This document shows positions 1-64,000 of a stretch of DNA of 64,000 nt, piece by piece (position 1 is the first letter of the stretch; every line of letters begins with the position of its first letter). The notes below the pieces were generated by a model. The model was not told the DNA's origin, searched no databases, and worked only from the letters and a program-made list of their open reading frames with translations. The position numbers and the translations under genes were made by a program. This stretch comes from Fuerstiella sp. (lineage in GTDB: Bacteria; Planctomycetota; Planctomycetia; Planctomycetales; Planctomycetaceae). The stretch lies in NCBI GenBank assembly GCA_022447225.1, contig JAKVAZ010000015.1:39853-103852 (forward strand). The letters run 5' to 3'.

Positions 1-302
1 CGTGTTCCCGAACGCTCTTCTGTGTGAGGAACCATCACGGTCACAGTTCGCAATTCTGTAACCATCTCCGGAACCATGATTGTCTTTTCAACGGCTTCCC
101 ATGTTCCGCAATCAGAGCTGCAGGAAGACCCGCAACTGCTCACACTGTCGCAACCCGCACCACCATCGCCGAGACCGCATGGGCTACAGCACGAGGTACA
201 GGGGGCTGCACAGCACGAACTTGCTTTGCCGCCGCCAAAGCAGCCTGCCTGTACAGATGCAGCCATCATGACGGCCACTGCGAATGACAAGACATTCCGC
301 AT
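1..302 (-). CDS. Cys-rich secreted protein, C-terminus cut by window edge
   Basis: Reading the minus strand from the ATG at 302 gives 100 codons with no stop before the edge. Residues 1-19 form a signal peptide (basic start, hydrophobic FAVAVMMAA core, cleavage near VQA). Residues 20-65 are Gly/Ser-rich with 11 cysteines, many in CC, CxxC or CxxxC spacing. From residue 71 comes a valine/threonine pattern (KTIMVPEMVTELRTVTVM, then VPHTEERSGT) that looks like the beginning of a repeat array. AGGAG lies at 313-317, 10 nt before the start. Planctomycetes encode many secreted proteins with such VPE.VTE.RTV repeats; their function is unknown. A structural or cell-surface role is inference. The length and the rest of the repeats are outside the window. 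Confidence 0.75.
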   Translation of the reverse strand, partial: MRNVLSFAVAVMMAASVQAGCFGGGKASSCCAAPCTSCCSPCGLGDGGAGCDSVSSCGSSCSSDCGTWEAVEKTIMVPEMVTELRTVTVMVPHTEERSGT

Positions 303-866
303 GTCTCTACAACTCCTAATTTGAATCGCAATGATTCACAAGAAAAACGGATGAGCTTCCAGAGAACGCCTCCGAAACCACATACCGCCAGCTTTCAACC
401 CCCTGCCGGACAGCCCCCCTAACCTCTTACGATGCCCAGATGTCCTCCGGCTGCTCAGCAACCATCGAATCACCATCGGCCTACCCAAATATAACACGGG
501 GCGTTTACGACGAGCAACAAAAATGAACAATACGTTACGTTTAGGAGACATGCGTGGCATGCATCCATTTTGGACACATAACAGATATTTATAAAATATA
601 CTGCTTTTCACCAATAAAGTGCTTTAGGAACGCATAGTTGTGCTTTTGTCGACAAATTGCTGAGATCCGTGAGTATTTTCAAAAGAATTAATGACGCACG
701 TGGTCATTCACCAACAGATCTCACAAAGTCGCTCTCGCGATCAGGATTGGCTTCGAGTTCCGGTTTCTGGCCGTTGTCCGCAATCATGTCCGCAGATATA
801 GTCTTCCTCTGACCTGCCGTGAGTCACGGTGGCGGAAAATTCGTACCTGAGAAGCAGTCGCATTCC
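303..866. other. Intergenic region between divergent genes
   Basis: This 564-nt gap separates the leftward Cys-rich gene from the rightward FabZ-like gene, so it should hold both promoters. It has an AT-rich core at about 525-700. Open frames on either strand lack good start sites or coding character. No clear promoter pair, tRNA or repeat was recognised. Confidence 0.5.
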
Positions 867-1343
867 ATGAAATTCTGTCTCGTCGACCGGATCATCGAAA
901 TTATTCCGGGCCAATCGATCGCGACGCTTAAGAACGTTTCGCTGGCCGAGGAGTACTTGGAGGACCACTTTCCGGGATTTTCCGTGTTTCCCGGCGTGAT
1001 GATGGTTGAAGTGATGGTTCAGTCCTGCGCCTGGCTCTCACGAGCAACTGATGAGTTCAAGTACAGCGCGGTGCTCCTGCAGGAAGCAAAGGCTGTTAAA
1101 TTCAACAGTTTTCTGAAACCCGGACGAACCCTGAATGTCACAGCGACGCTTAGGAAAAACGATGATCATCAGGTGTCGTTTACAGCATCCGGAACGGTGG
1201 ATGGAGAATCGGCCGTCAGCGCACGTCTCGTCCTGTCAAAACAGAATCTGTCTGACCAGCGTCCGGATATGGCTGCAAACGATCAACGACTAATCGCGGC
1301 AATGAAAGATCAGTATGCTCAAATGATGCCAGATGCGAGTTGA
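867..1343 (+). CDS. FabZ-like 3-hydroxyacyl-ACP dehydratase (copy 1)
   Basis: A hotdog-fold dehydratase that would remove water from 3-hydroxyacyl-ACP in a fatty-acid-type elongation cycle. The signature DHFPGFSVFPGVMMVE keeps the family's catalytic His (residue 34) and acidic partner Glu (residue 48). The length, 158 aa, fits FabZ. The frame is open up to a GTG at 819, but the ATG at 867 starts directly at MKFCLVDRI, matching the second copy at 2891, so it is preferred. It is the first gene of a co-directional set with fabG, acp, a second fabZ and fabF. The C-terminal part is less conserved and ends about 20 residues beyond the fold. The exact substrate, ordinary fatty acid or special lipid, is not visible. 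Confidence 0.85.
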   Translation: MKFCLVDRIIEIIPGQSIATLKNVSLAEEYLEDHFPGFSVFPGVMMVEVMVQSCAWLSRATDEFKYSAVLLQEAKAVKFNSFLKPGRTLNVTATLRKNDDHQVSFTASGTVDGESAVSARLVLSKQNLSDQRPDMAANDQRLIAAMKDQYAQMMPDAS

Positions 1344-1432
1344 TTGGAAACATCGCAGAATCAAGGGAAAACCGAGAGCCAAACAGTTCATCCCTCGTCT
1401 GGCTCAGCTAAACCAATACAAATACAAACGGA

Positions 1433-2194
1433 ATGAAGCGAATGAGTCTTGAAGGACGCGTAGCAATTGTCACTGGCGGAAGTCGAGGCATTGGCCGGGC
1501 CGTGGTGGAAAGCCTTGCAGCAGACGGAGCCCGGGTTGCTTTTGTTTACAACTCAAATTCCTCCGCTGCTGACGAAGTCGTAAATGCAGTAAAGGCGGCA
1601 GGCGGAGAATGCGTCGCGATTCAGGCCGATGTCCGTTCCCGGGAGTCAGCAGACAGGATTGTCACTGATGTTGTTGAAATGTGGGACAGTGTGGACATCC
1701 TCGTCAACAATGCCGGCATCATCCGTGACGGCCTGCTGGCGATGATGAATGAATCGGACTGGCAGGACGTCATCACTACAAATCTAAACAGCGTTTTCAA
1801 CTTTTGTAAGGCCGTTACGCGCCAGATGATGTCTCAGCGTTATGGCCGAATTATTAATATGTCAAGTGTTGCGGCCAGCGTCGCGAATCCCGGTCAGGCT
1901 AACTACGCTGCGAGTAAGGGAGGAGTCGAAGGCTTCACTCGCTGTATCGCTGCAGAACTTTCCCGCCGAGGAATCACGGCAAACGCCGTTGCTCCAGGAT
2001 TCATTGAAACAGATATGACCAAGGAGGTTGTGAGCGCAGCCGGAAAGGAGATCAAAAAGAAAATTCCGGCCAGGCGGCTTGGGACTCCCAGCGATATTGC
2101 CAACGCAGTACGCTTTCTGGCACAGCAGGAGTCGTCATATATTACCGGACAGGTTCTGACTGTTGACGGCGGGCTGACTCTGGGTGGGCTGTAA
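1433..2194 (+). CDS. fabG: 3-oxoacyl-ACP reductase FabG
   Basis: An NADPH-dependent short-chain dehydrogenase that reduces 3-oxoacyl-ACP to 3-hydroxyacyl-ACP. It is 253 aa with the cofactor motif TGGSRGIG at residues 15-22, the NNAG motif, and the catalytic triad Ser145, Tyr158 and Lys162 (in NYAASK). The C-terminal GQVLTVDGG is typical of FabG. An ATG at 1442 is an alternative start. It lies 89 nt after the first dehydratase and 291 nt before the acyl carrier protein, which supports an acyl-ACP substrate over a free sugar or alcohol. A second chromosomal fabG may well exist, so this copy could be specialised. Confidence 0.88.
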   Translation: MKRMSLEGRVAIVTGGSRGIGRAVVESLAADGARVAFVYNSNSSAADEVVNAVKAAGGECVAIQADVRSRESADRIVTDVVEMWDSVDILVNNAGIIRDGLLAMMNESDWQDVITTNLNSVFNFCKAVTRQMMSQRYGRIINMSSVAASVANPGQANYAASKGGVEGFTRCIAAELSRRGITANAVAPGFIETDMTKEVVSAAGKEIKKKIPARRLGTPSDIANAVRFLAQQESSYITGQVLTVDGGLTLGGL

Positions 2195-2196
2195 CT

Positions 2197-2216
2197 GCCA
2201 GTTTCGCCGAAACGGC
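2197..2216 (+). terminator. Hairpin just after fabG
   Basis: Two bases after the fabG stop, GCC-A-GTTTC pairs with GAAAC-GGC around a 3-nt loop, giving an 8-bp stem with one bulged A. No T-run follows, so it may be an RNA-stabilising hairpin and not a true intrinsic terminator. Confidence 0.3.
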
Positions 2217-2341
2217 CATTCGACATCAGTCGCAATAAAAAACACGTGTATTTACAATTGCCGTACGGTGCCTCAGGATCGATAGTGGCAAAGACAGGAG
2301 TTGTACGCTGTCTGCTCTTTCCTCTAATTTTGAAATTGGTA

Positions 2342-2399
2342 GTTTCAGGAAATTAGCTGTCTGAAACCGGAATTATCAGTTGTGGTGAAGCAAACCACA
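2342..2399 (+). promoter_or_regulatory. Two consecutive hairpins upstream of the ACP gene
   Basis: GTTTCAG at 2342-2348 is the perfect complement of CTGAAAC at 2361-2367. TGTGGT at 2381-2386 pairs with ACCACA at 2394-2399. Both lie in the 291-nt gap between fabG and the acyl carrier protein. They could form part of a 5' leader or processing site. The stems are short (7 and 6 bp) and could be chance. Confidence 0.25.
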
Positions 2400-2485
2400 C
2401 ACCTTGTGCGTTCACAGTGTTTGTGAAGACATCAGTTCAGTACAGTGTCTGAAAACGTAATGTGCGAATCAGGAGAAACATCAAC

Positions 2486-2872
2486 ATGCCGTCGAGTGAA
2501 GAAGTTTTCGACAAGGTTCGGGAGACCCTCATCGATGCCCTTGGGCTGGATGACGACGAAGTGACGCGGGAAGCCACGCTGATTGAAGATCTGGGGGCTG
2601 AATCGATCGACTTTCTGGATATCGTGTTTCGTCTGGAGAAAGAATTCGATATCAAGATTCCTCGTGGTGAACTGTTTCCCGAAAATCTGGCAGCTGCAGA
2701 TTCCGGCTTCGTTGAAGATGACAGGATCACCGAGCAGGGCCTGGTTCAGCTTCGCGAGAAAATGCCTTACGCGGACATCGAAAGATTTGCCCAGGACCCG
2801 CAGGTCAGCGCAATTCCGAATCTGTTCACCGTCAATATGATTTGTAAATACATCGACGCCAGACTGGGTTAG
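2486..2872 (+). CDS. Acyl carrier protein with internal insertion
   Basis: A carrier protein that holds the growing acyl chain on 4'-phosphopantetheine. The attachment site reads GAESIDFLDI, with Ser40 as the modified residue; ESID replaces the usual DSLD. At 128 aa it is about 50 residues longer than a standard ACP. The extra length sits between helix II (ending FDIKIPRG) and a final helix resembling the normal end (TVNMICKYIDARL), so it is an insertion and not a tail. AGGAG at 2471 precedes the ATG at 2486, which is preferred to the in-frame ATG at 2462. It lies 18 nt upstream of the second dehydratase and is probably co-transcribed with it. The insertion may set partner specificity (inference). 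Confidence 0.85.
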   Translation: MPSSEEVFDKVRETLIDALGLDDDEVTREATLIEDLGAESIDFLDIVFRLEKEFDIKIPRGELFPENLAAADSGFVEDDRITEQGLVQLREKMPYADIERFAQDPQVSAIPNLFTVNMICKYIDARLG

Positions 2873-2890
2873 GAGCAAACGGAGTCAGAA

Positions 2891-3376
2891 ATGCGATGGT
2901 ACTGGATAGACAGATTTGTCGAATTCGAATCCGGCCGCCATGCGACAGCCGTGAAGAATGTATCACTCGCGGAAGAACACCTGCACGATCACTATCCGGG
3001 GTTCCCTGTGATGCCCGGAACGCTCATTATCGAAGGAATGGCTCAGACTGGTGGAATTCTTCTGGGCGAAGTTAACAATTTTGCACACAACGTCATCCTC
3101 GCCAAAGTTCCCAAAATCCGGTTTCACAGCTGGGCGTTACCTGGCGACCAGCTTCTCTATGCGGCAACACTCCAGGACATTCGCGAAGAAGGTGGCTCAG
3201 TGAGCGTCAGAGCAACGGTGGCCGATCGCTTGGTTGCGGATGGTGAAATCATGTTCGTACATCTCAGCTCTGACGATCCTCAGTTGAGTCGAATTGATCA
3301 AAAGAACTTCGTCTTCCGCATGAACCTGATGGATATCATGGACGTCGGTAAAACCGGCACAGGGTGTTCAGAATGA
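2891..3376 (+). CDS. FabZ-like 3-hydroxyacyl-ACP dehydratase (copy 2)
   Basis: A second hotdog dehydratase, 161 aa, paralogous to the gene at 867. His34 and Glu48 sit at the same residue numbers in DHYPGFPVMPGTLIIE. GGAG at 2880 lies 7 nt before the ATG. It begins 18 nt after the acyl carrier gene and ends 28 nt before fabF, so these three are very likely one operon. Two dehydratases in one small cluster suggest either one FabZ-type and one FabA- or isomerase-type activity, or a heteromeric enzyme. The sequence does not decide between them. Confidence 0.85.
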   Translation: MRWYWIDRFVEFESGRHATAVKNVSLAEEHLHDHYPGFPVMPGTLIIEGMAQTGGILLGEVNNFAHNVILAKVPKIRFHSWALPGDQLLYAATLQDIREEGGSVSVRATVADRLVADGEIMFVHLSSDDPQLSRIDQKNFVFRMNLMDIMDVGKTGTGCSE

Positions 3377-3404
3377 CCTGGGGTGGCAATGAAGGAAGAA
3401 GAGA

Positions 3405-4691
3405 ATGAAACGTCGTGTTGTGGTGACAGGAATCGGGTGTATCAGCCCGCTGGGGAACACGGTCGAATCAATGTGGGAGAAACTCCAGGAAGGCGTTTCC
3501 GGGGTGGACCATATCACCTGTTTCGACGCTGCCGGATTCCCGACACAGTTTGCAGCTGAAGTCAAAGATTACCGTCTTGCGGATTACATCGATGACACCG
3601 AACGTTTTGCTGACGCCGGTCGAAATATTCGTTTTGCAATTGGGGCGGCCACACAGGCGATCACGGATTCCGGCCTGACTGAAGATGCCCGTTTTGATCC
3701 TGCGAAATTTGGTGTTTATCTGGGCGCTGGTGAAGGACAGCAGGATTTTATGCAATTCATGGAACTGGTGGCGGACAGCCAGGATAATGGCATCGTCAAC
3801 CAGGAAAAATTCACGCATGACTTCCTTGACCGCATGAATCCACAGTTCGAAATCGAACTGGAACCGAATATGGCGGCCGCCCATCTGGCCAGTCTGTTCA
3901 ATGCTCAGGGGCCAAATCTAAATTGCCTCACCGCCTGCGCAGCCTCGAGCCAGGCCATAGGAGAAGCGACCGAAATCATTCGTCGCGGCGACGCAGACGC
4001 AATGCTGTCCGGCGGCGCCCACAGTATGATTCATCCATTCGGTCTCACTGGTTTTAATCTGCTTACGGCTCTTTCGGAACGCAACGACAGTCCGTCAACG
4101 GCATCACGTCCTTTCGACCTCACACGAGACGGATTCGTACTTGGTGAAGGTGCGGGCATGGTGGTTCTTGAAGAACTGAAGCATGCAAAGGCCCGCGGAG
4201 CCGAAATTTACGGAGAAATTCGTGGTTATGGATCATCAGCCGATGCATTTCGGATAACCGATATCCATCCGGAAGGTCGAGGAGCAATCAACTGTATTCG
4301 AATGGCACTTGATGATGCAGAAATCACCCCGGAAGAGATCGGCTATGTGAATGCTCATGGTACCAGTACAAAGGTCAATGACCGCGTCGAAACCATGGCC
4401 ATCAAAGGTGGTTTAGGTAATCACGCTCAACACGTGCCGATTTCCAGCATCAAAAGTATGATGGGACACCTGATCGCTGCCGCCGGCAGTGTCGAAGCGA
4501 TCACATGTCTCATGGCCATTCGGGACGGTGTGCTTCCGCCAACCATCAACTATGGAACCCCCGATCCTGATTGCGATCTGGACTATATTCCCAACGAAGC
4601 TCGTGAGGTCCCCCTGAAAGCGGCACTGTCAAATAGTTTCGGTTTTGGCGGTCAGAATGTCTCTTTGATCGTATCTGCCTATGCGGCATAG
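3405..4691 (+). CDS. fabF: Beta-ketoacyl-ACP synthase II (FabF-type)
   Basis: A condensing enzyme that extends acyl-ACP with malonyl-ACP. It is 428 aa with the thiolase-fold catalytic triad Cys178 (in TACAASS), His318 (NAHGTST) and His355 (MGHLIAAAGS), plus the Lys of SIKSMMGH and the C-terminal GFGGQN loop. An AAGGAAGAAGAG stretch precedes the ATG. It closes the FAS-like cluster. FabD, FabH and enoyl reductase are not in the window, so they must be supplied from elsewhere. The Cys is intact, so it is not a chain-length-factor-type inactive partner. Confidence 0.9.
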   Translation: MKRRVVVTGIGCISPLGNTVESMWEKLQEGVSGVDHITCFDAAGFPTQFAAEVKDYRLADYIDDTERFADAGRNIRFAIGAATQAITDSGLTEDARFDPAKFGVYLGAGEGQQDFMQFMELVADSQDNGIVNQEKFTHDFLDRMNPQFEIELEPNMAAAHLASLFNAQGPNLNCLTACAASSQAIGEATEIIRRGDADAMLSGGAHSMIHPFGLTGFNLLTALSERNDSPSTASRPFDLTRDGFVLGEGAGMVVLEELKHAKARGAEIYGEIRGYGSSADAFRITDIHPEGRGAINCIRMALDDAEITPEEIGYVNAHGTSTKVNDRVETMAIKGGLGNHAQHVPISSIKSMMGHLIAAAGSVEAITCLMAIRDGVLPPTINYGTPDPDCDLDYIPNEAREVPLKAALSNSFGFGGQNVSLIVSAYAA

Positions 4692-4830
4692 TGAATTCCA
4701 TTGACCAATACGGATCTGTGCTGCAGGATGGAAGGAATTCACTGTGATTTACGAATTGAACACCGTTACAAAGCCCGCGATCGTTGGCTGAATCCAACCG
4801 ATTGTGTGCTGATTCGCCGGAGTTGTCGTC

Positions 4831-5829
4831 GTGACGATCCCCCTCTATTTCGGCGGCCTTGTTTGTATTGTCGTGCTGGCCGAACTGATATTTCGTCAAT
4901 TTGCGGCGAAACGCATCAGGCATGTCTTTGAAAACGTCCCGCCCTTTGGCGTAGTACCTGCTGAATTCTCCCCTGGTGCCCGGCAGCTTTCCTTCCGGTC
5001 GACCGATGGACTGAGACTGTCCGGCAGTCTGCATTCGCCAGTGTCGGGAGAGCCCCCGCGAGGTCTGGTGATATTCTGCCCGGAGCTCAGTGGTAACCAC
5101 TGGATGGCGACTCACTATTGTCACAGTTTGCTAAACAATGGCTTTGCTGTCCTGAGCTTTGATTTTCGCAACCAGGGACAGAGCGATTCACAGGACGGCT
5201 ACGTTCCAATCCACTGGGTGACCGAGTATGAAATGCAGGACATCGCCGGGGCACTGGAATTCATTGAGACGGACGAGGTCCTGAGTACATTGCCCCTGGC
5301 TGCTTTTGGTGTGAGCCGCGGGGGTGCCGCTGCCCTTGCCGCCGCCTGCCGCTACCCTCGGATTCGTGCTGTTCTGGCAGATAGTGCATTTGGCACAATG
5401 GGAATGACACAACATTATGTGAAACGTTTCGGCCGTCTGATTATCCCTGGCTGGATCTTCAAAATTCTTCCTGACTGGCATATCGAAATCACGCTAAAAC
5501 AGGCCATGCGGTACAGCGAAACTGCTCGAAACTGCCGTTATGTTCATCTGGAGCGTGAGACCATTCATCGGGACGACACATCCGTAAAACTGATCTCAGG
5601 AATGCGTGATTCCTATGTGACCCCCACTGTGGCCGGTGCTCTGGCAGACCTGTTCGGTGGAGAACAGGTTCTTTGGATGGTGGAACGGGCCAAACACAAT
5701 ATGGCCAGAGCCGTCGCTAAAGAGGAATACGACCGGTGTGTCGCAGAACACTTTGAACCACTTGCGTTGAACTCCTCCACCGAATCACTCAGCCCCGTCC
5801 AACACCGAACAATTACCACAGGTTCCTAG
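4831..5829 (+). CDS. Membrane-anchored alpha/beta hydrolase
   Basis: A 332-aa serine hydrolase starting at GTG 4831. One N-terminal transmembrane segment (about residues 5-22) is followed by an alpha/beta hydrolase domain. The nucleophile elbow is GVSRGG. A candidate catalytic Asp is in GMRDSYVTP and a candidate His in AKHNMARAV. The oxyanion region is near FCPELSGNHW. It lies 139 nt after fabF on the same strand and may belong to the same lipid pathway, for example as an esterase or thioesterase, but this is only positional. It resembles the DUF1749/BAAT-like group of hydrolases; the substrate is unknown. Confidence 0.7.
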   Translation: MTIPLYFGGLVCIVVLAELIFRQFAAKRIRHVFENVPPFGVVPAEFSPGARQLSFRSTDGLRLSGSLHSPVSGEPPRGLVIFCPELSGNHWMATHYCHSLLNNGFAVLSFDFRNQGQSDSQDGYVPIHWVTEYEMQDIAGALEFIETDEVLSTLPLAAFGVSRGGAAALAAACRYPRIRAVLADSAFGTMGMTQHYVKRFGRLIIPGWIFKILPDWHIEITLKQAMRYSETARNCRYVHLERETIHRDDTSVKLISGMRDSYVTPTVAGALADLFGGEQVLWMVERAKHNMARAVAKEEYDRCVAEHFEPLALNSSTESLSPVQHRTITTGS

Positions 5830-6565
5830 TGTGTATGTGCGGCCGCCGCACAACATGCCACCAGGCGATCGACCCGTCAGGAAACCCTGCTCAGACTGAA
5901 AGTCAGCAGCAACGAGATTTTAGTCCGGCATTGTTGGCAGCAGCCAAACGCTGCCGGACTGAAGACAGTTACTCGTAATGTAATATTTGTCACTGCAGTC
6001 TCTGTTCGTCAGTCGAAACGCAACATGAATCCCACCGGTAAACAGACGTTTTTTGAACGGAATACCGAAAACTCTCTCTCTGAAACATCTGAGTAATCAA
6101 TGTATTTTCCGAGAGTTCCGGATCAATTTTTTTTCGGAGCCGGATCCGAAATTTGATCCCGTCCGGTTTCAAAAACAATCCGAAACGATCTGCGTGAAGA
6201 GACGATTGACTGAATCCGACAAGCCCGAACGAATGGTGAAAGAGAATCCGTCAACAGAAAACGCTGATACAAATTTACCGAAACACATACTGTGCGGGCA
6301 CGCACCATACCACTGCAGCAACACAATACGGGCATACGGTTCGGCAGAAATGAACCACGGGCTGCGAGCGCTCAGTTCTGCTGACGAGATCAATCCAAAC
6401 GGTAGCCAGGGTCGATTCAATCAAAGAAACTGCAACGGGAAACCAACACGATAAAAATGGATTCAGCCCGGGGGACGGCACCGCCCCTCCGTTCCATCCG
6501 CGTCGACGGCACAGGGACAACTAAGGTGCCTATTTCAATTCCGTCAGCTGCGATCGAGTATCGAT
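5830..6565. other. Intergenic region with an imperfect inverted repeat
   Basis: No convincing gene is seen in these 736 nt; the longest open frame (6053-6454, +) has no coding character or start signal. An inverted repeat at 6120-6159 pairs GGATCAA with TTGATCC and TTCGG with CCGAA. A T8 tract lies inside the left arm, so it is not a standard terminator. The promoter of the following gene is presumably within the last 150 nt but was not recognised. Confidence 0.45.
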
Positions 6566-7933
6566 ATGACAACATTCCTGTTCATGATTCTTTCGGCAGT
6601 CATACTGACCGACTGCCCTGAGCCTGATGATCGTCCGCACGAAGTGCAGCTGACTTTCGATGCTTATAACCACCGACTCGACAACAACGACAATTTCTCA
6701 CCTGACGACCGCTGGCTGGTTTATGACACTCGCCCCAACGATGGCGGTATTCGAATGGGACAGCGCATTGAAAAAGTGCATGTGCCGTCAGGAAAAATTG
6801 CCACGATCTACAGAGCCCCAAATCCCACGATAACGGGACCAGGGATTGCAGCCGCAAGTTACCATCCAAAAAAACACCGGGTCGTATTCATCCACGGACT
6901 TACAAATCATTCCGAATCGCATCCCTATGACTGGTGGAGGCGATTCGGAATGATGATTGATGAAACCGGACCCCAAAAACCCATTGTCGTGGACGCCAGA
7001 GACGTCGTACCACCGTTCACTCCCGGTGCATTACGAGGTGGAACACACCGGCATGAGTTCAGTGGGGACGGAAAGTGGATCGGATTCACGTACAATGACG
7101 CCCTGATGGCCACCAATGGCAAACAATACAGCCTGCGAACGATTGGCGTCACCAAACTTGACCGTCCGACCCGAATCATCGGAACAGGAGATCGAGCCAA
7201 TTTTTCCGGCAACGGAACTTCGGCACTGGTTGTTCGAGTGACCTCGAATCCGTCCCCCGGTTCCGACGAAATCAATCGAGCTTCGTTCGACAGCTGGATC
7301 GGAACTCAGGGATATACGACCGCCGATGGACGCAAACAGCTGGCCCGGGCTTTCCTTGGTAACGTCATCAGTCTCTCCCGCAAAGAAGTTTCAGAACTGT
7401 TTGTGGTCGACATTCCTTCAGATCTGACAGTGCCGGGAGACTATGGGCCGCTGGAAGGCACAACTATCACCATGCCAATGCCCCCTGCTGGCGCGGCCCA
7501 GCGTCGTCTGACATACACCACGGACCGTCGGTTCCCAGGCTTCAGCGGTAATGTTCGTTCGAACGCCGATGGATCGATGCTGGCCTGCCGCGCAAGGGAC
7601 GAACGCGGTATTGATCAGGTCATTCTGGCTTCACCGGTGGATGGCCGCAGACATCAACTGACGTCGTTCGAGTCTAACGTACAGTCCGATATTCGATGGC
7701 ATCCGAACGGCACTCATGTGTGCTTTGTCCAGAACAACACAATCGTGCTGTTGAATGTTGAAAACTCGGCGTTTCGCAGGGTAACGTCGCAATCACTCGC
7801 CAGCCCGTTTGCACTGGTCTGGAGTCGTAACGGAAACGCAATCGCTTTTAATCGAATCCTGCCGGACAACAGATCTGGAGCCTTATACGCACAGATCTTC
7901 ATCGTTCACATCACTGCAGATCAGTTACCGTAA
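6566..7933 (+). CDS. DUF3748 (YidR-like) beta-propeller protein
   Basis: 455 aa resembling E. coli YidR and the TolB-type WD40-like propellers. The N-terminal repeat (QLTFDAYNHRLDNNDNFSPD, then WLVYDTRP), the central FIHGL segment and later blades with W.P.G..V.F patterns (RWHPNGTHVCFVQN; VWSRNGNAIAFNR) fit the family. A short hydrophobic N-terminus (MTTFLFMILSAVILTDC) suggests export. The Cys at 17 has no good lipobox because Asp occupies -1. The cellular role of DUF3748 proteins is unknown. It stands alone between two gaps of more than 700 nt. Confidence 0.75.
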   Translation: MTTFLFMILSAVILTDCPEPDDRPHEVQLTFDAYNHRLDNNDNFSPDDRWLVYDTRPNDGGIRMGQRIEKVHVPSGKIATIYRAPNPTITGPGIAAASYHPKKHRVVFIHGLTNHSESHPYDWWRRFGMMIDETGPQKPIVVDARDVVPPFTPGALRGGTHRHEFSGDGKWIGFTYNDALMATNGKQYSLRTIGVTKLDRPTRIIGTGDRANFSGNGTSALVVRVTSNPSPGSDEINRASFDSWIGTQGYTTADGRKQLARAFLGNVISLSRKEVSELFVVDIPSDLTVPGDYGPLEGTTITMPMPPAGAAQRRLTYTTDRRFPGFSGNVRSNADGSMLACRARDERGIDQVILASPVDGRRHQLTSFESNVQSDIRWHPNGTHVCFVQNNTIVLLNVENSAFRRVTSQSLASPFALVWSRNGNAIAFNRILPDNRSGALYAQIFIVHITADQLP

Positions 7934-8651
7934 CCTGCGTTACTTCACCAAGAGCCGACACATCCAGCCCTTTTTGCAGCCCAACAGCATCCTGTCATCA
8001 GTCAAGTTCTGCGATCAAAGCAAGACTGTGGCAACGTCATGCCAAAACGCATTGCTGCACAAAAACTTGGGGAAGGTCGTCCGATTTAAGTCATCACACA
8101 ACGTGTGATGGAGATCAATCCAGGAGTTTTACGGGGCTGCAGCTGCGCACATCACAACGGACACGTGGCAAAAAGAAACGCAGCTGGCAAACTGATTCGA
8201 GGGGAACAGACCCGATATATTTTACGGCACGTGCTGATTGCCAGTGTCCCGTCCGGTCTGTGTTCAGCTGTTAACCACAAACCTGTCAGGCGGCAGCACA
8301 ATACAGTCAACGCACCGGCAGACCACACGCAAACTTAAACTGCTTCAATAATGCAGTAAGATGGTCAACCGACATGAAACAGTTGCACCGAAATTCACGT
8401 AACGAGGGTCAATGATCCGAAACAGCTTTCAATTCGGTGGTCTCCTCCCGCACATGAAGGCCACCGAATCGCTCTGCCTAAACCCTTTGAGATGAGGCAT
8501 TACGGAGGGCATATCCAGCAACGCTCAGCGCAACGCATGCGCACCTAATATCAGCCGCGACTCCGGCGACGTAAAATCACGCCGGAGTCAGCGCACTGGC
8601 CGGGCTTAGTTTCTGCTGATTTGATTACACAGAAAGAGGCGATCAATCCGC
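7934..8651. other. Intergenic region between convergent genes
   Basis: This gap lies between the propeller gene (+) and the RRM gene (-). No open frame in these 718 nt has a plausible start and coding pattern. The only strong structure is the GC-rich hairpin at 8556-8593, listed separately. 718 nt is long for a convergent gap, so an unrecognised non-coding RNA is possible. Confidence 0.45.
8556..8593 (-). terminator. Strong GC hairpin downstream of the RRM gene
   Basis: GACTCCGGCG (8559-8568) is the perfect complement of CGCCGGAGTC (8580-8589) around an 11-nt loop. Three further outer pairs form past one bulged A. It lies 58 nt beyond the RRM stop codon on the minus strand. No T-run follows on either strand, so it may terminate or stabilise transcripts arriving from either side. 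Confidence 0.45.
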
Positions 8652-8963
8652 TTAGTAGCGGTCGCGTCCTCCTCCGCCGCCGTAACCACCTCGTCCTCCG
8701 CCACCACCGCCCCGTCGATCTTCACGAGGACGAGCTTCGTTCACAACAATCTGACGACCATCCAGATCCGAACCGTTCAAAGCATCAATCGCTTCGTCTC
8801 CGCCGGAGTCCATTTCCACGAAACCAAACCCTTTGGATCGTCCGGTTTCCCGATCACTAATAACCTTGGCTGACGTAACAACGCCAAACTGAGCAAATGC
8901 CTGCTCAAGTCCTTCAGACGTCGTGGCCCACGCGAGGCTTCCAACAAAAATGTTCTTACTCAT
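8652..8963 (-). CDS. RRM RNA-binding protein with Gly/Arg-rich tail
   Basis: A 103-aa single RNA-recognition-motif protein. RNP2 is IFVGSL (residues 5-10), RNP1 is KGFGFVEM, and the aromatic residues that stack on RNA are present. The tail after about residue 80 is a flexible Arg/Gly stretch with repeated GGG and GGYGGGGG. The start is the ATG at 8963; an in-frame TTG lies two codons upstream. AAGGG precedes it by 8 nt. Such proteins are common in cyanobacteria and planctomycetes, are often cold-inducible, and bind RNA post-transcriptionally. The following 703-nt gap may contain a long leader. Confidence 0.9.
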   Translation of the reverse strand: MSKNIFVGSLAWATTSEGLEQAFAQFGVVTSAKVISDRETGRSKGFGFVEMDSGGDEAIDALNGSDLDGRQIVVNEARPREDRRGGGGGGRGGYGGGGGRDRY

Positions 8964-9666
8964 TCCCAAACCCTTGAGCTACACAGCTACAAAAACAACC
9001 GTGTTACTGCCACACAGCAACAATTGAAACCAGGAATTTGAAACGCTGCCTTCGTTTGAAGAACAACGTCGTGTGGCCTGCTTTTCACCAACTCCGGAGT
9101 CATCAAAACTTAGCTGTCCGAAGCAGGTTTACGACACCAATTGACTCTAAAACACCTCAATTGAAGTCAATATCAAATTCACATTTTGGTGACGCTACCC
9201 ATACGAGCCTGGAATAGCAACACCAGCTAGCAATCTACTGCAAAATCAAAGGCAGATTGAATAAACCGTGAAACGGGCCTTTCCACTGTGTTCCGTGAGC
9301 TCAGTGCAATAACACCCTGTTTGAAATGGTTTGAGAAGCGATTCAGCGTATCAAACAGCGACCCGTTTATGGAGAATCTCAGATGTCTGCCGAAAAACAG
9401 ACAGACCAGTCTCCCATCAGTTGAACATCAAGGGACATGAGCACCAAAACAGCGTTCCAGTAGCGTTTTAACTATAAATTCCAATGTATTGCAGGGTTCG
9501 TTGACGGGGCAATGGTCCGCGGAACCTGCCACAGAAAATTGTCTGCCACGCATGATTTCGATCCGTGGCGGGTGGACAGAGCGATGGTCTATGATCCTCT
9601 GTCGAAAACTCACTACACAGCGTGACGGTGACAAGGCCGTGAGCCGCAAGACGATGGATGAACGGA
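8964..9666. other. Intergenic region between divergent genes
   Basis: 703 nt separate the RRM gene (-) from the oxidoreductase gene (+). No supported gene is present. The stretch at about 9100-9260 is AT-rich and could hold the RRM promoter or a long 5' leader. No repeat or recognisable riboswitch was found. Confidence 0.45.
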
Positions 9667-10974
9667 ATGAGCAACTCACCACGATCCCTTAACGTCGCTA
9701 TCATCGGTGGCGGCATGTTCTTTGATGAAATCATTGGACAGAGTTTCACGGATTTTATGCGGGGCGGCATTTCAGGAGCTCTGACAAGTATCGGCATGAG
9801 TCACCTGGCCGCCGATGTTGCTGATGTACAGATCCGGGTATCGGCAGTCGGCACCAGGAGCAAAGAAACCGGTACAGCCGACCGGATCGTTAAACGTTTT
9901 GCTGAAGAATTCCCGGAAACTCGAATCGACGCCTGCTACGGTAACTCCGTCTGGAAAGAAATTCTTGATTCACATCGACCGGACGTCCTGTTCGTCGCGA
10001 CTCCTGACCACGTTCATACCCAACCTATTCTTGATGCGCTCCAGGCCGGATGTGACGTGATTACCGAAAAGCCACTTTGCCTGACGCTGGCAGAGACGGA
10101 CCAAATCATCACACAAGCAAAACAGGCTCAACGAATTGTAGCCGTTGACATGCACAAACGATTCGATCCGTTTGTTCGCGAAATGATGGCTAATGCCCGC
10201 CACAAGTATGGAACAATTAACCGTGTGCGTGCCGTTTTGGAAGAACCTCTGGAAGTTAGTACCGAGATCTTTGCCTGGGCCGAAAACAGCAACCCGTTCG
10301 CCTATGTGGGCTGCCACTGGCTGGACGTGGTACATCATTATCTGAAGGTGAAACCCCAAACCGTCTTCGCAACCGGTCAGAAACAGCTTCTGCAGGGCTG
10401 GGATGAACATCACCTTGAGGTTGCTCGTCGACGTGGAACAGACCCGTCAGGGTTCAGACGTCGGCATAAAATCCACACGTGGGACAGCGTGGATGTGGCC
10501 GTAACATACGATGACGGAATGCGTGGCGACTATAATAACAACTGGATCAACCCTGCAGAGTTCGAAGGAGCGGTGAATCAGGAGATCGAGCTGTATGGAA
10601 TTTACGGTCGAGGCATCGTCGATCAGCAGGATCGAGGTTATCGTGAAGCCGTCATTGGAGACGGGTCCAGGACTCGCAATCCGTCATTCGGAGGTCGCAT
10701 GCACCACACAGGAGCACACCCGGAACTTTTCGGATATGGCAAGGCCTCAATTGCCTCCGGGTTGCTGGCCATTATTCGAAGAAGACTGCTCGGAGAATCT
10801 CCTGAATCACTGGTTGAAACCTATCCCACAGCCGCCAGTCAGCGTGACGTGGTGCAGGTGATCGAAGCTGCCACCGTTGTCGCCGAAAAAAATGAGCAGC
10901 ACTTTCTGGACGGACGTGGAACTCCGGCAACTGCGATCCTCAGTGATTCCGGAATCCAGTATATTGAACCATGA
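9667..10974 (+). CDS. Gfo/Idh/MocA family oxidoreductase
   Basis: An NAD(P)-dependent oxidoreductase of the glucose-fructose oxidoreductase/inositol dehydrogenase family, about 435 aa. The Rossmann start is VAIIGGGMFFDEI, and the family motif EKPL occurs in DVITEKPLCLT. The dimerisation/substrate domain follows from about residue 140 (DMHKRFDP; CHWLDVVHHY). ATG 9667 gives the usual short leader before the Rossmann strand; ATG 9658 is equally possible. Planctomycetes carry many such genes for sugar or inositol derivatives. The substrate cannot be assigned, and no sugar transporter or isomerase lies next to it. Confidence 0.85.
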   Translation: MSNSPRSLNVAIIGGGMFFDEIIGQSFTDFMRGGISGALTSIGMSHLAADVADVQIRVSAVGTRSKETGTADRIVKRFAEEFPETRIDACYGNSVWKEILDSHRPDVLFVATPDHVHTQPILDALQAGCDVITEKPLCLTLAETDQIITQAKQAQRIVAVDMHKRFDPFVREMMANARHKYGTINRVRAVLEEPLEVSTEIFAWAENSNPFAYVGCHWLDVVHHYLKVKPQTVFATGQKQLLQGWDEHHLEVARRRGTDPSGFRRRHKIHTWDSVDVAVTYDDGMRGDYNNNWINPAEFEGAVNQEIELYGIYGRGIVDQQDRGYREAVIGDGSRTRNPSFGGRMHHTGAHPELFGYGKASIASGLLAIIRRRLLGESPESLVETYPTAASQRDVVQVIEAATVVAEKNEQHFLDGRGTPATAILSDSGIQYIEP

Positions 10975-11180
10975 CCAGAAACGTGCCCGCAATCTGGACA
11001 CCACTCACCACTCACCACTGAGGCACAGTCGACAATGTCAGACGGGCATTCGTCGGCAGGGACGGCAAACATAAGCAGACTGAGCACCATCACACCAGGA
11101 ACCGGTCGACGTCCCAAATCCTTCCGATGCACGACAGATTCTGCCCGAGAAAAATAAACGTCCGGCTGACATCTGTCAGA

Positions 11181-12278
11181 TCAGAACGTAACAACTTCCC
11201 CCCCTGCCATTGTCGACAGAGCACGATAAGTTGCCGAATCAACATACTCGTTGAGGAACTGAACCGACCCGTCACCAAGCAGAAACAAACCGCCGGCGTC
11301 ATGTGCGCTGCGGAAGTTGCTGACGGTGTCAGAGCCGCCGTTCAGGCTGCTGCGACAATCAACGAGACCTGCGAGGTCTGCCCCCCCGCCACCGGACGAA
11401 ACTGAAATGTCAGTATAAGTTGCGGTGACCGGGTTCTTATTCAGCCGTTCCACAGTTGAAGCGAGCAAACCTGAGGAGAAATTGTTGTTTGAGCGATCGT
11501 CTCTGTTGGCGGGCTCCCCAATCATCCAGGAGACGTTTGCTTCTGTAAGGTTGGCTGTAGCGGGATCTGTGCATCCAAGTCCGGCGCAAAGCAGATGCAG
11601 AGGGCCTCCGGCCGCTTCTCCCATTGCAAATGTATTTGAAGTACCGTCGGCAACATCACGAATTCGAGTTGACTGATTGACATTGAACATGCCCCTTGCG
11701 CCGGACGGGATATCTCCATACGTAGGTGAGGCGTTCGTACCACCACCGTAAAGCTGCGCCAGCACAGACTGCAGGTTGCCTTCAACGCAGGTCGCATCGT
11801 TGACTCCTTTGGAAAACACGTAGTGTGTCAGCCCCACAAAACGCCCCCTCACATTCCCGGGATTCGATACCGGTACGGTTGGACAGATAAACAGCGGCAG
11901 GATCTGCTTTTCAATATCCGGGTTTTGATTCTGCCACGGTGATTCGAATACGTACTGCTCATACAGATTTCTCTGTTCGATGAACGGCAGGATTGACGTC
12001 AGCGGACTTGCCATCGTGCGCGGAGCAACCTGGGCGCCTGAACTGACCCCCATGATCCCTCCCAGAGGAAACATCAAATAAACGTCATGGTAGTTGTGCA
12101 GTGCGAGCCCCAGGTTGTGCAAATTATTTCGACACTGGGTACGTCGCGCAGCTTCACGAGCCTGCTGCACCGCCGGCAGCAGTAAGGACATCAGAATGGC
12201 GATAATTGCAATCACCACCAGCAACTCAATCAGCGTGAATCCTCGTGTTCGACATCGGTGGATCGGTTTTTCTCCCAT
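11181..12278 (-). CDS. DUF1559 domain protein with pseudopilin-type N-terminus
   Basis: 365 aa. After a short basic leader, the prepilin-like segment [17 protein letters not shown] (about residues 13-29) gives a type IV pilin-style cleavage site and membrane helix. The DUF1559 (SBP_bac_10) domain follows. Near the C-terminus [12 protein letters not shown] is the H-X9-DG motif typical of planctomycetes. AAAGGAA lies 7 nt before the ATG. These proteins exist in dozens of copies per planctomycete genome and are thought to be surface or periplasmic, processed by a prepilin-like peptidase. The individual function is unknown. The downstream gap contains the triple heptamer ACCACTC/ACCACTC/ACCACTG at 11000-11020. 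Confidence 0.93.
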
Positions 12279-12494
12279 GGGGAATTCCTTTACACAGAGT
12301 GTGAAGTCAGAACTGCCGTTGCGGGCTGAGATTCGGGAAGGATCCGCACGTCTCCTTCAGACTAACAGAGCGTTTAACCATTGTTTCTTTTCGTAAACGA
12401 TTCGGCAAGACCACAGTCCGTAACATACGGTTTGAAACAACGACAAATGACAACATTTCCTTCGTACGACCGGAATGATCCGGAGGTCAGAACA

Positions 12495-13553
12495 TCAGCA
12501 GTCGCGTTCCCCGTCCAGCAACATCGGAAAAGCCAGCATCTTTTCCGATGTCCCAAAGGCAAACAGGCTGTCACCAGCTTCAATGGTCAGATCTGCCGCA
12601 GGCGGAAAATGTGTTTCACCCGAGGGTTTGCAGACTCCGAGCAGGATAATTCCTGCCTGTCTCAAAGGAGTCTCATTCAGTTGACAGTTGACCAGAGGTG
12701 ACTCGTCCGGCACCTGAACATCAGCAATTTCCCATTCGACGCCATGCGATTCGGCAACTTCAATGAAATTCTCTATGCTTGGCGACAACATCAGCCTCGC
12801 CATCCGGATTGCACCGGTTGACAGCGGATTGATGACACGCGTTGCACCGGCTCTCTGCATCTTTTCTGCTGCACGTTCGCCACTGCCGCGTGCCACGATT
12901 TGCAGTTCCTTTGCCAGCAGGCGGGCCGACAGCACCACATAAAGATTGTCAGCATCCGTGGGCAGTACGGTCGTCAGTCCGCGGGCACGTGTGACTCCGG
13001 CATCAATAAGGATCTGATCCTGTGTCGCATCCCCGTGCATGAACAGCCAGCCGTCCGCCTTCATTTCGTCGGTCATCAGGTCCGGATTCTCGTCCACAAT
13101 GACGAAGGACTGATTTCGACGGTGAAGATACTCACAAAGCGTCGCTCCCATTCGACCGTAGCCGCAAATGATGAAGTGGTCGGACAATTGATCCATAACC
13201 TTTTGCATGCGTTGCCGCTCCAAAAACCTGCGGAGATCACCACTGACAACTGTCTGGCCAAACTGAAATGCGCTGTACGTGAAAACCCCCACACCACTGG
13301 TTAGGAATATCACAACGAATATCTTCGTCGCAGGCGTCAGCGGTTCAGGTTCCTGAGACCCGACGGTCGTCATCAAAATGACCACCTGGTAGAAACAATC
13401 CAGAACCGGCTGATGCGTCAGTATTCGGAGACCCAATGTCCCCGCCAGCAGCACGGTGAGCAACAACAGCGGGATTTGAATAAGACGTCTCACACAACCG
13501 CGCCCCTTGGGAGTCAGCGCCGGGCGATTCAGGTTTGACCACGATGGTAGCAA
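12495..13553 (-). CDS. Two-TM potassium channel with RCK (TrkA-N/TrkA-C) domain
   Basis: 352 aa. TM1 is at about residues 26-45, the pore loop at 54-68, TM2 at about 77-98, then an RCK_N Rossmann domain (ICGYGRMGATL from residue 129) and an RCK_C domain with the C-terminal FAFGTSEKM. The layout is that of MthK-like ligand-gated K+ channels, which open on nucleotide or divalent cation binding. The filter reads TTVGSQE at 62-68, so the usual Tyr/Phe of TVGYG or TVGFG is Ser. No ATG lies in a sensible place: TTG 13553 (GAGAG just upstream) is used, and a GTG near residue 21 is the alternative. Confidence 0.85.
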   Translation of the reverse strand: MLPSWSNLNRPALTPKGRGCVRRLIQIPLLLLTVLLAGTLGLRILTHQPVLDCFYQVVILMTTVGSQEPEPLTPATKIFVVIFLTSGVGVFTYSAFQFGQTVVSGDLRRFLERQRMQKVMDQLSDHFIICGYGRMGATLCEYLHRRNQSFVIVDENPDLMTDEMKADGWLFMHGDATQDQILIDAGVTRARGLTTVLPTDADNLYVVLSARLLAKELQIVARGSGERAAEKMQRAGATRVINPLSTGAIRMARLMLSPSIENFIEVAESHGVEWEIADVQVPDESPLVNCQLNETPLRQAGIILLGVCKPSGETHFPPAADLTIEAGDSLFAFGTSEKMLAFPMLLDGERDC

Positions 13554-13686
13554 ATCTCTCGGGCCAGGCGAATTAGGTTACTTGACGCAGATATGGATCC
13601 AGCGTCATGATGACGCAAAGAGCAGTACTCCTACTGTCCGATTGACAAATTTCCCTCCAACGTGAATCGATGAAATTCCCCACGTG

Positions 13687-14784
13687 ATGATTACCAACAT
13701 TCATTTGTCTCCGTATCTGCGTTCCGGAGTGGCCGCCGTCCTAACGGGATTATTGATGTTCTCTTTTACTGCCGGGGCTGCGGCCGGTGACCGACTCGAA
13801 TTCAAAACTCCCAATGCCGGCGAGAAAACCAAGCATATTGTGCTGGTCGCTGGCGACGAGGAATACCGAAGTGAAGAATCAATGCCGATGCTGGCCAAAA
13901 TTCTAAGCCGGCACCATGCCTACAACTGTACAGTTGTGTTTTCGTTTGGCCCGGACGGCGCAAAGTATGTGGATCCAAATAACCAACAGGGTCTAAGAGG
14001 GCTGGAAGCCCTGCAGTCTGCCGACCTGATGATCATCGGCACTCGATTCCGACAACCGTCGCCCGAGCAGACGGAGTACATCACCGACTACCTGAATGCC
14101 GGCAGACCGGTGATTGGAATTCGCACAGCAACACATGCGTTCCGCGGAGAGGGAACCTTTGGCAGCATCAGCTATGGAGAATTTGGCCGCAAAATACTGG
14201 GAGAACAATGGGTCAGTCATCACGGCAGGCATAAGAAGGAAGGGGCACGTGGAGTGATTCAGACCGAATTCGCCGGTCATGCAATTCTTAACGGCGTCCG
14301 GAATGTGTTCGCCCCCAGTGATGTGTACGGTGTCATTCATCTGACTGCCGATGATCAGATCCTGTTGCGGGGAGCCGTGACGGCATCACTGGACCCAAAG
14401 TCTGAAATTCTTTCTGATGATCCTCGGAATGATCCGATGCAACCCTTTGCCTGGCTGCACACATATACAACGCCGGACGGAACCGGACAGGGACAATCAT
14501 TTTGTACAACTGCGGGTGCGTCCGTGGATCTGCTCAGCTATGACCTGAGACGTTTGATTGTCAACGCGGCGTATTATCTGACCGGCAGAGAGGTTCCTGC
14601 TGCGGCGGATGTTCGTTTTGTGGATCCGTTTTATCCCAGCTTCTACGGTTTTATCCGCGATCAGGCTTACTGGAAAAATGCAAACATGACGCCTCAGGAC
14701 TACGGTCCCGGCAAATCGCCGAGGATGGCCGATCCTCCGGGTTCTCCGAAATGGCCGTTCCGGGCGATGCCCGGTAAAAACTGA
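13687..14784 (+). CDS. ThuA-like domain protein, secreted
   Basis: 365 aa with an N-terminal signal peptide (hydrophobic AAVLTGLLMFSFTAGAAA, cleavage about residue 33). The ThuA-like/class I GATase-like fold begins at HIVLVAGDEEYRSEESMPML. The family pattern continues with DLMIIGTRFRQPSPEQ and GIRTATHAF. The gene can start at GTG 13684 or ATG 13687. ThuA-like proteins are plentiful in planctomycetes, often near sugar-processing or Gfo/Idh genes. The catalytic role is not settled and may involve carbohydrate binding. It is transcribed away from the channel gene and 41 nt ahead of the cysteine-cluster gene. Confidence 0.82.
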   Translation: MITNIHLSPYLRSGVAAVLTGLLMFSFTAGAAAGDRLEFKTPNAGEKTKHIVLVAGDEEYRSEESMPMLAKILSRHHAYNCTVVFSFGPDGAKYVDPNNQQGLRGLEALQSADLMIIGTRFRQPSPEQTEYITDYLNAGRPVIGIRTATHAFRGEGTFGSISYGEFGRKILGEQWVSHHGRHKKEGARGVIQTEFAGHAILNGVRNVFAPSDVYGVIHLTADDQILLRGAVTASLDPKSEILSDDPRNDPMQPFAWLHTYTTPDGTGQGQSFCTTAGASVDLLSYDLRRLIVNAAYYLTGREVPAAADVRFVDPFYPSFYGFIRDQAYWKNANMTPQDYGPGKSPRMADPPGSPKWPFRAMPGKN

Positions 14785-14825
14785 ACAGACATCCGTCTTC
14801 AGTTTCGTCACAGTCAGTTTTTGCC

Positions 14826-16118
14826 ATGACATCAACAAGTCTCGCGCTTCCTGTGATTCAGAACTGGAGCTGCCACAATTGTGGTGGCTGTTGTCGTGAA
14901 CATCTCATTGAAATCACAGAAGACGAAAAACGTCGTATCGAGCAACAGGGCTGGACCCGCGAAGATGGGATTCCAATGGATCGCCCGGTGATCCGAAAGA
15001 TTGGCCCGGGTCGATATCAACTGGCACATAAGGACGACAATTCCTGTGTTTTTCTGAACGATCAGGGTTTATGTCTGATTCATACGAGATTTGGCGAGCG
15101 ACAAAAGCCCCTGGCGTGCCAGGTTTATCCATATGCATTTCACCCAGGTGACCGTCGGATCACAACCAGCCTGAGGTTCAGTTGCCCCTCAGTCGTTCAG
15201 AACGCCGGCCGGAGCATCCAAGAACAACGGTCCGAACTTCAACGACTTTGCGGCCAGGTCACAGCGGGGCGCCAGACGGAGACCAAGCCGCCGGCTGTCC
15301 ACGGGTCGGAAGTATTGTCATGGACCGACGTAACCCAATTCCTGCAAGCACTGGATACGTCCTTCCAGGATGACTCTGTCAACTTTGCTGTTCGGCTGCT
15401 GAGAACTCTTGAATGGACGAACGTTGTGGAGCAGTCAAACTTCACGACGGTCCAGGGAACGCGATTGACTGACTATCTCCAGTTGCTGCTGGACGCATCA
15501 TGCCAGGCGCAACCGGACAATGACCTGCCCGTATTGCGTCCTTCCCGGATTGCACGCGTCATGTTTCGGCAGCTGACAGCTCAACTGGCTCGACACGACA
15601 CGGCTCAACAGGCTCAGGGAGGTCTTGCCACTCGTTTACGACTGCTCAGCACAGTCCTGCGCTTCAGCAGTGCCGTCGGGTGTGTCCCAAATTTGCCTGA
15701 ACCGACTTCAGTCGTTGCGGCATTTGGTGAGCTGCCGAAGAATCAGGCCACATTTACCGAGCTGGAATCACATTACCAAGGACGTCAGCCTGCAGTCGAC
15801 CAACTGTTTGAACGTTATTTTCGGATAAAAATCCAGGGAATCCACTTCTGTGGTGTGGCTGCTTACGGAATGACAATCGTGGACGGTTTCCGTCATCTTG
15901 CGATGATGTATCCGGTAACGATGTGGCTGGCCCGATGGCGCGCGGCACGAAGAGGTAATCAGGAAATACAACTTGTTGACGCTGAAGCGGCACTGGCAAC
16001 CGTCGATCACAACTTCACCTATTCTCCGGCACTGGGAACTCGTTCGGCAAAGAATCGGATACGACAACTGGCTAAGATGAATCAAATTACGGCGTTGTGT
16101 GGCTGGTACAGCCTGTAA
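14826..16118 (+). CDS. YkgJ-type cysteine-cluster protein, long form
   Basis: 430 aa. The N-terminal CxxCxxCC cluster is CHNCGGCC (about residues 16-23). The second half of the motif follows: CVFLNDQGLCLIHTRFG and then LACQVYPYAF. This matches PF03692, thought to bind zinc or an Fe-S cluster. Stand-alone YkgJ proteins are about 100 aa; here roughly 280 mostly helical residues follow. That length also fits the FliB lysine-N-methylase branch of the same Pfam family, but the Cys pattern is closer to YkgJ. No Shine-Dalgarno is visible. It starts 41 nt after thuA and may be co-transcribed. Confidence 0.75.
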   Translation: MTSTSLALPVIQNWSCHNCGGCCREHLIEITEDEKRRIEQQGWTREDGIPMDRPVIRKIGPGRYQLAHKDDNSCVFLNDQGLCLIHTRFGERQKPLACQVYPYAFHPGDRRITTSLRFSCPSVVQNAGRSIQEQRSELQRLCGQVTAGRQTETKPPAVHGSEVLSWTDVTQFLQALDTSFQDDSVNFAVRLLRTLEWTNVVEQSNFTTVQGTRLTDYLQLLLDASCQAQPDNDLPVLRPSRIARVMFRQLTAQLARHDTAQQAQGGLATRLRLLSTVLRFSSAVGCVPNLPEPTSVVAAFGELPKNQATFTELESHYQGRQPAVDQLFERYFRIKIQGIHFCGVAAYGMTIVDGFRHLAMMYPVTMWLARWRAARRGNQEIQLVDAEAALATVDHNFTYSPALGTRSAKNRIRQLAKMNQITALCGWYSL

Positions 16119-16279
16119 CGCAACACATAAGAAACACCAGACAGCGATCAGCTCTGCCCGACACTCATGTCACCTGTAACGGTTGCGATTTTATAACCCG
16201 ATCAGCCCCCCTTTTCAGAGTTCAGCTGAGCTCGAACGATCCGTCCTGGCTGAAACCCTGCTGACTCAAAGTCACAAAT

Positions 16280-17668
16280 ATGACACGGATCCTGTCCGAT
16301 ACAACGCAGTCCTACAAAGATGCGGTCCGCTGGATCTACGAAAGAATTGATTACGAACGTATCCCTCCGGTTCAGGTGTCGCCTCACTTTCAGCTTGAAC
16401 GTGTGCGCCGCCAACTGGCGTTGATCGGTTCTCCCCAGGAACGCATTCCGGCTGTGCATATTGCCGGAACCAAGGGCAAAGGATCGACGGCTGCCATGGT
16501 CGACTCCATCATGCGAGCATCCCGAATCCGATGCGGGCTGTTTACATCGCCTCACATTGAACTGTTTGAGGAACGAATGGCGGTTGACGGCTGCCACCCC
16601 AAACCGGCTGAACTCACATTTCTCGTTACAGAACTGCAGCAATGTCTGGAAACAGCCGACAGTGAACTGCAAAGGGATCCGCCGACGTACTTCGAAGTTG
16701 CAACGTTGCTGGCATGGATGTACTTCGACCGTCAGCAGGCCGAACTTGTCGTTCTGGAAACAGGACTGGGAGGCCGTCTGGACTGTACCAACGTCTGCAG
16801 TCCTGTGGTAACCGTCATCACCAACATCAGTCTCGACCATACCTCAGTTCTTGGTCACACTCTTGAGGAAATTGCCTTTGAAAAGGCCGGCATTATCAAA
16901 CCTGGTGTGCCTCTGATCACCGGAGTCAATCAGCCCCAGGTTGTCGAATTGTGTGATCGTCGTGCAGAAACTCTGAATGCACCCCGAGTCAGACTGGAGA
17001 GGGAACTTCAGGTCGTCGTCCGGTCATCATTTCGGAATGGCCAGATTGTTTCGGTTACAACTCCCCATCAGCAGCATGAGTCACTGGAATTGACACTGAC
17101 AGGCACTCACCAGGCGAAAAACGCGGCACTGGCCGTCGCCGTTGCGGATCATCTGTCGACGTCGGATGCACGAATCACGACGTCAACGATTCGCTGCGGA
17201 CTGCAGCAGACTGTGTGGCCGCTGAGATTTGAAGTGATTCCAGGTTTGCCGGTCATCATTCTGGACGCTGCACACAATCCGGCTGCGGCAGTCGCCGTGA
17301 TTGACACATTGAATAACGGTCTGTGGCCCGAACGACCGCGTGTCCTGGTCTTCGGAGCCAGCCGTGACAAAGATGTCCGAAAAATGCTGGCAGTTCTGCT
17401 TCCTCATTTTGACCATGCAATCCTGACTCTGATTCGCAGCAGTCCACGAAGCTGCCCGACCAAAGAACTGACAGCAATGGCCGCCGACATTAGAAGTCCG
17501 ACCACAATTCAAACCGCAGAATCCGCAGAAAAGTCGCTGCAACTTGCCCAATCGGCGGCCGGCTCTGCCGGTCTGATCTGTGTCACCGGATCTGTCTTTC
17601 TGGCTGCTGAGTGCCATGGGTGTCAACCGGGCCACGGAAATTCAGACAGATCGAACACAAATCCCTGA
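16280..17668 (+). CDS. folC: Folylpolyglutamate synthase / dihydrofolate synthase
   Basis: A cytosolic Mur-ligase-fold enzyme that adds glutamate to dihydropteroate and folates with ATP. It is 462 aa. The nucleotide loop is HIAGTKGKGSTAA (about residue 60), followed by LFTSPHIELFEERM, then the central-domain signature SLDHTSVLGHTLEEIAFEKAG (20 aa of it shown as LDHT.VLG...I..EKAGI). The C-terminal domain starts near LDAAHNPAA and contains VFGASRDKD. All hallmark motifs are present and the length is normal. No SD site is obvious upstream of ATG 16280. No other folate gene is near. Confidence 0.9.
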   Translation: MTRILSDTTQSYKDAVRWIYERIDYERIPPVQVSPHFQLERVRRQLALIGSPQERIPAVHIAGTKGKGSTAAMVDSIMRASRIRCGLFTSPHIELFEERMAVDGCHPKPAELTFLVTELQQCLETADSELQRDPPTYFEVATLLAWMYFDRQQAELVVLETGLGGRLDCTNVCSPVVTVITNISLDHTSVLGHTLEEIAFEKAGIIKPGVPLITGVNQPQVVELCDRRAETLNAPRVRLERELQVVVRSSFRNGQIVSVTTPHQQHESLELTLTGTHQAKNAALAVAVADHLSTSDARITTSTIRCGLQQTVWPLRFEVIPGLPVIILDAAHNPAAAVAVIDTLNNGLWPERPRVLVFGASRDKDVRKMLAVLLPHFDHAILTLIRSSPRSCPTKELTAMAADIRSPTTIQTAESAEKSLQLAQSAAGSAGLICVTGSVFLAAECHGCQPGHGNSDRSNTNP

Positions 17669-18007
17669 GCAACAGAGGAAACAGCCGGGGGACCACCGTG
17701 AGTCCCGTCAGAGTTTGTCTATTGAACCGGATACAGTCGGAAGGACGCCGATTAAAACAAGGCCCTGGTTCGAACGTGGCAGATGTCACAGGGATCCGGA
17801 AATTTCCCCGAGTGTTGATCCAAGATCCGATTTGCCAACTTTGCCGCACGACGTCTCGCCGCAAGCCAGAGTTTTCTGCGAATTCAACAAACGTCCCGAG
17901 GAAGACAAACGTAGCCGGAGTATGCCGGTCATAATACACTGTTTTCTCAGCATTTCCTGCTGATTCCGGCCCGTCAACCCCCAGAATTCCGGTCAGAAGA
18001 CGCACTC
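17669..18007 (+). other. Intergenic region upstream of the ABC locus
   Basis: 339 nt without a supported gene. CATAAT at 17930-17935 could be a -10 element about 73 nt before the ABC ATPase start; no convincing -35 accompanies it. This is the likely promoter region of the six-gene ABC locus. Confidence 0.35.
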
Positions 18008-18976
18008 ATGGTCGCACAGGACAACGTGATTGAGATCCGCAACCTCTCCAAGGTATATCGTGACTTTTGGGGAAGAAAGAAGGTTCAGGCAGTCAAAAGT
18101 CTCAGCCTGGACGTTAAACGCGGTGAAGTATTCGGTCTGCTGGGTCCAAACGGTTCCGGCAAGACGACCACCATCAAAATGCTGCTGGGCCTGCTGTTCC
18201 CGACTTCCGGCATGATTCGGATTCTCGGACGCAACGCCGCAGACGTAGAAAAGAACCAGCGAATCGGTTACCTCCCGGAAGAGTCGTATCTTTACAAATT
18301 TCTCAACGCCGATGAGACACTCGATTTCTACGGACAGCTGTTCAAGATTCCTGCCAGAGAGCGAGCCGAACGGGCAGACCGACTGATCAAAACGGTGGGC
18401 CTGGACATGGCACGCCGGCGTCAGCTGAAAGAATATTCCAAAGGGATGACTCGCCGCATCGGGCTGGCCCAGGCATTGATCAACAACCCGGAACTCGTGC
18501 TGCTTGATGAACCGACCAGTGGCCTGGACCCAATCGGTACTCGCGAAATGAAGGATCTGATCCTGCGTCTCCGGGACGAAGGCAAGACGGTCGTGTTGTG
18601 CAGTCATCAGCTGGCCGACGTACAGGATGTCAGCGATCGGATTGCCGTACTGTTCCAGGGAGAGCTGAAGGTTCTCGGAGAAGTGGAACAGTTGCTGGAA
18701 CTTCGAAACGAAACAGAGATTCGTACGGGACATCTCAGCGACGAAGCTATCGAAGAAGTCCGAGCTGTTCTTGCAAAGCACACGTCGGGAAAAAGCACAT
18801 TCCAGCGACCACGTGCCGACCTGGAACAACTGTTCCTGGAGACAGTTCGTCAAAGTGGCGAACGCCCTGGCCGTCGATTTACTGCTGAGGAAATGGCAGC
18901 AACACAACCGACTGCCGACGACACGGATGATTCCGCTCCTTCAGCCGATCCTGGCACCAGTGAGAAGCAGGACTAA
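18008..18976 (+). CDS. ABC-2 type transporter ATP-binding protein (module 1)
   Basis: 322 aa. Walker A is GPNGSGKTT, the Q-loop region is YLPEESYLY, the signature is [15 protein letters not shown] (degenerate LSGGQ), Walker B is [13 protein letters not shown] and the H-loop is CSHQL. This is the CcmA/NatA/DrrA-like class that pairs with ABC-2 permeases for export or for lipid or sugar flipping. A poorly conserved tail of about 100 residues follows the nucleotide-binding domain and ends with an acidic Asp/Ser-rich stretch. It is the first of six co-directional genes. The permease partner begins 123 nt downstream. Confidence 0.92.
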
Positions 18977-19099
18977 TCCCTTACAATTGAAGCCCGCTGT
19001 TGTCGGGAATCTCTATGATACTTCGTCGGCAATTATTCTGAGTTTAAGCGTTTCCGAGATTCACCGACTCCGTTCTGTCAGCTACTGATCCGCACACCC

Positions 19100-21394
19100 A
19101 TGGAATACGAACTCGAATCTTTTAATGTCGCCTTAGCGATAGCGCAGTGGGCAATCGTCACGGGAATCATCGCTGCGGTCGCAGTGGGTGTCGCTTGGCT
19201 GGGAGCACTGCGACTGGGCCCGTCGGGGCTGACTTACTTTCGGACTGGATTTTCCAGCTTTGTCCGTGATCTGTTTGCAATGTCACCGACTCGCGTGATG
19301 GCGGTGGCACGTTTGACACTCAAAGAGGCCATTCGCCGCAAAGCACTTGTTGTTTTCGTTGTGTTTGCCGTGCTGTTGATGTTTGCCGGCTGGTTTATGT
19401 CCAGTGGCAACAGTCGCGACGACATCAGTTCCGGAGTTCAGATCTGGTTTTTGCTGACAGCTATTTCCTGGCTGATTCTTCCTGCGGCGATGTTTCTATC
19501 ATGCTGGAGTATTCCGGAAGACATTCGCATGAGGTCTCTGCACACCGTCGTCACTAAGCCGATTCGACGAATTGAAGTTGTGCTTGGGCGCATTGTCGGG
19601 TTCGGTGGAGTTGTGACTCTCGTTGTTGTTGTGATGGGAATTGCAGGTTACATCTGGATTGTGCGACAGGTGCCTGAGGACGTCCGGGACCAGCTAAAAT
19701 GTCGAATCGCCAAGTATGGAGTTCTGTACTTCAAAGATCGTCAGGGAGGTCTTGCATCAACAGGAGTTAACACCGGCGACGTCTGGACCTATCGGTCATA
19801 TATTGAAGGCAACACTCGTGCACGGGCCATCTGGGAATTTGAGAACGTCAATGAAAACATGATGCACGACGTCAACGGCGATGGAGGCGGAGACCAGCTT
19901 AATCTGGAGTCGCGGTTTGAGGCTTTTCGAACGATCAAAGGGTCAGCGGACTCTGTCGAGAAGGGATTGGAAGGACAGTTCACCCTCGTCAAGAATCTCC
20001 GGGCCGAAGCGTTTTCGGTATTCGCATTTTCTCCGGCATTTCGGCAATTCGGTGAGGAACTGCTTGCCGGGCAGTTTCAGAATGCATCGGCCAGCCTGAG
20101 TGAAATTGCCGAATCCATTACCGAAGGTGACGAGTTAGTGCAGTCGAGTGACTGTCGATATTTTCATCGTGCGACTGAAGTCACCAGTGAAATCCTGAAC
20201 GACCTGGGTGAGGAAGTCTCCGAGATCAAAGCTGCCTTTGTGGAGGCGGGGAAAACAGCCAGTCAGGTCGCGAAAAACAAAGACAACACAGCCGCGTTTG
20301 ACGAGTTCAGCAAGTCCTGCACCAGGCTGTCGGAATTACTGCAGGAACACAGTTACCTTCTGCTCGAAGTCATGCCGCGTCTGGAAGTAACATTACCCAG
20401 TTTTCATGTCACGGAATATCACAAAGGACAGGACCAGTTCGCGATCAGCCGGAAACTTAGCTACACGGCTGACTATGAATCGCTTGCGCGTTTTCTGGCG
20501 GACACAATCACCAAGCTAAATGAGCAGCAAAAAGTCGTTTCAGGCGGAGTTCTCACAGACGATCTTGCGAATCTGCTCGTTGAGACTGGCAATCTAACAG
20601 AATTAAACAGCGAATTACTTATCGAAGTCCTGCAGGAAGAAATCGATACAGAAGTCCTTCTGGCAGAAGATTCCAGGCTGTCTGTAGCCGACGAACGACC
20701 ATGGCTGAGCTATTTTGACCAACTTGTCCGGTCAGGACGTCTCAGTTCGCGTGATGCATGGCAACTAACCGCAGACGTATTCCGTGATCTGATCTTCAGA
20801 GATACATTACGAGTCGAAGTGGCGTGTCTGGATGACCAGATGTTTATCGGCATGGCTCGTCCAGACCTGTTCATCCGTCTCCCCGACAACAGTTTTGCTG
20901 CAGGTTATTCGAAAGCCCTTCTGTGTACGATTCTGATGCTCGTCCTGGTGGTCACCATTGGCGTTACGGCCAGTACGATTGTTAAGGGCCCGGTGGCTCT
21001 GTTCCTCACCTTCGGCGTGTTTCTGATCGGACAGGTATTTCACGGGTTCATGTCCGACATACTGGCCGGAGACGTCCAGGGGGCCGGTCTGGTTTCATCA
21101 GGGATGCTGATCTATCAGCAGCGAAATCCCCTGGCCGGCGTTGATGCCTCAACACGGACGCAGTCCATCATCGAATCTGTAGACAATGTCAGCACCGCGA
21201 TGCTTTACGGGACAAGTCAGATAATTCCAAACTTCAATCTGTATTCACAATCTGCAACGTACGTTGAAGACGGATTTGACGTACCCTGGTTCACAGTCAT
21301 GCTTCCGGCGATTCTGACATTTTTCGGTTTTTTGATTCCCTGCGTACTTCTGGGCGCCGCATTCCTCAAGTTTCGTGAGCTGGAAGCCAAATGA
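19100..21394 (+). CDS. ABC-2 type permease with large extracytoplasmic insert (module 1)
   Basis: 764 aa. About four transmembrane helices lie in the first 190 residues (including VVFVVFAVLLMFAGWFM and a segment near 165-188) and about three in the last 155. Between them lie roughly 420 soluble residues, predicted outside the cytoplasm and rich in helical, coiled-coil-like stretches (for example SEIKAAFVEAGKTASQVAKN). ABC-2 permeases are normally 250-400 aa with six helices, so the insert is a distinctive extra domain. The stop overlaps the start of the next gene (ATGA), so these two are surely co-translated. The substrate is unknown. Confidence 0.8.
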   Translation: MEYELESFNVALAIAQWAIVTGIIAAVAVGVAWLGALRLGPSGLTYFRTGFSSFVRDLFAMSPTRVMAVARLTLKEAIRRKALVVFVVFAVLLMFAGWFMSSGNSRDDISSGVQIWFLLTAISWLILPAAMFLSCWSIPEDIRMRSLHTVVTKPIRRIEVVLGRIVGFGGVVTLVVVVMGIAGYIWIVRQVPEDVRDQLKCRIAKYGVLYFKDRQGGLASTGVNTGDVWTYRSYIEGNTRARAIWEFENVNENMMHDVNGDGGGDQLNLESRFEAFRTIKGSADSVEKGLEGQFTLVKNLRAEAFSVFAFSPAFRQFGEELLAGQFQNASASLSEIAESITEGDELVQSSDCRYFHRATEVTSEILNDLGEEVSEIKAAFVEAGKTASQVAKNKDNTAAFDEFSKSCTRLSELLQEHSYLLLEVMPRLEVTLPSFHVTEYHKGQDQFAISRKLSYTADYESLARFLADTITKLNEQQKVVSGGVLTDDLANLLVETGNLTELNSELLIEVLQEEIDTEVLLAEDSRLSVADERPWLSYFDQLVRSGRLSSRDAWQLTADVFRDLIFRDTLRVEVACLDDQMFIGMARPDLFIRLPDNSFAAGYSKALLCTILMLVLVVTIGVTASTIVKGPVALFLTFGVFLIGQVFHGFMSDILAGDVQGAGLVSSGMLIYQQRNPLAGVDASTRTQSIIESVDNVSTAMLYGTSQIIPNFNLYSQSATYVEDGFDVPWFTVMLPAILTFFGFLIPCVLLGAAFLKFRELEAK

Positions 21395-22737
21395 ACTCAC
21401 TTACGTCTCGTCAGCGCAAAATCGTTTTTGCGCTCAGTATTCTGGTCCTGCTGGCACCCATTGTTTATTTGGGCGCCCCACTGTCAGAAGATGTTCAGCC
21501 GGGAACAAAAACCGGGGTCACCGGAGGCAGGCTCGCCCGCATGCGGCATGAGCAGGAACTCGGAGAGAGCACGCTTGGCAATATCGATCCGTCGAGCGCC
21601 GCAGCCAACCTTATGCTGCTGGGCCTGCGAGGCCTGGCAGCAAGCGTGCTGCACCAGAGCGCAATTGACTATCAGGAACGAAAGGACTGGGGCAAGCTCA
21701 AGACCACCGTAGATTCGATTCTGCTGCTGCAGCCTCATTATGTTGAAGTCTGGAAGTTTCAGGGCTGGAATCTCGCCTTCAATGTTTCACGAGAATGGGA
21801 CCGGGTGGATGACCGATTCTACTGGGTAAAAGAAGGTCTGAAATTTCTGCAGAAAGGAACTGACCGTAATCAGACCGCCACGATTCTTTTTCATAACGTT
21901 GGCGAGTTTGTCGGACGCAAAATTGGTTATTCGGACGAGAAAAAATACTTCCGTAGATTTTTCCTTTCTGATCCAGAAGAAAATAAATACGGGGGTGGTG
22001 CGGACCCGGTCGTTAATCCGGAAAGCCAGGACAACTATCTCGTGGCACGGGATTGGTTTCAGAAAGCCAACGAACTGGATGACAATTATCCGGTCTCGGG
22101 CATGACACGTGAATTTTTTCGTAAGAGTCCGACTCAGGCTCTGTTTGACTACGCCACTGCTGTTACGAGTGAAGGAGAGTTCCAGAACTCTATAGATGCA
22201 TGGGCGGAAGCGAGTCAGGAATGGCGTGAAGTCTTCGGAAATGAAATTTTTGAAGCGCGTGACGGGATGACATACAAACTGAATTCACTGAACAAGCCGG
22301 AAGAACTGGAAGAAATGGCAATCCAGAACGGTGTCACCCTGTCGTTGCAGCACCATATGGTTAATCAACGTGTAAAAATGGTGAACTACACATTTTGGCA
22401 GCAGGTGGCGGATTGCGAACAGGATCCGGTGACGGTGGAGGCGCGCAAAGCGATCTATCAGGGTAAACAGGCATACCTGGACGCCGACCTCACTTTGGCA
22501 CTGGAACTCTTCGAAAAAGGAATTGCCAAAACGGCCGAGATGCTGGAACGGCATCCCCAGGTCAATGGCCATGACGACACCATTATGAACGCTATGCTGG
22601 CGGTCCTTTACTGGATGGAGATTCACAAACTTAACGGAACCAGTCCACCGGCCAATTATCCGCTCAAACAGTTCGTTGCAAAAAACCGCATGTACAACCG
22701 CGACGTCGAGACGATGTTCCTGCGTGAAACGAATTGA
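21391..22737 (+). CDS. Membrane-anchored helical (TPR-like) accessory protein
   Basis: 448 aa, not assigned to a named family. One N-terminal membrane helix (about residues 11-29, VFALSILVLLAPIVYLGA) is followed by an extracytoplasmic, mostly helical domain. Segments such as LKTTVDSILLLQPHYVEVWKF and DADLTLALELFEKGIAK read like tetratricopeptide helices. The 4-nt overlap with the permease gene at 19100 ties it to that transporter. It may be a periplasmic adaptor or scaffold (inference). Confidence 0.7.
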   Translation: MNSLTSRQRKIVFALSILVLLAPIVYLGAPLSEDVQPGTKTGVTGGRLARMRHEQELGESTLGNIDPSSAAANLMLLGLRGLAASVLHQSAIDYQERKDWGKLKTTVDSILLLQPHYVEVWKFQGWNLAFNVSREWDRVDDRFYWVKEGLKFLQKGTDRNQTATILFHNVGEFVGRKIGYSDEKKYFRRFFLSDPEENKYGGGADPVVNPESQDNYLVARDWFQKANELDDNYPVSGMTREFFRKSPTQALFDYATAVTSEGEFQNSIDAWAEASQEWREVFGNEIFEARDGMTYKLNSLNKPEELEEMAIQNGVTLSLQHHMVNQRVKMVNYTFWQQVADCEQDPVTVEARKAIYQGKQAYLDADLTLALELFEKGIAKTAEMLERHPQVNGHDDTIMNAMLAVLYWMEIHKLNGTSPPANYPLKQFVAKNRMYNRDVETMFLRETN

Positions 22738-22889
22738 CAGATGTACACTGTGATGATGTCTGACATCGTTTAAGCATATCCTGAGACTGGTTCATCTGTT
22801 CTTACTTTATCTGTTGAACAATTCGTCGCGATCCGCTGTTTACTGCAAACGATAGTGGCTCCGCCAAACCGATCACACAGGAGTCGTTT

Positions 22890-24638
22890 GTGCCAACCGG
22901 GCCGATTTTTTCCAGAGAAGCTCTCACTGTGCCGCGCCGTCCCCGGCACTATTTGCTTCGGTCCGGATATGTCGCATTTCTCCTGATCCTGATGTACACC
23001 GTTCGCCAGGCAACCATTGGATTTCAGGATGTTCAGTTTTCGGGTGATCTGGCCGGATACAGCCAGCTGGTATTCGGGATTTTTGCATTCCTGCAACTGA
23101 CGGTGGCCACCTTTTTCTCGACTCTGTTCAGCGCCGCGGGGGTCGCTCAGGAAAAAGATCGTCGAACACTGATACTGCTACTGATGACGGACATGCGAAA
23201 TCGCGAGCTGGCACTGGGTAAACTGTTCGCCAGTCTGTTGATCGTTGCCGTGCTGCTGGCTACGTCCATCCCGGTATTTGGGTTATTACGCCTTCTGGGC
23301 GGCGTAACCTGGTCTCAAATCGTGTGGTCGGAGTGTGTCATCGCTGCGGCAGCGCTGGCAGCGGGAAGCTGGGGCTGCCTCGTGGCTTTCTGGCGGGAAA
23401 AAACCTTCCAGACCCTGGCAATCAGCGTGCTGGGTGTCGTCATGGCACTGGCCGTCATCGAAGGAACACTGGCTGTCACTGCTGATGGATCCTTAGTTCA
23501 TCGCTGGCTCATTTACATGTCTCCGGTGCGTACAATGCTGCAGATTCTCAACCCTCTGCACGACGCACAGTCACTGGCCGGTCTGCCCCCGGCCCTGATC
23601 TCCGTAGGATTTTTACTGGGGCTGGCTGCAGGTTTTGCGTTGTTCACTATCGCCAGAATGAGAGTATGGAATCCTTCCCAGTCTCTCCGTCAGTCTGCAA
23701 TACAGGAAGATGAATCGCGAAAGGATATTGTCAATAGAACAGCCTCTCGTATGCGGCATCGTCCTGTATGGAACAACCCGGTGTTGTGGAAAGAGATCGT
23801 CACCCGCAGCTACGGACGACGCATGATCTGGATCAAAGCGGCTTATGTTATTCTGGCAGTTTTGATTGCACTGGGTATCGGTCGCGGAGCAAGCGGAAGC
23901 TTAATCCTTGGGATGGTTTCGCCGGCCGGTTTTGGCTTTCTGGGTGCAGCGGTGATCAGTCTGCTGTTGATCAACGCTCTGGCTGTGACCTCAATCACAA
24001 CCGAACGAGACATGAATACCCTCGACATTCTGCTCGCTACAGATCTCAATGCACGCGAATTTATGCTGGGAAAGATTGTCGGTGCATCATGGAATGCCCG
24101 GGAGATGATCCTGGTTCCATTGCTGCTGCTGTTCTGGACTGCTGCACAGGGCCATACTGCGGGGCTGACGATTGAATCTGCTGTTTATCTTGTCATCGGT
24201 TATCTCGTGTTGAGCATATTTTCGGTTATGTTGGGACTGCATGGCGGCCTCACATGGGAAAATTCGCGGAATGCAATCGCCAACAGTCTGGGAACAATGT
24301 TTTTCCTCTTCATCGGCATTTTCGTGTTCATGCTGCTGTTAGTCGAAGCTCGCGGTTCGTTCGCGATTCAGATGCAGAGCTTTATTGTGTTTATCGGGCT
24401 GGGCAGCATCGGTCTCTACGGTTCAATGACTCATAAGAACCCATCCGGTGCTCTAACCCTTGCAGCGATGCTGCTACCCTTCCTCACTTTCTATGCTATT
24501 ACGGATTATTTGCTTGGTGGAAGTCTTGGAGTGTGTTTGTGGATATGTGTCGCGTATGGATTTGCCTCCATTGCCATGCTGATTCCTGCTATCAGCGACT
24601 TTGATGTCGCGCTGGGCCGCACGACGCAGGACGGATAA
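22890..24638 (+). CDS. ABC-2 type permease, double length (module 2)
   Basis: 582 aa with about 12 predicted membrane helices in two similar halves. In each half, a cytoplasmic QEKDRRTLILLLMTDMRNRE or TERDMNTLDILLATDLNARE segment precedes a LGK helix. The two halves look like a tandem duplication of an ABC-2 membrane domain. The start is GTG 22890 with ACAGGAG just upstream. It lies 152 nt after module 1's accessory gene and 9 nt before the next gene. Its likely ATPase is the gene at 27002. The segment after the first half (about 265-300) is a basic linker. Confidence 0.82.
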   Translation: MPTGPIFSREALTVPRRPRHYLLRSGYVAFLLILMYTVRQATIGFQDVQFSGDLAGYSQLVFGIFAFLQLTVATFFSTLFSAAGVAQEKDRRTLILLLMTDMRNRELALGKLFASLLIVAVLLATSIPVFGLLRLLGGVTWSQIVWSECVIAAAALAAGSWGCLVAFWREKTFQTLAISVLGVVMALAVIEGTLAVTADGSLVHRWLIYMSPVRTMLQILNPLHDAQSLAGLPPALISVGFLLGLAAGFALFTIARMRVWNPSQSLRQSAIQEDESRKDIVNRTASRMRHRPVWNNPVLWKEIVTRSYGRRMIWIKAAYVILAVLIALGIGRGASGSLILGMVSPAGFGFLGAAVISLLLINALAVTSITTERDMNTLDILLATDLNAREFMLGKIVGASWNAREMILVPLLLLFWTAAQGHTAGLTIESAVYLVIGYLVLSIFSVMLGLHGGLTWENSRNAIANSLGTMFFLFIGIFVFMLLLVEARGSFAIQMQSFIVFIGLGSIGLYGSMTHKNPSGALTLAAMLLPFLTFYAITDYLLGGSLGVCLWICVAYGFASIAMLIPAISDFDVALGRTTQDG

Positions 24639-24647
24639 TCTCCAGAG

Positions 24648-26984
24648 ATGCGTCCAGTCACGAAAGTAACAGATACCGTGATCGGAACTTTGACATCCCG
24701 ACATGCCGGATTCCGGTTAATTTTGGTCACGGCTGCTGTGCTGGCCGGTCACAAAATCGGCGCCGCAGAATTCACTTCGGTGGAGGTGGGATACCAGCGA
24801 CAGGCTCAGGTTGGCCGCTGGATGCCGATCAGGACGTCAGCGGAAGGATTATCCCCCGGGCAGTCAGTTTCTCTGACAATCACGTCACCGGATCCAAGAG
24901 GTAATTCTGTCTTTAGAATATGTGAAACACAGACAGTGGCTCCTGACGGCAGTGTGTCACTGAGCGGACTCGGACGTACCGGACGGCTCGATGATCAGCT
25001 TCAGATTGACCTGATAGATACAAAAGATTCGGAGATACTGTGTTCCGCCCTGATTCAGTGCTCCAAAGACACTCTGGAACCAGAGGATAATCCGGTTCAA
25101 AAGGCCCTCCACGTCTACCGACATAACGTCCGTTTTCTACTGACAGTCGGTCAACCACCCGGAATCACAGAATTGCTCAGCCAGGCAAAGGCCCTCTCAC
25201 CCGAGGCACCTGTGCTTGTGGGAGTTTCCGTCGATACCGTCAGTCAGCTGCCGCGCGAACCCCGGGCATATGAGTTGTTTTCAATCATCCTGCTGACCGG
25301 CCCTATTGAGTTCAGTGATCAACAGTTTGATGCATTAAAATCATGGATTCACGCAGGCGGCAGACTGATCATCTGCTGTAATGAACGATTCAACGATTCT
25401 CTTACAAGTCCGCTCAGGCGATGGTTGGATGAACGGTTTGATATTTCTCCCGAAACCCGCCGAGTGACGGACGTTGACCTGAACGCGCTGCAACGAATTG
25501 TTCCCAGGTCAAGCCGCATCCCAACACGTCGGGAAGATGTCCGCATGAATCTGATCCGCGCCACACAACCTTTTCGGCTGGCGGAATCGACAAACGGCCC
25601 TCTGGCAGCCCGAACCATGTGTGGAGGGGGACAGGTCACTGTTGTTACACTGGACTTTAGTCAGTCGCCATTATCCGGCTGGACATCACTCGCCGATTTT
25701 TACGCCATTCTAATGACGGGTGCTCCACTGAGCAGATCAGCGGCCGTCGGGAACAGCTCCAGAATCTCCAGCTCCGGTGTCAGCGATCTGTCCACTCAAC
25801 TCATGGCTTCCGTTGATCCGATTCCGGATGTGGGCCGCTGGACAACATGGAGTGTCATGTCGCTGGCATTTGTATGGTTACTTCTGATCGGTCCCGTCGA
25901 TTATTTTCTCGTAGTGATTTTACTGAAAAGGCCTCATTTTACATGGGTGACGTTTCCTGTCTGGGTGACCATCGGATTTGTGACACTGTACGGGTTCAAA
26001 TCAGGAACAAGTGATGTCGTAATGAATTCTGTTCACGTAATCGATGTGTCTCAGGATCAAAACGACTATCCGCTGCAAGTGTATTCACTCATGAGTCTGT
26101 CGGTGCCGGAAACCAAACAAATTCAACTCAGGGGAATTCCCAGTCCAAAATATTGCGGTGAAGCTTCCAACCTGTCACTGAAATGGACAGGGCGTGCCGA
26201 AGACGTCTATGGAGGTATGTACCGATCAACAGGAATTGGTGCCGGCGACCAAAAATACAGCTGTCGTGACGAGATCCCGGACACGATTACGGCACTGCCC
26301 GTTCTGAGTGACAGTTCTTTTGAGTGTCAGGCTCACTGGAGTAACGAATCAGCAAAACCACTGGTGGAATCCAGTCTCAGCGTCAGTGGCTTTGGAATCC
26401 TCAAAGGAGGTTTCCAGCACCAGCTGCCGGTCGCCCTCCGTGACTGGATCGTAGTGTTCGGAAATCGTGTCTACCGTCCGAGAGACGACGCCAGGATGTC
26501 GCTGCCCGCAGGTGAGAAGTGGGAATTTCAACGTGGTGGAACACAAATCTCAGATCTTAAGGCCTGGCTAAATGGTGACCGTGAGGTTCGGACTCCACCA
26601 ACTCGAAAACCTCCAGGTCAATCTAACTCTTCGGTGCCCTACAATCTGCTTGGACGCGACGCACTTGACATTGTGACCATGATGACACTTTTCAACGCCG
26701 CCGGAGCCGAAGGTTATACGCGCCTGCGACACGACCTCCTCCGACGTCTGGAATTCAGCGAATCTATTGAAATGAATTACGCCGTCGTGATCGGCTGGGC
26801 AGAAGAACCGGCAACCCTGTTTGAAATGGATGAATCTGCAGTGACAGAAACGTCATCCCTGAGCATTGTTCGACTGATGCTTCCGGTGGAACGACGTCCG
26901 GGTCAACCTTCCGTTTTGAGTGACCAGCCGGAATCAGCCGATCAGTCTGCGTCCGATACCCCGTCGGCTAACGAAGCTAACTGA
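24648..26984 (+). CDS. Large membrane-anchored accessory protein of ABC module 2
   Basis: 778 aa. A signal-like N-terminus (LILVTAAVLAGHKIGAAEF) is followed by a beta-rich domain (about 40-150) and an alpha/beta domain with DUF4350/GATase-like character (FSIILLTGPIEFSDQQFDAL; WIHAGGRLIICCNE). Two membrane helices lie near residues 400-450 (SLAFVWLLLIGPVDYFLVVI; TFPVWVTIGFVTLYGF), and a second beta-rich C-terminal region follows. The architecture resembles auxiliary subunits of gliding-type (GldF/GldG) ABC transporters, but no family is recognised with certainty. It is 9 nt after the permease and 17 nt before the ATPase, so it is in the same operon. Confidence 0.7.
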   Translation: MRPVTKVTDTVIGTLTSRHAGFRLILVTAAVLAGHKIGAAEFTSVEVGYQRQAQVGRWMPIRTSAEGLSPGQSVSLTITSPDPRGNSVFRICETQTVAPDGSVSLSGLGRTGRLDDQLQIDLIDTKDSEILCSALIQCSKDTLEPEDNPVQKALHVYRHNVRFLLTVGQPPGITELLSQAKALSPEAPVLVGVSVDTVSQLPREPRAYELFSIILLTGPIEFSDQQFDALKSWIHAGGRLIICCNERFNDSLTSPLRRWLDERFDISPETRRVTDVDLNALQRIVPRSSRIPTRREDVRMNLIRATQPFRLAESTNGPLAARTMCGGGQVTVVTLDFSQSPLSGWTSLADFYAILMTGAPLSRSAAVGNSSRISSSGVSDLSTQLMASVDPIPDVGRWTTWSVMSLAFVWLLLIGPVDYFLVVILLKRPHFTWVTFPVWVTIGFVTLYGFKSGTSDVVMNSVHVIDVSQDQNDYPLQVYSLMSLSVPETKQIQLRGIPSPKYCGEASNLSLKWTGRAEDVYGGMYRSTGIGAGDQKYSCRDEIPDTITALPVLSDSSFECQAHWSNESAKPLVESSLSVSGFGILKGGFQHQLPVALRDWIVVFGNRVYRPRDDARMSLPAGEKWEFQRGGTQISDLKAWLNGDREVRTPPTRKPPGQSNSSVPYNLLGRDALDIVTMMTLFNAAGAEGYTRLRHDLLRRLEFSESIEMNYAVVIGWAEEPATLFEMDESAVTETSSLSIVRLMLPVERRPGQPSVLSDQPESADQSASDTPSANEAN

Positions 26985-27001
26985 AGCAGAGAGACGTCCC
27001 C

Positions 27002-27931
27002 GTGATTGAAACACGTAACCTGACGAAGCGATACGGAAACCTTATCGCTGTCAACAACATCAATATGACACTCGGACAGGGAGATGTCTTTGGCTTCATT
27101 GGACCAAATGGTTCCGGCAAAACCACAACCATGAGAATGATTGCCACGCTGCTGAATCCCGATCATGGTGAAGCGTATATCTGCGGCGAGTCGATTTACA
27201 CCTCACAGGAGAAAATCCGACGGCTGGTAGGGTTCATGCCGGATTTTTTCGGTGTTTACGACGACATGACTGTTATCGAATATCTTGAGTTCTTTGCAGC
27301 CTCTTACCGTATTGATTCTTCGGCCCGTCGTGGGATCTGTGAAGAGAAACTGGAACTCGTCGACATGGCATTCAAACGTGATGCAATGGTGAATGAGTTG
27401 TCCCGCGGACAGACACAGCGCATTGGCCTTGCACGAACACTACTGCACGAGCCTCAGGTTCTGCTGCTGGATGAACCTGCCAGCGGACTCGATCCCAGAG
27501 CCCGTATTGAGATTCGAAACCTGCTTAAGCGTCTCGGGGAGATGAAAAAAACAGTGATCGTTTCCAGCCACATTCTGCCGGAACTGGCGGATGTGTGCAC
27601 TCGGGTAGGCATGATCGAAAAAGGGAATCTGATTGTCGATGGAAACGTTGCGGAAGTGATGCGAAAAGCTCGAGCAAGAATCATACTGAACATTCGCGTG
27701 AGGGACCGTCCGGAAGATGCCGCCCGCTGTGTGGAACAGTGTGATTCTGTTGACACTGTAAGCATCAATGAAGATCAAATGCTGGAAGTCACTCTGAACA
27801 GCGGTGTCGAAGACTACAGCGACATTCCATCTGCCATCATTTCGCAGGGGCTCGCTCTCACTCTTTTCCGGGAGGAAGAAGTGAACCTGGAAACAGCATT
27901 CCTGCAGCTGACTAAAGGCCTCGTTCAGTAG
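27002..27931 (+). CDS. ABC-2 type transporter ATP-binding protein (module 2)
   Basis: 309 aa starting at GTG 27002, 17 nt after the accessory gene. Walker A is [10 protein letters not shown], the signature LSRGQTQRIGLARTL, Walker B VLLLDEPASGLDP and the H-loop SSHIL. About 90 residues of regulatory tail follow the nucleotide-binding domain. It most likely energises the permease at 22890. It is related to, but clearly different from, the ATPase at 18008, so the locus appears to encode two separate transporters, or one transporter with two different motors. It ends 54 nt from the convergent tpx gene. Confidence 0.92.
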   Translation: MIETRNLTKRYGNLIAVNNINMTLGQGDVFGFIGPNGSGKTTTMRMIATLLNPDHGEAYICGESIYTSQEKIRRLVGFMPDFFGVYDDMTVIEYLEFFAASYRIDSSARRGICEEKLELVDMAFKRDAMVNELSRGQTQRIGLARTLLHEPQVLLLDEPASGLDPRARIEIRNLLKRLGEMKKTVIVSSHILPELADVCTRVGMIEKGNLIVDGNVAEVMRKARARIILNIRVRDRPEDAARCVEQCDSVDTVSINEDQMLEVTLNSGVEDYSDIPSAIISQGLALTLFREEEVNLETAFLQLTKGLVQ

Positions 27932-27985
27932 CAGCGCACAAAGTCAGCGCAGTCGGAATGTCCCGGATGTTTAAACGAGTCTGAG

Positions 27986-28504
27986 TCACGCCGTCGCAGC
28001 AGCAAGTGCAGCGTCATAGTTGGGGTGTTCGGCAATTTCACCAACGTATTCGACGTGCTTCAACAATCCGTCCGGTCCAACCACAAAGATGGCCCGCGCT
28101 AAACAGCGATCCAGCGGTCCCCCTTTGATGAGAATGCCGTAGTCTTCACCGAAACGGGTACAGCGGTGAGCACTGAGTGTGTGAACTGATTCAACATTTT
28201 CGGCTCCACACCACCTTTTCTGTCCGAACGGCAGGTCCATACTGACCACAAAAATTTCAACTCCTTCCAGATTCCCGGCCTGTTCATTGAACTTCTTTGT
28301 TTCATCATGACAGACCGGCGTATCCAGTGAAGGAATCGTGGCAATAATTCGTGTTTTGCCGGCACTGTCGCCGAGTGTCACGTCCTGAAGACCGGTGTTT
28401 TGAAGCAAATAATCGGGCGCTGATTCCCCGGGATTCAGAGCCGCACCAACGAGGCTCACAGAGTTTCCCTTGAGCGTAACCGCCCCTTCACGTACGTCTG
28501 ACAT
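27986..28504 (-). CDS. tpx: Thiol peroxidase (atypical 2-Cys peroxiredoxin)
   Basis: 172 aa; reduces H2O2 and organic peroxides with electrons from thioredoxin. The peroxidatic Cys65 is in SLDTPVC and the resolving Cys99 in KRWCGAE. The spacing of 34 residues is the same as in E. coli Tpx (61 and 95). AAGGAAA lies just upstream of ATG 28504, so this start is preferred to the in-frame ATG at 28588. The N-terminal VTLKGN and C-terminal VEYVGEIAEHPNYDAAL fit the family. Confidence 0.95.
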   Translation of the reverse strand: MSDVREGAVTLKGNSVSLVGAALNPGESAPDYLLQNTGLQDVTLGDSAGKTRIIATIPSLDTPVCHDETKKFNEQAGNLEGVEIFVVSMDLPFGQKRWCGAENVESVHTLSAHRCTRFGEDYGILIKGGPLDRCLARAIFVVGPDGLLKHVEYVGEIAEHPNYDAALAAATA

Positions 28505-28809
28505 TACAGTTTCCTTAAAAGCAACTGAGCAGGTGAGCCACAGTCCGACTCTGCATTTTGTTTGATGAATGTTATGCGATATCCTCACAAACTTGTAACG
28601 TGCCCCCGTTGATTTCCCGAAACAGGTATTCCGCAGTTTTTGCCCGAATCAGATTCGTGAATTTTTCTTTTTAATGCCGGATTAAGATTTCGGATGATTT
28701 CCTCGCACAATTCCGTGGAGTTCACCGGTCATCAGACCCGGTTCATTCTGATTTACAACGTGCGTCAGGCACTGTTTCGACCGCAGCCTGCAGATCGTTG
28801 GGGTGGAAC
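28505..28809. other. Divergent intergenic region tpx / T2SS F-domain gene
   Basis: 305 nt that should hold the promoters of both genes. A perfect 13-nt palindrome, CGAATCAGATTCG, at about 28646-28658 is followed by a T-rich stretch. It could be a small operator or hairpin. Nothing else was recognised. Confidence 0.35.
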
Positions 28810-29865
28810 ATGATTCAAAATCCAATGATACCCTCGAAAGCGCTCTATCCGTTTTGCCATGCGATGTCTCGTATGCTTGAAGCAGGCGTCGACATTCGCA
28901 AGGCACTCCCCACCGCTGTTAAGACATCATCCGACCGACGTCTGATCAAGAGTGTGCAGCGGGTGCAGGACCGGGTAAAGGCGGGACATGACCTGACGAC
29001 ATCATTCAGAAAATTCTCTCTCAACTACCCACCACTGTTTCTGGATCTATTGAATGTGGGAGAGCAGACAGGAGCCCTGCCCGAAGTCATGAATGCTCTG
29101 GGAGACTATTATGAAGCCAGAGTACGACGCTTTCGGGAGTTTCGATCAGCCATTGCCTGGCCGGGGATTCAACTGTTCGCAGCAATCATCGTCATTGCAC
29201 TGCTCATCTATATTCTCGGATTGATTGGCACACCGGCCGGAAACACACCGGTGGACCTGCTGGGACTCGGCCTGCAGGGAACAACCGGAGCAATCACATG
29301 GCTGGGGGGAACCTTAGGTTCTCTGTTCGGACTTTGGATTTTCTGGAAAGTGCTGTCCCGGAGTATGAACGGACGTCAGTTCCTAGATACGTTTCTGCTG
29401 CATGTTCCGGCTGTGGGCTCATGCCAAAGGAAATTCGCTATTGCCCGTTTTGCCTGGTGTTTTTCACTGACACAGGGAGCCGGAATGTCAATTCGACCGT
29501 CCCTGACCAGCAGCCTGAACGCTACTGCCAACGGAGCGTTCATTGCAGCCATTCCGCATATCTGGAATGAAATTCATTCCGGTGAAACACTCGGAGATGC
29601 ACTTCGGTCTCCGAATCTGTTCCCTGAAGAATTCCTGCATTTCGTCGACACGGCTGAGCAAAGCGGAACGGTTCCGGAATCGATGAAACGCATGAGCCAC
29701 CATTTTGACGACGAGGCTCACCGTGCTCTGCAGTGGCTGACAATGCTGGCAGCAAGAGCTGTGTGGGGTGTGGTCGCGATGATGATCATCTACTTCATTT
29801 TTAAAATCGCCATGTTCTACATCAATCTGCTGAACAGTGCAGCGTCTGATGTACTTACGGGATGA
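28810..29865 (+). CDS. Type II secretion system F-domain protein (GspF/PilC-like)
   Basis: 351 aa inner-membrane platform protein of type II secretion or type IV pilus machines. Two T2SSF domains are visible: residues about 10-130 (MSRMLEAGVDIRKAL; LLNVGEQTGALPEVM) and about 215-335 (LTQGAGMSIRPSL; FVDTAEQSGTVPESM). They are linked by two helices near 120-185 and a third at the C-terminus. The ATG at 28810, with GGGGTGG before it, is preferred to TTG 28798. No GspE, GspD or prepilin peptidase lies next to it, so it is an orphan or works with components elsewhere. A GspE-N-like domain occurs in the gene at 32910. Confidence 0.85.
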   Translation: MIQNPMIPSKALYPFCHAMSRMLEAGVDIRKALPTAVKTSSDRRLIKSVQRVQDRVKAGHDLTTSFRKFSLNYPPLFLDLLNVGEQTGALPEVMNALGDYYEARVRRFREFRSAIAWPGIQLFAAIIVIALLIYILGLIGTPAGNTPVDLLGLGLQGTTGAITWLGGTLGSLFGLWIFWKVLSRSMNGRQFLDTFLLHVPAVGSCQRKFAIARFAWCFSLTQGAGMSIRPSLTSSLNATANGAFIAAIPHIWNEIHSGETLGDALRSPNLFPEEFLHFVDTAEQSGTVPESMKRMSHHFDDEAHRALQWLTMLAARAVWGVVAMMIIYFIFKIAMFYINLLNSAASDVLTG

Positions 29866-29872
29866 TCCCGGA

Positions 29873-29893
29873 CTGATCGCACAGGGCGATCAG
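29873..29893. terminator. Hairpin between convergent genes
   Basis: CTGATCGC (29873-29880) is the exact complement of GCGATCAG (29886-29893) around a 5-nt loop. It lies in the 31-nt space between the stops of the T2SS F-domain gene (+) and the htrA gene (-). It has no T-run but is well placed to act as a two-way terminator. Confidence 0.45.
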
Positions 29894-29896
29894 GAT

Positions 29897-31054
29897 TCAG
29901 CGAGTCATGAATGTTCCCGGAGCGTCGGATACAGATCGATAACTGTCGCGATCAGAGAGTGTCACATTAACAACCATAGATCGGCCTCCCCGAACCACCT
30001 CCATGGAAAGTGATTGATCAATGCTTGCCAGCCCCACCAGGTTGATCAGATGATTCTCATCCTCAACGCGTACGTCATCAAACGCCACAATGACGTCTCC
30101 TGGCCGAATCCCGGCCTGCGAAGCGGGAGTCGGTCGCTGACGATAGACCCGGGTAACATGGGCGCCCACTGCAAGCGACAGTCCCAGACGCTTGGCTGTT
30201 GCCTGGTCAAATGAGGAATCCAGCTCGACTCCCAGATATCCCCGTCGAACTCTGCCCCATCTGACCAGATGTTCGAAGACGTGTCGGGCAAGGTGACTGG
30301 GAATACTAAACCCGATGCCTTCGTTACCTCCACTATTGGAAGCAATTGCCGTATTGATCCCGACAACCTCTCCATTCATGTCGATGAGCGGTCCTCCGCT
30401 GTTGCCCGGATTGATCGCGGCATCAGTCTGGACGAAATCCTGATTTGTCACCGAATCGTCTTCTGTCAGTGATAAAGCGCGGCGTCCGGTCGCACTCACA
30501 ATACCCATGGTAACGGAACGGCTCAGTCCGAACGGGCTACCGACGGCAATCACCTGATGCCCTATTTTCAGATCCCGACTGTTTCCCCACAATGCGGTTC
30601 TCAGACCGGTCTCTTTCAGCTGCATCACAGCAACATCGGTTGCAGCATCGCGGTACACGCGAACAGGAATGGTTTCACGACCGTCCGGCAGTCGCAGCTT
30701 GATATCATCGAGGTGAGCACCACGAATGACATGGTTGTTTGTAATGACAAAATAACCGTTGACCCGCGAACTTCTCATCACCACGCCGGAACCGGTCTCC
30801 TCGACCCTGCGTCCGTCCGATTCACTGCGAACGGCCTGAATATGCACGGTGGACGGCATCACGGCTTCTGAAACCTGTGCGATATGATCGCTGGTCAGCA
30901 TCAGTACATCAGCGCCCGACATCACAGCTGTCCTGGTGGACGAAATCGCCTGGACTGACTGTGTCACTTTCAGTGAATCGATATGTCCGCCGACTGCCAG
31001 TCCAACAGCCAGCATACCTGCTGACCAGACAATTGTTCCCGTTCGTCGCACCAT
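29897..31054 (-). CDS. HtrA/DegP-like trypsin-family serine protease
   Basis: 385-aa periplasmic or membrane-anchored protease for protein quality control. An N-terminal hydrophobic segment (about 8-23) acts as signal or anchor. The triad is His108 (TNNHVI), Asp140 (AATDVAVM) and Ser219 (NPGNSGGP). One PDZ domain (about 285-370) has YLGVELD and GIRPGDVIVAFDD. This is a DegS-like size, with one PDZ and not two. GGAGAG 7 nt upstream supports ATG 31054 over the ATG at 31084. Confidence 0.93.
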   Translation of the reverse strand: MVRRTGTIVWSAGMLAVGLAVGGHIDSLKVTQSVQAISSTRTAVMSGADVLMLTSDHIAQVSEAVMPSTVHIQAVRSESDGRRVEETGSGVVMRSSRVNGYFVITNNHVIRGAHLDDIKLRLPDGRETIPVRVYRDAATDVAVMQLKETGLRTALWGNSRDLKIGHQVIAVGSPFGLSRSVTMGIVSATGRRALSLTEDDSVTNQDFVQTDAAINPGNSGGPLIDMNGEVVGINTAIASNSGGNEGIGFSIPSHLARHVFEHLVRWGRVRRGYLGVELDSSFDQATAKRLGLSLAVGAHVTRVYRQRPTPASQAGIRPGDVIVAFDDVRVEDENHLINLVGLASIDQSLSMEVVRGGRSMVVNVTLSDRDSYRSVSDAPGTFMTR

Positions 31055-31165
31055 CAACGCACTCTCCGCTGGAAAGTCACACATGCTGTGGCGCGGATCC
31101 GTCCGCCGTTTTACCGGTACTTCTCTTCCGTTGAGGTCACCTGGCTCTGCTCTGGAAACGTCTCA

Positions 31166-31387
31166 TCAATTTCCGGTCAGCGCCGTTATAACTTCATCGA
31201 TCGGGTCTGACACAGAAAGCAAATTATTTTCGGCTGATTCTGCCGTGACAGCGGGGCTCGCGCAGCGCACGCCGAAATATTCGGAACCTTCGGTCCGACA
31301 AGTAAAACTGGAACCCGGATCATTTCTCTGGACGGCCCTGAGATTCCAGGACTCCGAAAGACTCAACACATTGGCGATAGACGCCAT
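31166..31387 (-). CDS. Possible 73-aa hypothetical protein
   Basis: An open frame starts at ATG 31387, 19 nt after the aminotransferase stop, and ends 111 nt before the htrA start, all on the minus strand. A little over half the third codon positions are G or C, as in neighbouring genes. There is no strong Shine-Dalgarno (GGTTGGA only). No family is recognised and there is no signal peptide or membrane helix. It could be a real small gene in an aminotransferase-htrA transcript or a chance frame in a 352-nt gap. Confidence 0.35.
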   Translation of the reverse strand: MASIANVLSLSESWNLRAVQRNDPGSSFTCRTEGSEYFGVRCASPAVTAESAENNLLSVSDPIDEVITALTGN

Positions 31388-31406
31388 GTGATAATCCAAC
31401 CGGTCT

Positions 31407-32672
31407 CTACGGTTCGTCGTAATGCTGTTTCAGACGAAATTCGGGGTGAGTCTCAAGCCACACGTCAATACGGTCCTGGCGAGACAGCGCCTTCGGAATA
31501 AAGTCAATCGCCTGACGAAGCCGGTCGTCCGGTTCTGCACAGCTTAGACGCAGAAAACCCTCCCCCGCTTCACCGAAACATTCGCCGCCCAGACAGGCAA
31601 TTCCAAATGAATCGTCAGCACCTTCCAGTAAATACATCGCCAGTCCGTGACTTGTAATGCCCAGCCGGTTGCACACAGGTGCAATATTCGGAAACACGTA
31701 AAATGTAGCGGTTGGCGGCAGCGTGTGAAACCCGTCCAGTTCGTTCAGGCCATCAGTAAGAAGCTGTACTTTTTTACCGAATTTTTGCATTGAGGCATCA
31801 CGTTCCTCCGTGTCCTTTGTCATCGCAGCAATCCCGGCCCTCTGGACAAATGGAGGAATGCATGACAATGAAGTATTGATCATCCGCCCGATTTTGTCGG
31901 TAATCGCCGCCGACGATACACAAAACCCCAGTCGCCAGCCGCTCATACTCCACGATTTACTGAATGTGTACGTTGCAACACACTGGTCAAGCATTCCTGG
32001 CAATGCGGCCAGCGAATGATGTTGACCATCCCAGATCATGTGACAATAGGGTTCGTCGCTGAACACGGCCACGTCACGCCCTCGAATGAGGTCAGCAAGA
32101 TCCTGCAGGTCCTGACGCGTCGTTACACCTCCTGTCGGATTGTTGGGGGAATTCAGAAAGATGGCTCGCGGAGCTTCGTCATTATTCAGGAACTCTTCGA
32201 TATCACTCATCCGTGGACGGAAACTGTCAGACTGACGAAGCGGTCGGGTTATCATGCGGGCCCCACGTCGCTCGATATTTGGCCGGTACGTGGGAAAAGC
32301 AGGATTGAACACAAGCACACCGTCACCGGGATTAAGAAAAGCCTCGCAAAAGAACTGTTCAAAGACTTTCGCTCCCGGACCAACCGCCACATTTTCCGCG
32401 TTTGCCGGAATACTAAACTCTTCCCGAACAAAATCTGCCGCCGCCGCCCGAAACTCCTGTAGCCCCGGCGACGGACAATAATGGGTCTGTTGATCAGAAA
32501 TCGCCGCAAGTCCCGCAGCAGTTGCTGCGGCAGTCGTTGAAAACGGACTGTCACCAATTTCCAGTTCGACCACGTCTTTTCCGGCCGACTGCAACTGACG
32601 CACCACCGCCAAAACGGAAAAAGCAGTTTCAACGGTCAAAGTCTCCGCGAAACGGCTGAATGAAACGGTCAT
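31407..32672 (-). CDS. PLP-dependent aminotransferase, class I/II
   Basis: 421-aa fold-type I aminotransferase. Seen motifs are the PNNPTGG loop (after AIFLNS), SDEPYCHMIW for the PLP pyridine contact, and the Schiff-base lysine in TFSKSWSMSGWRLGF. The late arginine that binds the substrate carboxylate is probably in FLRLSCAE. The start at ATG 32672 (MTVSFSRFAETL) matches the family; the in-frame ATG at 32756 would add an atypical 28 residues. The family covers aspartate, alanine and aromatic substrates; which applies here cannot be read from sequence. Confidence 0.88.
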   Translation of the reverse strand: MTVSFSRFAETLTVETAFSVLAVVRQLQSAGKDVVELEIGDSPFSTTAAATAAGLAAISDQQTHYCPSPGLQEFRAAAADFVREEFSIPANAENVAVGPGAKVFEQFFCEAFLNPGDGVLVFNPAFPTYRPNIERRGARMITRPLRQSDSFRPRMSDIEEFLNNDEAPRAIFLNSPNNPTGGVTTRQDLQDLADLIRGRDVAVFSDEPYCHMIWDGQHHSLAALPGMLDQCVATYTFSKSWSMSGWRLGFCVSSAAITDKIGRMINTSLSCIPPFVQRAGIAAMTKDTEERDASMQKFGKKVQLLTDGLNELDGFHTLPPTATFYVFPNIAPVCNRLGITSHGLAMYLLEGADDSFGIACLGGECFGEAGEGFLRLSCAEPDDRLRQAIDFIPKALSRQDRIDVWLETHPEFRLKQHYDEP

Positions 32673-32909
32673 GAGACAGCAATCCTGAGTAAAACTGGCT
32701 GAAAGGGTGACCGGCCGCGCACAGGTCCGAACGGTCGCAAAACGTTCATTATGCACGATTCCTGCGGATGTTCAGCTCCAGACCCTCTGATTTAGCGTGC
32801 ATCTGTGCGAAACGTCCGCGTCTCATTGCCTGACCGATACTGATCTCGAATCATGTACACCATGACCTGACGGAATCAAACATCACAGACCATCACCAAA
32901 GTGTCCGGT

Positions 32910-33935
32910 CTACTTCCACCAGGACACACGGAGAATACCGGCCACCAGGGCAGCAACAGCAGCCGTAACGCAGGTCTGTATGAGTCCGCCTATCTCTGTC
33001 AGGGTATTCATAACACACAGAGGCACGATTACTGACCAGCAAAGGGCGATCAGGCTGATGTTTCGGCGATGGGCTTTCTCATCGTCGGTCAGTGGTGTCG
33101 TTCGTTCCCTGACCGTTGATTTTTTATTCGTTGTCTTTTCGGACTTGTTTTGATTCGCGCCAGTCTCAGAGTCTCTCCCGGCTCCACCAACAGGATCTGC
33201 TTCAGTACGAATCCCTGAAGCATAGTGCTTGGCAATGGCCTGATTGATCTGTCGCGGTACAGCCATGACTCCCTGCATTGGTATTCCGAATCTCATGCGA
33301 ACTTCATCTTCGAGTTCCGGAGCAGGCTCATCAGCGCAGGCAACAAGCAGGCGTCCCCCATCTTCAAACAGCGGCAGACAGGTGTGCCGTTTGACGACAT
33401 TTCGCGGCAAACCGTCAAGCACATTGTCTTCCGGAAGCATGTCCTCCAGATCAACAAACTGCATTCGCAACTCAGCCGCCAGTGCCTGAGTGGCTTGAAC
33501 ATGATCAGCAAGTTTCATCTGGACTACGGAATCACGAACTGACAGACCACGCGCCTCTGCAAAGTGCTCAACTTCCTCAATCTGACTTCTTTTGATGACT
33601 CCTCTGCTGACCAGACACCCCAGTATCGTCGTCGTTTCCTCATCCGGCACCGGCTCTTCGGCTTCGCGCCCGAGCGACGCATCATATTCGCGTTTTGCGT
33701 CGGCATCCGTGAGACACAGCATGGCTTTTGCCAGTTCTGTGAGCAACAGCTGTGATGGCTTCAGGTACTGTCCCGTGGCAAATTTACGCACATGGTTGTT
33801 CAGCTTCCGATAGTTGCGATTCACTTTTTCAGTGTCATCTTCAAACATCACCAGACGCAGGAGTGTGTAATGATCCGGCGGACGTTCTCCTTCCGGGATT
33901 CCAAGCCACTCTTTGTAGACGTCAATATCAGCCAC
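32910..33935 (-). CDS. Chimeric protein: J-like WLGIP domain, MshEN/GspE-N domain, two TM helices
   Basis: 341 aa from GTG 33935 (GGGGAG 8 nt upstream; a longer frame reaches GTG 33956). Residues 1-88 (VYKEWLGIPEGERPPDHYTL to KREYDASLG) match the J-like domain common in planctomycetes; the HPD triad of true DnaJ is missing. Residues about 102-237 resemble the T2SSE_N/MshEN domain of GspE/PilB ATPases (GCLVSRGVIKRSQIEEV; NVVKRHTCLPLFEDGGRLLV). A charged linker (250-290) leads to two C-terminal membrane helices (292-310, 315-335). There is no ATPase domain. It may sense a ligand or dock a secretion ATPase at the membrane (inference). Confidence 0.75.
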   Translation of the reverse strand: MADIDVYKEWLGIPEGERPPDHYTLLRLVMFEDDTEKVNRNYRKLNNHVRKFATGQYLKPSQLLLTELAKAMLCLTDADAKREYDASLGREAEEPVPDEETTTILGCLVSRGVIKRSQIEEVEHFAEARGLSVRDSVVQMKLADHVQATQALAAELRMQFVDLEDMLPEDNVLDGLPRNVVKRHTCLPLFEDGGRLLVACADEPAPELEDEVRMRFGIPMQGVMAVPRQINQAIAKHYASGIRTEADPVGGAGRDSETGANQNKSEKTTNKKSTVRERTTPLTDDEKAHRRNISLIALCWSVIVPLCVMNTLTEIGGLIQTCVTAAVAALVAGILRVSWWK

Positions 33936-34211
33936 CACCGGAACTCCCCGCGTCACATTTCCTGTAATCGGTCAGCGTCAGTTTTGTAGTCCGGTAACAC
34001 GCGTGATACAAGCTGGCCCCCGAAGACCACAGTGTCATGCAGGCATGCCTGCCGCGGCACCGAACGCTGCCGGTGGATGGTTGATGCCCTGCCGCATCTG
34101 AACCGACTTCAAGCAACACACATAATTCACAAGATGCGACATCAACATCTACCTGTGCAGCGTACGGGTTTGCTGTCCGACAGAACAGTTCCCTGTCGGC
34201 AGCCTGTGAAG

Positions 34212-35576
34212 TCATTTGCCAATGCAAAAACTGCTGAAGATGTGATCCAGGATATCATCAGTCCATGTTTCACCGAGTATTCCGCGAAATTCCTGAAGCG
34301 ATTCTCTCAGACCAATTGCGGTCAGTTCCTCTCCCAAATCTTCTTTTACCGATTCCACAGCTGAATCGATGCTCAACAGTACCCGTTCAATACTGTCTCG
34401 GCAGCGGGAACTGATGGTTGCCCGCAATTCGCCCCGTGACGTCGTTTCCTCAGTCAAACACTGAACCAGCTGATGACGCAGCTCTGAAAGGCCGGCTCCC
34501 GACAGCGCGCTCACACAAATCCCCTCGTCTGAATTGTCTGACGTACCGGAACGATCAATACACGTCGTGATCTCTATCAGCCGCCTCGACCGTGATAACA
34601 CACTGTCACGAAGTTCGGCATCTTTTAACTGATCCTCTTCGTTGAGGTCGCCCGCCCTGCACCAGATCACGAGATCCGCTGCATCCAGCTGTTGCTGCCG
34701 ACGTTCCACCGCTGTCATTTGTATGGGGTCTTTCGAATTCGTCCAGCCGGCCGTATCGATCAAATCAATCGAAATTCCGGCGAAGCTGACCGGACAACAC
34801 AGATAATCACGTGTCGTACCGGCGATCTCCGAAGCAATGGCCAAATCAGCATCTGCCAGACGATTGAACAGTGTACTTTTCCCGGCGTTTGGTAATCCGG
34901 CAAGTACAACACGCGGACGATACCCGGAGGGAAGCCGGTTCACTGAATCGACAAGCAGGTCCTGCAGCGCAACACGAATGTCAGTCATTCGCCGAATCAA
35001 CGTTTCGGACGAAATGAATTCAATATCCTCTTCAACAAAGTCAAGGCCTGCTTCCAGATCACCCAGAATCGCGATGAGGCTCGACCGAATCTGCTGCAAC
35101 TCCTGAGTGAGACCTCCTCCGAGCTGTGTGAGCGCTGACCGCAGTTCATCATGATCGGCCGCATCAATGACACCTGATACGGCTTCCGCCTGGAGTAAAT
35201 CAATGCGTCCGTTCAAGAACGCCCTCATCGTGAACTCACCGCGTTCAGCCAGACGTGCCCCCTCATCAATCACTGCCGCCAGCAGTAGTTCCAGAATAGC
35301 CGGAGATCCAATCACGTGAAATTCAGCCATGGGCTGTCCGGTATAGCTGCGAGCTGTAGGCCACACCAGGACACTCACCGGCAACGGCGAACCGAGACGT
35401 TTCGACAGCACACATCCACGAATTCGGACAGGGGCCCCCGTCTGCGGCACATCTGAATTGAGCAGTCGACTGACAATCATGACGGCCTCCGGGCCGCTGA
35501 TGCGTACGATCCCCCGGATCGACGGACCTGGCGGAGACGCAACCGCAGCAATGGCATCCACAAGATCGAATGGCAT
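34212..35576 (-). CDS. mnmE: tRNA modification GTPase MnmE
   Basis: 454 aa. With MnmG it installs the cmnm5 group on U34 of certain tRNAs. The N-terminal formyl-THF-binding domain starts DAIAAVASPPG. The G domain has P-loop GLPNAGKSTLFN, G2 in SEIAGTTRDYL and G3 DTAGW. The protein ends with the diagnostic FCIGK. ATG 35576 gives MPFDLVDAI, the usual start; the frame stays open to 35708 but that extension has a membrane-helix character foreign to MnmE. MnmG is not in the window. The nearest upstream gene on the same strand is yidC, an order seen in many bacteria. Confidence 0.96.
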   Translation of the reverse strand: MPFDLVDAIAAVASPPGPSIRGIVRISGPEAVMIVSRLLNSDVPQTGAPVRIRGCVLSKRLGSPLPVSVLVWPTARSYTGQPMAEFHVIGSPAILELLLAAVIDEGARLAERGEFTMRAFLNGRIDLLQAEAVSGVIDAADHDELRSALTQLGGGLTQELQQIRSSLIAILGDLEAGLDFVEEDIEFISSETLIRRMTDIRVALQDLLVDSVNRLPSGYRPRVVLAGLPNAGKSTLFNRLADADLAIASEIAGTTRDYLCCPVSFAGISIDLIDTAGWTNSKDPIQMTAVERRQQQLDAADLVIWCRAGDLNEEDQLKDAELRDSVLSRSRRLIEITTCIDRSGTSDNSDEGICVSALSGAGLSELRHQLVQCLTEETTSRGELRATISSRCRDSIERVLLSIDSAVESVKEDLGEELTAIGLRESLQEFRGILGETWTDDILDHIFSSFCIGK

Positions 35577-35887
35577 GTCAGATAAACATTTATTCCATGA
35601 ACGAGGTGTGCCGCCGGTGACTGCATCCGTGGTGACAGGTTCTATACAGGCGCTGATCGATCCGACAAAACATGTAAGGATGCAGATGAGCACAAACCAG
35701 ATCAACACACCGGCCAGTGGATTCGGACACCGTCAGCTCCCTGCTGGTTTTTCGTAGTCGCAGCAGTCCCCAGGTCCTGAACCGCCTGTATTCACAATAG
35801 CTCATCTGTGACACACCGGACTGATCAGTGATACAAATAAACTTTACTTGGGGTAATAGTCGCAAATCCGGAACGCGAGTCCTCCAC
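35577..35887 (-). other. Intergenic region between yidC and mnmE
   Basis: 311 nt. Many bacteria have a jag/spoIIIJ-associated gene here; none is present. No terminator hairpin with a T-run was found, so read-through from yidC into mnmE is possible. Confidence 0.4.
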
Positions 35888-38035
35888 TTAACGTCGGCGA
35901 TCCCGTTTACCGCGTTTTCCGGTTTTCTTCCCGTTACCGGTCGGTCGCTTCTGCTCCGCCTGATTCTTAGCCTGCTCGGCCGCTGCCATTAGACGTTCCA
36001 AAAATCCCTGAGGCCGATCGGTATCAGCGTCAGCAGAAACGGGTTGACGTTTCCTCTCGGACCTGCCGCTCGACTTGCCGGAATTGTTTCCTTCGGTTAC
36101 TTCCGCCGCAACATCTTTTTTTGCCAGTACATCACTTCCGAGCAATTTCCGTTCACCGATGCTCCACAAGCTGGAAGCCACAAAATAGATGCAAAGACCT
36201 GCCGGGACATGCCAAAACATCACAGCAAAAAAGATCGTCATCACATTCATCATCTTGTGCTGCAGTTCCTGTTGTTCGTCGGTTGGCGGCGGCATGAACA
36301 GTTTCTGCTGAACAAGGAACAGCACCACATTGATGCAGGGCAACACATTGAAATCTCTGCCCAGTAACGGCAGTGAAAACGGCATCCGGAACAGAGCATC
36401 GGGAGCAGCCAGGTTGTCGATCCAGAGAAAAGATGACAACCGCAGATCGACCGCTGTGTTCAAACAGGTATACAGTCCGATGAAAACCGGCAGCTGAAAG
36501 AACAGTGGCAGACAACCTCCCAGTGGGTTGATGTTGTGTTTGCGCCACAGTTCCATCTGCGCCTTGGCCATCTTCTCTTTATCTTCTCCGTACTTCAGCT
36601 TCAGTTCATTGATTTTCGGCTGAAGTTCTTTCATGCGAGCTGCACTTAAAGCCTGCTTACGCGAAAGCGGGAACAGGCAGCATCGAACCATGACCGTCAG
36701 TGAAATAATGGCCAGCCAGTACGGCAGATGAATCCCGTAAAGGAAGCTGAGAACGGAATGCATTCCGCGAGCAATGAACCCGAAATAAGTTCCGTAATCC
36801 AGAACTTTTTCCGCCCGGAACGGCGCAGGATCCAGCAGTGTCCCCTGCTTGGGCCCCACGAAAACAGCAAATTCATGAGTCACCAAAGAGTTTGGCTTCA
36901 GAGTCCGCGGTCTGGACGCCATCCTGAACGTAATATCAGCCAGCGTTGCCGTTTTTGATTCCTGCAACAGCACGGGCCAGATTCGGTCTATCCACTGATC
37001 GGACGCCTGCTCTGCCGGCGGGCGGTCATCCATCAAAGCAATCAATGCGGCGAAGAACTGCACATCCACACCCGCATATCTCACCGGTTCGATCCACTTA
37101 TGTTCCCCCTCTCGAACCATCTCGCTGATTTGATGACGAGTGCGCTGTGGATACCTGAGCCGCTGTTCTTCCCATATGGACTGAACATCTGCCGCTGACA
37201 GCTGAGCAGAGCTGCCATTGTCAATGAACTCCAGTTTAATGTCCCGATACTTGCGCGTATGCTCTTCGTTTTCCAGAATCACTCCACAGGGTCCAAGAAT
37301 CTCGTACTGAACCTCCTGGGAAGTTCTGGAAAGATTTCGGATCGCCAGTTCACACCGGATCGTGTAAGCCGCCGGGTCCGTCCGCAGCTGATCAGTGTTA
37401 ACAAAAAGATCAGTCGGAAGAGGCTGTATGCGGTACGTTTTTCTGATCTCCACCGACCGATCCGGCGCGACGTAGGCAAAAACTACAGAATCAGCCTGTT
37501 GATCCGCAACTTTCCAGTCGACGGTTTCGAGTCGCATTCCCCACTCGTCCAGCTGCCGATCAATCACATCCAGCGAGGTGCTGAATGTATTTCCACCGGC
37601 CGCGCCGTTCCCAACGACCTGCACCTGTTCACTACGATTTGTCAAATCCTTCATTTTCGGATCCGCCAGTCGCACGGAGGTGACCGACCCACCCTCAGTG
37701 GAAAAAACGGCCTCAATCGCATAGGCGCCCCGTGGCTCAAGTGAACCCAAAACAATCTGACGCCGTTCATGAAGGACGGGACCGTTCGTCCGTGTCCCGT
37801 TCAGGTCGTCTGCTTCTTCCGCTTCCGCGATTTCCGCGGCGACAACCGGGTTTTGGTTATCTGCCGATTCTGCTGCCTGGGTGTCGACTTCCCGAGTATT
37901 CTCGTCGTCACCAGGTTCAATCTCCACCACCTTCTGAGGCACCGGTTGGCGCAGCTTGTCCACAACGAGATTCTGCCATATGAGAACAAACCCAAATGAC
38001 ACGACGAGAAAAAGAAGAAGACGTCGGATATCCAT
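35888..38035 (-). CDS. yidC: Membrane protein insertase YidC
   Basis: 715 aa, longer than the E. coli protein (548). An N-terminal signal-anchor helix (about 5-23) is followed by an acidic linker, a large periplasmic beta domain (about 75-395), and the conserved five-helix insertase core (YFGFIARGMHSVLSFLYGI; LFPLSRKQALSAARM; NPLGGCLPLFFQLPVFIGLY). A Lys/Arg-rich tail of about 80 residues closes the protein; such tails help dock ribosomes when SRP-dependent targeting is weak. It inserts and folds inner-membrane proteins with or without SecYEG. rnpA and rpmH, usual upstream neighbours, are not seen. Confidence 0.96.
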   Translation of the reverse strand: MDIRRLLLFLVVSFGFVLIWQNLVVDKLRQPVPQKVVEIEPGDDENTREVDTQAAESADNQNPVVAAEIAEAEEADDLNGTRTNGPVLHERRQIVLGSLEPRGAYAIEAVFSTEGGSVTSVRLADPKMKDLTNRSEQVQVVGNGAAGGNTFSTSLDVIDRQLDEWGMRLETVDWKVADQQADSVVFAYVAPDRSVEIRKTYRIQPLPTDLFVNTDQLRTDPAAYTIRCELAIRNLSRTSQEVQYEILGPCGVILENEEHTRKYRDIKLEFIDNGSSAQLSAADVQSIWEEQRLRYPQRTRHQISEMVREGEHKWIEPVRYAGVDVQFFAALIALMDDRPPAEQASDQWIDRIWPVLLQESKTATLADITFRMASRPRTLKPNSLVTHEFAVFVGPKQGTLLDPAPFRAEKVLDYGTYFGFIARGMHSVLSFLYGIHLPYWLAIISLTVMVRCCLFPLSRKQALSAARMKELQPKINELKLKYGEDKEKMAKAQMELWRKHNINPLGGCLPLFFQLPVFIGLYTCLNTAVDLRLSSFLWIDNLAAPDALFRMPFSLPLLGRDFNVLPCINVVLFLVQQKLFMPPPTDEQQELQHKMMNVMTIFFAVMFWHVPAGLCIYFVASSLWSIGERKLLGSDVLAKKDVAAEVTEGNNSGKSSGRSERKRQPVSADADTDRPQGFLERLMAAAEQAKNQAEQKRPTGNGKKTGKRGKRDRRR

Positions 38036-38394
38036 CGCGGGTCCGTATCAGCCAGTTTCCGCTGTGGTTAAAGCCGGCAACAAAATCTGAATTCTGAGTG
38101 TATGGAATGAACAGGTTCGGATCACAGCCACAAACGTCGCGGCAAATAACAGCAAATCCGGAGAATTGCAGCAGAATGTCCGCGGACAAGGTAAATCTCC
38201 ATCGAAAGCGACCCTGTCGAGCAAACTGCTGAACTTCAGAGGATATCCGCCCAATGCCGACTCTTGCAGCCTGGTTCAGAAGGTTCTCAGGAATGTAGCT
38301 CATTTCCCTGATTGGCGCGAAAAAATCGCCTATGCCCCGGCCCTTTACCAACATGGCCTGGGTAACCATTGGTTCTCATGGTGAACCGGCGGCA
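38036..38394 (-). other. Region upstream of yidC
   Basis: 359 nt between the yidC start and the terminator at 38395. No rnpA or rpmH coding sequence is found on the minus strand. An open frame at 37917-38369 overlaps yidC out of frame and is not credible. The yidC promoter presumably lies here. Confidence 0.4.
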
Positions 38395-38427
38395 TAAAAA
38401 AAGCCCGGCCGCCGTCGGGCCGGGCTT
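38395..38427 (-). terminator. Intrinsic terminator of the 61-aa small gene
   Basis: Read on the minus strand, AAGCCCGGCC (38427-38418) pairs perfectly with GGCCGGGCTT (38410-38401) around a 7-nt loop. A T-run (38402-38395 as A on the plus strand) follows directly. It is a textbook rho-independent terminator, 43 nt past the small gene's stop codon. Confidence 0.9.
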
Positions 38428-38470
38428 GTCGTGGACCCTCACAGGGTCATTTCACGCCATTCATTCTGTA

Positions 38471-38656
38471 TCATCCGGGATCGACAGATTCCTGCCTGGA
38501 GCTCCCTGCATTCTGTTCCTCGATCATTCGATGGATCGTAAGAATATCCAGGCCTCCGACAAAGCTGTCGCCGTTCCGTGGGGGGGTTCGCCGAACTTCA
38601 TAAGATTCATCGGAGCCTTGAGCGCCCACGTGTGCATTCGTTGATGATTGATCCAT
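38471..38656 (-). CDS. 61-aa conserved-looking small protein
   Basis: ATG 38656 is preceded by AAGGTGGTGAG, one of the strongest ribosome binding sites in the window, directly abutting the start. The stop is followed by a perfect terminator. The protein is hydrophilic: an Asp/Ser/Asn-rich start (MDQSSTNAHVGAQGSDESYE), a basic/proline centre (VRRTPPRNGDSF), then a helix-like segment (GGLDILTIHRMIEEQNA) and a polar tail. There is no signal peptide, membrane helix or Cys. The family is not recognised. A longer frame to 38719 exists but lacks an SD site. It is monocistronic, and 1354 nt without genes lie upstream. A small regulator or adaptor is possible (inference). Confidence 0.72.
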   Translation of the reverse strand: MDQSSTNAHVGAQGSDESYEVRRTPPRNGDSFVGGLDILTIHRMIEEQNAGSSRQESVDPG

Positions 38657-40010
38657 CTCACCACCTTTCCCAAAAGCCCTGATTGAAATCAAAGTTCTGT
38701 TTTCGTTTGCAGTCGTCACCTCAGAATGCCGTTTTGAAAGGTCCGAATTCTGTTACTGGCGGAGCAAGCAAAGGTCTCCAGGGCAACCCACGTCTCAGTG
38801 CGTCCGGCAGAAATCGCGACGGCCCACTCCTTCACCAGTGGTGACATTCTTCTTTTTATTCGCCTGCTACGTTTTATTCATTCCCTATATTTGAAATTCA
38901 GAAAACTGCTGATGCAGGCCGGTACGTGTGTCAGCGTTATCATCGGCAAAAAACGCTGGTCTCGTGCAAAACTCTGCCCAAAGGCCTCAAACCCGAAAAC
39001 ACAATAAGCGTCCGAGACAAACATCAGAGGAATACAATCTATACACGGTATGCGACTCCGGAAATACCCCGAAATCAACCTGCTCTGTATTCTGTTGCCA
39101 ACGCATTGAATCTCCGTGAGATTTGATTGTGTGCCTGATCGATTTTTCCGTTATCGGAAACCCCACTACGGCAACAGACCTTTCCCGTACAGACAGTTGT
39201 CTTCTTTGAGAGGTGGAAATCCGCGACTTATTTAAAAATCATTTGATGACAACAATTTAGAGTCATTTCAAAATGAGAAGCTGACGACGGTTGAGAAATC
39301 CAGTATCGCGGTCGCTGAGACACACAAGGATTTGATATCTGCAGGTCCGGAATTAATCAGTCACACGGATCGAAAAAGGAGACAATCAACCCAAGTGTCC
39401 GGCTTCCGTGACGCGAGGGCCAAATTTTCGAAATGGTTCACTGCCTGACAGGCAGGTGCATCCCTGATGTTGATCGTGTCACGGTCAGTCAGCAGTGTGA
39501 AACAGAAGGCCACCAAGACGGCATGCACGTGTTCCCTCCTGCCGTCCTCGCACGCACCATCTCAAGCCGAAGTCAATCGAAGGAATCATGTGTTTGCTGA
39601 CTCCCGACACAACCACCTTCGTAAGTCACCGCAACACACTTCCCTAAGCACATGCATGTAGTTCCATCGCCTCAGTCATAATCAAGCGAAAGTAAACCGG
39701 TCGACATCAGACAATTGCCTTCGGGAAACTCCCACCGAAGAAGCCGTTTGACCGTTCACGACCAGAACAATGGTCTGAACACTTGCTCAAAGCTGCTGAC
39801 AGTGTGTTAGATACACAATGGCCCACCAGGTTCACATATTTTGTGTATTTTCCAAGTTTCACTTGATCTTTGGCAACCGTGATTCTCCAATACAGTCCGG
39901 GTCATTTACTAAGCAGGTAAAAACGGACGTTTACCAGGGGACAACTCGTCAATCGTCAGCTTTCGGCACTACGAGTGATGCCAGAGGCTTGTTGTCGCAT
40001 TGACTGAGAA
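38657..40010. other. Longest gene-free stretch in the window
   Basis: 1354 nt between the small gene (-) and the membrane protein (+). Many short open frames exist but none has a start signal plus coding character. Seen structures: an imperfect stem at 39240-39275 (CATTTGATGAC against GTCATTTCAAAATG), a hairpin at 39439-39458 (CACTGCC/GGCAGGTG), and AT-rich tracts at 39225-39275. No DnaA-box cluster, tRNA, tmRNA or RNase P motif was recognised. It should hold two divergent promoters and may hold non-coding RNA or decayed genes. Confidence 0.45.
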
Positions 40011-41426
40011 ATGGTGATGGATTTTCCATTCTTCCAAATGGACGTAGCGCACCCGGCTTGGCTTATTTACGCTTCGTTGCTGGTGCTTACTGTCTTCTTC
40101 CGTTTTCCACGGGTGTTCAGTGTACGTAATCTGGACATCGGACTGATTCTCTCACTTTCCACTGCACTGGTACTGGCCAGCAGCTGGAGTTCATCTGAAT
40201 CAACTGCTGTTCCTGCGAGCGAGCGTGTGGATGAGACCTCTTATGAGTGGTCCTCCATCGTATTGCTATCGCTCTCAATCCTCCTGATTGTACGGTTAAT
40301 CTTCGACGAGAGTCTGACTCGACGACCGCGTCTTAGTCAAAACCTGAATCAGGCCGGACTGACTTTCCTGTGCGTACCGGCCTTCGCACTGCTGATGACA
40401 AGTGTATTCATGGCCGAACCTCCTGGAGGTAATGTCGCCGCTGTGGAGTCCGGAAAAGCACTGTTGAACCGCCAGGCGATCGGCGAGAAGGGAACCCCGG
40501 CCGAAGACGTACAGCCGGCACCAACAGAAACGTTGACCGCCGCGGTAGCGTCTGCCGTTGCCGAACTGTCGGCTGGAATTGACCGTGCATCTGTAAGTGT
40601 TGATTCGGAATCTACATCCATGGAGCAGACGATAGCCTGCGTCCTGGTTGTCCTGGCACACACAATCATCATTGCAGGGTTCGTGAACATTGGAACCAGG
40701 CACTTCAACAGTCTGCAGCTGGGCGTTTCGATGAGTTGCCTCTATCTGCTGCTTCCATGCACGGCATTCAATGTCCACGAACTAAGCCATGTCCTTCCGG
40801 CGGCATGTTTAATCTGGGCCGTGGCCTGTTATCGTCGCCCGGCTATTGCCGGTGTGCTGCTGGGTCTGGCCTGTGGAACATTGTTCTTTGCAGTCTTTCT
40901 ACTGCCGTTGTGGGCAGTGTTCTATGGTCGTCGAGGCAGCCTGAAGTTCGGCATTTCACTCGGAGCGGTGGGTGCACTGGCTCTGCTTGCTGTTGCAATG
41001 ACCTCCTCGAGCACAGATTCATTCATTGCCCGGCTCGTTCATACAGCCAACTGGACTGCGTTCCGTCTGTTTACGGATCAGTTGCCGGTCAGCAGCATGG
41101 GGGTGGGACAGATCTTTCTTCGGATTACACTTGCGGCTGCCTTCTTTGTGATGCTGACAGCAATGACCGTCATTCCTCGTCGAAGGAACCTTGAAAATCT
41201 GCTGGCCAATTCAACAGCACTCGTTGTGGCTGCACAGTTGTGGTATCCGGAAGACATAGGAACGTATGTATTGTGGTATCTACCGTTGCTCATGCTGGTC
41301 ATGTTTCGGCCCCGCCTGGACCGTTTTACAGCACCAGTGAATGAAAACAGCGATTCAGCGACACGCCCCAGACCAGCAACAACCGGTATCGGCGGTTCCC
41401 TGTCCCGTATGACATTGTATCACTAG
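40011..41426 (+). CDS. Polytopic membrane protein of unknown function
   Basis: 471 aa with roughly 10-11 predicted membrane helices (for example AWLIYASLLVLTVFF, IVLLSLSILLIVRLIF, ACVLVVLAHTIIIAGFV, VLLGLACGTLFFAVFLLPLW). A hydrophilic loop at about 140-205 carries a negative, Ala/Glu-rich stretch. The layout recalls glycosyltransferase-87-like or polymerase-like membrane proteins, but no catalytic motif is seen, so no function is assigned. A second ATG two codons in (40017) is an alternative start. It is monocistronic, bounded by gene-free gaps. Confidence 0.75.
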   Translation: MVMDFPFFQMDVAHPAWLIYASLLVLTVFFRFPRVFSVRNLDIGLILSLSTALVLASSWSSSESTAVPASERVDETSYEWSSIVLLSLSILLIVRLIFDESLTRRPRLSQNLNQAGLTFLCVPAFALLMTSVFMAEPPGGNVAAVESGKALLNRQAIGEKGTPAEDVQPAPTETLTAAVASAVAELSAGIDRASVSVDSESTSMEQTIACVLVVLAHTIIIAGFVNIGTRHFNSLQLGVSMSCLYLLLPCTAFNVHELSHVLPAACLIWAVACYRRPAIAGVLLGLACGTLFFAVFLLPLWAVFYGRRGSLKFGISLGAVGALALLAVAMTSSSTDSFIARLVHTANWTAFRLFTDQLPVSSMGVGQIFLRITLAAAFFVMLTAMTVIPRRRNLENLLANSTALVVAAQLWYPEDIGTYVLWYLPLLMLVMFRPRLDRFTAPVNENSDSATRPRPATTGIGGSLSRMTLYH

Positions 41427-42048
41427 CGTTGTTTGTATCTGCTATACCCTGGTCGGGTGAGTTTTCCGGACTAACCGACAGAAAACGTTTTCCGCGTCTC
41501 CAACGCCCCTGAAAGATCGTTCCGGGAAGCCGTGTCCAACGTCAGCGCAAATGCTCAGGCGGCGATACCAACAGACAATATCACGTCGTTTGCGTCTGCC
41601 ACCGCGAAACACTTCTTCATCGGATTGATTTGATCTCTGTTCAAAATTTTCCGGCAGCGGCAAGAGCAAAACATGTCAGCAACTTCGTAGACATCTGGAC
41701 CGACAACATGAAGGAAACGATCAACGATATCCGTAGCAGCAGCAGAACAGGAATTGTTGCAGGCTGTTGCTGTCTGCGTCTGAAGGCATAACAACACAGC
41801 AGGTCAATCGTCACCATTTGCCTGCTCTGCTTATCCTGACAGAGGGAATGGCTGTGTGGTTGTGAAACGGGCCTATACTGCCGGTTTGGCTCGAGCGTTG
41901 CGATTCCTGCCGTGACTGACAGCTCAATCTTCGCAAGACAGGCTGTTCGGCGGACCGATAATGTGCAGGTCGGGCCGACGCTGTGCATTAACAGCAAAAG
42001 CACATGCGGCCTGTCTCCCAACTCTCAGGACGGAACACGGAGGATTCC
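41427..42048 (+). other. Intergenic region upstream of the acidic small gene
   Basis: 622 nt. TATACT at 41874-41879 is a good -10 hexamer 170 nt before the small gene, but the -35 position (TGGCTG-like) is poor. A minus-strand frame at 41555-41797 with a CSCRC cluster was considered and rejected. No gene is supported. Confidence 0.4.
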
Positions 42049-42297
42049 ATGTCAGAAGAAACAACAGGCCAGCTGGACGATCAGGAGTTCGAAGAAATCA
42101 ACAGCGACGAAGTCGATCGTGTTGTTGACGTTCTGGACAACCTGATTGAAGGCGTCGACAGCGACAACATCAAGCACTACCTTGAAGAAGCGTCCAGCAA
42201 TATTTACTATCTGGTCTACGAAGACGCTGATCACGAAGTACAGGACACTGACGCAACTGAACTGCAGGACGATGAACAACTCCAGGACGCCGCCTGA
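42049..42297 (+). CDS. 82-aa strongly acidic small protein
   Basis: Start at ATG 42049 with GGAGG 5 nt upstream; the in-frame ATG at 42004 is less likely. About a third of the residues are Asp or Glu and very few are basic. The centre is likely helical (EVDRVVDVLDNLIEGVDSDN; IKHYLEEASSNIYYLVYEDA) and the C-terminus is a polar acidic tail. There is no signal peptide or Cys. The family is not recognised. A perfect terminator follows 27 nt after the stop, so this is an independent, probably well-expressed unit. An adaptor, inhibitor or nucleic-acid mimic would fit the charge (speculation). Confidence 0.8.
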   Translation: MSEETTGQLDDQEFEEINSDEVDRVVDVLDNLIEGVDSDNIKHYLEEASSNIYYLVYEDADHEVQDTDATELQDDEQLQDAA

Positions 42298-42324
42298 GTT
42301 TTATTCATCAACAGATTACCTTTC

Positions 42325-42355
42325 AGGCCCGAAGAACGCTTGCTTCTTCGGGCCT
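42325..42355 (+). terminator. Intrinsic terminator of the acidic small gene
   Basis: AGGCCCGAAGAA (42325-42336) is the exact complement of TTCTTCGGGCCT (42344-42355) around a 7-nt loop, followed by GTTTCCGTTTC. The 12-bp stem is perfect. The T-rich tail is interrupted but adequate. Confidence 0.85.
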
Positions 42356-42505
42356 GTTTCCGTTTCATAATGACAGTTATAGTTATATCGTTTCCGCTCC
42401 GGCTGTGCAGCATGTGTAAGCTTTAAGACAAAGAGCGTTTCTGCATCGCGTCCCTGCAAAGCTGTTCGTGAGCGGCATGTGACACATATTCCGAGAGGGT
42501 GCGAA

Positions 42506-43333
42506 ATGAGCTTTCCTCCAATTTGCTCAGCGGCATTGCTGTTCACCATCTTTTGTTTCGCCCCAGGAGTCGGGATCAAAGCCATCTGCGCACAGCCCCC
42601 CCCCCGGGATACACGTACACCATCCATCGATCACAGTGACACCCTGGCACGGTTTGTAGATGAACTGGTGTCGGTTACTCCCGGCAAAAACGGGTTTCCT
42701 GAAACGGTCGCACTGAAGTCGCGTGAATTACGCCTATCGTACGAAATTCAAATTGCGTGTTATGAAACAACTCAGGAACTCTATCAGGTTGTAATGGGCA
42801 AAAATCCGAGCCGCTGGAAGGGCCCCAGAAACTCAGTTGAGTCGGTTTCCAAAAAGGATGCTGGTCGATTCTGTGATCTTCTAACCTCGATGCTCCGACA
42901 AAAAGAACTGATTGGACCGACAGCTGAAGTCCGGCTGCCCACGGCCGCCGAATGGGAGTACTGCTGTCGGGCAGGCTCCGTTGAGCCATTCTGTTTCGGC
43001 CGACTGGATGATTCGCCGAAACAGCTGGACAGATACGCCTGGCACACAGGCAATGCGGCTGGAAATGACCCGGCGGTCGGAGTGCTGTTACCAAACACCT
43101 ACGGTTTGTATGACGTTCATGGTTACCTGTGGGAATTTGTCAATGCCGACGGTACAGCAGACTCCGCGCCAGGTACGACGTGGGTGATGGGTGGATCGTG
43201 GCGAGACCCGGCACCTCGTTTGGCCGCTAACAGTAAAAAGTCCATCCCTATCAGTGCCGCAAGTGACGCGGTGGGGTTCCGATGTGTCGTGACTGCAGTC
43301 CCGTTGAATTCGAAGAATCTATCGGACCGGTAG
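42506..43333 (+). CDS. Secreted formylglycine-generating-enzyme (FGE-sulfatase) domain protein
   Basis: 275 aa from ATG 42506 (GAGAGGG upstream). A signal peptide (about 1-29: AALLFTIFCFAPGVGIKA) leads into a Pro/Arg linker and an FGE-sulfatase (PF03781) domain. Typical pieces are YETTQELYQVVMGKNPSRW, RLPTAAEWEYCCRAG, NTYGLYDVHGYLWEF, VMGGSWRDPA and GFRCV. The paired active-site cysteines of true sulfatase-activating enzymes are not evident, so it is more likely a non-catalytic member of this abundant planctomycete family. A run of ten C residues at 42596-42605 encodes PPP at the signal/linker border and keeps the frame only at its present length (or multiples of three). Confidence 0.8.
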   Translation: MSFPPICSAALLFTIFCFAPGVGIKAICAQPPPRDTRTPSIDHSDTLARFVDELVSVTPGKNGFPETVALKSRELRLSYEIQIACYETTQELYQVVMGKNPSRWKGPRNSVESVSKKDAGRFCDLLTSMLRQKELIGPTAEVRLPTAAEWEYCCRAGSVEPFCFGRLDDSPKQLDRYAWHTGNAAGNDPAVGVLLPNTYGLYDVHGYLWEFVNADGTADSAPGTTWVMGGSWRDPAPRLAANSKKSIPISAASDAVGFRCVVTAVPLNSKNLSDR

Positions 43334-43547
43334 CCAATTAGTATCCCTTCCGATATGCTGACTGCGTTTGTTGCACTGTAAGGATCATGCGTATCCGAAT
43401 GTTTGGTGGCTGATGCGCGAGGTCTTGGGAACGGTGGATTCAACGACAGCAATATGGCATCTCGAATCTGAAAATCGGAAGACCTGAGAACAGGTTAAAA
43501 TTGGATGACGTCTCCGCATCCGGTGGGACGCTGTAAGGAAATTTAGA

Positions 43548-45278
43548 ATGACTACGGAAGATCAGCATGCTGCAGATCCGACACCGGACGAACCTGTCAC
43601 CAGCGCCGCAACATCACCGGAAAATCAAGACCAGTCCCTGCCCCGGGGGACCGAGTCTGCAGCTCAGCCAACAGTACAGAAAGCTGTTCCCTCCGATGAT
43701 GATCAGGACCAGACAGATTCAGTGATCGCAAAGGTTCCTGCGGCGCAGTCCCACACTCAAGCTCCGTCTGCAGTGTCTCCCGCTGCTGAAATTACAAACA
43801 CTTCGCCATCCGAGTCCTCCGATTCCGACCCAACCTCGCCAGCCCCCCCTGCCGACCAGGTGTTGGCAACGGCCAAGGTAAGTCCCCCCCCCAGGTCAGA
43901 AGCTGCCACACGAATTCGCAATCAGTTGACGTCACAGGCTGACGATCGGTCTGTGGAAAGTTCCGAGGCCGCAGCTGGTCAGGACCAGGCCCGTGGCGGC
44001 CGGACCGTTGAAATACCAAAGGACAGTGAACTGGATGCTGCCCTGGAATCACAAATAGCGGAAGCCATGACGTCCGACACGTCAGCTCCTGTGGAAACAG
44101 CCCCCGTTATCGGCAGTGAAACAGAAACAGACGAGGGACAGTCGGCACCCTCAGAGGATGAACTCGGTCCGGGATCCCAATTGAAAGGCACTGTCCATCA
44201 GATTCACGGTGACAACGTTTTCGTGGAAGCCGGTGTTCGCAGTGGAGTTGTTGTTCCTCTTCGACAGTTCCCGGAAAACAAGCAACCATCAGTCGGTGAT
44301 GAACTGACGGTCATCATTGAGTCTGTTGATGAAGACGGACTGTTCAGGTCAAGAATTCCTGAAGGCCGTCACAAACCAGGTGGAAACTGGGATGCACTGG
44401 CAGCCGGACAGGTGGTTGACTGCATGATCACCGGCACGAATAAAGGTGGTTTGCAGGTCACGGTCAGCAGTCTGAGGGGATTCATGCCCGCCAGCCAGGT
44501 CGACTTGGGCTATATCGCTGATCTGGAGGTTTATGTGGGTCAAAAACTCACGGCTCAGATCATGGAGGTCAACAAGAAGAAACGCAATCTGGTGGTCAGT
44601 CGTCGAATCCTCCTTCAGGCAGAGCGAGCCAGTCAGCAGGGCGACTTCTGGACATCACTTGAAGTGGGACAGGACCACGAGGGAACCGTAAAAACCATTA
44701 AGGACTACGGTGTATTCGTCGATCTTGGACCAATGGACGGATTCCTTCACATTGGTGAAATGGCCTGGTCCCGAATCAATCATCCAAACACCGTGGTGAG
44801 CGAAGGGCAAACGATTCAGGTCCGAATCCTGAAACTGGACGCCGAGCGACAGCGGATCAGTCTGGGAATGAAACAACTCATACAAAACCCGTGGTTGTCT
44901 GCAGTTGAACGATATGCTCCCGAGCGAGTTGTTCCCGGCAAAGTGACACGGATTGCTGACTTCGGAGCGTTTGTGGAACTGGAACCTGGCATTGAGGGCC
45001 TTGTCCACATCAGCGAACTTGCCTGGCGGCGTGTGGCCAGTGTTAATGAAGTGCTCAGTACGGGACAGTCCTGCGAATTTCAGGTGATTGAAGTGGATCT
45101 GAAACGAAAACGAATCTCGCTTTCGCTTAAGGCTCTGGAAAGTCGGCCGGAACAATCTCCCCCTCGGGAAGAGAGGAAGCCCCAAAACGAGCGCAAACCC
45201 AATCCAAACCTTCGAGGCGGAACGAGTGAATCCAAGGGTGGACGCGGCCTGTTCGGAAATCCGTCGGATTTCACATAA
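43548..45278 (+). CDS. S1 RNA-binding domain protein (RpsA-like, four S1 repeats)
   Basis: 576 aa. Residues 1-205 are a disordered acidic/Pro/Ser/Gln-rich region. Four S1 (OB-fold) domains follow: about 206-272 ([15 protein letters not shown]), 277-360 ([15 protein letters not shown]), 366-447 ([20 protein letters not shown]) and 461-540 ([21 protein letters not shown]). The first two match S1 N-terminal ribosome-binding repeats poorly; the last two are canonical RNA binders. A basic tail ends the protein. TAAGGAA lies before ATG 43548. It could be the genome's ribosomal protein S1 or a second S1-like factor; the long N-terminus is unusual for S1. Confidence 0.85.
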
Positions 45279-45351
45279 CACAGTCTCTGACCCGGTCGAG
45301 GTCCCCTGATCCTGCCAAAGCAAGTATCCATTGAAACTGCCGTTAGTGGCG

Positions 45352-48300
45352 TCACAGCCGGGCGGTTTTGAATTCAAAGAACTGTTCACCAATCGATTCG
45401 ATAAGTTCCCGTCGGAAGTCGGCACTCACGCTGACCTCACACCCGGTGCCGGTGGTGAGAATGTACCTCAGTCGTTGAGAGCTCCTGTTTTCATCCTGGT
45501 CACTGTCACCGGCAGGGTTCTTCGAGTCGACAACCAGGACCACTCCGGTAGACCCAGGATGTTTCCGGAGGACTCGATGGACCGACTCAATATCGTCGCG
45601 CGTATGCAGCCCCTGTTCAAATTTGATGGCCACCTGTGATGTGAATTCACGATCGGCTTCATCCAAAGAGAACATTCTGTTCACGATCAAATTTGGCTCA
45701 CGTCCGCGACGGTCGACCCTCCCCTGGATGACAACGATATTTTCGGATTTGATCAGCCCCTCAAATCTCGAATAATCAGTCGGCCAGGCAATGCAGCGAA
45801 TAATTCCGGATGGATCTTCCAGATCGAAATTAGCATAGCGGTTTTGACCATTGGAATTTGTTTTCTTTGACGTGGCAATTCGGACGGAACTCACCAGTCC
45901 GGTCACTGTCACAGATTCACCATCGTCCACATCTGCCAGGTCCTGTGTTGTTGTCCGTGAATACGTCGCTATTCTTCTGCTGTGACGGCTCAGTGGATGA
46001 GATGTCAAATAGAAACCCAGTGTTTCTTTCTCCATCGTCAGTTTCTGTGAATGCGTCCAGTCAGGAACGTCGGGAAAACTGACTGTCACCTCTTCTTCAT
46101 CGGCCACATCATCATCGCCGCCGAACAGACTCATCTGCCCGCTCGCCCGGTCCCTCTGCCGTGATATCCCGGCCTGAATTGCCCTTTCTACAACCTCCAT
46201 CTGCTGAGCCCGACTTCCAGGAAGATCGTCTAACGCACCAGCCCTGATCAGGGCTTCCAGAGCACTTTTCGTCAGTGATTTTGAATCAAGGCGTTCTGTC
46301 AAATCAAAGATGTGTTTGAAAGGACCGTTCTCATTTCTTTCGTGTACAATCGTATGCAGCGCACCTTCACCAATGCCCTTGATGGCTCCCATCCCAAACG
46401 TGATCCTGCCGCTGTCGATACCGAATTCAACTTCAGAGCGGTTTACGTTCGGTGGCAGGACTTCCAGTTTCTGACGGCGGGATTCTTCGACGTGCTCGCT
46501 GATTCGTTCGGTGCTTTCCATCCCGCAGCTCAGCAGCGCCGCCATAAACTCAACCGGATAGTGAGCCTTGAGGTACGCCGTTTCATAGGCAATCAATCCG
46601 TATGCGGTGGAGTGAGACTTGTTGAATCCGTAGCCGGCAAACGCGACGATCAGATTCCACAGTTCGTCAGCAAGTGCCACCGGAATATCATTGGTTTTTG
46701 CTCCCCTGAGATAGTCATCATGGAAGCTGTCAATGATCGACTGTTTTTTCTTGCTGATTGCCTTGATGCATTTATAAGCGCTGGCCAGATCCACGTTACC
46801 GACACGATTCAGAATTCGCATCACCTGTTCCTGGTAGACCATCACACCATAGGTCTCCTGCAGGATGTCATCGACTACCGGATGAACCTTGCGAGGTTCT
46901 TTGCGTCCATGCTTGACTTCGACATATTCCAGGATCATTCCCCCTTCCAGAGGTCCCGGACGGTAAAGAGCCGACGTCGCAATGATATCTTCGAAACAGT
47001 CGGGCTTCATCTTGGTCAACAAGTCCCGCATACCACCCGATTCCAGCTGAAAAACCCCTCTGGTTTGACCGCGCTGCAACAGCGCAAACGTTTCCGGATC
47101 TGTCAGATTGTTTTTGACGTCATCAAGACTGAATTCAGGATGTGTTCGCTGCACATTATGAACGGCTCGATCAAGGATGGTGAGATTTCGCAGCCCCAGA
47201 AAATCCATTTTCAACAGGCCAATGTCTTCAATCGTTGGTCCGTCCCACTGAGTAATGATGTCCTGTTTACCGGTGATCTTCTGCAGCGGGACAACTTCGT
47301 TGAGTGCCACATCTGAGACTACGACGCCGGCTGCATGTGTTCCGGTGCTCCGCGCAAGGCCCTCCACCGCCATGGCGTAATCCAGCAATTCACGTGCGAC
47401 CGGATCTGAGTCGTAGGCGGTCTGCAAATCGACACTTTTGTTAAGTGCATCGGCAAGTTTGATGTTCAGCTCATCCGGAACCATTTGAGCCAGATCGTTA
47501 ACGCGGGGAAGCGGAACATCCAGCGCCCGGCCCACATCACGAATTGCATTTCTGGCCTTCAATGTGCCATGCGTTCCGATTTGGGCGACATTCATTTCAC
47601 CGTATTTTTCTTTGGTGTAGTCGATAACCATCTGACGACGGTCACGACAGAAATCAATATCAATGTCCGGTGGCTCATTACGGCTGGGATCCAGAAAGCG
47701 TTCAAACAGCAGGTCATATTTAAGCGGGCAGACATCTCCCAGCCGAAGCAGAAATGCCACGATCGCTCCGCACGCCGAACCACGGGCTCCGCAGGGAATT
47801 CCATTGCGCCGGGCAAATTCAACGAAATCCCAGACGATTAGAAAATAGCTGGCATATCCTTTGGATTCGATAATCGACAGTTCATATTCCAGTCGATCCC
47901 AGTGCTCCTGTGTCAGTTTGTCTCCGTACCGTTCATACATCCGCGCGTTGCAGAGATCTTTCAAATACTGCGTATCTGTTTTATTTTCAGGCGGATGAAA
48001 AACCGGATACAGTTTTCGGTCATGAAGCTGAATGTCGACCCGGTCGGCAATTTCCTGTGATCGTGCGACAGCATCTTCAAGTCCCGGAAATGCACTGTAC
48101 ATCTCGTTCGGACTGCACACATAGAGCCCGTCATTGCTCATCTTCATTCGGCCAGGATCATTACGAGTGCGGCGTGTATTTACACAAAGCATCACGTCCT
48201 GCACTTTGGCATCGTCGCGAGTGAGGTAATGCGCATCGTTGGTGGCAACAAGTGGCAACCCCATTTCGGTAGCCAGATCGACAGTAAGCTCCAGACACTG

Positions 48301-48897
48301 CCTCTGAATTTCAAACCCAGCGTCCTGAATCTCCATAAAAAAGCGATCTCCAAACACTTGTGAGTACCACTCAGCTAACTGACGTGCCTCATTGGTTCGT
48401 TCGGCCAGAAGGAGTTTGGAGAGTTCACTGGAAACACAGCCGGACAGACAAATGATGCCTTCGCTGTGTTCCTTCAGCAACTCCCGGTCAATTCGCGGTT
48501 TGTAGTGAAACCCTTCCAGATAGGCCGCTGAAGCCATTTGAATCAGATTGTCAAATCCGATGCGATTCATTGCCAGAAGCGTTAGATGCGACTGTGCTTC
48601 TTTTTGGCGTGTCGCGCTGCGATCCGTCCGTCGCCCCGGCGCCACATAAGCCTCGTAGCCGATAATCGGATTTACGTCACGACTTCTGCATGACCGGTGA
48701 AATTCAATGGCCCCGTACAGGTTTCCATGGTCTGTGATGGCAACCGCATTCATCCCCATTTCTTTGACACGATCCACGAGCATCGGAATGCGATTAACCC
48801 CGTCCAGCAGACTGTAATGGGTATGGCAGTGCAGATGTGCAAAGGGGCGCGCGCCGACCGCAGGCAAAACCGCAGGATTCTCCGTATCGCTGATCAT
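45352..48897 (-). CDS. dnaE: DNA polymerase III alpha subunit
   Basis: 1181-aa replicative polymerase. The N-terminal PHP domain (about 17-290) keeps a full set of metal ligands (HLHCHTHYS, TDHGN, GYEAY, SHLTLL, SGC, NDAHYL). The polymerase core has the catalytic aspartates in PDIDIDF, and later GYGFNKSHSTAYGLIAYETA. An OB domain near 975-1060 (VTGLVSSVRIATSKK) and a C-terminal tail domain follow. It is convergent with the S1 gene (73 nt between stops). Confidence 0.97.
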   Translation of the reverse strand: MISDTENPAVLPAVGARPFAHLHCHTHYSLLDGVNRIPMLVDRVKEMGMNAVAITDHGNLYGAIEFHRSCRSRDVNPIIGYEAYVAPGRRTDRSATRQKEAQSHLTLLAMNRIGFDNLIQMASAAYLEGFHYKPRIDRELLKEHSEGIICLSGCVSSELSKLLLAERTNEARQLAEWYSQVFGDRFFMEIQDAGFEIQRQCLELTVDLATEMGLPLVATNDAHYLTRDDAKVQDVMLCVNTRRTRNDPGRMKMSNDGLYVCSPNEMYSAFPGLEDAVARSQEIADRVDIQLHDRKLYPVFHPPENKTDTQYLKDLCNARMYERYGDKLTQEHWDRLEYELSIIESKGYASYFLIVWDFVEFARRNGIPCGARGSACGAIVAFLLRLGDVCPLKYDLLFERFLDPSRNEPPDIDIDFCRDRRQMVIDYTKEKYGEMNVAQIGTHGTLKARNAIRDVGRALDVPLPRVNDLAQMVPDELNIKLADALNKSVDLQTAYDSDPVARELLDYAMAVEGLARSTGTHAAGVVVSDVALNEVVPLQKITGKQDIITQWDGPTIEDIGLLKMDFLGLRNLTILDRAVHNVQRTHPEFSLDDVKNNLTDPETFALLQRGQTRGVFQLESGGMRDLLTKMKPDCFEDIIATSALYRPGPLEGGMILEYVEVKHGRKEPRKVHPVVDDILQETYGVMVYQEQVMRILNRVGNVDLASAYKCIKAISKKKQSIIDSFHDDYLRGAKTNDIPVALADELWNLIVAFAGYGFNKSHSTAYGLIAYETAYLKAHYPVEFMAALLSCGMESTERISEHVEESRRQKLEVLPPNVNRSEVEFGIDSGRITFGMGAIKGIGEGALHTIVHERNENGPFKHIFDLTERLDSKSLTKSALEALIRAGALDDLPGSRAQQMEVVERAIQAGISRQRDRASGQMSLFGGDDDVADEEEVTVSFPDVPDWTHSQKLTMEKETLGFYLTSHPLSRHSRRIATYSRTTTQDLADVDDGESVTVTGLVSSVRIATSKKTNSNGQNRYANFDLEDPSGIIRCIAWPTDYSRFEGLIKSENIVVIQGRVDRRGREPNLIVNRMFSLDEADREFTSQVAIKFEQGLHTRDDIESVHRVLRKHPGSTGVVLVVDSKNPAGDSDQDENRSSQRLRYILTTGTGCEVSVSADFRRELIESIGEQFFEFKTARL

Positions 48898-49077
48898 TGG
48901 TAATCCGTCCTTTGTCGATCGACACCGTGTTTCGATACTTTCTGACAGCCGATGCAGTTACCGACTACATCAGCCGGACGGCCTGTACAGAAAGCGATTC
49001 CTGATGATTATCTTCACGGACCACAAACGTGTTTGCAATCCAGGGTGCGTTATGTAGTGACAGTGTAATTTTTAGAC

Positions 49078-49773
49078 TCAGGATGATGACGCACGCCCCG
49101 CCAGAATTCTCTGTGCCAGCTGAAAATCCGCCGCGGTGGTGATTTTGATGTTATCCCAGGCTCCGTCGGTCACCGTGACCGGGTGTCCAAGTGATTCTAC
49201 GATCGAAGATTCGTCCGTAAATTCCTGTAGCTTTTCACCGACCTGACGAAATGCTTCCAGTAGCAGCCCCCGTGAAAACCCCTGGGGCGTCTGAGCCAGC
49301 ACCAGGTTCGATCGATCGACTGTGGATTCAACACAACTGGCTTCACTGACGCGTTTGACTGTGCTGGTCACCGGGACACCGGGAATCGCAGCACCTGTTT
49401 TGACGGTCGCAGCGAAAACCGCATCAATAACGGCGGACCTGATAAGCGGTCGGGCCACATCATGGACCGCAACAAATTCACATGACTCGCGCACGGCCTG
49501 GAGACCGTTGAGCACACTCTCCGATCGCGAGACCCCGCCGCTTATCAGTTCAACACCAGACAGACCGTCACCAAACTGACGAGTGAATCCGGCCAGATCT
49601 GACCCCGGGAGTATCAACAGAATCTGTTTGACATCCTGCCGTCGGGCGAAAGCCTGCACCGTCCGTTTCCATACAGGCAATCCATCCAGACTGACAAACG
49701 GTTTTTTGTGATCAAAGCCACGAAAGCGACTGCTGTTTCCTGCAGCCGGAAGAATTACGGCAAAATCAGCCAT
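49078..49773 (-). CDS. ispD: 2-C-methyl-D-erythritol 4-phosphate cytidylyltransferase
   Basis: 231 aa; couples CTP and MEP in the non-mevalonate isoprenoid pathway. The nucleotide loop is LPAAGNSSRFRG with the Lys pair in DHKKPF. VHDVARPLI and TVKRVSEASCVESTVDR fit the family, as does LAQTPQGFSRGLL. It is 30 nt downstream of the unknown gene at 49804 on the same strand. IspE, the next enzyme of the pathway, is encoded at 62104. IspF is not in the window and is not fused to IspD. Confidence 0.94.
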   Translation of the reverse strand: MADFAVILPAAGNSSRFRGFDHKKPFVSLDGLPVWKRTVQAFARRQDVKQILLILPGSDLAGFTRQFGDGLSGVELISGGVSRSESVLNGLQAVRESCEFVAVHDVARPLIRSAVIDAVFAATVKTGAAIPGVPVTSTVKRVSEASCVESTVDRSNLVLAQTPQGFSRGLLLEAFRQVGEKLQEFTDESSIVESLGHPVTVTDGAWDNIKITTAADFQLAQRILAGRASSS

Positions 49774-49803
49774 AGCATTCCGATTAACGACGTGTTCAAG
49801 CGT

Positions 49804-50982
49804 TCAGGAGCTGCTGTTGAGCGCTGTGAAGCGGGCAGTGGCCCATGCAATCACATCATCTCTGGACCTGGCCGTTTCTTCCAGTAAATCAAGACGCCCC
49901 TGCTCTACGCACAAAGACGTAAAAGAAAATCCACCTGGATCCTGAACGTTTGCCAGCACTGGTGCCGTTCGCACCAGTGCAACAGCATCCTGATCGGTTC
50001 GCTGGCCAAGATCCAAAATCACAAAAGCCACCAGTCTTTTACCGCCATCCTCCGCTTCGGCATCCATGCGTCCGATAAACCATTCCAGCGCATCCTCAGC
50101 ATTGCGCCCCGCCAGTGCATTCAGAAAGTGCAGATGCGCTTCGTAATAGCGATCGAACGGGGGGTTGCCTGGATACTGCAGTGACTCCGACAACTGGTTT
50201 CCGTACTCGCTCAGTTCGATCGCCAGTTCCAGTTCCGGGTCATCCGGTGTCAGTGATCTGGCAAAACCGACGATTGAATGCAGGTGGGACACATCAATGT
50301 GATAGTTCCCCTCTGCAAACAGCACCTCCTGACCGGTCATCAATTCCCGAATCGATGCCGATCCGTCGACGGCCGGATCCCGTGACTCCAGATCCGATCT
50401 GAGCGAGTGCTGCAAATCTGAATAAATCTGCCGGACCAGCAGGGCTGCCGACTGCCGTCGTTCTTCAAACGTCATTTGCTGCTGAAGCTGGCTAAGCGTT
50501 GTCACCGAATTGCAGGTACCATGTGTCTTAAGCAGAAACTCCAGTCCTTTGACCATATGAGCGCCTTCATAAAGCGCCACATTCATCACCTCGTCAAACG
50601 ATTCATCCGGATCCTGCGGAATGCTCACCCTGTCGATTACTTCACGAACCGGATCTGGCTCACCAATCGTTCGAAAATACGTCCAGGCATCTGTGAGCTG
50701 ATCATTTTCAAGTAACAGCTGCCCGACGGTGCGTGCCGCATCGATATAAGCATCCCGAAATGAAGACTGATGTTCCGATGGAATGTTGTCGAGCGAAGTC
50801 GGCTCCGAAAGTGGGAGACCAAGCTGATGACGTGTCCGAATCAATTTGGCATCAAACAGTCGATGAAAATCCTTTTCATGCATCAGCACGTCTTCCAGTG
50901 CCTCGAACACCTGGTCTGTGTCCGCTGAACTGTCAAGACGTTCGATGACTGAGTCAATTTTGGTCGTCGAGCCGGTGGTCAT
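49804..50982 (-). CDS. Conserved-looking hypothetical protein, helical
   Basis: 392 aa, no recognised family. It appears cytosolic: no signal peptide or membrane helix. Composition is acidic and helical throughout (SVIERLDSSADTDQVFEAL; LLVRQIYSDLQHSL). The start at ATG 50982 has GGGAT upstream. It lies 55 nt after the PSP1 gene and 30 nt before ispD on the same strand, suggesting one transcript PSP1-unknown-ispD(-dnaE). Its role is not inferable; the context is mixed housekeeping. Confidence 0.75.
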   Translation of the reverse strand: MTTGSTTKIDSVIERLDSSADTDQVFEALEDVLMHEKDFHRLFDAKLIRTRHQLGLPLSEPTSLDNIPSEHQSSFRDAYIDAARTVGQLLLENDQLTDAWTYFRTIGEPDPVREVIDRVSIPQDPDESFDEVMNVALYEGAHMVKGLEFLLKTHGTCNSVTTLSQLQQQMTFEERRQSAALLVRQIYSDLQHSLRSDLESRDPAVDGSASIRELMTGQEVLFAEGNYHIDVSHLHSIVGFARSLTPDDPELELAIELSEYGNQLSESLQYPGNPPFDRYYEAHLHFLNALAGRNAEDALEWFIGRMDAEAEDGGKRLVAFVILDLGQRTDQDAVALVRTAPVLANVQDPGGFSFTSLCVEQGRLDLLEETARSRDDVIAWATARFTALNSSS

Positions 50983-51037
50983 TTTCTATCCCGCTGAAAA
51001 ACGCAAAAAATACTGCATCGGCATGCCTCAACAGAAA

Positions 51038-51625
51038 TTACCCGCAACCACATGCCGTTCCGCATCCGCCAGCCATACCATCAACAGGTCCGTCAGCGTC
51101 GACTGGCTGAACACTCACGATACCGAACCCGGCGGCTGCCGCAAGCAGGGCCAGACGAGTGGTTTCGGCACCTCTTTCGTTGAGTACGTAGAGAATTTGT
51201 TTTTCGTCGTCGAGAGTCCGTTCAATTTCCATCAATTCCAGTTCAAGATTCCACTCCTGGATTCGCCGGTGCCAGACCTGGAACGAACCGGCAGCCTGCT
51301 GCCGGCGTTTGAGATACAGATTATGGTCATCGGAAGTTGCTGTTCGCTCGATCGGACCCGCCGGCTGGTGACTTTTCGACAGAGCTGCCGGAATGATATC
51401 GAGTACTTCACCCAGTTCCTGACCGCGATCCGTCATGATCACTACCGCCGTACCCCGTTTGATGTGCTCGATCTCAGCAGTATCAACGGTGTACAGCGCT
51501 GCCTGAGGAATTGCTCCGTAACGCACCAGCAGATGGCCAGTGGCATCATCTGCGGATGAAACAGCAGTCGGGTCAGCCGGGGAAATCACGCTTTGGTTTG
51601 CCTTTGAACGAATCGATCTTAACAA
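51038..51625 (-). CDS. PSP1 domain protein (RicT/YaaT-like)
   Basis: 195 aa. The core (VVIMTDRGQELGEVLDI; NLYLKRRQQAAGSF; LDDEKQILYVLN) is the PSP1 domain found in Bacillus RicT (YaaT), a partner of RNase Y-dependent processing and sporulation phosphorelay. The C-terminus is a Gly/Cys tail (GGCGTACGCG) that may bind a metal or Fe-S cluster. Its start is uncertain: TTG 51625 or a GTG twelve codons later. It opens the ispD transcript. Confidence 0.78.
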   Translation of the reverse strand: MLRSIRSKANQSVISPADPTAVSSADDATGHLLVRYGAIPQAALYTVDTAEIEHIKRGTAVVIMTDRGQELGEVLDIIPAALSKSHQPAGPIERTATSDDHNLYLKRRQQAAGSFQVWHRRIQEWNLELELMEIERTLDDEKQILYVLNERGAETTRLALLAAAAGFGIVSVQPVDADGPVDGMAGGCGTACGCG

Positions 51626-51939
51626 TTATGCCAAAGGAATAAGTCTATACACTCAAATCATCGGTGTCACTTGCGATGCAGCCATCTGACACTGTTGACG
51701 GACGTTCTTGCATTGCCAGTCTGTTGTATCCGGACGCAGACCCCGCCTGTACCGGAAATTTCGCGGCAAACTAACAAACCGCACCAATCTGAATTCTGCA
51801 GCCATGCTTGGCGGAGGTACCGGAGTTGTCTCTTAAATCCAAAATGAAGCCATTCCATTCCAGGAATGAGTCCCAAACGGCAGAACGAGTTGCTTCCGAG
51901 CCGGTACCGTGCAATCTGTCACCCCGACAGGTCGAGGAT
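51626..51939. other. Divergent intergenic region PSP1 / redoxin
   Basis: 314 nt. The redoxin frame is open back to TTG 51808, so part of this region may be coding. CATAAT and related AT-rich hexamers occur near 51620-51640 on the minus strand, close to the PSP1 start. No firm promoter is called. Confidence 0.35.
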
Positions 51940-52611
51940 ATGTATGAAGTGGCTCCGAAATATTCCTCTCTGATTCACCCGCCGCATCGAGGTCCGCTTC
52001 TTCTGATATCCGGCCTGATCACACTTCTGTGGAACGTTTCCTCGTGTGTTTACGCCAGCGAATTTACAATTGGGAACCAACTGCCCGAAGTATCAGGGCT
52101 CATCGGCATCGACGGAATGGAATGGAGTTCGAAGAGTCAAGCAGACGCAAAAGTGCTTATTGTCGTATTTACCTGCAACAAATGTCCCTATTCCGTTGAC
52201 TATGAGGACCGACTGAATGCGTTGCACAGTCAATGCGTCGATTCAGATGGAAAGGTCAGGCTCCTGGTTGTGAACAGCAACACCGGTCGGAATGAGTCTC
52301 TGCCGGAAATGACGAAGCGTGCGAAACAGAAACAATTTCGATTTGTGTACGTCAAAGACGGTGACCAGTCCTTTGCTCGATCCGTGGGAGCAGTTTACAC
52401 CCCGGAGTGTTTTGTGTTTGATCAGGACCGGCATCTGGTCTACAAGGGGGCTCTGGACGATTCCACCACGGAAACCAAAGTGAAAGTGAATTATGTCAAT
52501 GACGCCGTCTCGGCGGTACTCGCCGGCGTTCCTGTCAGAAAACCCAAAGCCGGGGCCCGGGGCTGTGCGATTCGATTCAAACGGCACCGTCCAGAAAATC
52601 GCAAACCCTGA
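51940..52611 (+). CDS. Exported thioredoxin-like (redoxin) protein
   Basis: 223 aa from ATG 51940 (the frame extends to ATG 51844 and TTG 51808). A signal or anchor segment (LLLISGLITLLWNVSSCVYA) is followed by a thioredoxin fold of the AhpC/TSA-redoxin type. The redox motif is CNKCPYS; the cis-Pro region is GAVYTPECFVFD. The C-terminal GCAIRF is common in planctomycete redoxins. It probably acts on periplasmic disulfides or peroxides; the target is unknown. It ends 125 nt before rsgA. Confidence 0.8.
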   Translation: MYEVAPKYSSLIHPPHRGPLLLISGLITLLWNVSSCVYASEFTIGNQLPEVSGLIGIDGMEWSSKSQADAKVLIVVFTCNKCPYSVDYEDRLNALHSQCVDSDGKVRLLVVNSNTGRNESLPEMTKRAKQKQFRFVYVKDGDQSFARSVGAVYTPECFVFDQDRHLVYKGALDDSTTETKVKVNYVNDAVSAVLAGVPVRKPKAGARGCAIRFKRHRPENRKP

Positions 52612-52736
52612 TTCAAAGCGTCCGCCACGCCGGAGATGAACGGAATCATGCGAAATCCGTTGTCGAAAGAAACAATGTACGACCGGAATGCTGACCGGAT
52701 ACTGCTGTCTTTCACCCGCGTCCCGGTAGTCCGATA

Positions 52737-53927
52737 ATGGCAAAAAAGCGATCCGGAGATTCCAAACGCAGAAGATCCGGCCGACGCAAAGTCCGTGTGG
52801 ATATCAGGCGCAATAAGCAAACGCGTCCCCGCCGTCAGAACCTCACTCAGGATATGCTCACTGATGCGGACTCCGCTGCTGACGCTGAAAACACGGAGCG
52901 TCTGAGTGGCAAGGGCCATTTGTCACGGCGTCGGACAATCATCACTGATGCTGAAAATGACGAGTCATTCTGCGTAACAGACGTCAATGGTTGTCTCAAT
53001 GGTCGGGTGCTGAGCTTCACGGGGCTCAACTGTATCGTGCAGTCAGACAGCGATGGTCGAAAGTTTGAATGTACTTTGCGCGGTGTCCTGCGGACCATGG
53101 CCCGGGAAAGTCGAAACGCCGTTGTCACCGGTGACCGAGTGAGATTTCGGCCGGAAGGCGACGTGTACCAGGGAGTGATTGAACAGGTTGAGCCGCGGCA
53201 CGGAACACTGGCGCGACATAGTCAGGGAAAGGAACACGTGTTGGTCGCCAATATCGACCAGATACTGATCGTCGCCTCGGCCGCGAGTCCGGAACTCAAA
53301 ACGAACCTGATTGACCGCTATCTCGTCAACGCTGAGGTGAATGAAATCCCGGCTGTCGTCTGTATCAACAAAGTCGATCTGGTGGACATCAACGTATTGC
53401 AGTCAGTGACTTCACTTTACAGCCGACTGGGATATCGCATCGTACTGACAAGTGCCGTCAACGGTCATGGGATCGATGAATTGAGAACACTTTTGTCCCA
53501 CCGTGAAACAGCAGTGAGTGGACAAAGTGGAGTCGGCAAGTCGTCTCTGCTGAATACCGTCGACCACAGTCTGAACCTGGAGACATCAGACATCAGTAAC
53601 TGGAGCCAAAAAGGTCGACATACGACCCGTCGAACTCATCTGCTGCCACTAGAGTCAGGTGGCTGGGTTGCCGACACTCCTGGGATTCGACAATTCACGC
53701 TTTGGGATCTCGGCCTTGAAGAAATTGACGGATTCTTCGCTGAATTTCGCTCATTCATCCCGTATTGCCGATTTCCGGACTGCAGTCATATCCACGAACA
53801 GCAGTGTGGCGTGAAGGATGCTGCGGCCGACGGACTCATCGCTCAGATACGTTACGACAGCTATGTACGTATGCGAGAGGAAGATGCTGCGCACCGAAAA
53901 GCACCGCCGTCAGATCCACTGACATGA
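52737..53927 (+). CDS. rsgA: Ribosome small subunit-dependent GTPase A
   Basis: 396 aa; assists late 30S maturation. A basic N-terminal extension of about 90 residues (many KRR, RRSG) precedes the OB domain. The GTPase motifs are in permuted order: G4 NKVD, then G1 GQSGVGKSSLL, then G3 DTPGIRQF. The C-terminal zinc knuckle is CRFPDCSHIHEQQC. Normal RsgA is about 300-350 aa; the extra length is the basic N-terminus, which could aid rRNA binding. Its stop overlaps the RtcB start by 4 nt. Confidence 0.94.
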   Translation: MAKKRSGDSKRRRSGRRKVRVDIRRNKQTRPRRQNLTQDMLTDADSAADAENTERLSGKGHLSRRRTIITDAENDESFCVTDVNGCLNGRVLSFTGLNCIVQSDSDGRKFECTLRGVLRTMARESRNAVVTGDRVRFRPEGDVYQGVIEQVEPRHGTLARHSQGKEHVLVANIDQILIVASAASPELKTNLIDRYLVNAEVNEIPAVVCINKVDLVDINVLQSVTSLYSRLGYRIVLTSAVNGHGIDELRTLLSHRETAVSGQSGVGKSSLLNTVDHSLNLETSDISNWSQKGRHTTRRTHLLPLESGGWVADTPGIRQFTLWDLGLEEIDGFFAEFRSFIPYCRFPDCSHIHEQQCGVKDAAADGLIAQIRYDSYVRMREEDAAHRKAPPSDPLT

Positions 53928-55315
53928 ACACTCGACAGCTGCAAAAACTGGGGATCCCCGGATACAGCCTCCGGATCGCTGTCATTGCCGTTCAGCAACT
54001 GATTTCGCAAAAAAAACTGTCGCGTTCTGAGATCAAGGCCCGACTGTCCCAGGTGGTTCAGAACCCGTGTTTGTTCACTGCCGACCCGGTTCTGGATGCC
54101 CTGGCAAAGTCGCTTCAGGACCATCGTCCGGCTGCTGCACAACCGCCGATTTCCTGTGAACGCTGGGGAAGTATGATCGACGATGCCACACTTCAGCAAA
54201 TGAACGCCGCCTGTAAAATCCCCGGCGCTGTGGCCGCCGCTGTCATGCCTGACGCTCACGTCGGTTATGGTCTGCCGATCGGCGGAGTTCTGGCTCTGGA
54301 CAACGCGGTTGTCCCCTACGCAGTCGGTGTTGACATTGCCTGTCGAATGAAACTGTCTGTACTGGACACACCGTCAGAGAGTATTGACAACAGGTTTGTG
54401 CATTATCGGAGAGCCCTGGAACAGGGAACCGTGTTTGGTATTGGAGGGGAACATAAAAAACCGCAGGAACACCCGGTTTTAGACGCCAACTGGAACGTCA
54501 GTGATATCACACGCCGGAACAGAGACAAAGCGAGGCGTCAACTGGGAACATCCGGATCGGGCAACCATTTCGTAGAGTTCGGTATTGTGACAGTAACAGA
54601 GCGATCACAGGAACTGAACCTGGAACCAGGGCTATACACCGGATTACTGAGTCACAGTGGAAGCCGAGGTACCGGGGCCTCAGTGTGCTCCACCTATTCA
54701 GCCATAGCCCGTCGGCAGATGCCGCATAAGTGGGAACATTTGGGTCATCTCGCGTGGCTGGACATGGACAGCCATGAAGGGCAGGAATACTGGGCGGCCA
54801 TGAGCCTGATGGGTGATTACGCGTCTGCCGGACACGATGTGATTCATCGTCTTGTCGTCCAACTGCTTGGGGGTGAGGTCATTTTGGCCGTGGAAAATCA
54901 TCACAATTTTGCGTGGAAGGAAACTCACCGCGGCAGAGAGACCATCGTACATCGAAAAGGGGCCACACCTGCGGGGCAGGGCGTACTCGGGGTGATCCCA
55001 GGATCAATGGCCGATCCGGCATACGTTGTCCGCGGTCTCGGAAATACTTCCAGTTTGAATTCGGCGGCCCATGGAGCCGGCCGAATCATGTCCCGCCGGG
55101 CAGCTCGCAGCCGATTTTCATATCCGACAGTACGCAACACTCTAAAGAAACGAGGCATTCACGTCCTTTCTGCGGGTCCCGACGAGGTCCCTGGAGTCTA
55201 TAAGAACATCGAACAGGTGATGGCTGAACAGTCGGATCTGGTAGAACCGATAGCCCGATTTGATCCTAAGATTGTCAGGATGTGCGGGGACGGGACCAGT
55301 CGCCCTGAGGACTGA
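53924..55315 (+). CDS. rtcB: RtcB-type RNA ligase/splicing protein
   Basis: 463 aa from ATG 53924, which overlaps the rsgA stop as ATGA. It would join RNA 2',3'-cyclic phosphate or 3'-phosphate ends to 5'-OH using GTP and Mn2+. Metal and nucleotide residues seen: Cys and Asp in GVDIACRM, His in GSGNHFVE, His in LSHSGSRGTG, His in VENHHNFAW, and the guanylylated His in AHGAGR. The first motif reads DIACRM, not the common DIGCGM, so it belongs to a divergent clade. There is no RtcA or archease next to it. Translational coupling to a ribosome maturation GTPase suggests rRNA or tRNA repair (inference). Confidence 0.88.
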   Translation: MNTRQLQKLGIPGYSLRIAVIAVQQLISQKKLSRSEIKARLSQVVQNPCLFTADPVLDALAKSLQDHRPAAAQPPISCERWGSMIDDATLQQMNAACKIPGAVAAAVMPDAHVGYGLPIGGVLALDNAVVPYAVGVDIACRMKLSVLDTPSESIDNRFVHYRRALEQGTVFGIGGEHKKPQEHPVLDANWNVSDITRRNRDKARRQLGTSGSGNHFVEFGIVTVTERSQELNLEPGLYTGLLSHSGSRGTGASVCSTYSAIARRQMPHKWEHLGHLAWLDMDSHEGQEYWAAMSLMGDYASAGHDVIHRLVVQLLGGEVILAVENHHNFAWKETHRGRETIVHRKGATPAGQGVLGVIPGSMADPAYVVRGLGNTSSLNSAAHGAGRIMSRRAARSRFSYPTVRNTLKKRGIHVLSAGPDEVPGVYKNIEQVMAEQSDLVEPIARFDPKIVRMCGDGTSRPED

Positions 55316-55338
55316 TGCGATCTAAAAATTGACATTAC

Positions 55339-55359
55339 AGATCTGAAATCTGAGATCTG
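55339..55359 (+). repeat. Three tandem heptamers upstream of serA
   Basis: AGATCTG, AAATCTG and AGATCTG follow one another without gaps, about 92 nt before the serA start. The unit includes the palindrome CAGATCTG. It may be an operator for a serine-pathway regulator; no regulator is identified. Confidence 0.5.
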
Positions 55360-55450
55360 CACCAGGTCACCACGACCGTATACCGGAACTCGTGTATGCT
55401 GGTCGGTTTATCCGCAAACCACTCTCAGCCTCGTCGTAAAGGCGAAATTC

Positions 55451-57082
55451 GTGAAATCTGTACTGATCACTGACGGTCTCCATGAGACCGGAATGAATAT
55501 TCTCAACAGTTCGGACGGTATCGAGACGGTTGTGAAACCGAATTTGACACCGGAACAGCTCAAACAGGCTTTGCAAAACGTGGACGGCATTGTTGTCCGC
55601 AGCAAGTCCAGGCTGGGACGAGACATCCTCGAAGGCCAGCAATCCCTGAAAGTAATCGTCCGTGCCGGCGTGGGAGTCGACAACATCGATCTGGAAGCTG
55701 CGACCAGGGCCGGAATTCTGGTGATGAATACACCCACCGGCAACACGACCAGCACCGCAGAACACACGGTAGCAATGATGCTGGCACTGTCTCGTAACAT
55801 TGGTCCGGCTGCGGCCAGTATGCGAGCCGGCAAGTGGGACAGAAAAATGTTTCAGGGAACACAGGTGTCCGGTAAAACACTTGCAGTCATTGGTCTTGGA
55901 CGCATTGGAATTTGCGTGGCACAACGGGCGCGAGCCCTTGAGATGCAGGTAGTGGGATACGATCCTTTTCTGTCCGAAGAACGCGCTCGTGAACATGGCA
56001 TCGAACTGCATCGGGATGTTGACGAGATCGTCCGAGTCGCGGACTACCTGACAGTCCACACGCCACTCACCGATGAAACCCGGGGCATCATTGACGCACA
56101 ACGCCTCGCTGCAATGCCAAAAGGGGCCCGAATTATCAACTGCGCCCGCGGAGGAATCATTGATGAACCCGATCTCGCCGATGCCATTGAATCGGGACAC
56201 ATCGCGGGAGCGGCCATCGATGTCTTCACCCAAGAGCCTCCGGCAGACCGACGTCTGATCGAACTTCCCCAGGTACTGTCGACGCCTCATCTGGGAGCGT
56301 CAACGGACGAAGCTCAGGAGATGGTCGCCGTGGAGGCAGCAGAGATCATGGCCGGATTCCTGATTCGCAATGAGATCCGATATGCGATCAACATGGCTCC
56401 TGTATCCGCTGCGGAAATGGAGGATCTGCGGCACTACATGGGGCTGAGTTATCGCTTGGGACTGCTGTCATCCCAAATGATTCGCGGACAGGCGCTGCAG
56501 TCGGCCGATATTGATTTCCGCGGAGAAGCAGGCGATAAAAACACGCGACTGTTAAAAAGTATTTTCACGACCGGATTACTGGAAGGTGCTTTGGATGCCT
56601 GTGTCAATCTGGTCAACGCATCGTCCGCTGCCAGGGAACGCGGGATTAGTATCACGGAATCAGCCAGTGGTGACAGTGATAATTTTGCTTCGTTGATCAG
56701 TGTAAAACTGAAGACTGATCAAAAGGAATTCTCAGCATCCGGTACAATATTCGGCAACCGATTTCAGCGTCTGGTCCGTCTGGGACGCTATCCGCTTGAG
56801 GCTTTTCTGGACGGCACTCTGCTGATCTATCGTCATCGCGATATGCCTGGACTAATCGGTTTCATCGGTACAATCCTAGGTCGACACAATGTCAATATTG
56901 CCAATATGACACTGGGGCGTCAGAACAGTGACGCTGGCGGAGACTCTGTGGCAGTCCTGAATCTGGACAGTGAACCGTCTCAACAGGCCCTCAGTGAAAT
57001 CGAGCAACATGCTGAAGTGACCGGCGTCGAGATCGTGCGGCTGCCGGCTGCGGACGCCTTCCCGTCGTGGCTCGGAGGATAA
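55451..57082 (+). CDS. serA: D-3-phosphoglycerate dehydrogenase
   Basis: 543 aa, first step of serine synthesis. It is the long form: an NAD domain with GLGRIGICVAQRA, catalytic Arg in NCARGGIID, Glu in FTQEPPAD and His in STPHLGAST, then an intervening domain (about 320-460) and a C-terminal ACT domain (PGLIGFIGTILGRHNVNIAN). The ACT domain normally mediates serine feedback. The start is GTG 55451 with AAAGG upstream. Confidence 0.95.
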   Translation: MKSVLITDGLHETGMNILNSSDGIETVVKPNLTPEQLKQALQNVDGIVVRSKSRLGRDILEGQQSLKVIVRAGVGVDNIDLEAATRAGILVMNTPTGNTTSTAEHTVAMMLALSRNIGPAAASMRAGKWDRKMFQGTQVSGKTLAVIGLGRIGICVAQRARALEMQVVGYDPFLSEERAREHGIELHRDVDEIVRVADYLTVHTPLTDETRGIIDAQRLAAMPKGARIINCARGGIIDEPDLADAIESGHIAGAAIDVFTQEPPADRRLIELPQVLSTPHLGASTDEAQEMVAVEAAEIMAGFLIRNEIRYAINMAPVSAAEMEDLRHYMGLSYRLGLLSSQMIRGQALQSADIDFRGEAGDKNTRLLKSIFTTGLLEGALDACVNLVNASSAARERGISITESASGDSDNFASLISVKLKTDQKEFSASGTIFGNRFQRLVRLGRYPLEAFLDGTLLIYRHRDMPGLIGFIGTILGRHNVNIANMTLGRQNSDAGGDSVAVLNLDSEPSQQALSEIEQHAEVTGVEIVRLPAADAFPSWLGG

Positions 57083-57190
57083 AAGCCCCGCCAAACAGTA
57101 CTTTGCCCGGTGATACCGGAACCCTGACCCTCATATTCGGCAGAAGAATTACGGTGTGACTGGAATCCGGACTTCTCCGTATCGACATGT

Positions 57191-57220
57191 GAATCCGGAC
57201 AAATCCGGACAAATCCGGGG
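57191..57220 (+). repeat. Three tandem decamers between serA and ilvB
   Basis: GAATCCGGAC, AAATCCGGAC, AAATCCGGGG in direct tandem. A second pair, GCAACCGGA at 57303 and 57313, has the same 10-nt spacing nearer the ilvB start. The purpose is unknown; they may be protein-binding sites or chance slippage repeats. Confidence 0.5.
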
Positions 57221-57355
57221 TCGAACCGACCGACTTAGCGTCGTAGAATCAAAAAATAGAGCAAAAACAGTCGTGTAGACCGGACTAAGTTACAATTAAC
57301 AGGCAACCGGAAGCAACCGGATTAGGCTAACAACGTCATCGTGAAGGATACTCCT

Positions 57356-59131
57356 GTGTCAACGGTTCAGAAATCCACTGAAATGATCAGCGGCGCCGAG
57401 ATTATGATCGAAATGCTGATCCGGCAAAAAGCTGAGTTTTGCTTTGCATATCCGGGCGGTGCCAGCATGCCTTTGCATCAGGCATTGAGAAAATATCGCG
57501 ATCAAATTCGCACCATCCTTCCTCGTCATGAACAGGGTGGTAGTTTTGCTGCACAGGGGATCGCGAGATCGACCGGCCGTGCGGGTGTCTGCATGGCAAC
57601 CAGCGGTCCGGGTGCCACAAATCTGGTCACCGGAATCGCTGACGCGAAACTGGACAGCGTTCCTCTGATTGCAATCACCGGCCAGGTTCCTCAGAAATTC
57701 ATTGGAAAGGATGCGTTCCAGGAAACGCCAATGGTGGAAGTCTGTCGCGGGATTACAAAGCATTCCTATATGATCACCGACATTCGTGATGTCGCTCGAA
57801 TCGGCAAGGAAGCCTTCTATGTCGCCACAACGGGCCGTCCCGGCCCCGTACTCATCGACTTCCCCAAGGATATTCAGCAGGCTGAACTGCCTAAAGAAGA
57901 GGTGGATTTCGACCCTCCGTTCAAGCTTCCCGGATACCGACCTGAAGTTCGCAAAGCGCTACCGGAACAGGTGGCTCAGGTCATCGCAGCGATCAAACGT
58001 TCAAAAAAACCTGTGTTCTATGTCGGTGGCGGCTGCATTCTCGGCGATGCCACTGATGAATTCCGTGAATTGGCACTGCGGACCGGAATCCCGGTGGCAA
58101 TGACGGTAATGGGGCTGGGTGCTTTTCCCGGTGATCACGAGCAGTCACTGCACATGTTGGGCATGCACGGAACTGTTTACTCTAATTTCGCCGTAGAAGA
58201 ATCCGACCTGCTGCTGGCATTCGGTGTTCGATTTGATGATCGTGTCACCGGGAAATTCGAAGAGTTCGCAAAGCACGGTAAAATCGTCCACATCGATATT
58301 GATCCGTCAGAACTGCATAAAAACAAAGAGGCTCATATTCCGATTGTGGCTGATCTGAAGGAAGCACTGTCTGCACTGAACCAGACTCTGACCGATGACG
58401 ACATCCCGGAACTGAGCGACTGGCACGCGAAAATATCAGGCTGGAAGAAAAAGTATCCACTGAGCTACGGTGATTCGGGCAACGAGATTCAGCAGCAGTA
58501 CGCCATTGAGGAACTCTACAATCAAACCCGTGATAAGAATCCTTACATCGCGGTCGGGGTGGGACAGCACCAAATGTGGACTGCGCAATACTACAAATTC
58601 AATAAACCACGACGATTCCTGAGCAGTTCGGGGCTCGGCACGATGGGCTTCGGCCTGCCTGCTGCTATGGGAGTTCAGGCCGCTTTTCCCGATTCACTGG
58701 TGATTGACATCGACGGTGACGGTTCGTTTCAAATGAACATCCAGGAACTGGCAACCCTGCACTGCGAAAATCTGCCGGTGAAGATCCTGCTGCTCAATAA
58801 TCAGCACCTTGGGATGGTGACGCAGTGGGAAGATCGTTTTATGGACGGTCGCCGTGCTCATACGTATCTGGGCCCGGTTGATCACCCTGAAGCTCTGGGA
58901 GAAGGAGACGGCAGCATGCCGACACACACCTATCCCGATTTCGTACAAATCGCTGAAGCGTATCAGGTTAAATCCCGACGAGTTCGCAGCAAACAGGAGT
59001 ATCCTGAAGCACTTGCAGAAATGCTGAATCATGACGGTCCCTATTTACTGGACGTGATCTGCATTTATCAGGAACACGTACTGCCAATGATCCCAACAGG
59101 CGGTACTGTGAGCCAGATCATCATTAAATAG
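57356..59131 (+). CDS. ilvB: Acetolactate synthase, large (catalytic) subunit
   Basis: 591 aa; ThDP/FAD enzyme making acetolactate or acetohydroxybutyrate for branched-chain amino acids. The catalytic Glu is in [10 protein letters not shown], the ThDP-Mg motif is [11 protein letters not shown]...NN ([15 protein letters not shown]), and the FAD-domain signature [10 protein letters not shown] is present. AAGGA at 57344, 7 nt upstream, supports GTG 57356 over GTG 57341. TACAAT at 57291 is a possible -10. No ilvN regulatory subunit follows; the next gene is a HEAT-like protein. The small subunit must be elsewhere or absent. Confidence 0.93.
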
Positions 59132-59191
59132 ATGCAGCGAAACTGTCCGCGTTGTTTTTCTTTGATGCTTACATTTTATGTGTCATGACCT

Positions 59192-60328
59192 ATGTCCAGC
59201 GAACCAGACGAACCTCGGACGCCTGAACCTTTCTCCACTGATGTGCCTCAGGAACTTCCACCGGTCACACCTCCTTCAGCGGGTTTCATCGTTCAGTTAT
59301 TTCTGATTCCGGCATTCATTGTTGCAGCAGTCATTGCGGTTTGGGGATTGTTTGGTCAACTTGCCGGTTCGGAAGTAGACCTTGAACGACTGGTTGTTGA
59401 ACTCGGAAACAACAACGAACACCGGCGCTGGCGGGCGGCTCACAATCTTTACGTTCTGCTGCAGAATGGACGCCGTGTCGACCAGACTGACCCCGATCGC
59501 ATCACAGCCCGACGTGATATCGCTGAGGGACTTACGGATTTGTTGAATGACTCACTGGACTCCTCTGTGACTGATGACCCTGGACGACTGAATCATCAGG
59601 TTTTCCTTGCTCGAACAATGGGGTCTCTGGAGTCAGAAGACTTTGTGCTGCCGACTCTTGCCAAAGCAATGGATTCCCGTTGCGACGTCGCTGTTCGAAA
59701 AAGCGCCCTGATGTCACTGGCCCTGATTGCCGGAAGGCATTTCGGAAAACAAACAGGTACATCTGACCTGCCGGTTCCCGCAGCTACACCGGATCTGAGC
59801 CCGCTGAAATCAGACGTGGGATTACCGCTTCCAAGTCCCACTATTCAGAACCAGGAAATCCTTTCGCAACTGAACAGTGCAGCTCAGGACAACGATGCGT
59901 CGATTCGTCACCTGGCTGCATTTGTATTAGGGCTGGTCAGTGGTCCTGAGGCGTTGGAACATCTTCGGGTGCTGTTGCTGGACAGTGACAAATCGACACA
60001 GGTGAATGCCGCAATTGCCTTATCACGCAATGCCGACATCGCCGGGGTTCCCACAATCCTCCGCGTGCTGCAGGGGGAATTCAATGAAGTTGAACCGATA
60101 GCATTAAATGATCTGCCGGCCGCGGAACAGCAGGATGCGGAAGCGGCCCGCCTATTCGATCAGTCAACAGCTCTGGTCAATTGCCTGACAGCCGTATGTA
60201 AACTCTGGAATCGAATTGCTGAATCCGACAGGTCGGAATTGCGGGGTGCGATTCAGCAGCTGGAATCGGTACACGCATCTCCCGGCATTCGACTTCACGC
60301 CACCGCAGTGCTTCGAAAGATTCAATAA
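59192..60328 (+). CDS. Membrane-anchored HEAT-repeat-like protein
   Basis: 378 aa. A Pro/Glu-rich cytosolic start (about 1-27) leads to one membrane helix (IVQLFLIPAFIVAAVIAVWG). Helical pairs of HEAT type follow (RRWRAAHNLYVLLQNG; RCDVAVRKSALMSLALIAG; SIRHLAAFVLGLVSGPEALE; STQVNAAIALSRNADIAGVP). Such repeats are protein-binding scaffolds. The gene is 60 nt after ilvB, perhaps in its transcript, but shows no link to amino-acid synthesis. Confidence 0.8.
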   Translation: MSSEPDEPRTPEPFSTDVPQELPPVTPPSAGFIVQLFLIPAFIVAAVIAVWGLFGQLAGSEVDLERLVVELGNNNEHRRWRAAHNLYVLLQNGRRVDQTDPDRITARRDIAEGLTDLLNDSLDSSVTDDPGRLNHQVFLARTMGSLESEDFVLPTLAKAMDSRCDVAVRKSALMSLALIAGRHFGKQTGTSDLPVPAATPDLSPLKSDVGLPLPSPTIQNQEILSQLNSAAQDNDASIRHLAAFVLGLVSGPEALEHLRVLLLDSDKSTQVNAAIALSRNADIAGVPTILRVLQGEFNEVEPIALNDLPAAEQQDAEAARLFDQSTALVNCLTAVCKLWNRIAESDRSELRGAIQQLESVHASPGIRLHATAVLRKIQ

Positions 60329-60357
60329 TCTCCACGTGATCTTTTGACGACGACTTC

Positions 60358-61935
60358 TCAGCCAACGTCGCCGGTGGACCATTGTCCGTTGATATTTCTC
60401 CAGATATTCGCACCCGGGCTGGCGTCCTGAAGAAGTCCCGGCAGCCGATTCGGTCGCACGTTGTCGTAGCAGTACAGCGCAGAGAACCTGGGGACGGATG
60501 CAGGAATGCCCACTGCTGTGAAACCTGGATGTCCGGTGGCCGGAAATGGCCCGCCATGATTCATTGACGGAGAAACCGCCACCCCCGTAGGCATCTTGTC
60601 GTTGATGAGACGGCCGACCCGTGTCCTCAATGCGGGCTCAATCCGATCGTACACCGTATCGTCACTGCCGTCAGTCGCAGAGCAGATACAACCGGTGAGA
60701 TTACCTTCCAGGTTTTCCGCAATTTCCTCCATTTGCTCGACAGAATCGGCAAGTACAAACAGCGACCCGTTCCCGAACGCCTCCGTCTGAAATGTCTCCG
60801 GCTGTTCGAGAAACCTGGTTCCGGAAACCGTCATCAGTGTATTGGCATAACAGACTCCTGGTCCGCCACCGATCTGTCCCCCGGCCAGAAGTTTCGCGCC
60901 GGCGTTTCTGAGAACCTCAACACTCTCTCCAAAAGCGCGACAGACTCCCTCACTGAGCATCGTACCCGGAGTGGCTGCCTTGAACCGTTCGGCTACGGCA
61001 CCCGCGAACTTTTTCCCGGAGTCGTTGTTGCTGATCACGACCAATCCGGGGTTCGTACAGAACTGTCCGGCCCCCATCAGACAGCTTCCTGCGAATTCGT
61101 CCGCCATCTCATCAAGTCGTTGATTCAGAACCCCATCCAGAATGAATACAGGGTTGATACTGGACAGTTCCAGATAAATAGGCTTGCCCGCAGCGTCTGC
61201 AGCAGCTTTCAATTTCAATCCAGTTTCACGGGCACCGGTATATCCGCAGGCCGCAATTCGCGGGTCGGACACCAGACGATATCCGTCCTCATGACTTGTT
61301 CTGTAAATCAGCTGCACCAGTCCGGGTGGCATGTCGGCAGATTGAATTGCGGCATGTACAGCCACTGCGAATATTCGTGTTGTTTCGGGATGAGAAGAAT
61401 GTCCCTTGGCGATGACAGGGTTTCCGGCGGCAATCGCAGCCGCAAAGTCACCTCCGGCAATACCGTTAAACGCAAAAGGAAAATTATTGGGTCCAAAAAC
61501 AACAACCGGTCCAATGGGGCCCCGCATGGAACGAATTCCGCTGGAGGTATCAATCGTCGCCTCACGCCAAGACTCGTGGCGAGCTGCAGCAGCGGCCAGT
61601 CGCAGTTGATTGGTCGTTCTGGGCAACTCAACATCCGCCAGGCGGGGAGAAACAGGCAGTGCGGTTTCTTCGTGAGCCGCAGCGACAAGCTCATCGGCCC
61701 GAGCTTCGATCTCCGCCGCATAAGCCTCCAGAAAGTCCGCAAAGCGACTACCCGTCCAGTTGCGCATCAACCGCGAGGTCTCTGCCGCCGCTGTCAGGAC
61801 CTGATCGATCTCCGACCACGGACTCACAGGAAAATCGCGATCAATCTCTTCACGAATGGAAGGATTCACAGCACGAAACTGCTGTGACGCTGAGGATGAG
61901 GCCCACTGGCCATTGATAAGAACGGGATTTGTCAT
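60358..61935 (-). CDS. Alpha-ketoglutaric semialdehyde (2,5-dioxovalerate)-type dehydrogenase
   Basis: 525-aa NAD(P)-dependent aldehyde dehydrogenase. The nucleophilic Cys is in GAGQFCTNPGLV and the general-base Glu in IYLELSSINPVFIL. GPIGPVVVFGPNNFPFAF is the cofactor entry region. The FCTNPG form is typical of enzymes oxidising alpha-ketoglutaric semialdehyde from sugar-acid or hydroxyproline breakdown. No companion dehydratase is nearby, so the substrate assignment rests on motif alone. It converges with the HEAT gene, 29 nt between stops. Confidence 0.85.
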   Translation of the reverse strand: MTNPVLINGQWASSSASQQFRAVNPSIREEIDRDFPVSPWSEIDQVLTAAAETSRLMRNWTGSRFADFLEAYAAEIEARADELVAAAHEETALPVSPRLADVELPRTTNQLRLAAAAARHESWREATIDTSSGIRSMRGPIGPVVVFGPNNFPFAFNGIAGGDFAAAIAAGNPVIAKGHSSHPETTRIFAVAVHAAIQSADMPPGLVQLIYRTSHEDGYRLVSDPRIAACGYTGARETGLKLKAAADAAGKPIYLELSSINPVFILDGVLNQRLDEMADEFAGSCLMGAGQFCTNPGLVVISNNDSGKKFAGAVAERFKAATPGTMLSEGVCRAFGESVEVLRNAGAKLLAGGQIGGGPGVCYANTLMTVSGTRFLEQPETFQTEAFGNGSLFVLADSVEQMEEIAENLEGNLTGCICSATDGSDDTVYDRIEPALRTRVGRLINDKMPTGVAVSPSMNHGGPFPATGHPGFTAVGIPASVPRFSALYCYDNVRPNRLPGLLQDASPGANIWRNINGQWSTGDVG

Positions 61936-62103
61936 TGTCTCTGTCGTTGAGGTACCAAATGGATGATGGCTGAACTAAATTTAACCGTATGATACCGGAG
62001 CGTAATCAGTCATCCGAACGATTCAACTGATCGAGCCCCACATCCGGATTGATTTCAGCCGTCGGTACAAACCGCTGCGACAACGCCACACTGGAAGACT
62101 CGA

Positions 62104-63021
62104 TTGACACCCGAAAAAAGACGGCAGAGTAAATCGTATCAGGTCTGTTCCCCCGCCAAAATCAACCTTTTCCTGGAAATCACCGGCCGCCGTGCCGATG
62201 GCTTCCACGATCTTGAAACGGTGATGGTTCGCACCGATCTGTACGATACACTGAGTTTTGAAGGTCGGAACGACGAATGCATCAAAATGTCACTCGTCGG
62301 CACACGAAATCTCGGTGAAACCGATTCATCCCCCGCGCGTTCCGGCGGCCCCGGGTTTCCGCTTGATCATACAAATCTGATCGTAAGAGCAGCTGAAGCT
62401 CTGCGAAAGCACACCGGAATTTCTCGGGGAGTGTCCATCCGTGTCCACAAGCGAATCCCCTGCCAGGCAGGTCTGGCAGGAGGCTCCGGTAACGCAGCGA
62501 CAACACTGCGAGTTTTGAACCGTCTCTGGAATCTTGATCTGCCGTTGTCAGTCCTGCACGGCATTGCTGCCAGTCTGGGAAGCGACGTCAATTTCCTTCT
62601 CAGTGGCTGTCGCGGTGCAGTCTGTCGGGGACGCGGGGAACGAATTAGTCCAATTCGACTGACCACACGACAAAATGGACTTCTCATCGTACCGGAGTCA
62701 GGCAACTCAACCGCCGAGGTGTTTCGATCAGTTGAAGTCTCGCAGGACTTTCACTCAGCGGCAGGCCTGGTGAATTTACTCGGTACCGGAGACAGCCGCT
62801 CAGTCGCTCCCCAATGCTTCAATCGGCTGCAGCCGACTGCAGTAACGCTGAACCATGATATCCGCAGGACGCTTCAGTGGCTGTTGACTCACGCGGGAAA
62901 CGCACTGATGACAGGAAGCGGATCCGGTTGTTTTGCCCTGCTGCGGTCCGCCAGGGAAGCTCGACGTCTTTCACGTCAGTTTGGCGATTGTGCGGGTCTC
63001 GTCACCTCGTTTCAGTTCTAG
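62104..63021 (+). CDS. ispE: 4-(cytidine 5'-diphospho)-2-C-methyl-D-erythritol kinase
   Basis: 305-aa GHMP kinase of the MEP isoprenoid pathway, acting after IspD. The start of the fold is SPAKINLFLEITGRRADGFHDL; the ATP loop is GLAGGSGNAATTL; the C-terminal MTGSGSGCFAL closes the active site. The start is TTG 62104: an in-frame stop lies at 62050 and no ATG or GTG is between them, while GGAAG is 6 nt upstream. Confidence 0.93.
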   Translation: MTPEKRRQSKSYQVCSPAKINLFLEITGRRADGFHDLETVMVRTDLYDTLSFEGRNDECIKMSLVGTRNLGETDSSPARSGGPGFPLDHTNLIVRAAEALRKHTGISRGVSIRVHKRIPCQAGLAGGSGNAATTLRVLNRLWNLDLPLSVLHGIAASLGSDVNFLLSGCRGAVCRGRGERISPIRLTTRQNGLLIVPESGNSTAEVFRSVEVSQDFHSAAGLVNLLGTGDSRSVAPQCFNRLQPTAVTLNHDIRRTLQWLLTHAGNALMTGSGSGCFALLRSAREARRLSRQFGDCAGLVTSFQF

Positions 63022-63136
63022 AACGATCACCGGACTGTGTTCGTTTTCCGGTAGCCCCGCAGCAGATATCGAATACAGACTTCGGCACACAAAGAGTGCG
63101 TAAAAACTCCCCGGCGCAGAGCTGCAGGAAATCCGT

Positions 63137-63922
63137 TCAAACGTACGACTCAGTCGCCAGTTTCGAAAGCAACCAGTGATCGACAAACCGAACGTCACTG
63201 CTTTCCGGATCGAGGACGGAGTCTGTCACACGAACATCCGGCTCTGCCCCGGCCAACCGTATCAATTGAACAGCCTCCACGTTGTGAGCCAGATGCTCAC
63301 TCGATGCCGTTCGCGAAACAGTCCACAACAGAGACTTGTTGCTCATGCTACATGCAGCCAGCCCCTCGACAACGGACTGTTGACAATCAGGACTAAACAG
63401 GACGGCACCGGCGTACCAGTCCGGCATCAGTGACAGCTGATTCAGAGCGACATCGGCCCCGGCACCGGATCCCGCGAGAAATATACGTTCACTATGAATA
63501 TGGAATGCCTGCCGCAAACGCCGGATCGTAACACCCAGCAAATCACGCAGAGGTATTGTCCCGTACTCCAGCAACTCCGTATTCCATCCAAAGCTGACTC
63601 CGTCATTCAGCGCCAGATTTCCCTGAATGCCCAGTCCGCAGTAGTTTTGCCGACTGATCGCTCCGATGACGGGTTCGACCTGACCTTCATGACACCCTGA
63701 ATCATGAAACCAGACGACCAGCGGATAAGCATAGTTCTCTTCGTAATGCGCCGGTACATAGATCGAGACAGGCCAGTCACTTTCTGCGGCTTCAGCCGCC
63801 GCTGCGGAACTGACCGGTTGTTCTTCCAGCAGTTCACGTAATTCCAGAGGCAATTCAGCACCGGAATCACGGGGACTGACTCCGTCGGGAAACGACTCGG
63901 GACCACGGACACGATTGAACAT
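63137..63922 (-). CDS. Alpha/beta-hydrolase-like protein with altered nucleophile elbow
   Basis: 261 aa from ATG 63922 (GAGGGA 9 nt upstream); the frame stays open to the window edge but that extension has no better start. It resembles PHB-depolymerase/esterase-like hydrolases: YVPAHYEENYAYPLVVWFHD near the oxyanion strand, RIFLAGSGAGADVALNQL at the elbow, and VRFVDHWLLSKLA at the end. In the family the elbow is G-F-S-x-G; here the Ser position is Gly and a Ser sits one residue earlier. Either the nucleophile moved or the protein is a non-catalytic homologue. There is no signal peptide. Confidence 0.72.
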   Translation of the reverse strand: MFNRVRGPESFPDGVSPRDSGAELPLELRELLEEQPVSSAAAAEAAESDWPVSIYVPAHYEENYAYPLVVWFHDSGCHEGQVEPVIGAISRQNYCGLGIQGNLALNDGVSFGWNTELLEYGTIPLRDLLGVTIRRLRQAFHIHSERIFLAGSGAGADVALNQLSLMPDWYAGAVLFSPDCQQSVVEGLAACSMSNKSLLWTVSRTASSEHLAHNVEAVQLIRLAGAEPDVRVTDSVLDPESSDVRFVDHWLLSKLATESYV

Positions 63923-64000
63923 AGTAAAAATTCCCTCAAAGATGTCGATCAGTTTCGTGACACTGCAGCACGTCATCCCGAAACTGCTGAATCGAGTTAT

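What the first reader, a model, noticed from the sequence alone, without database searches (positions are those of the whole stretch)
38395..38656. 61-aa small protein with very strong RBS and perfect terminator
The gene sits alone in a 2-kb gap, with one of the best ribosome binding sites in the window and a textbook intrinsic terminator. Both signals are rare here, implying high, independent expression. No family is recognised.
Basis: seen in the sequence. Interest (0 to 1): 0.5.

Follow-up and report, generated by a model that had tools for sequence, protein, structure and literature searches.

The report
Genus-restricted small protein upstream of yidC
A 61-amino-acid protein of unknown function is very probably made from a short gene next to the membrane-insertase gene yidC in one small group of planctomycete bacteria; it looks like a real but ordinary orphan gene.

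Summary
The ORF (38656-38471, minus), its strong Shine-Dalgarno site and the hairpin/T-run terminator (38427-38395) are present as described. A 27-codon core (YEVRRxxPxNGDSFVGGLDILTxHRMI) varies mostly at third codon positions (19 of 29 variable columns). SD and ATG are identical in the nearer relative, and the DNA before the ATG is conserved without a coding pattern, which supports the ATG start there. Weaker points: in the farther relative SD and ATG are missing and the start is unclear; one relative keeps the hairpin without the T-run, and in the other I saw no counterpart. High, independent expression is untested. No Pfam, NCBIfam, PHROGs, PDB-sequence or Rfam match passed threshold, and no convincing homologue turned up in the other 167 family genomes or in class and phylum samples. 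It fails published criteria for yidC-upstream arrest peptides (no membrane segment by hydropathy, conserved part central). Best reading: a genus-restricted soluble small protein, probably acting by binding a partner through its predicted helix.

The parts
38471..38656 (-). 61-aa ORF (ATG start, stop included), acidic (pI 4.6), no transmembrane segment by hydropathy
   Evidence: frame present in G001 and G002
38522..38602 (-). conserved 27-codon core YEVRRTPPRNGDSFVGGLDILTIHRMI (boundaries chosen by eye after aligning)
   Evidence: variable columns by codon position 7/3/19, binomial p = 0.0004 against 1/3
38657..38671 (-). Shine-Dalgarno site GGGAAAGGTGGTGAG just before the ATG; identical in G001, not conserved in G002
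38675..38712 (-). conserved upstream DNA block without a coding pattern; promoter or operator suspected, not shown
   Evidence: up to 22 of 30 columns identical in all three; only one exact match to its pattern in the genome
38395..38427 (-). intrinsic-terminator-like hairpin and T-run

Best explanation
A real, single-copy gene for a 61-aa soluble small protein found only in this genus. It is probably transcribed on its own from a promoter in or near the conserved block at 38675-38712, translated from the strong SD at 38656, and ended at the hairpin at 38427-38401 before yidC. The acidic, variable N-terminus and the tail are probably disordered; the conserved core is predicted to form a turn followed by a helix (residues 38-50), amphipathic by eye, which most likely binds a partner protein. 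Shown by comparison: the coding core, the SD and ATG shared with G001, the place upstream of yidC. Inferred: promoter, termination in the cell, expression level, action by binding. A role in membrane insertion is only guilt by association.
For: Frame present in 3 of 3 genus genomes. Core differences by codon position: 5/2/9 (window-G001, p 0.05), 4/2/16 (window-G002, p 0.0002), 7/2/16 (G001-G002, p 0.002), with 5, 12 and 11 synonymous codons of 27; three-way 7/3/19, p 0.0004. SD and ATG identical in G001. DNA before the ATG is not coding-like: window-G001 1 synonymous and 9 non-synonymous of 22 codons, differences 4/4/2. Terminator. 433 to 460 nt upstream of yidC in all three, though G002 has a different next gene. 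A single significant copy in the genome. Helix 38-50 or 38-51 in both models.
Against: Only three genomes. In G002 no ATG or SD at the homologous place; possible starts are a GTG at the V of YEV and a GTG 30 codons before it. Outside the core the coding signal is weak: third-position p 0.17 between ATG and core and 0.065 in the tail for window-G001, and only 2 of 16 and 4 of 16 residues shared with G002. T-run missing in G001, no counterpart seen in G002. Structure models are of low confidence (mean pLDDT 63.6 and 59.7).
Confidence: 0.72

Rival explanations
1. A yidC-monitoring arrest (leader) peptide: ribosome stalling on the small ORF controls translation of yidC, as for MifM or CliM.
For: Small unannotated ORF upstream of yidC on the same strand in 3 of 3 genus genomes. 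Such uORFs are patchy in distribution, and one group (uA_LPPP, upstream of secA) is reported from Planctomycetota (PMC10987492, passages and section 6 read).
Against: No membrane segment by hydropathy (best 19-aa mean 0.29); the conserved part is central and the C-terminus varies; a terminator-like hairpin and 435 nt lie between it and yidC.
Confidence: 0.06
2. A small RNA ending at the terminator, with the ORF incidental.
For: Strong terminator-like hairpin; G001 keeps a hairpin there.
Against: Core varies at third codon positions; no Rfam match; SD and ATG identical in G001.
Confidence: 0.08
3. A longer protein starting upstream (82 aa from GTG 38719, or from TTG 38692), the SD letters being coding sequence (FGKGGE).
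For: Frame open upstream in all three, and a start-capable codon (TTG/TTG/GTG) at the same aligned place; upstream DNA is conserved. It would explain why G002 lacks the ATG.
Against: Upstream differences are not coding-like in any pair (1 synonymous of 22, 21 and 21 codons); the SD letters are identical in G001 including third positions; weak SD before the aligned GTG in G002 (-3.5 kcal/mol).
Confidence: 0.1
4. A decaying remnant of the metallophosphoesterase gene that usually precedes yidC in this family.
For: Counted by eye, 27 of 34 other-genus family genomes (G003-G036) have that gene just upstream of yidC; in 3 of 3 genus genomes it is on another contig.
Against: No meaningful similarity: best BLASTP E 0.053 against two such proteins, no DNA match with E below 0.10; the core is under coding constraint.
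Confidence: 0.03

Closest known systems
Sec/YidC arrest peptides (MifM, CliM, other yidC uORFs)
   Same: Small unannotated ORF upstream of yidC, narrow distribution
   Different: No membrane segment by hydropathy, no conserved C-terminus, terminator-like hairpin before yidC
Taxonomically restricted (orphan) small proteins of bacteria (general knowledge)
   Same: Short, single copy, no relative found outside one genus, no known domain
   Different: Little sets it apart, except strong expression signals in the window's genome

Membership tests
Sec/YidC arrest peptides (criteria of PMC10987492, section 6) | Small ORF of unknown function upstream of sec or yidC | tested here: met
Sec/YidC arrest peptides (criteria of PMC10987492, section 6) | N-terminal secretion signal or transmembrane sequence | tested here: not met
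   hydropathy only: best 19-aa mean 0.29 (window) and 0.41 (G001); SignalP or TMHMM not available
Sec/YidC arrest peptides (criteria of PMC10987492, section 6) | C-terminal sequence conserved among homologues | tested here: not met
   conserved core is residues 19-45; in the tail 7 of 16 residues shared with G001 and 4 of 16 with G002
Sec/YidC arrest peptides (criteria of PMC10987492, section 6) | Spacer over 30 aa between localisation signal and end of the conserved sequence | tested here: not met
   no signal found, so no spacer can be defined
Sec/YidC arrest peptides (criteria of PMC10987492, section 6) | Translation arrest and control of the downstream gene | not testable with these tools
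   needs toeprinting and a reporter
Orphan small protein | Coding constraint on the frame | tested here: met
   in the core; not significant outside it for window-G001
Orphan small protein | No homologue outside the genus | tested here: met
   family: 3 congeners and one weak match in 170 genomes; class 397 and phylum 392 sampled genomes: G000, G002 and weak matches only; pattern-based scan of genome contigs found 2 congeners; none in viral contigs, phages, plasmids. Sensitivity for so short a protein is limited

The most novel reading that the evidence does not exclude
A gene that arose in this genus at the place where the family's usual neighbour of yidC was lost, and whose soluble product acts on YidC or on its expression.
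Probability: 0.08. Interest if true: 0.5.

Novelty: new member of a known kind. Interest (0 to 1): 0.27.

Why it matters
It adds one comparatively well-supported small-protein gene of a kind that annotation may miss, and gives a simple test case for an orphan gene sitting next to a membrane-insertion gene. On present evidence it changes no general picture.

Tried and rejected
Family searches gave nothing above threshold (Pfam, NCBIfam, PHROGs, PDB sequences); the one Pfam line, DUF3085 at E 0.12 and 13 bits for the G002 protein, is below its cut-off of 25. Weak matches in other genera were read as chance: 26 of 59 genomes had a match at E up to 1, but only the three congeners were better than 0.05. 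The two best profile matches, G633 (E 0.0037) and G432 (E 0.007), cover the variable N-terminus and the first part of the core, not the GGLDILT-HRM part, which G633 shows only in traces. Twenty stretches upstream of yidC in other genera, four of them short because the contig ended, held no relative. The conserved upstream block has one exact match in the genome, one at 2 and six at 3 mismatches, against none for the reversed control pattern; these others were not followed up. An ECF-sigma-like promoter (GGAAC-N16-GTC, recalled motif) can be read in G002's block, but the window and G001 do not keep it, so it is only a lead. No fold search was run because both models had low confidence. PADLOC was not searched. 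Paper searches listed nothing on this gene; I opened two papers, PMC10987492 (passages and section 6) and PMC13183943 (abstract and outline); all others were seen as listings only.

Full report
Observation. The ORF, gap, ribosome site and terminator are as described. On the minus strand the order is small ORF, yidC (60KD_IMP, 38035-35888), mnmE (35708-34212). The SD is among the strongest in the window (30 of 1,998 ATGs as strong). The terminator is the best of four distinct candidates in 64 kb in my scan, although the number of candidates is what shuffles give (likewise).

Conservation. The genus has three held genomes, and all three carry the ORF: 61% identity in G001 and 55% over 44 residues in G002. 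In each the ORF lies upstream of yidC on the same strand, with 435 (window), 433 (G001) and 460 nt (G002) between (from coordinates). G001 shares the window's divergent neighbour; G002 has a different ORF there.

Coding test. In the 27-codon core, whose limits I chose after aligning, 19 of 29 variable columns are third positions (p = 0.0004). Pairwise the signal is clear with G002 (p 0.0002 and 0.002) and marginal between window and G001 (p 0.05); outside the core it is not significant for window-G001 (p 0.17 and 0.065). The block before the ATG is highly conserved as DNA (22 of 30 columns three-way at its best), but its changes are not coding-like. So the core is protein-coding, and the upstream DNA is more likely promoter, operator or leader. 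The exact SD and ATG match in G001 supports the 61-aa start for these two species. In G002 the start is unresolved: SD energies are -1.7 for a CTG, -3.5 for the upstream GTG and -6.5 for the GTG at the V of YEV.

Terminator. G001 keeps a hairpin with a longer stem (13 pairs, against 11 for the window, in the folds) but no T-run. In G002 I saw no counterpart in the alignment and made no dedicated scan. The same hairpin-plus-T pattern occurs nowhere else in the three genomes; this says that the sequence is unique, not that terminators are rare.

Distribution. The profile found, in all 170 held family genomes, the three congeners and one weak match. In samples of 397 class genomes and 392 phylum genomes it found G000, G002 and weak matches (five at E up to 0.05; one at E up to 0.01), which I read as chance. 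The pattern-based scan of the species-genome collection found the two congeners. No match in plasmids, phages or viral contigs. A short, fast-changing protein could be missed.

Mechanism. The protein is acidic (pI 4.6 in the window, 5.6 in G001) and hydrophilic, with no membrane segment by hydropathy. Two models of low confidence agree on a helix over residues 38-50/51; the ten-residue block 41-50 has mean pLDDT 82 and 78. A helix that is amphipathic by eye, in the only conserved part, suggests binding to a partner. The shared place upstream of yidC in three genomes hints at, but does not show, a link with membrane insertion. The arrest-peptide rival misses the signal, C-terminal and spacer criteria.

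Verdict. Very probably a real small-protein gene; orphan, ordinary in kind, partner unknown.

Noticed in passing
window 38240-38313, minus strand: A second block conserved in all three congeners (up to 22 of 30 columns) lies between the terminator and yidC; an apparent one-base indel in G002 argues against coding, so it may be the yidC promoter or leader.
   Followed up: partly
G000:C6:97855-98178 (L065): A metallophosphoesterase gene sits just upstream of yidC in 27 of 34 other-genus family genomes (G003-G036, counted by eye; 6 have it on another contig, 1 gave no yidC match), but on another contig in all three genus genomes. G007, the best-scoring YidC outside the genus, also lacks it there.
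   Followed up: partly
window 40011-41426, plus strand: Divergent 471-aa protein, hydrophobic by eye, without a Pfam match at E up to 0.001; present at the same place in G001 but not seen in the stretch of G002 examined.
   Followed up: no
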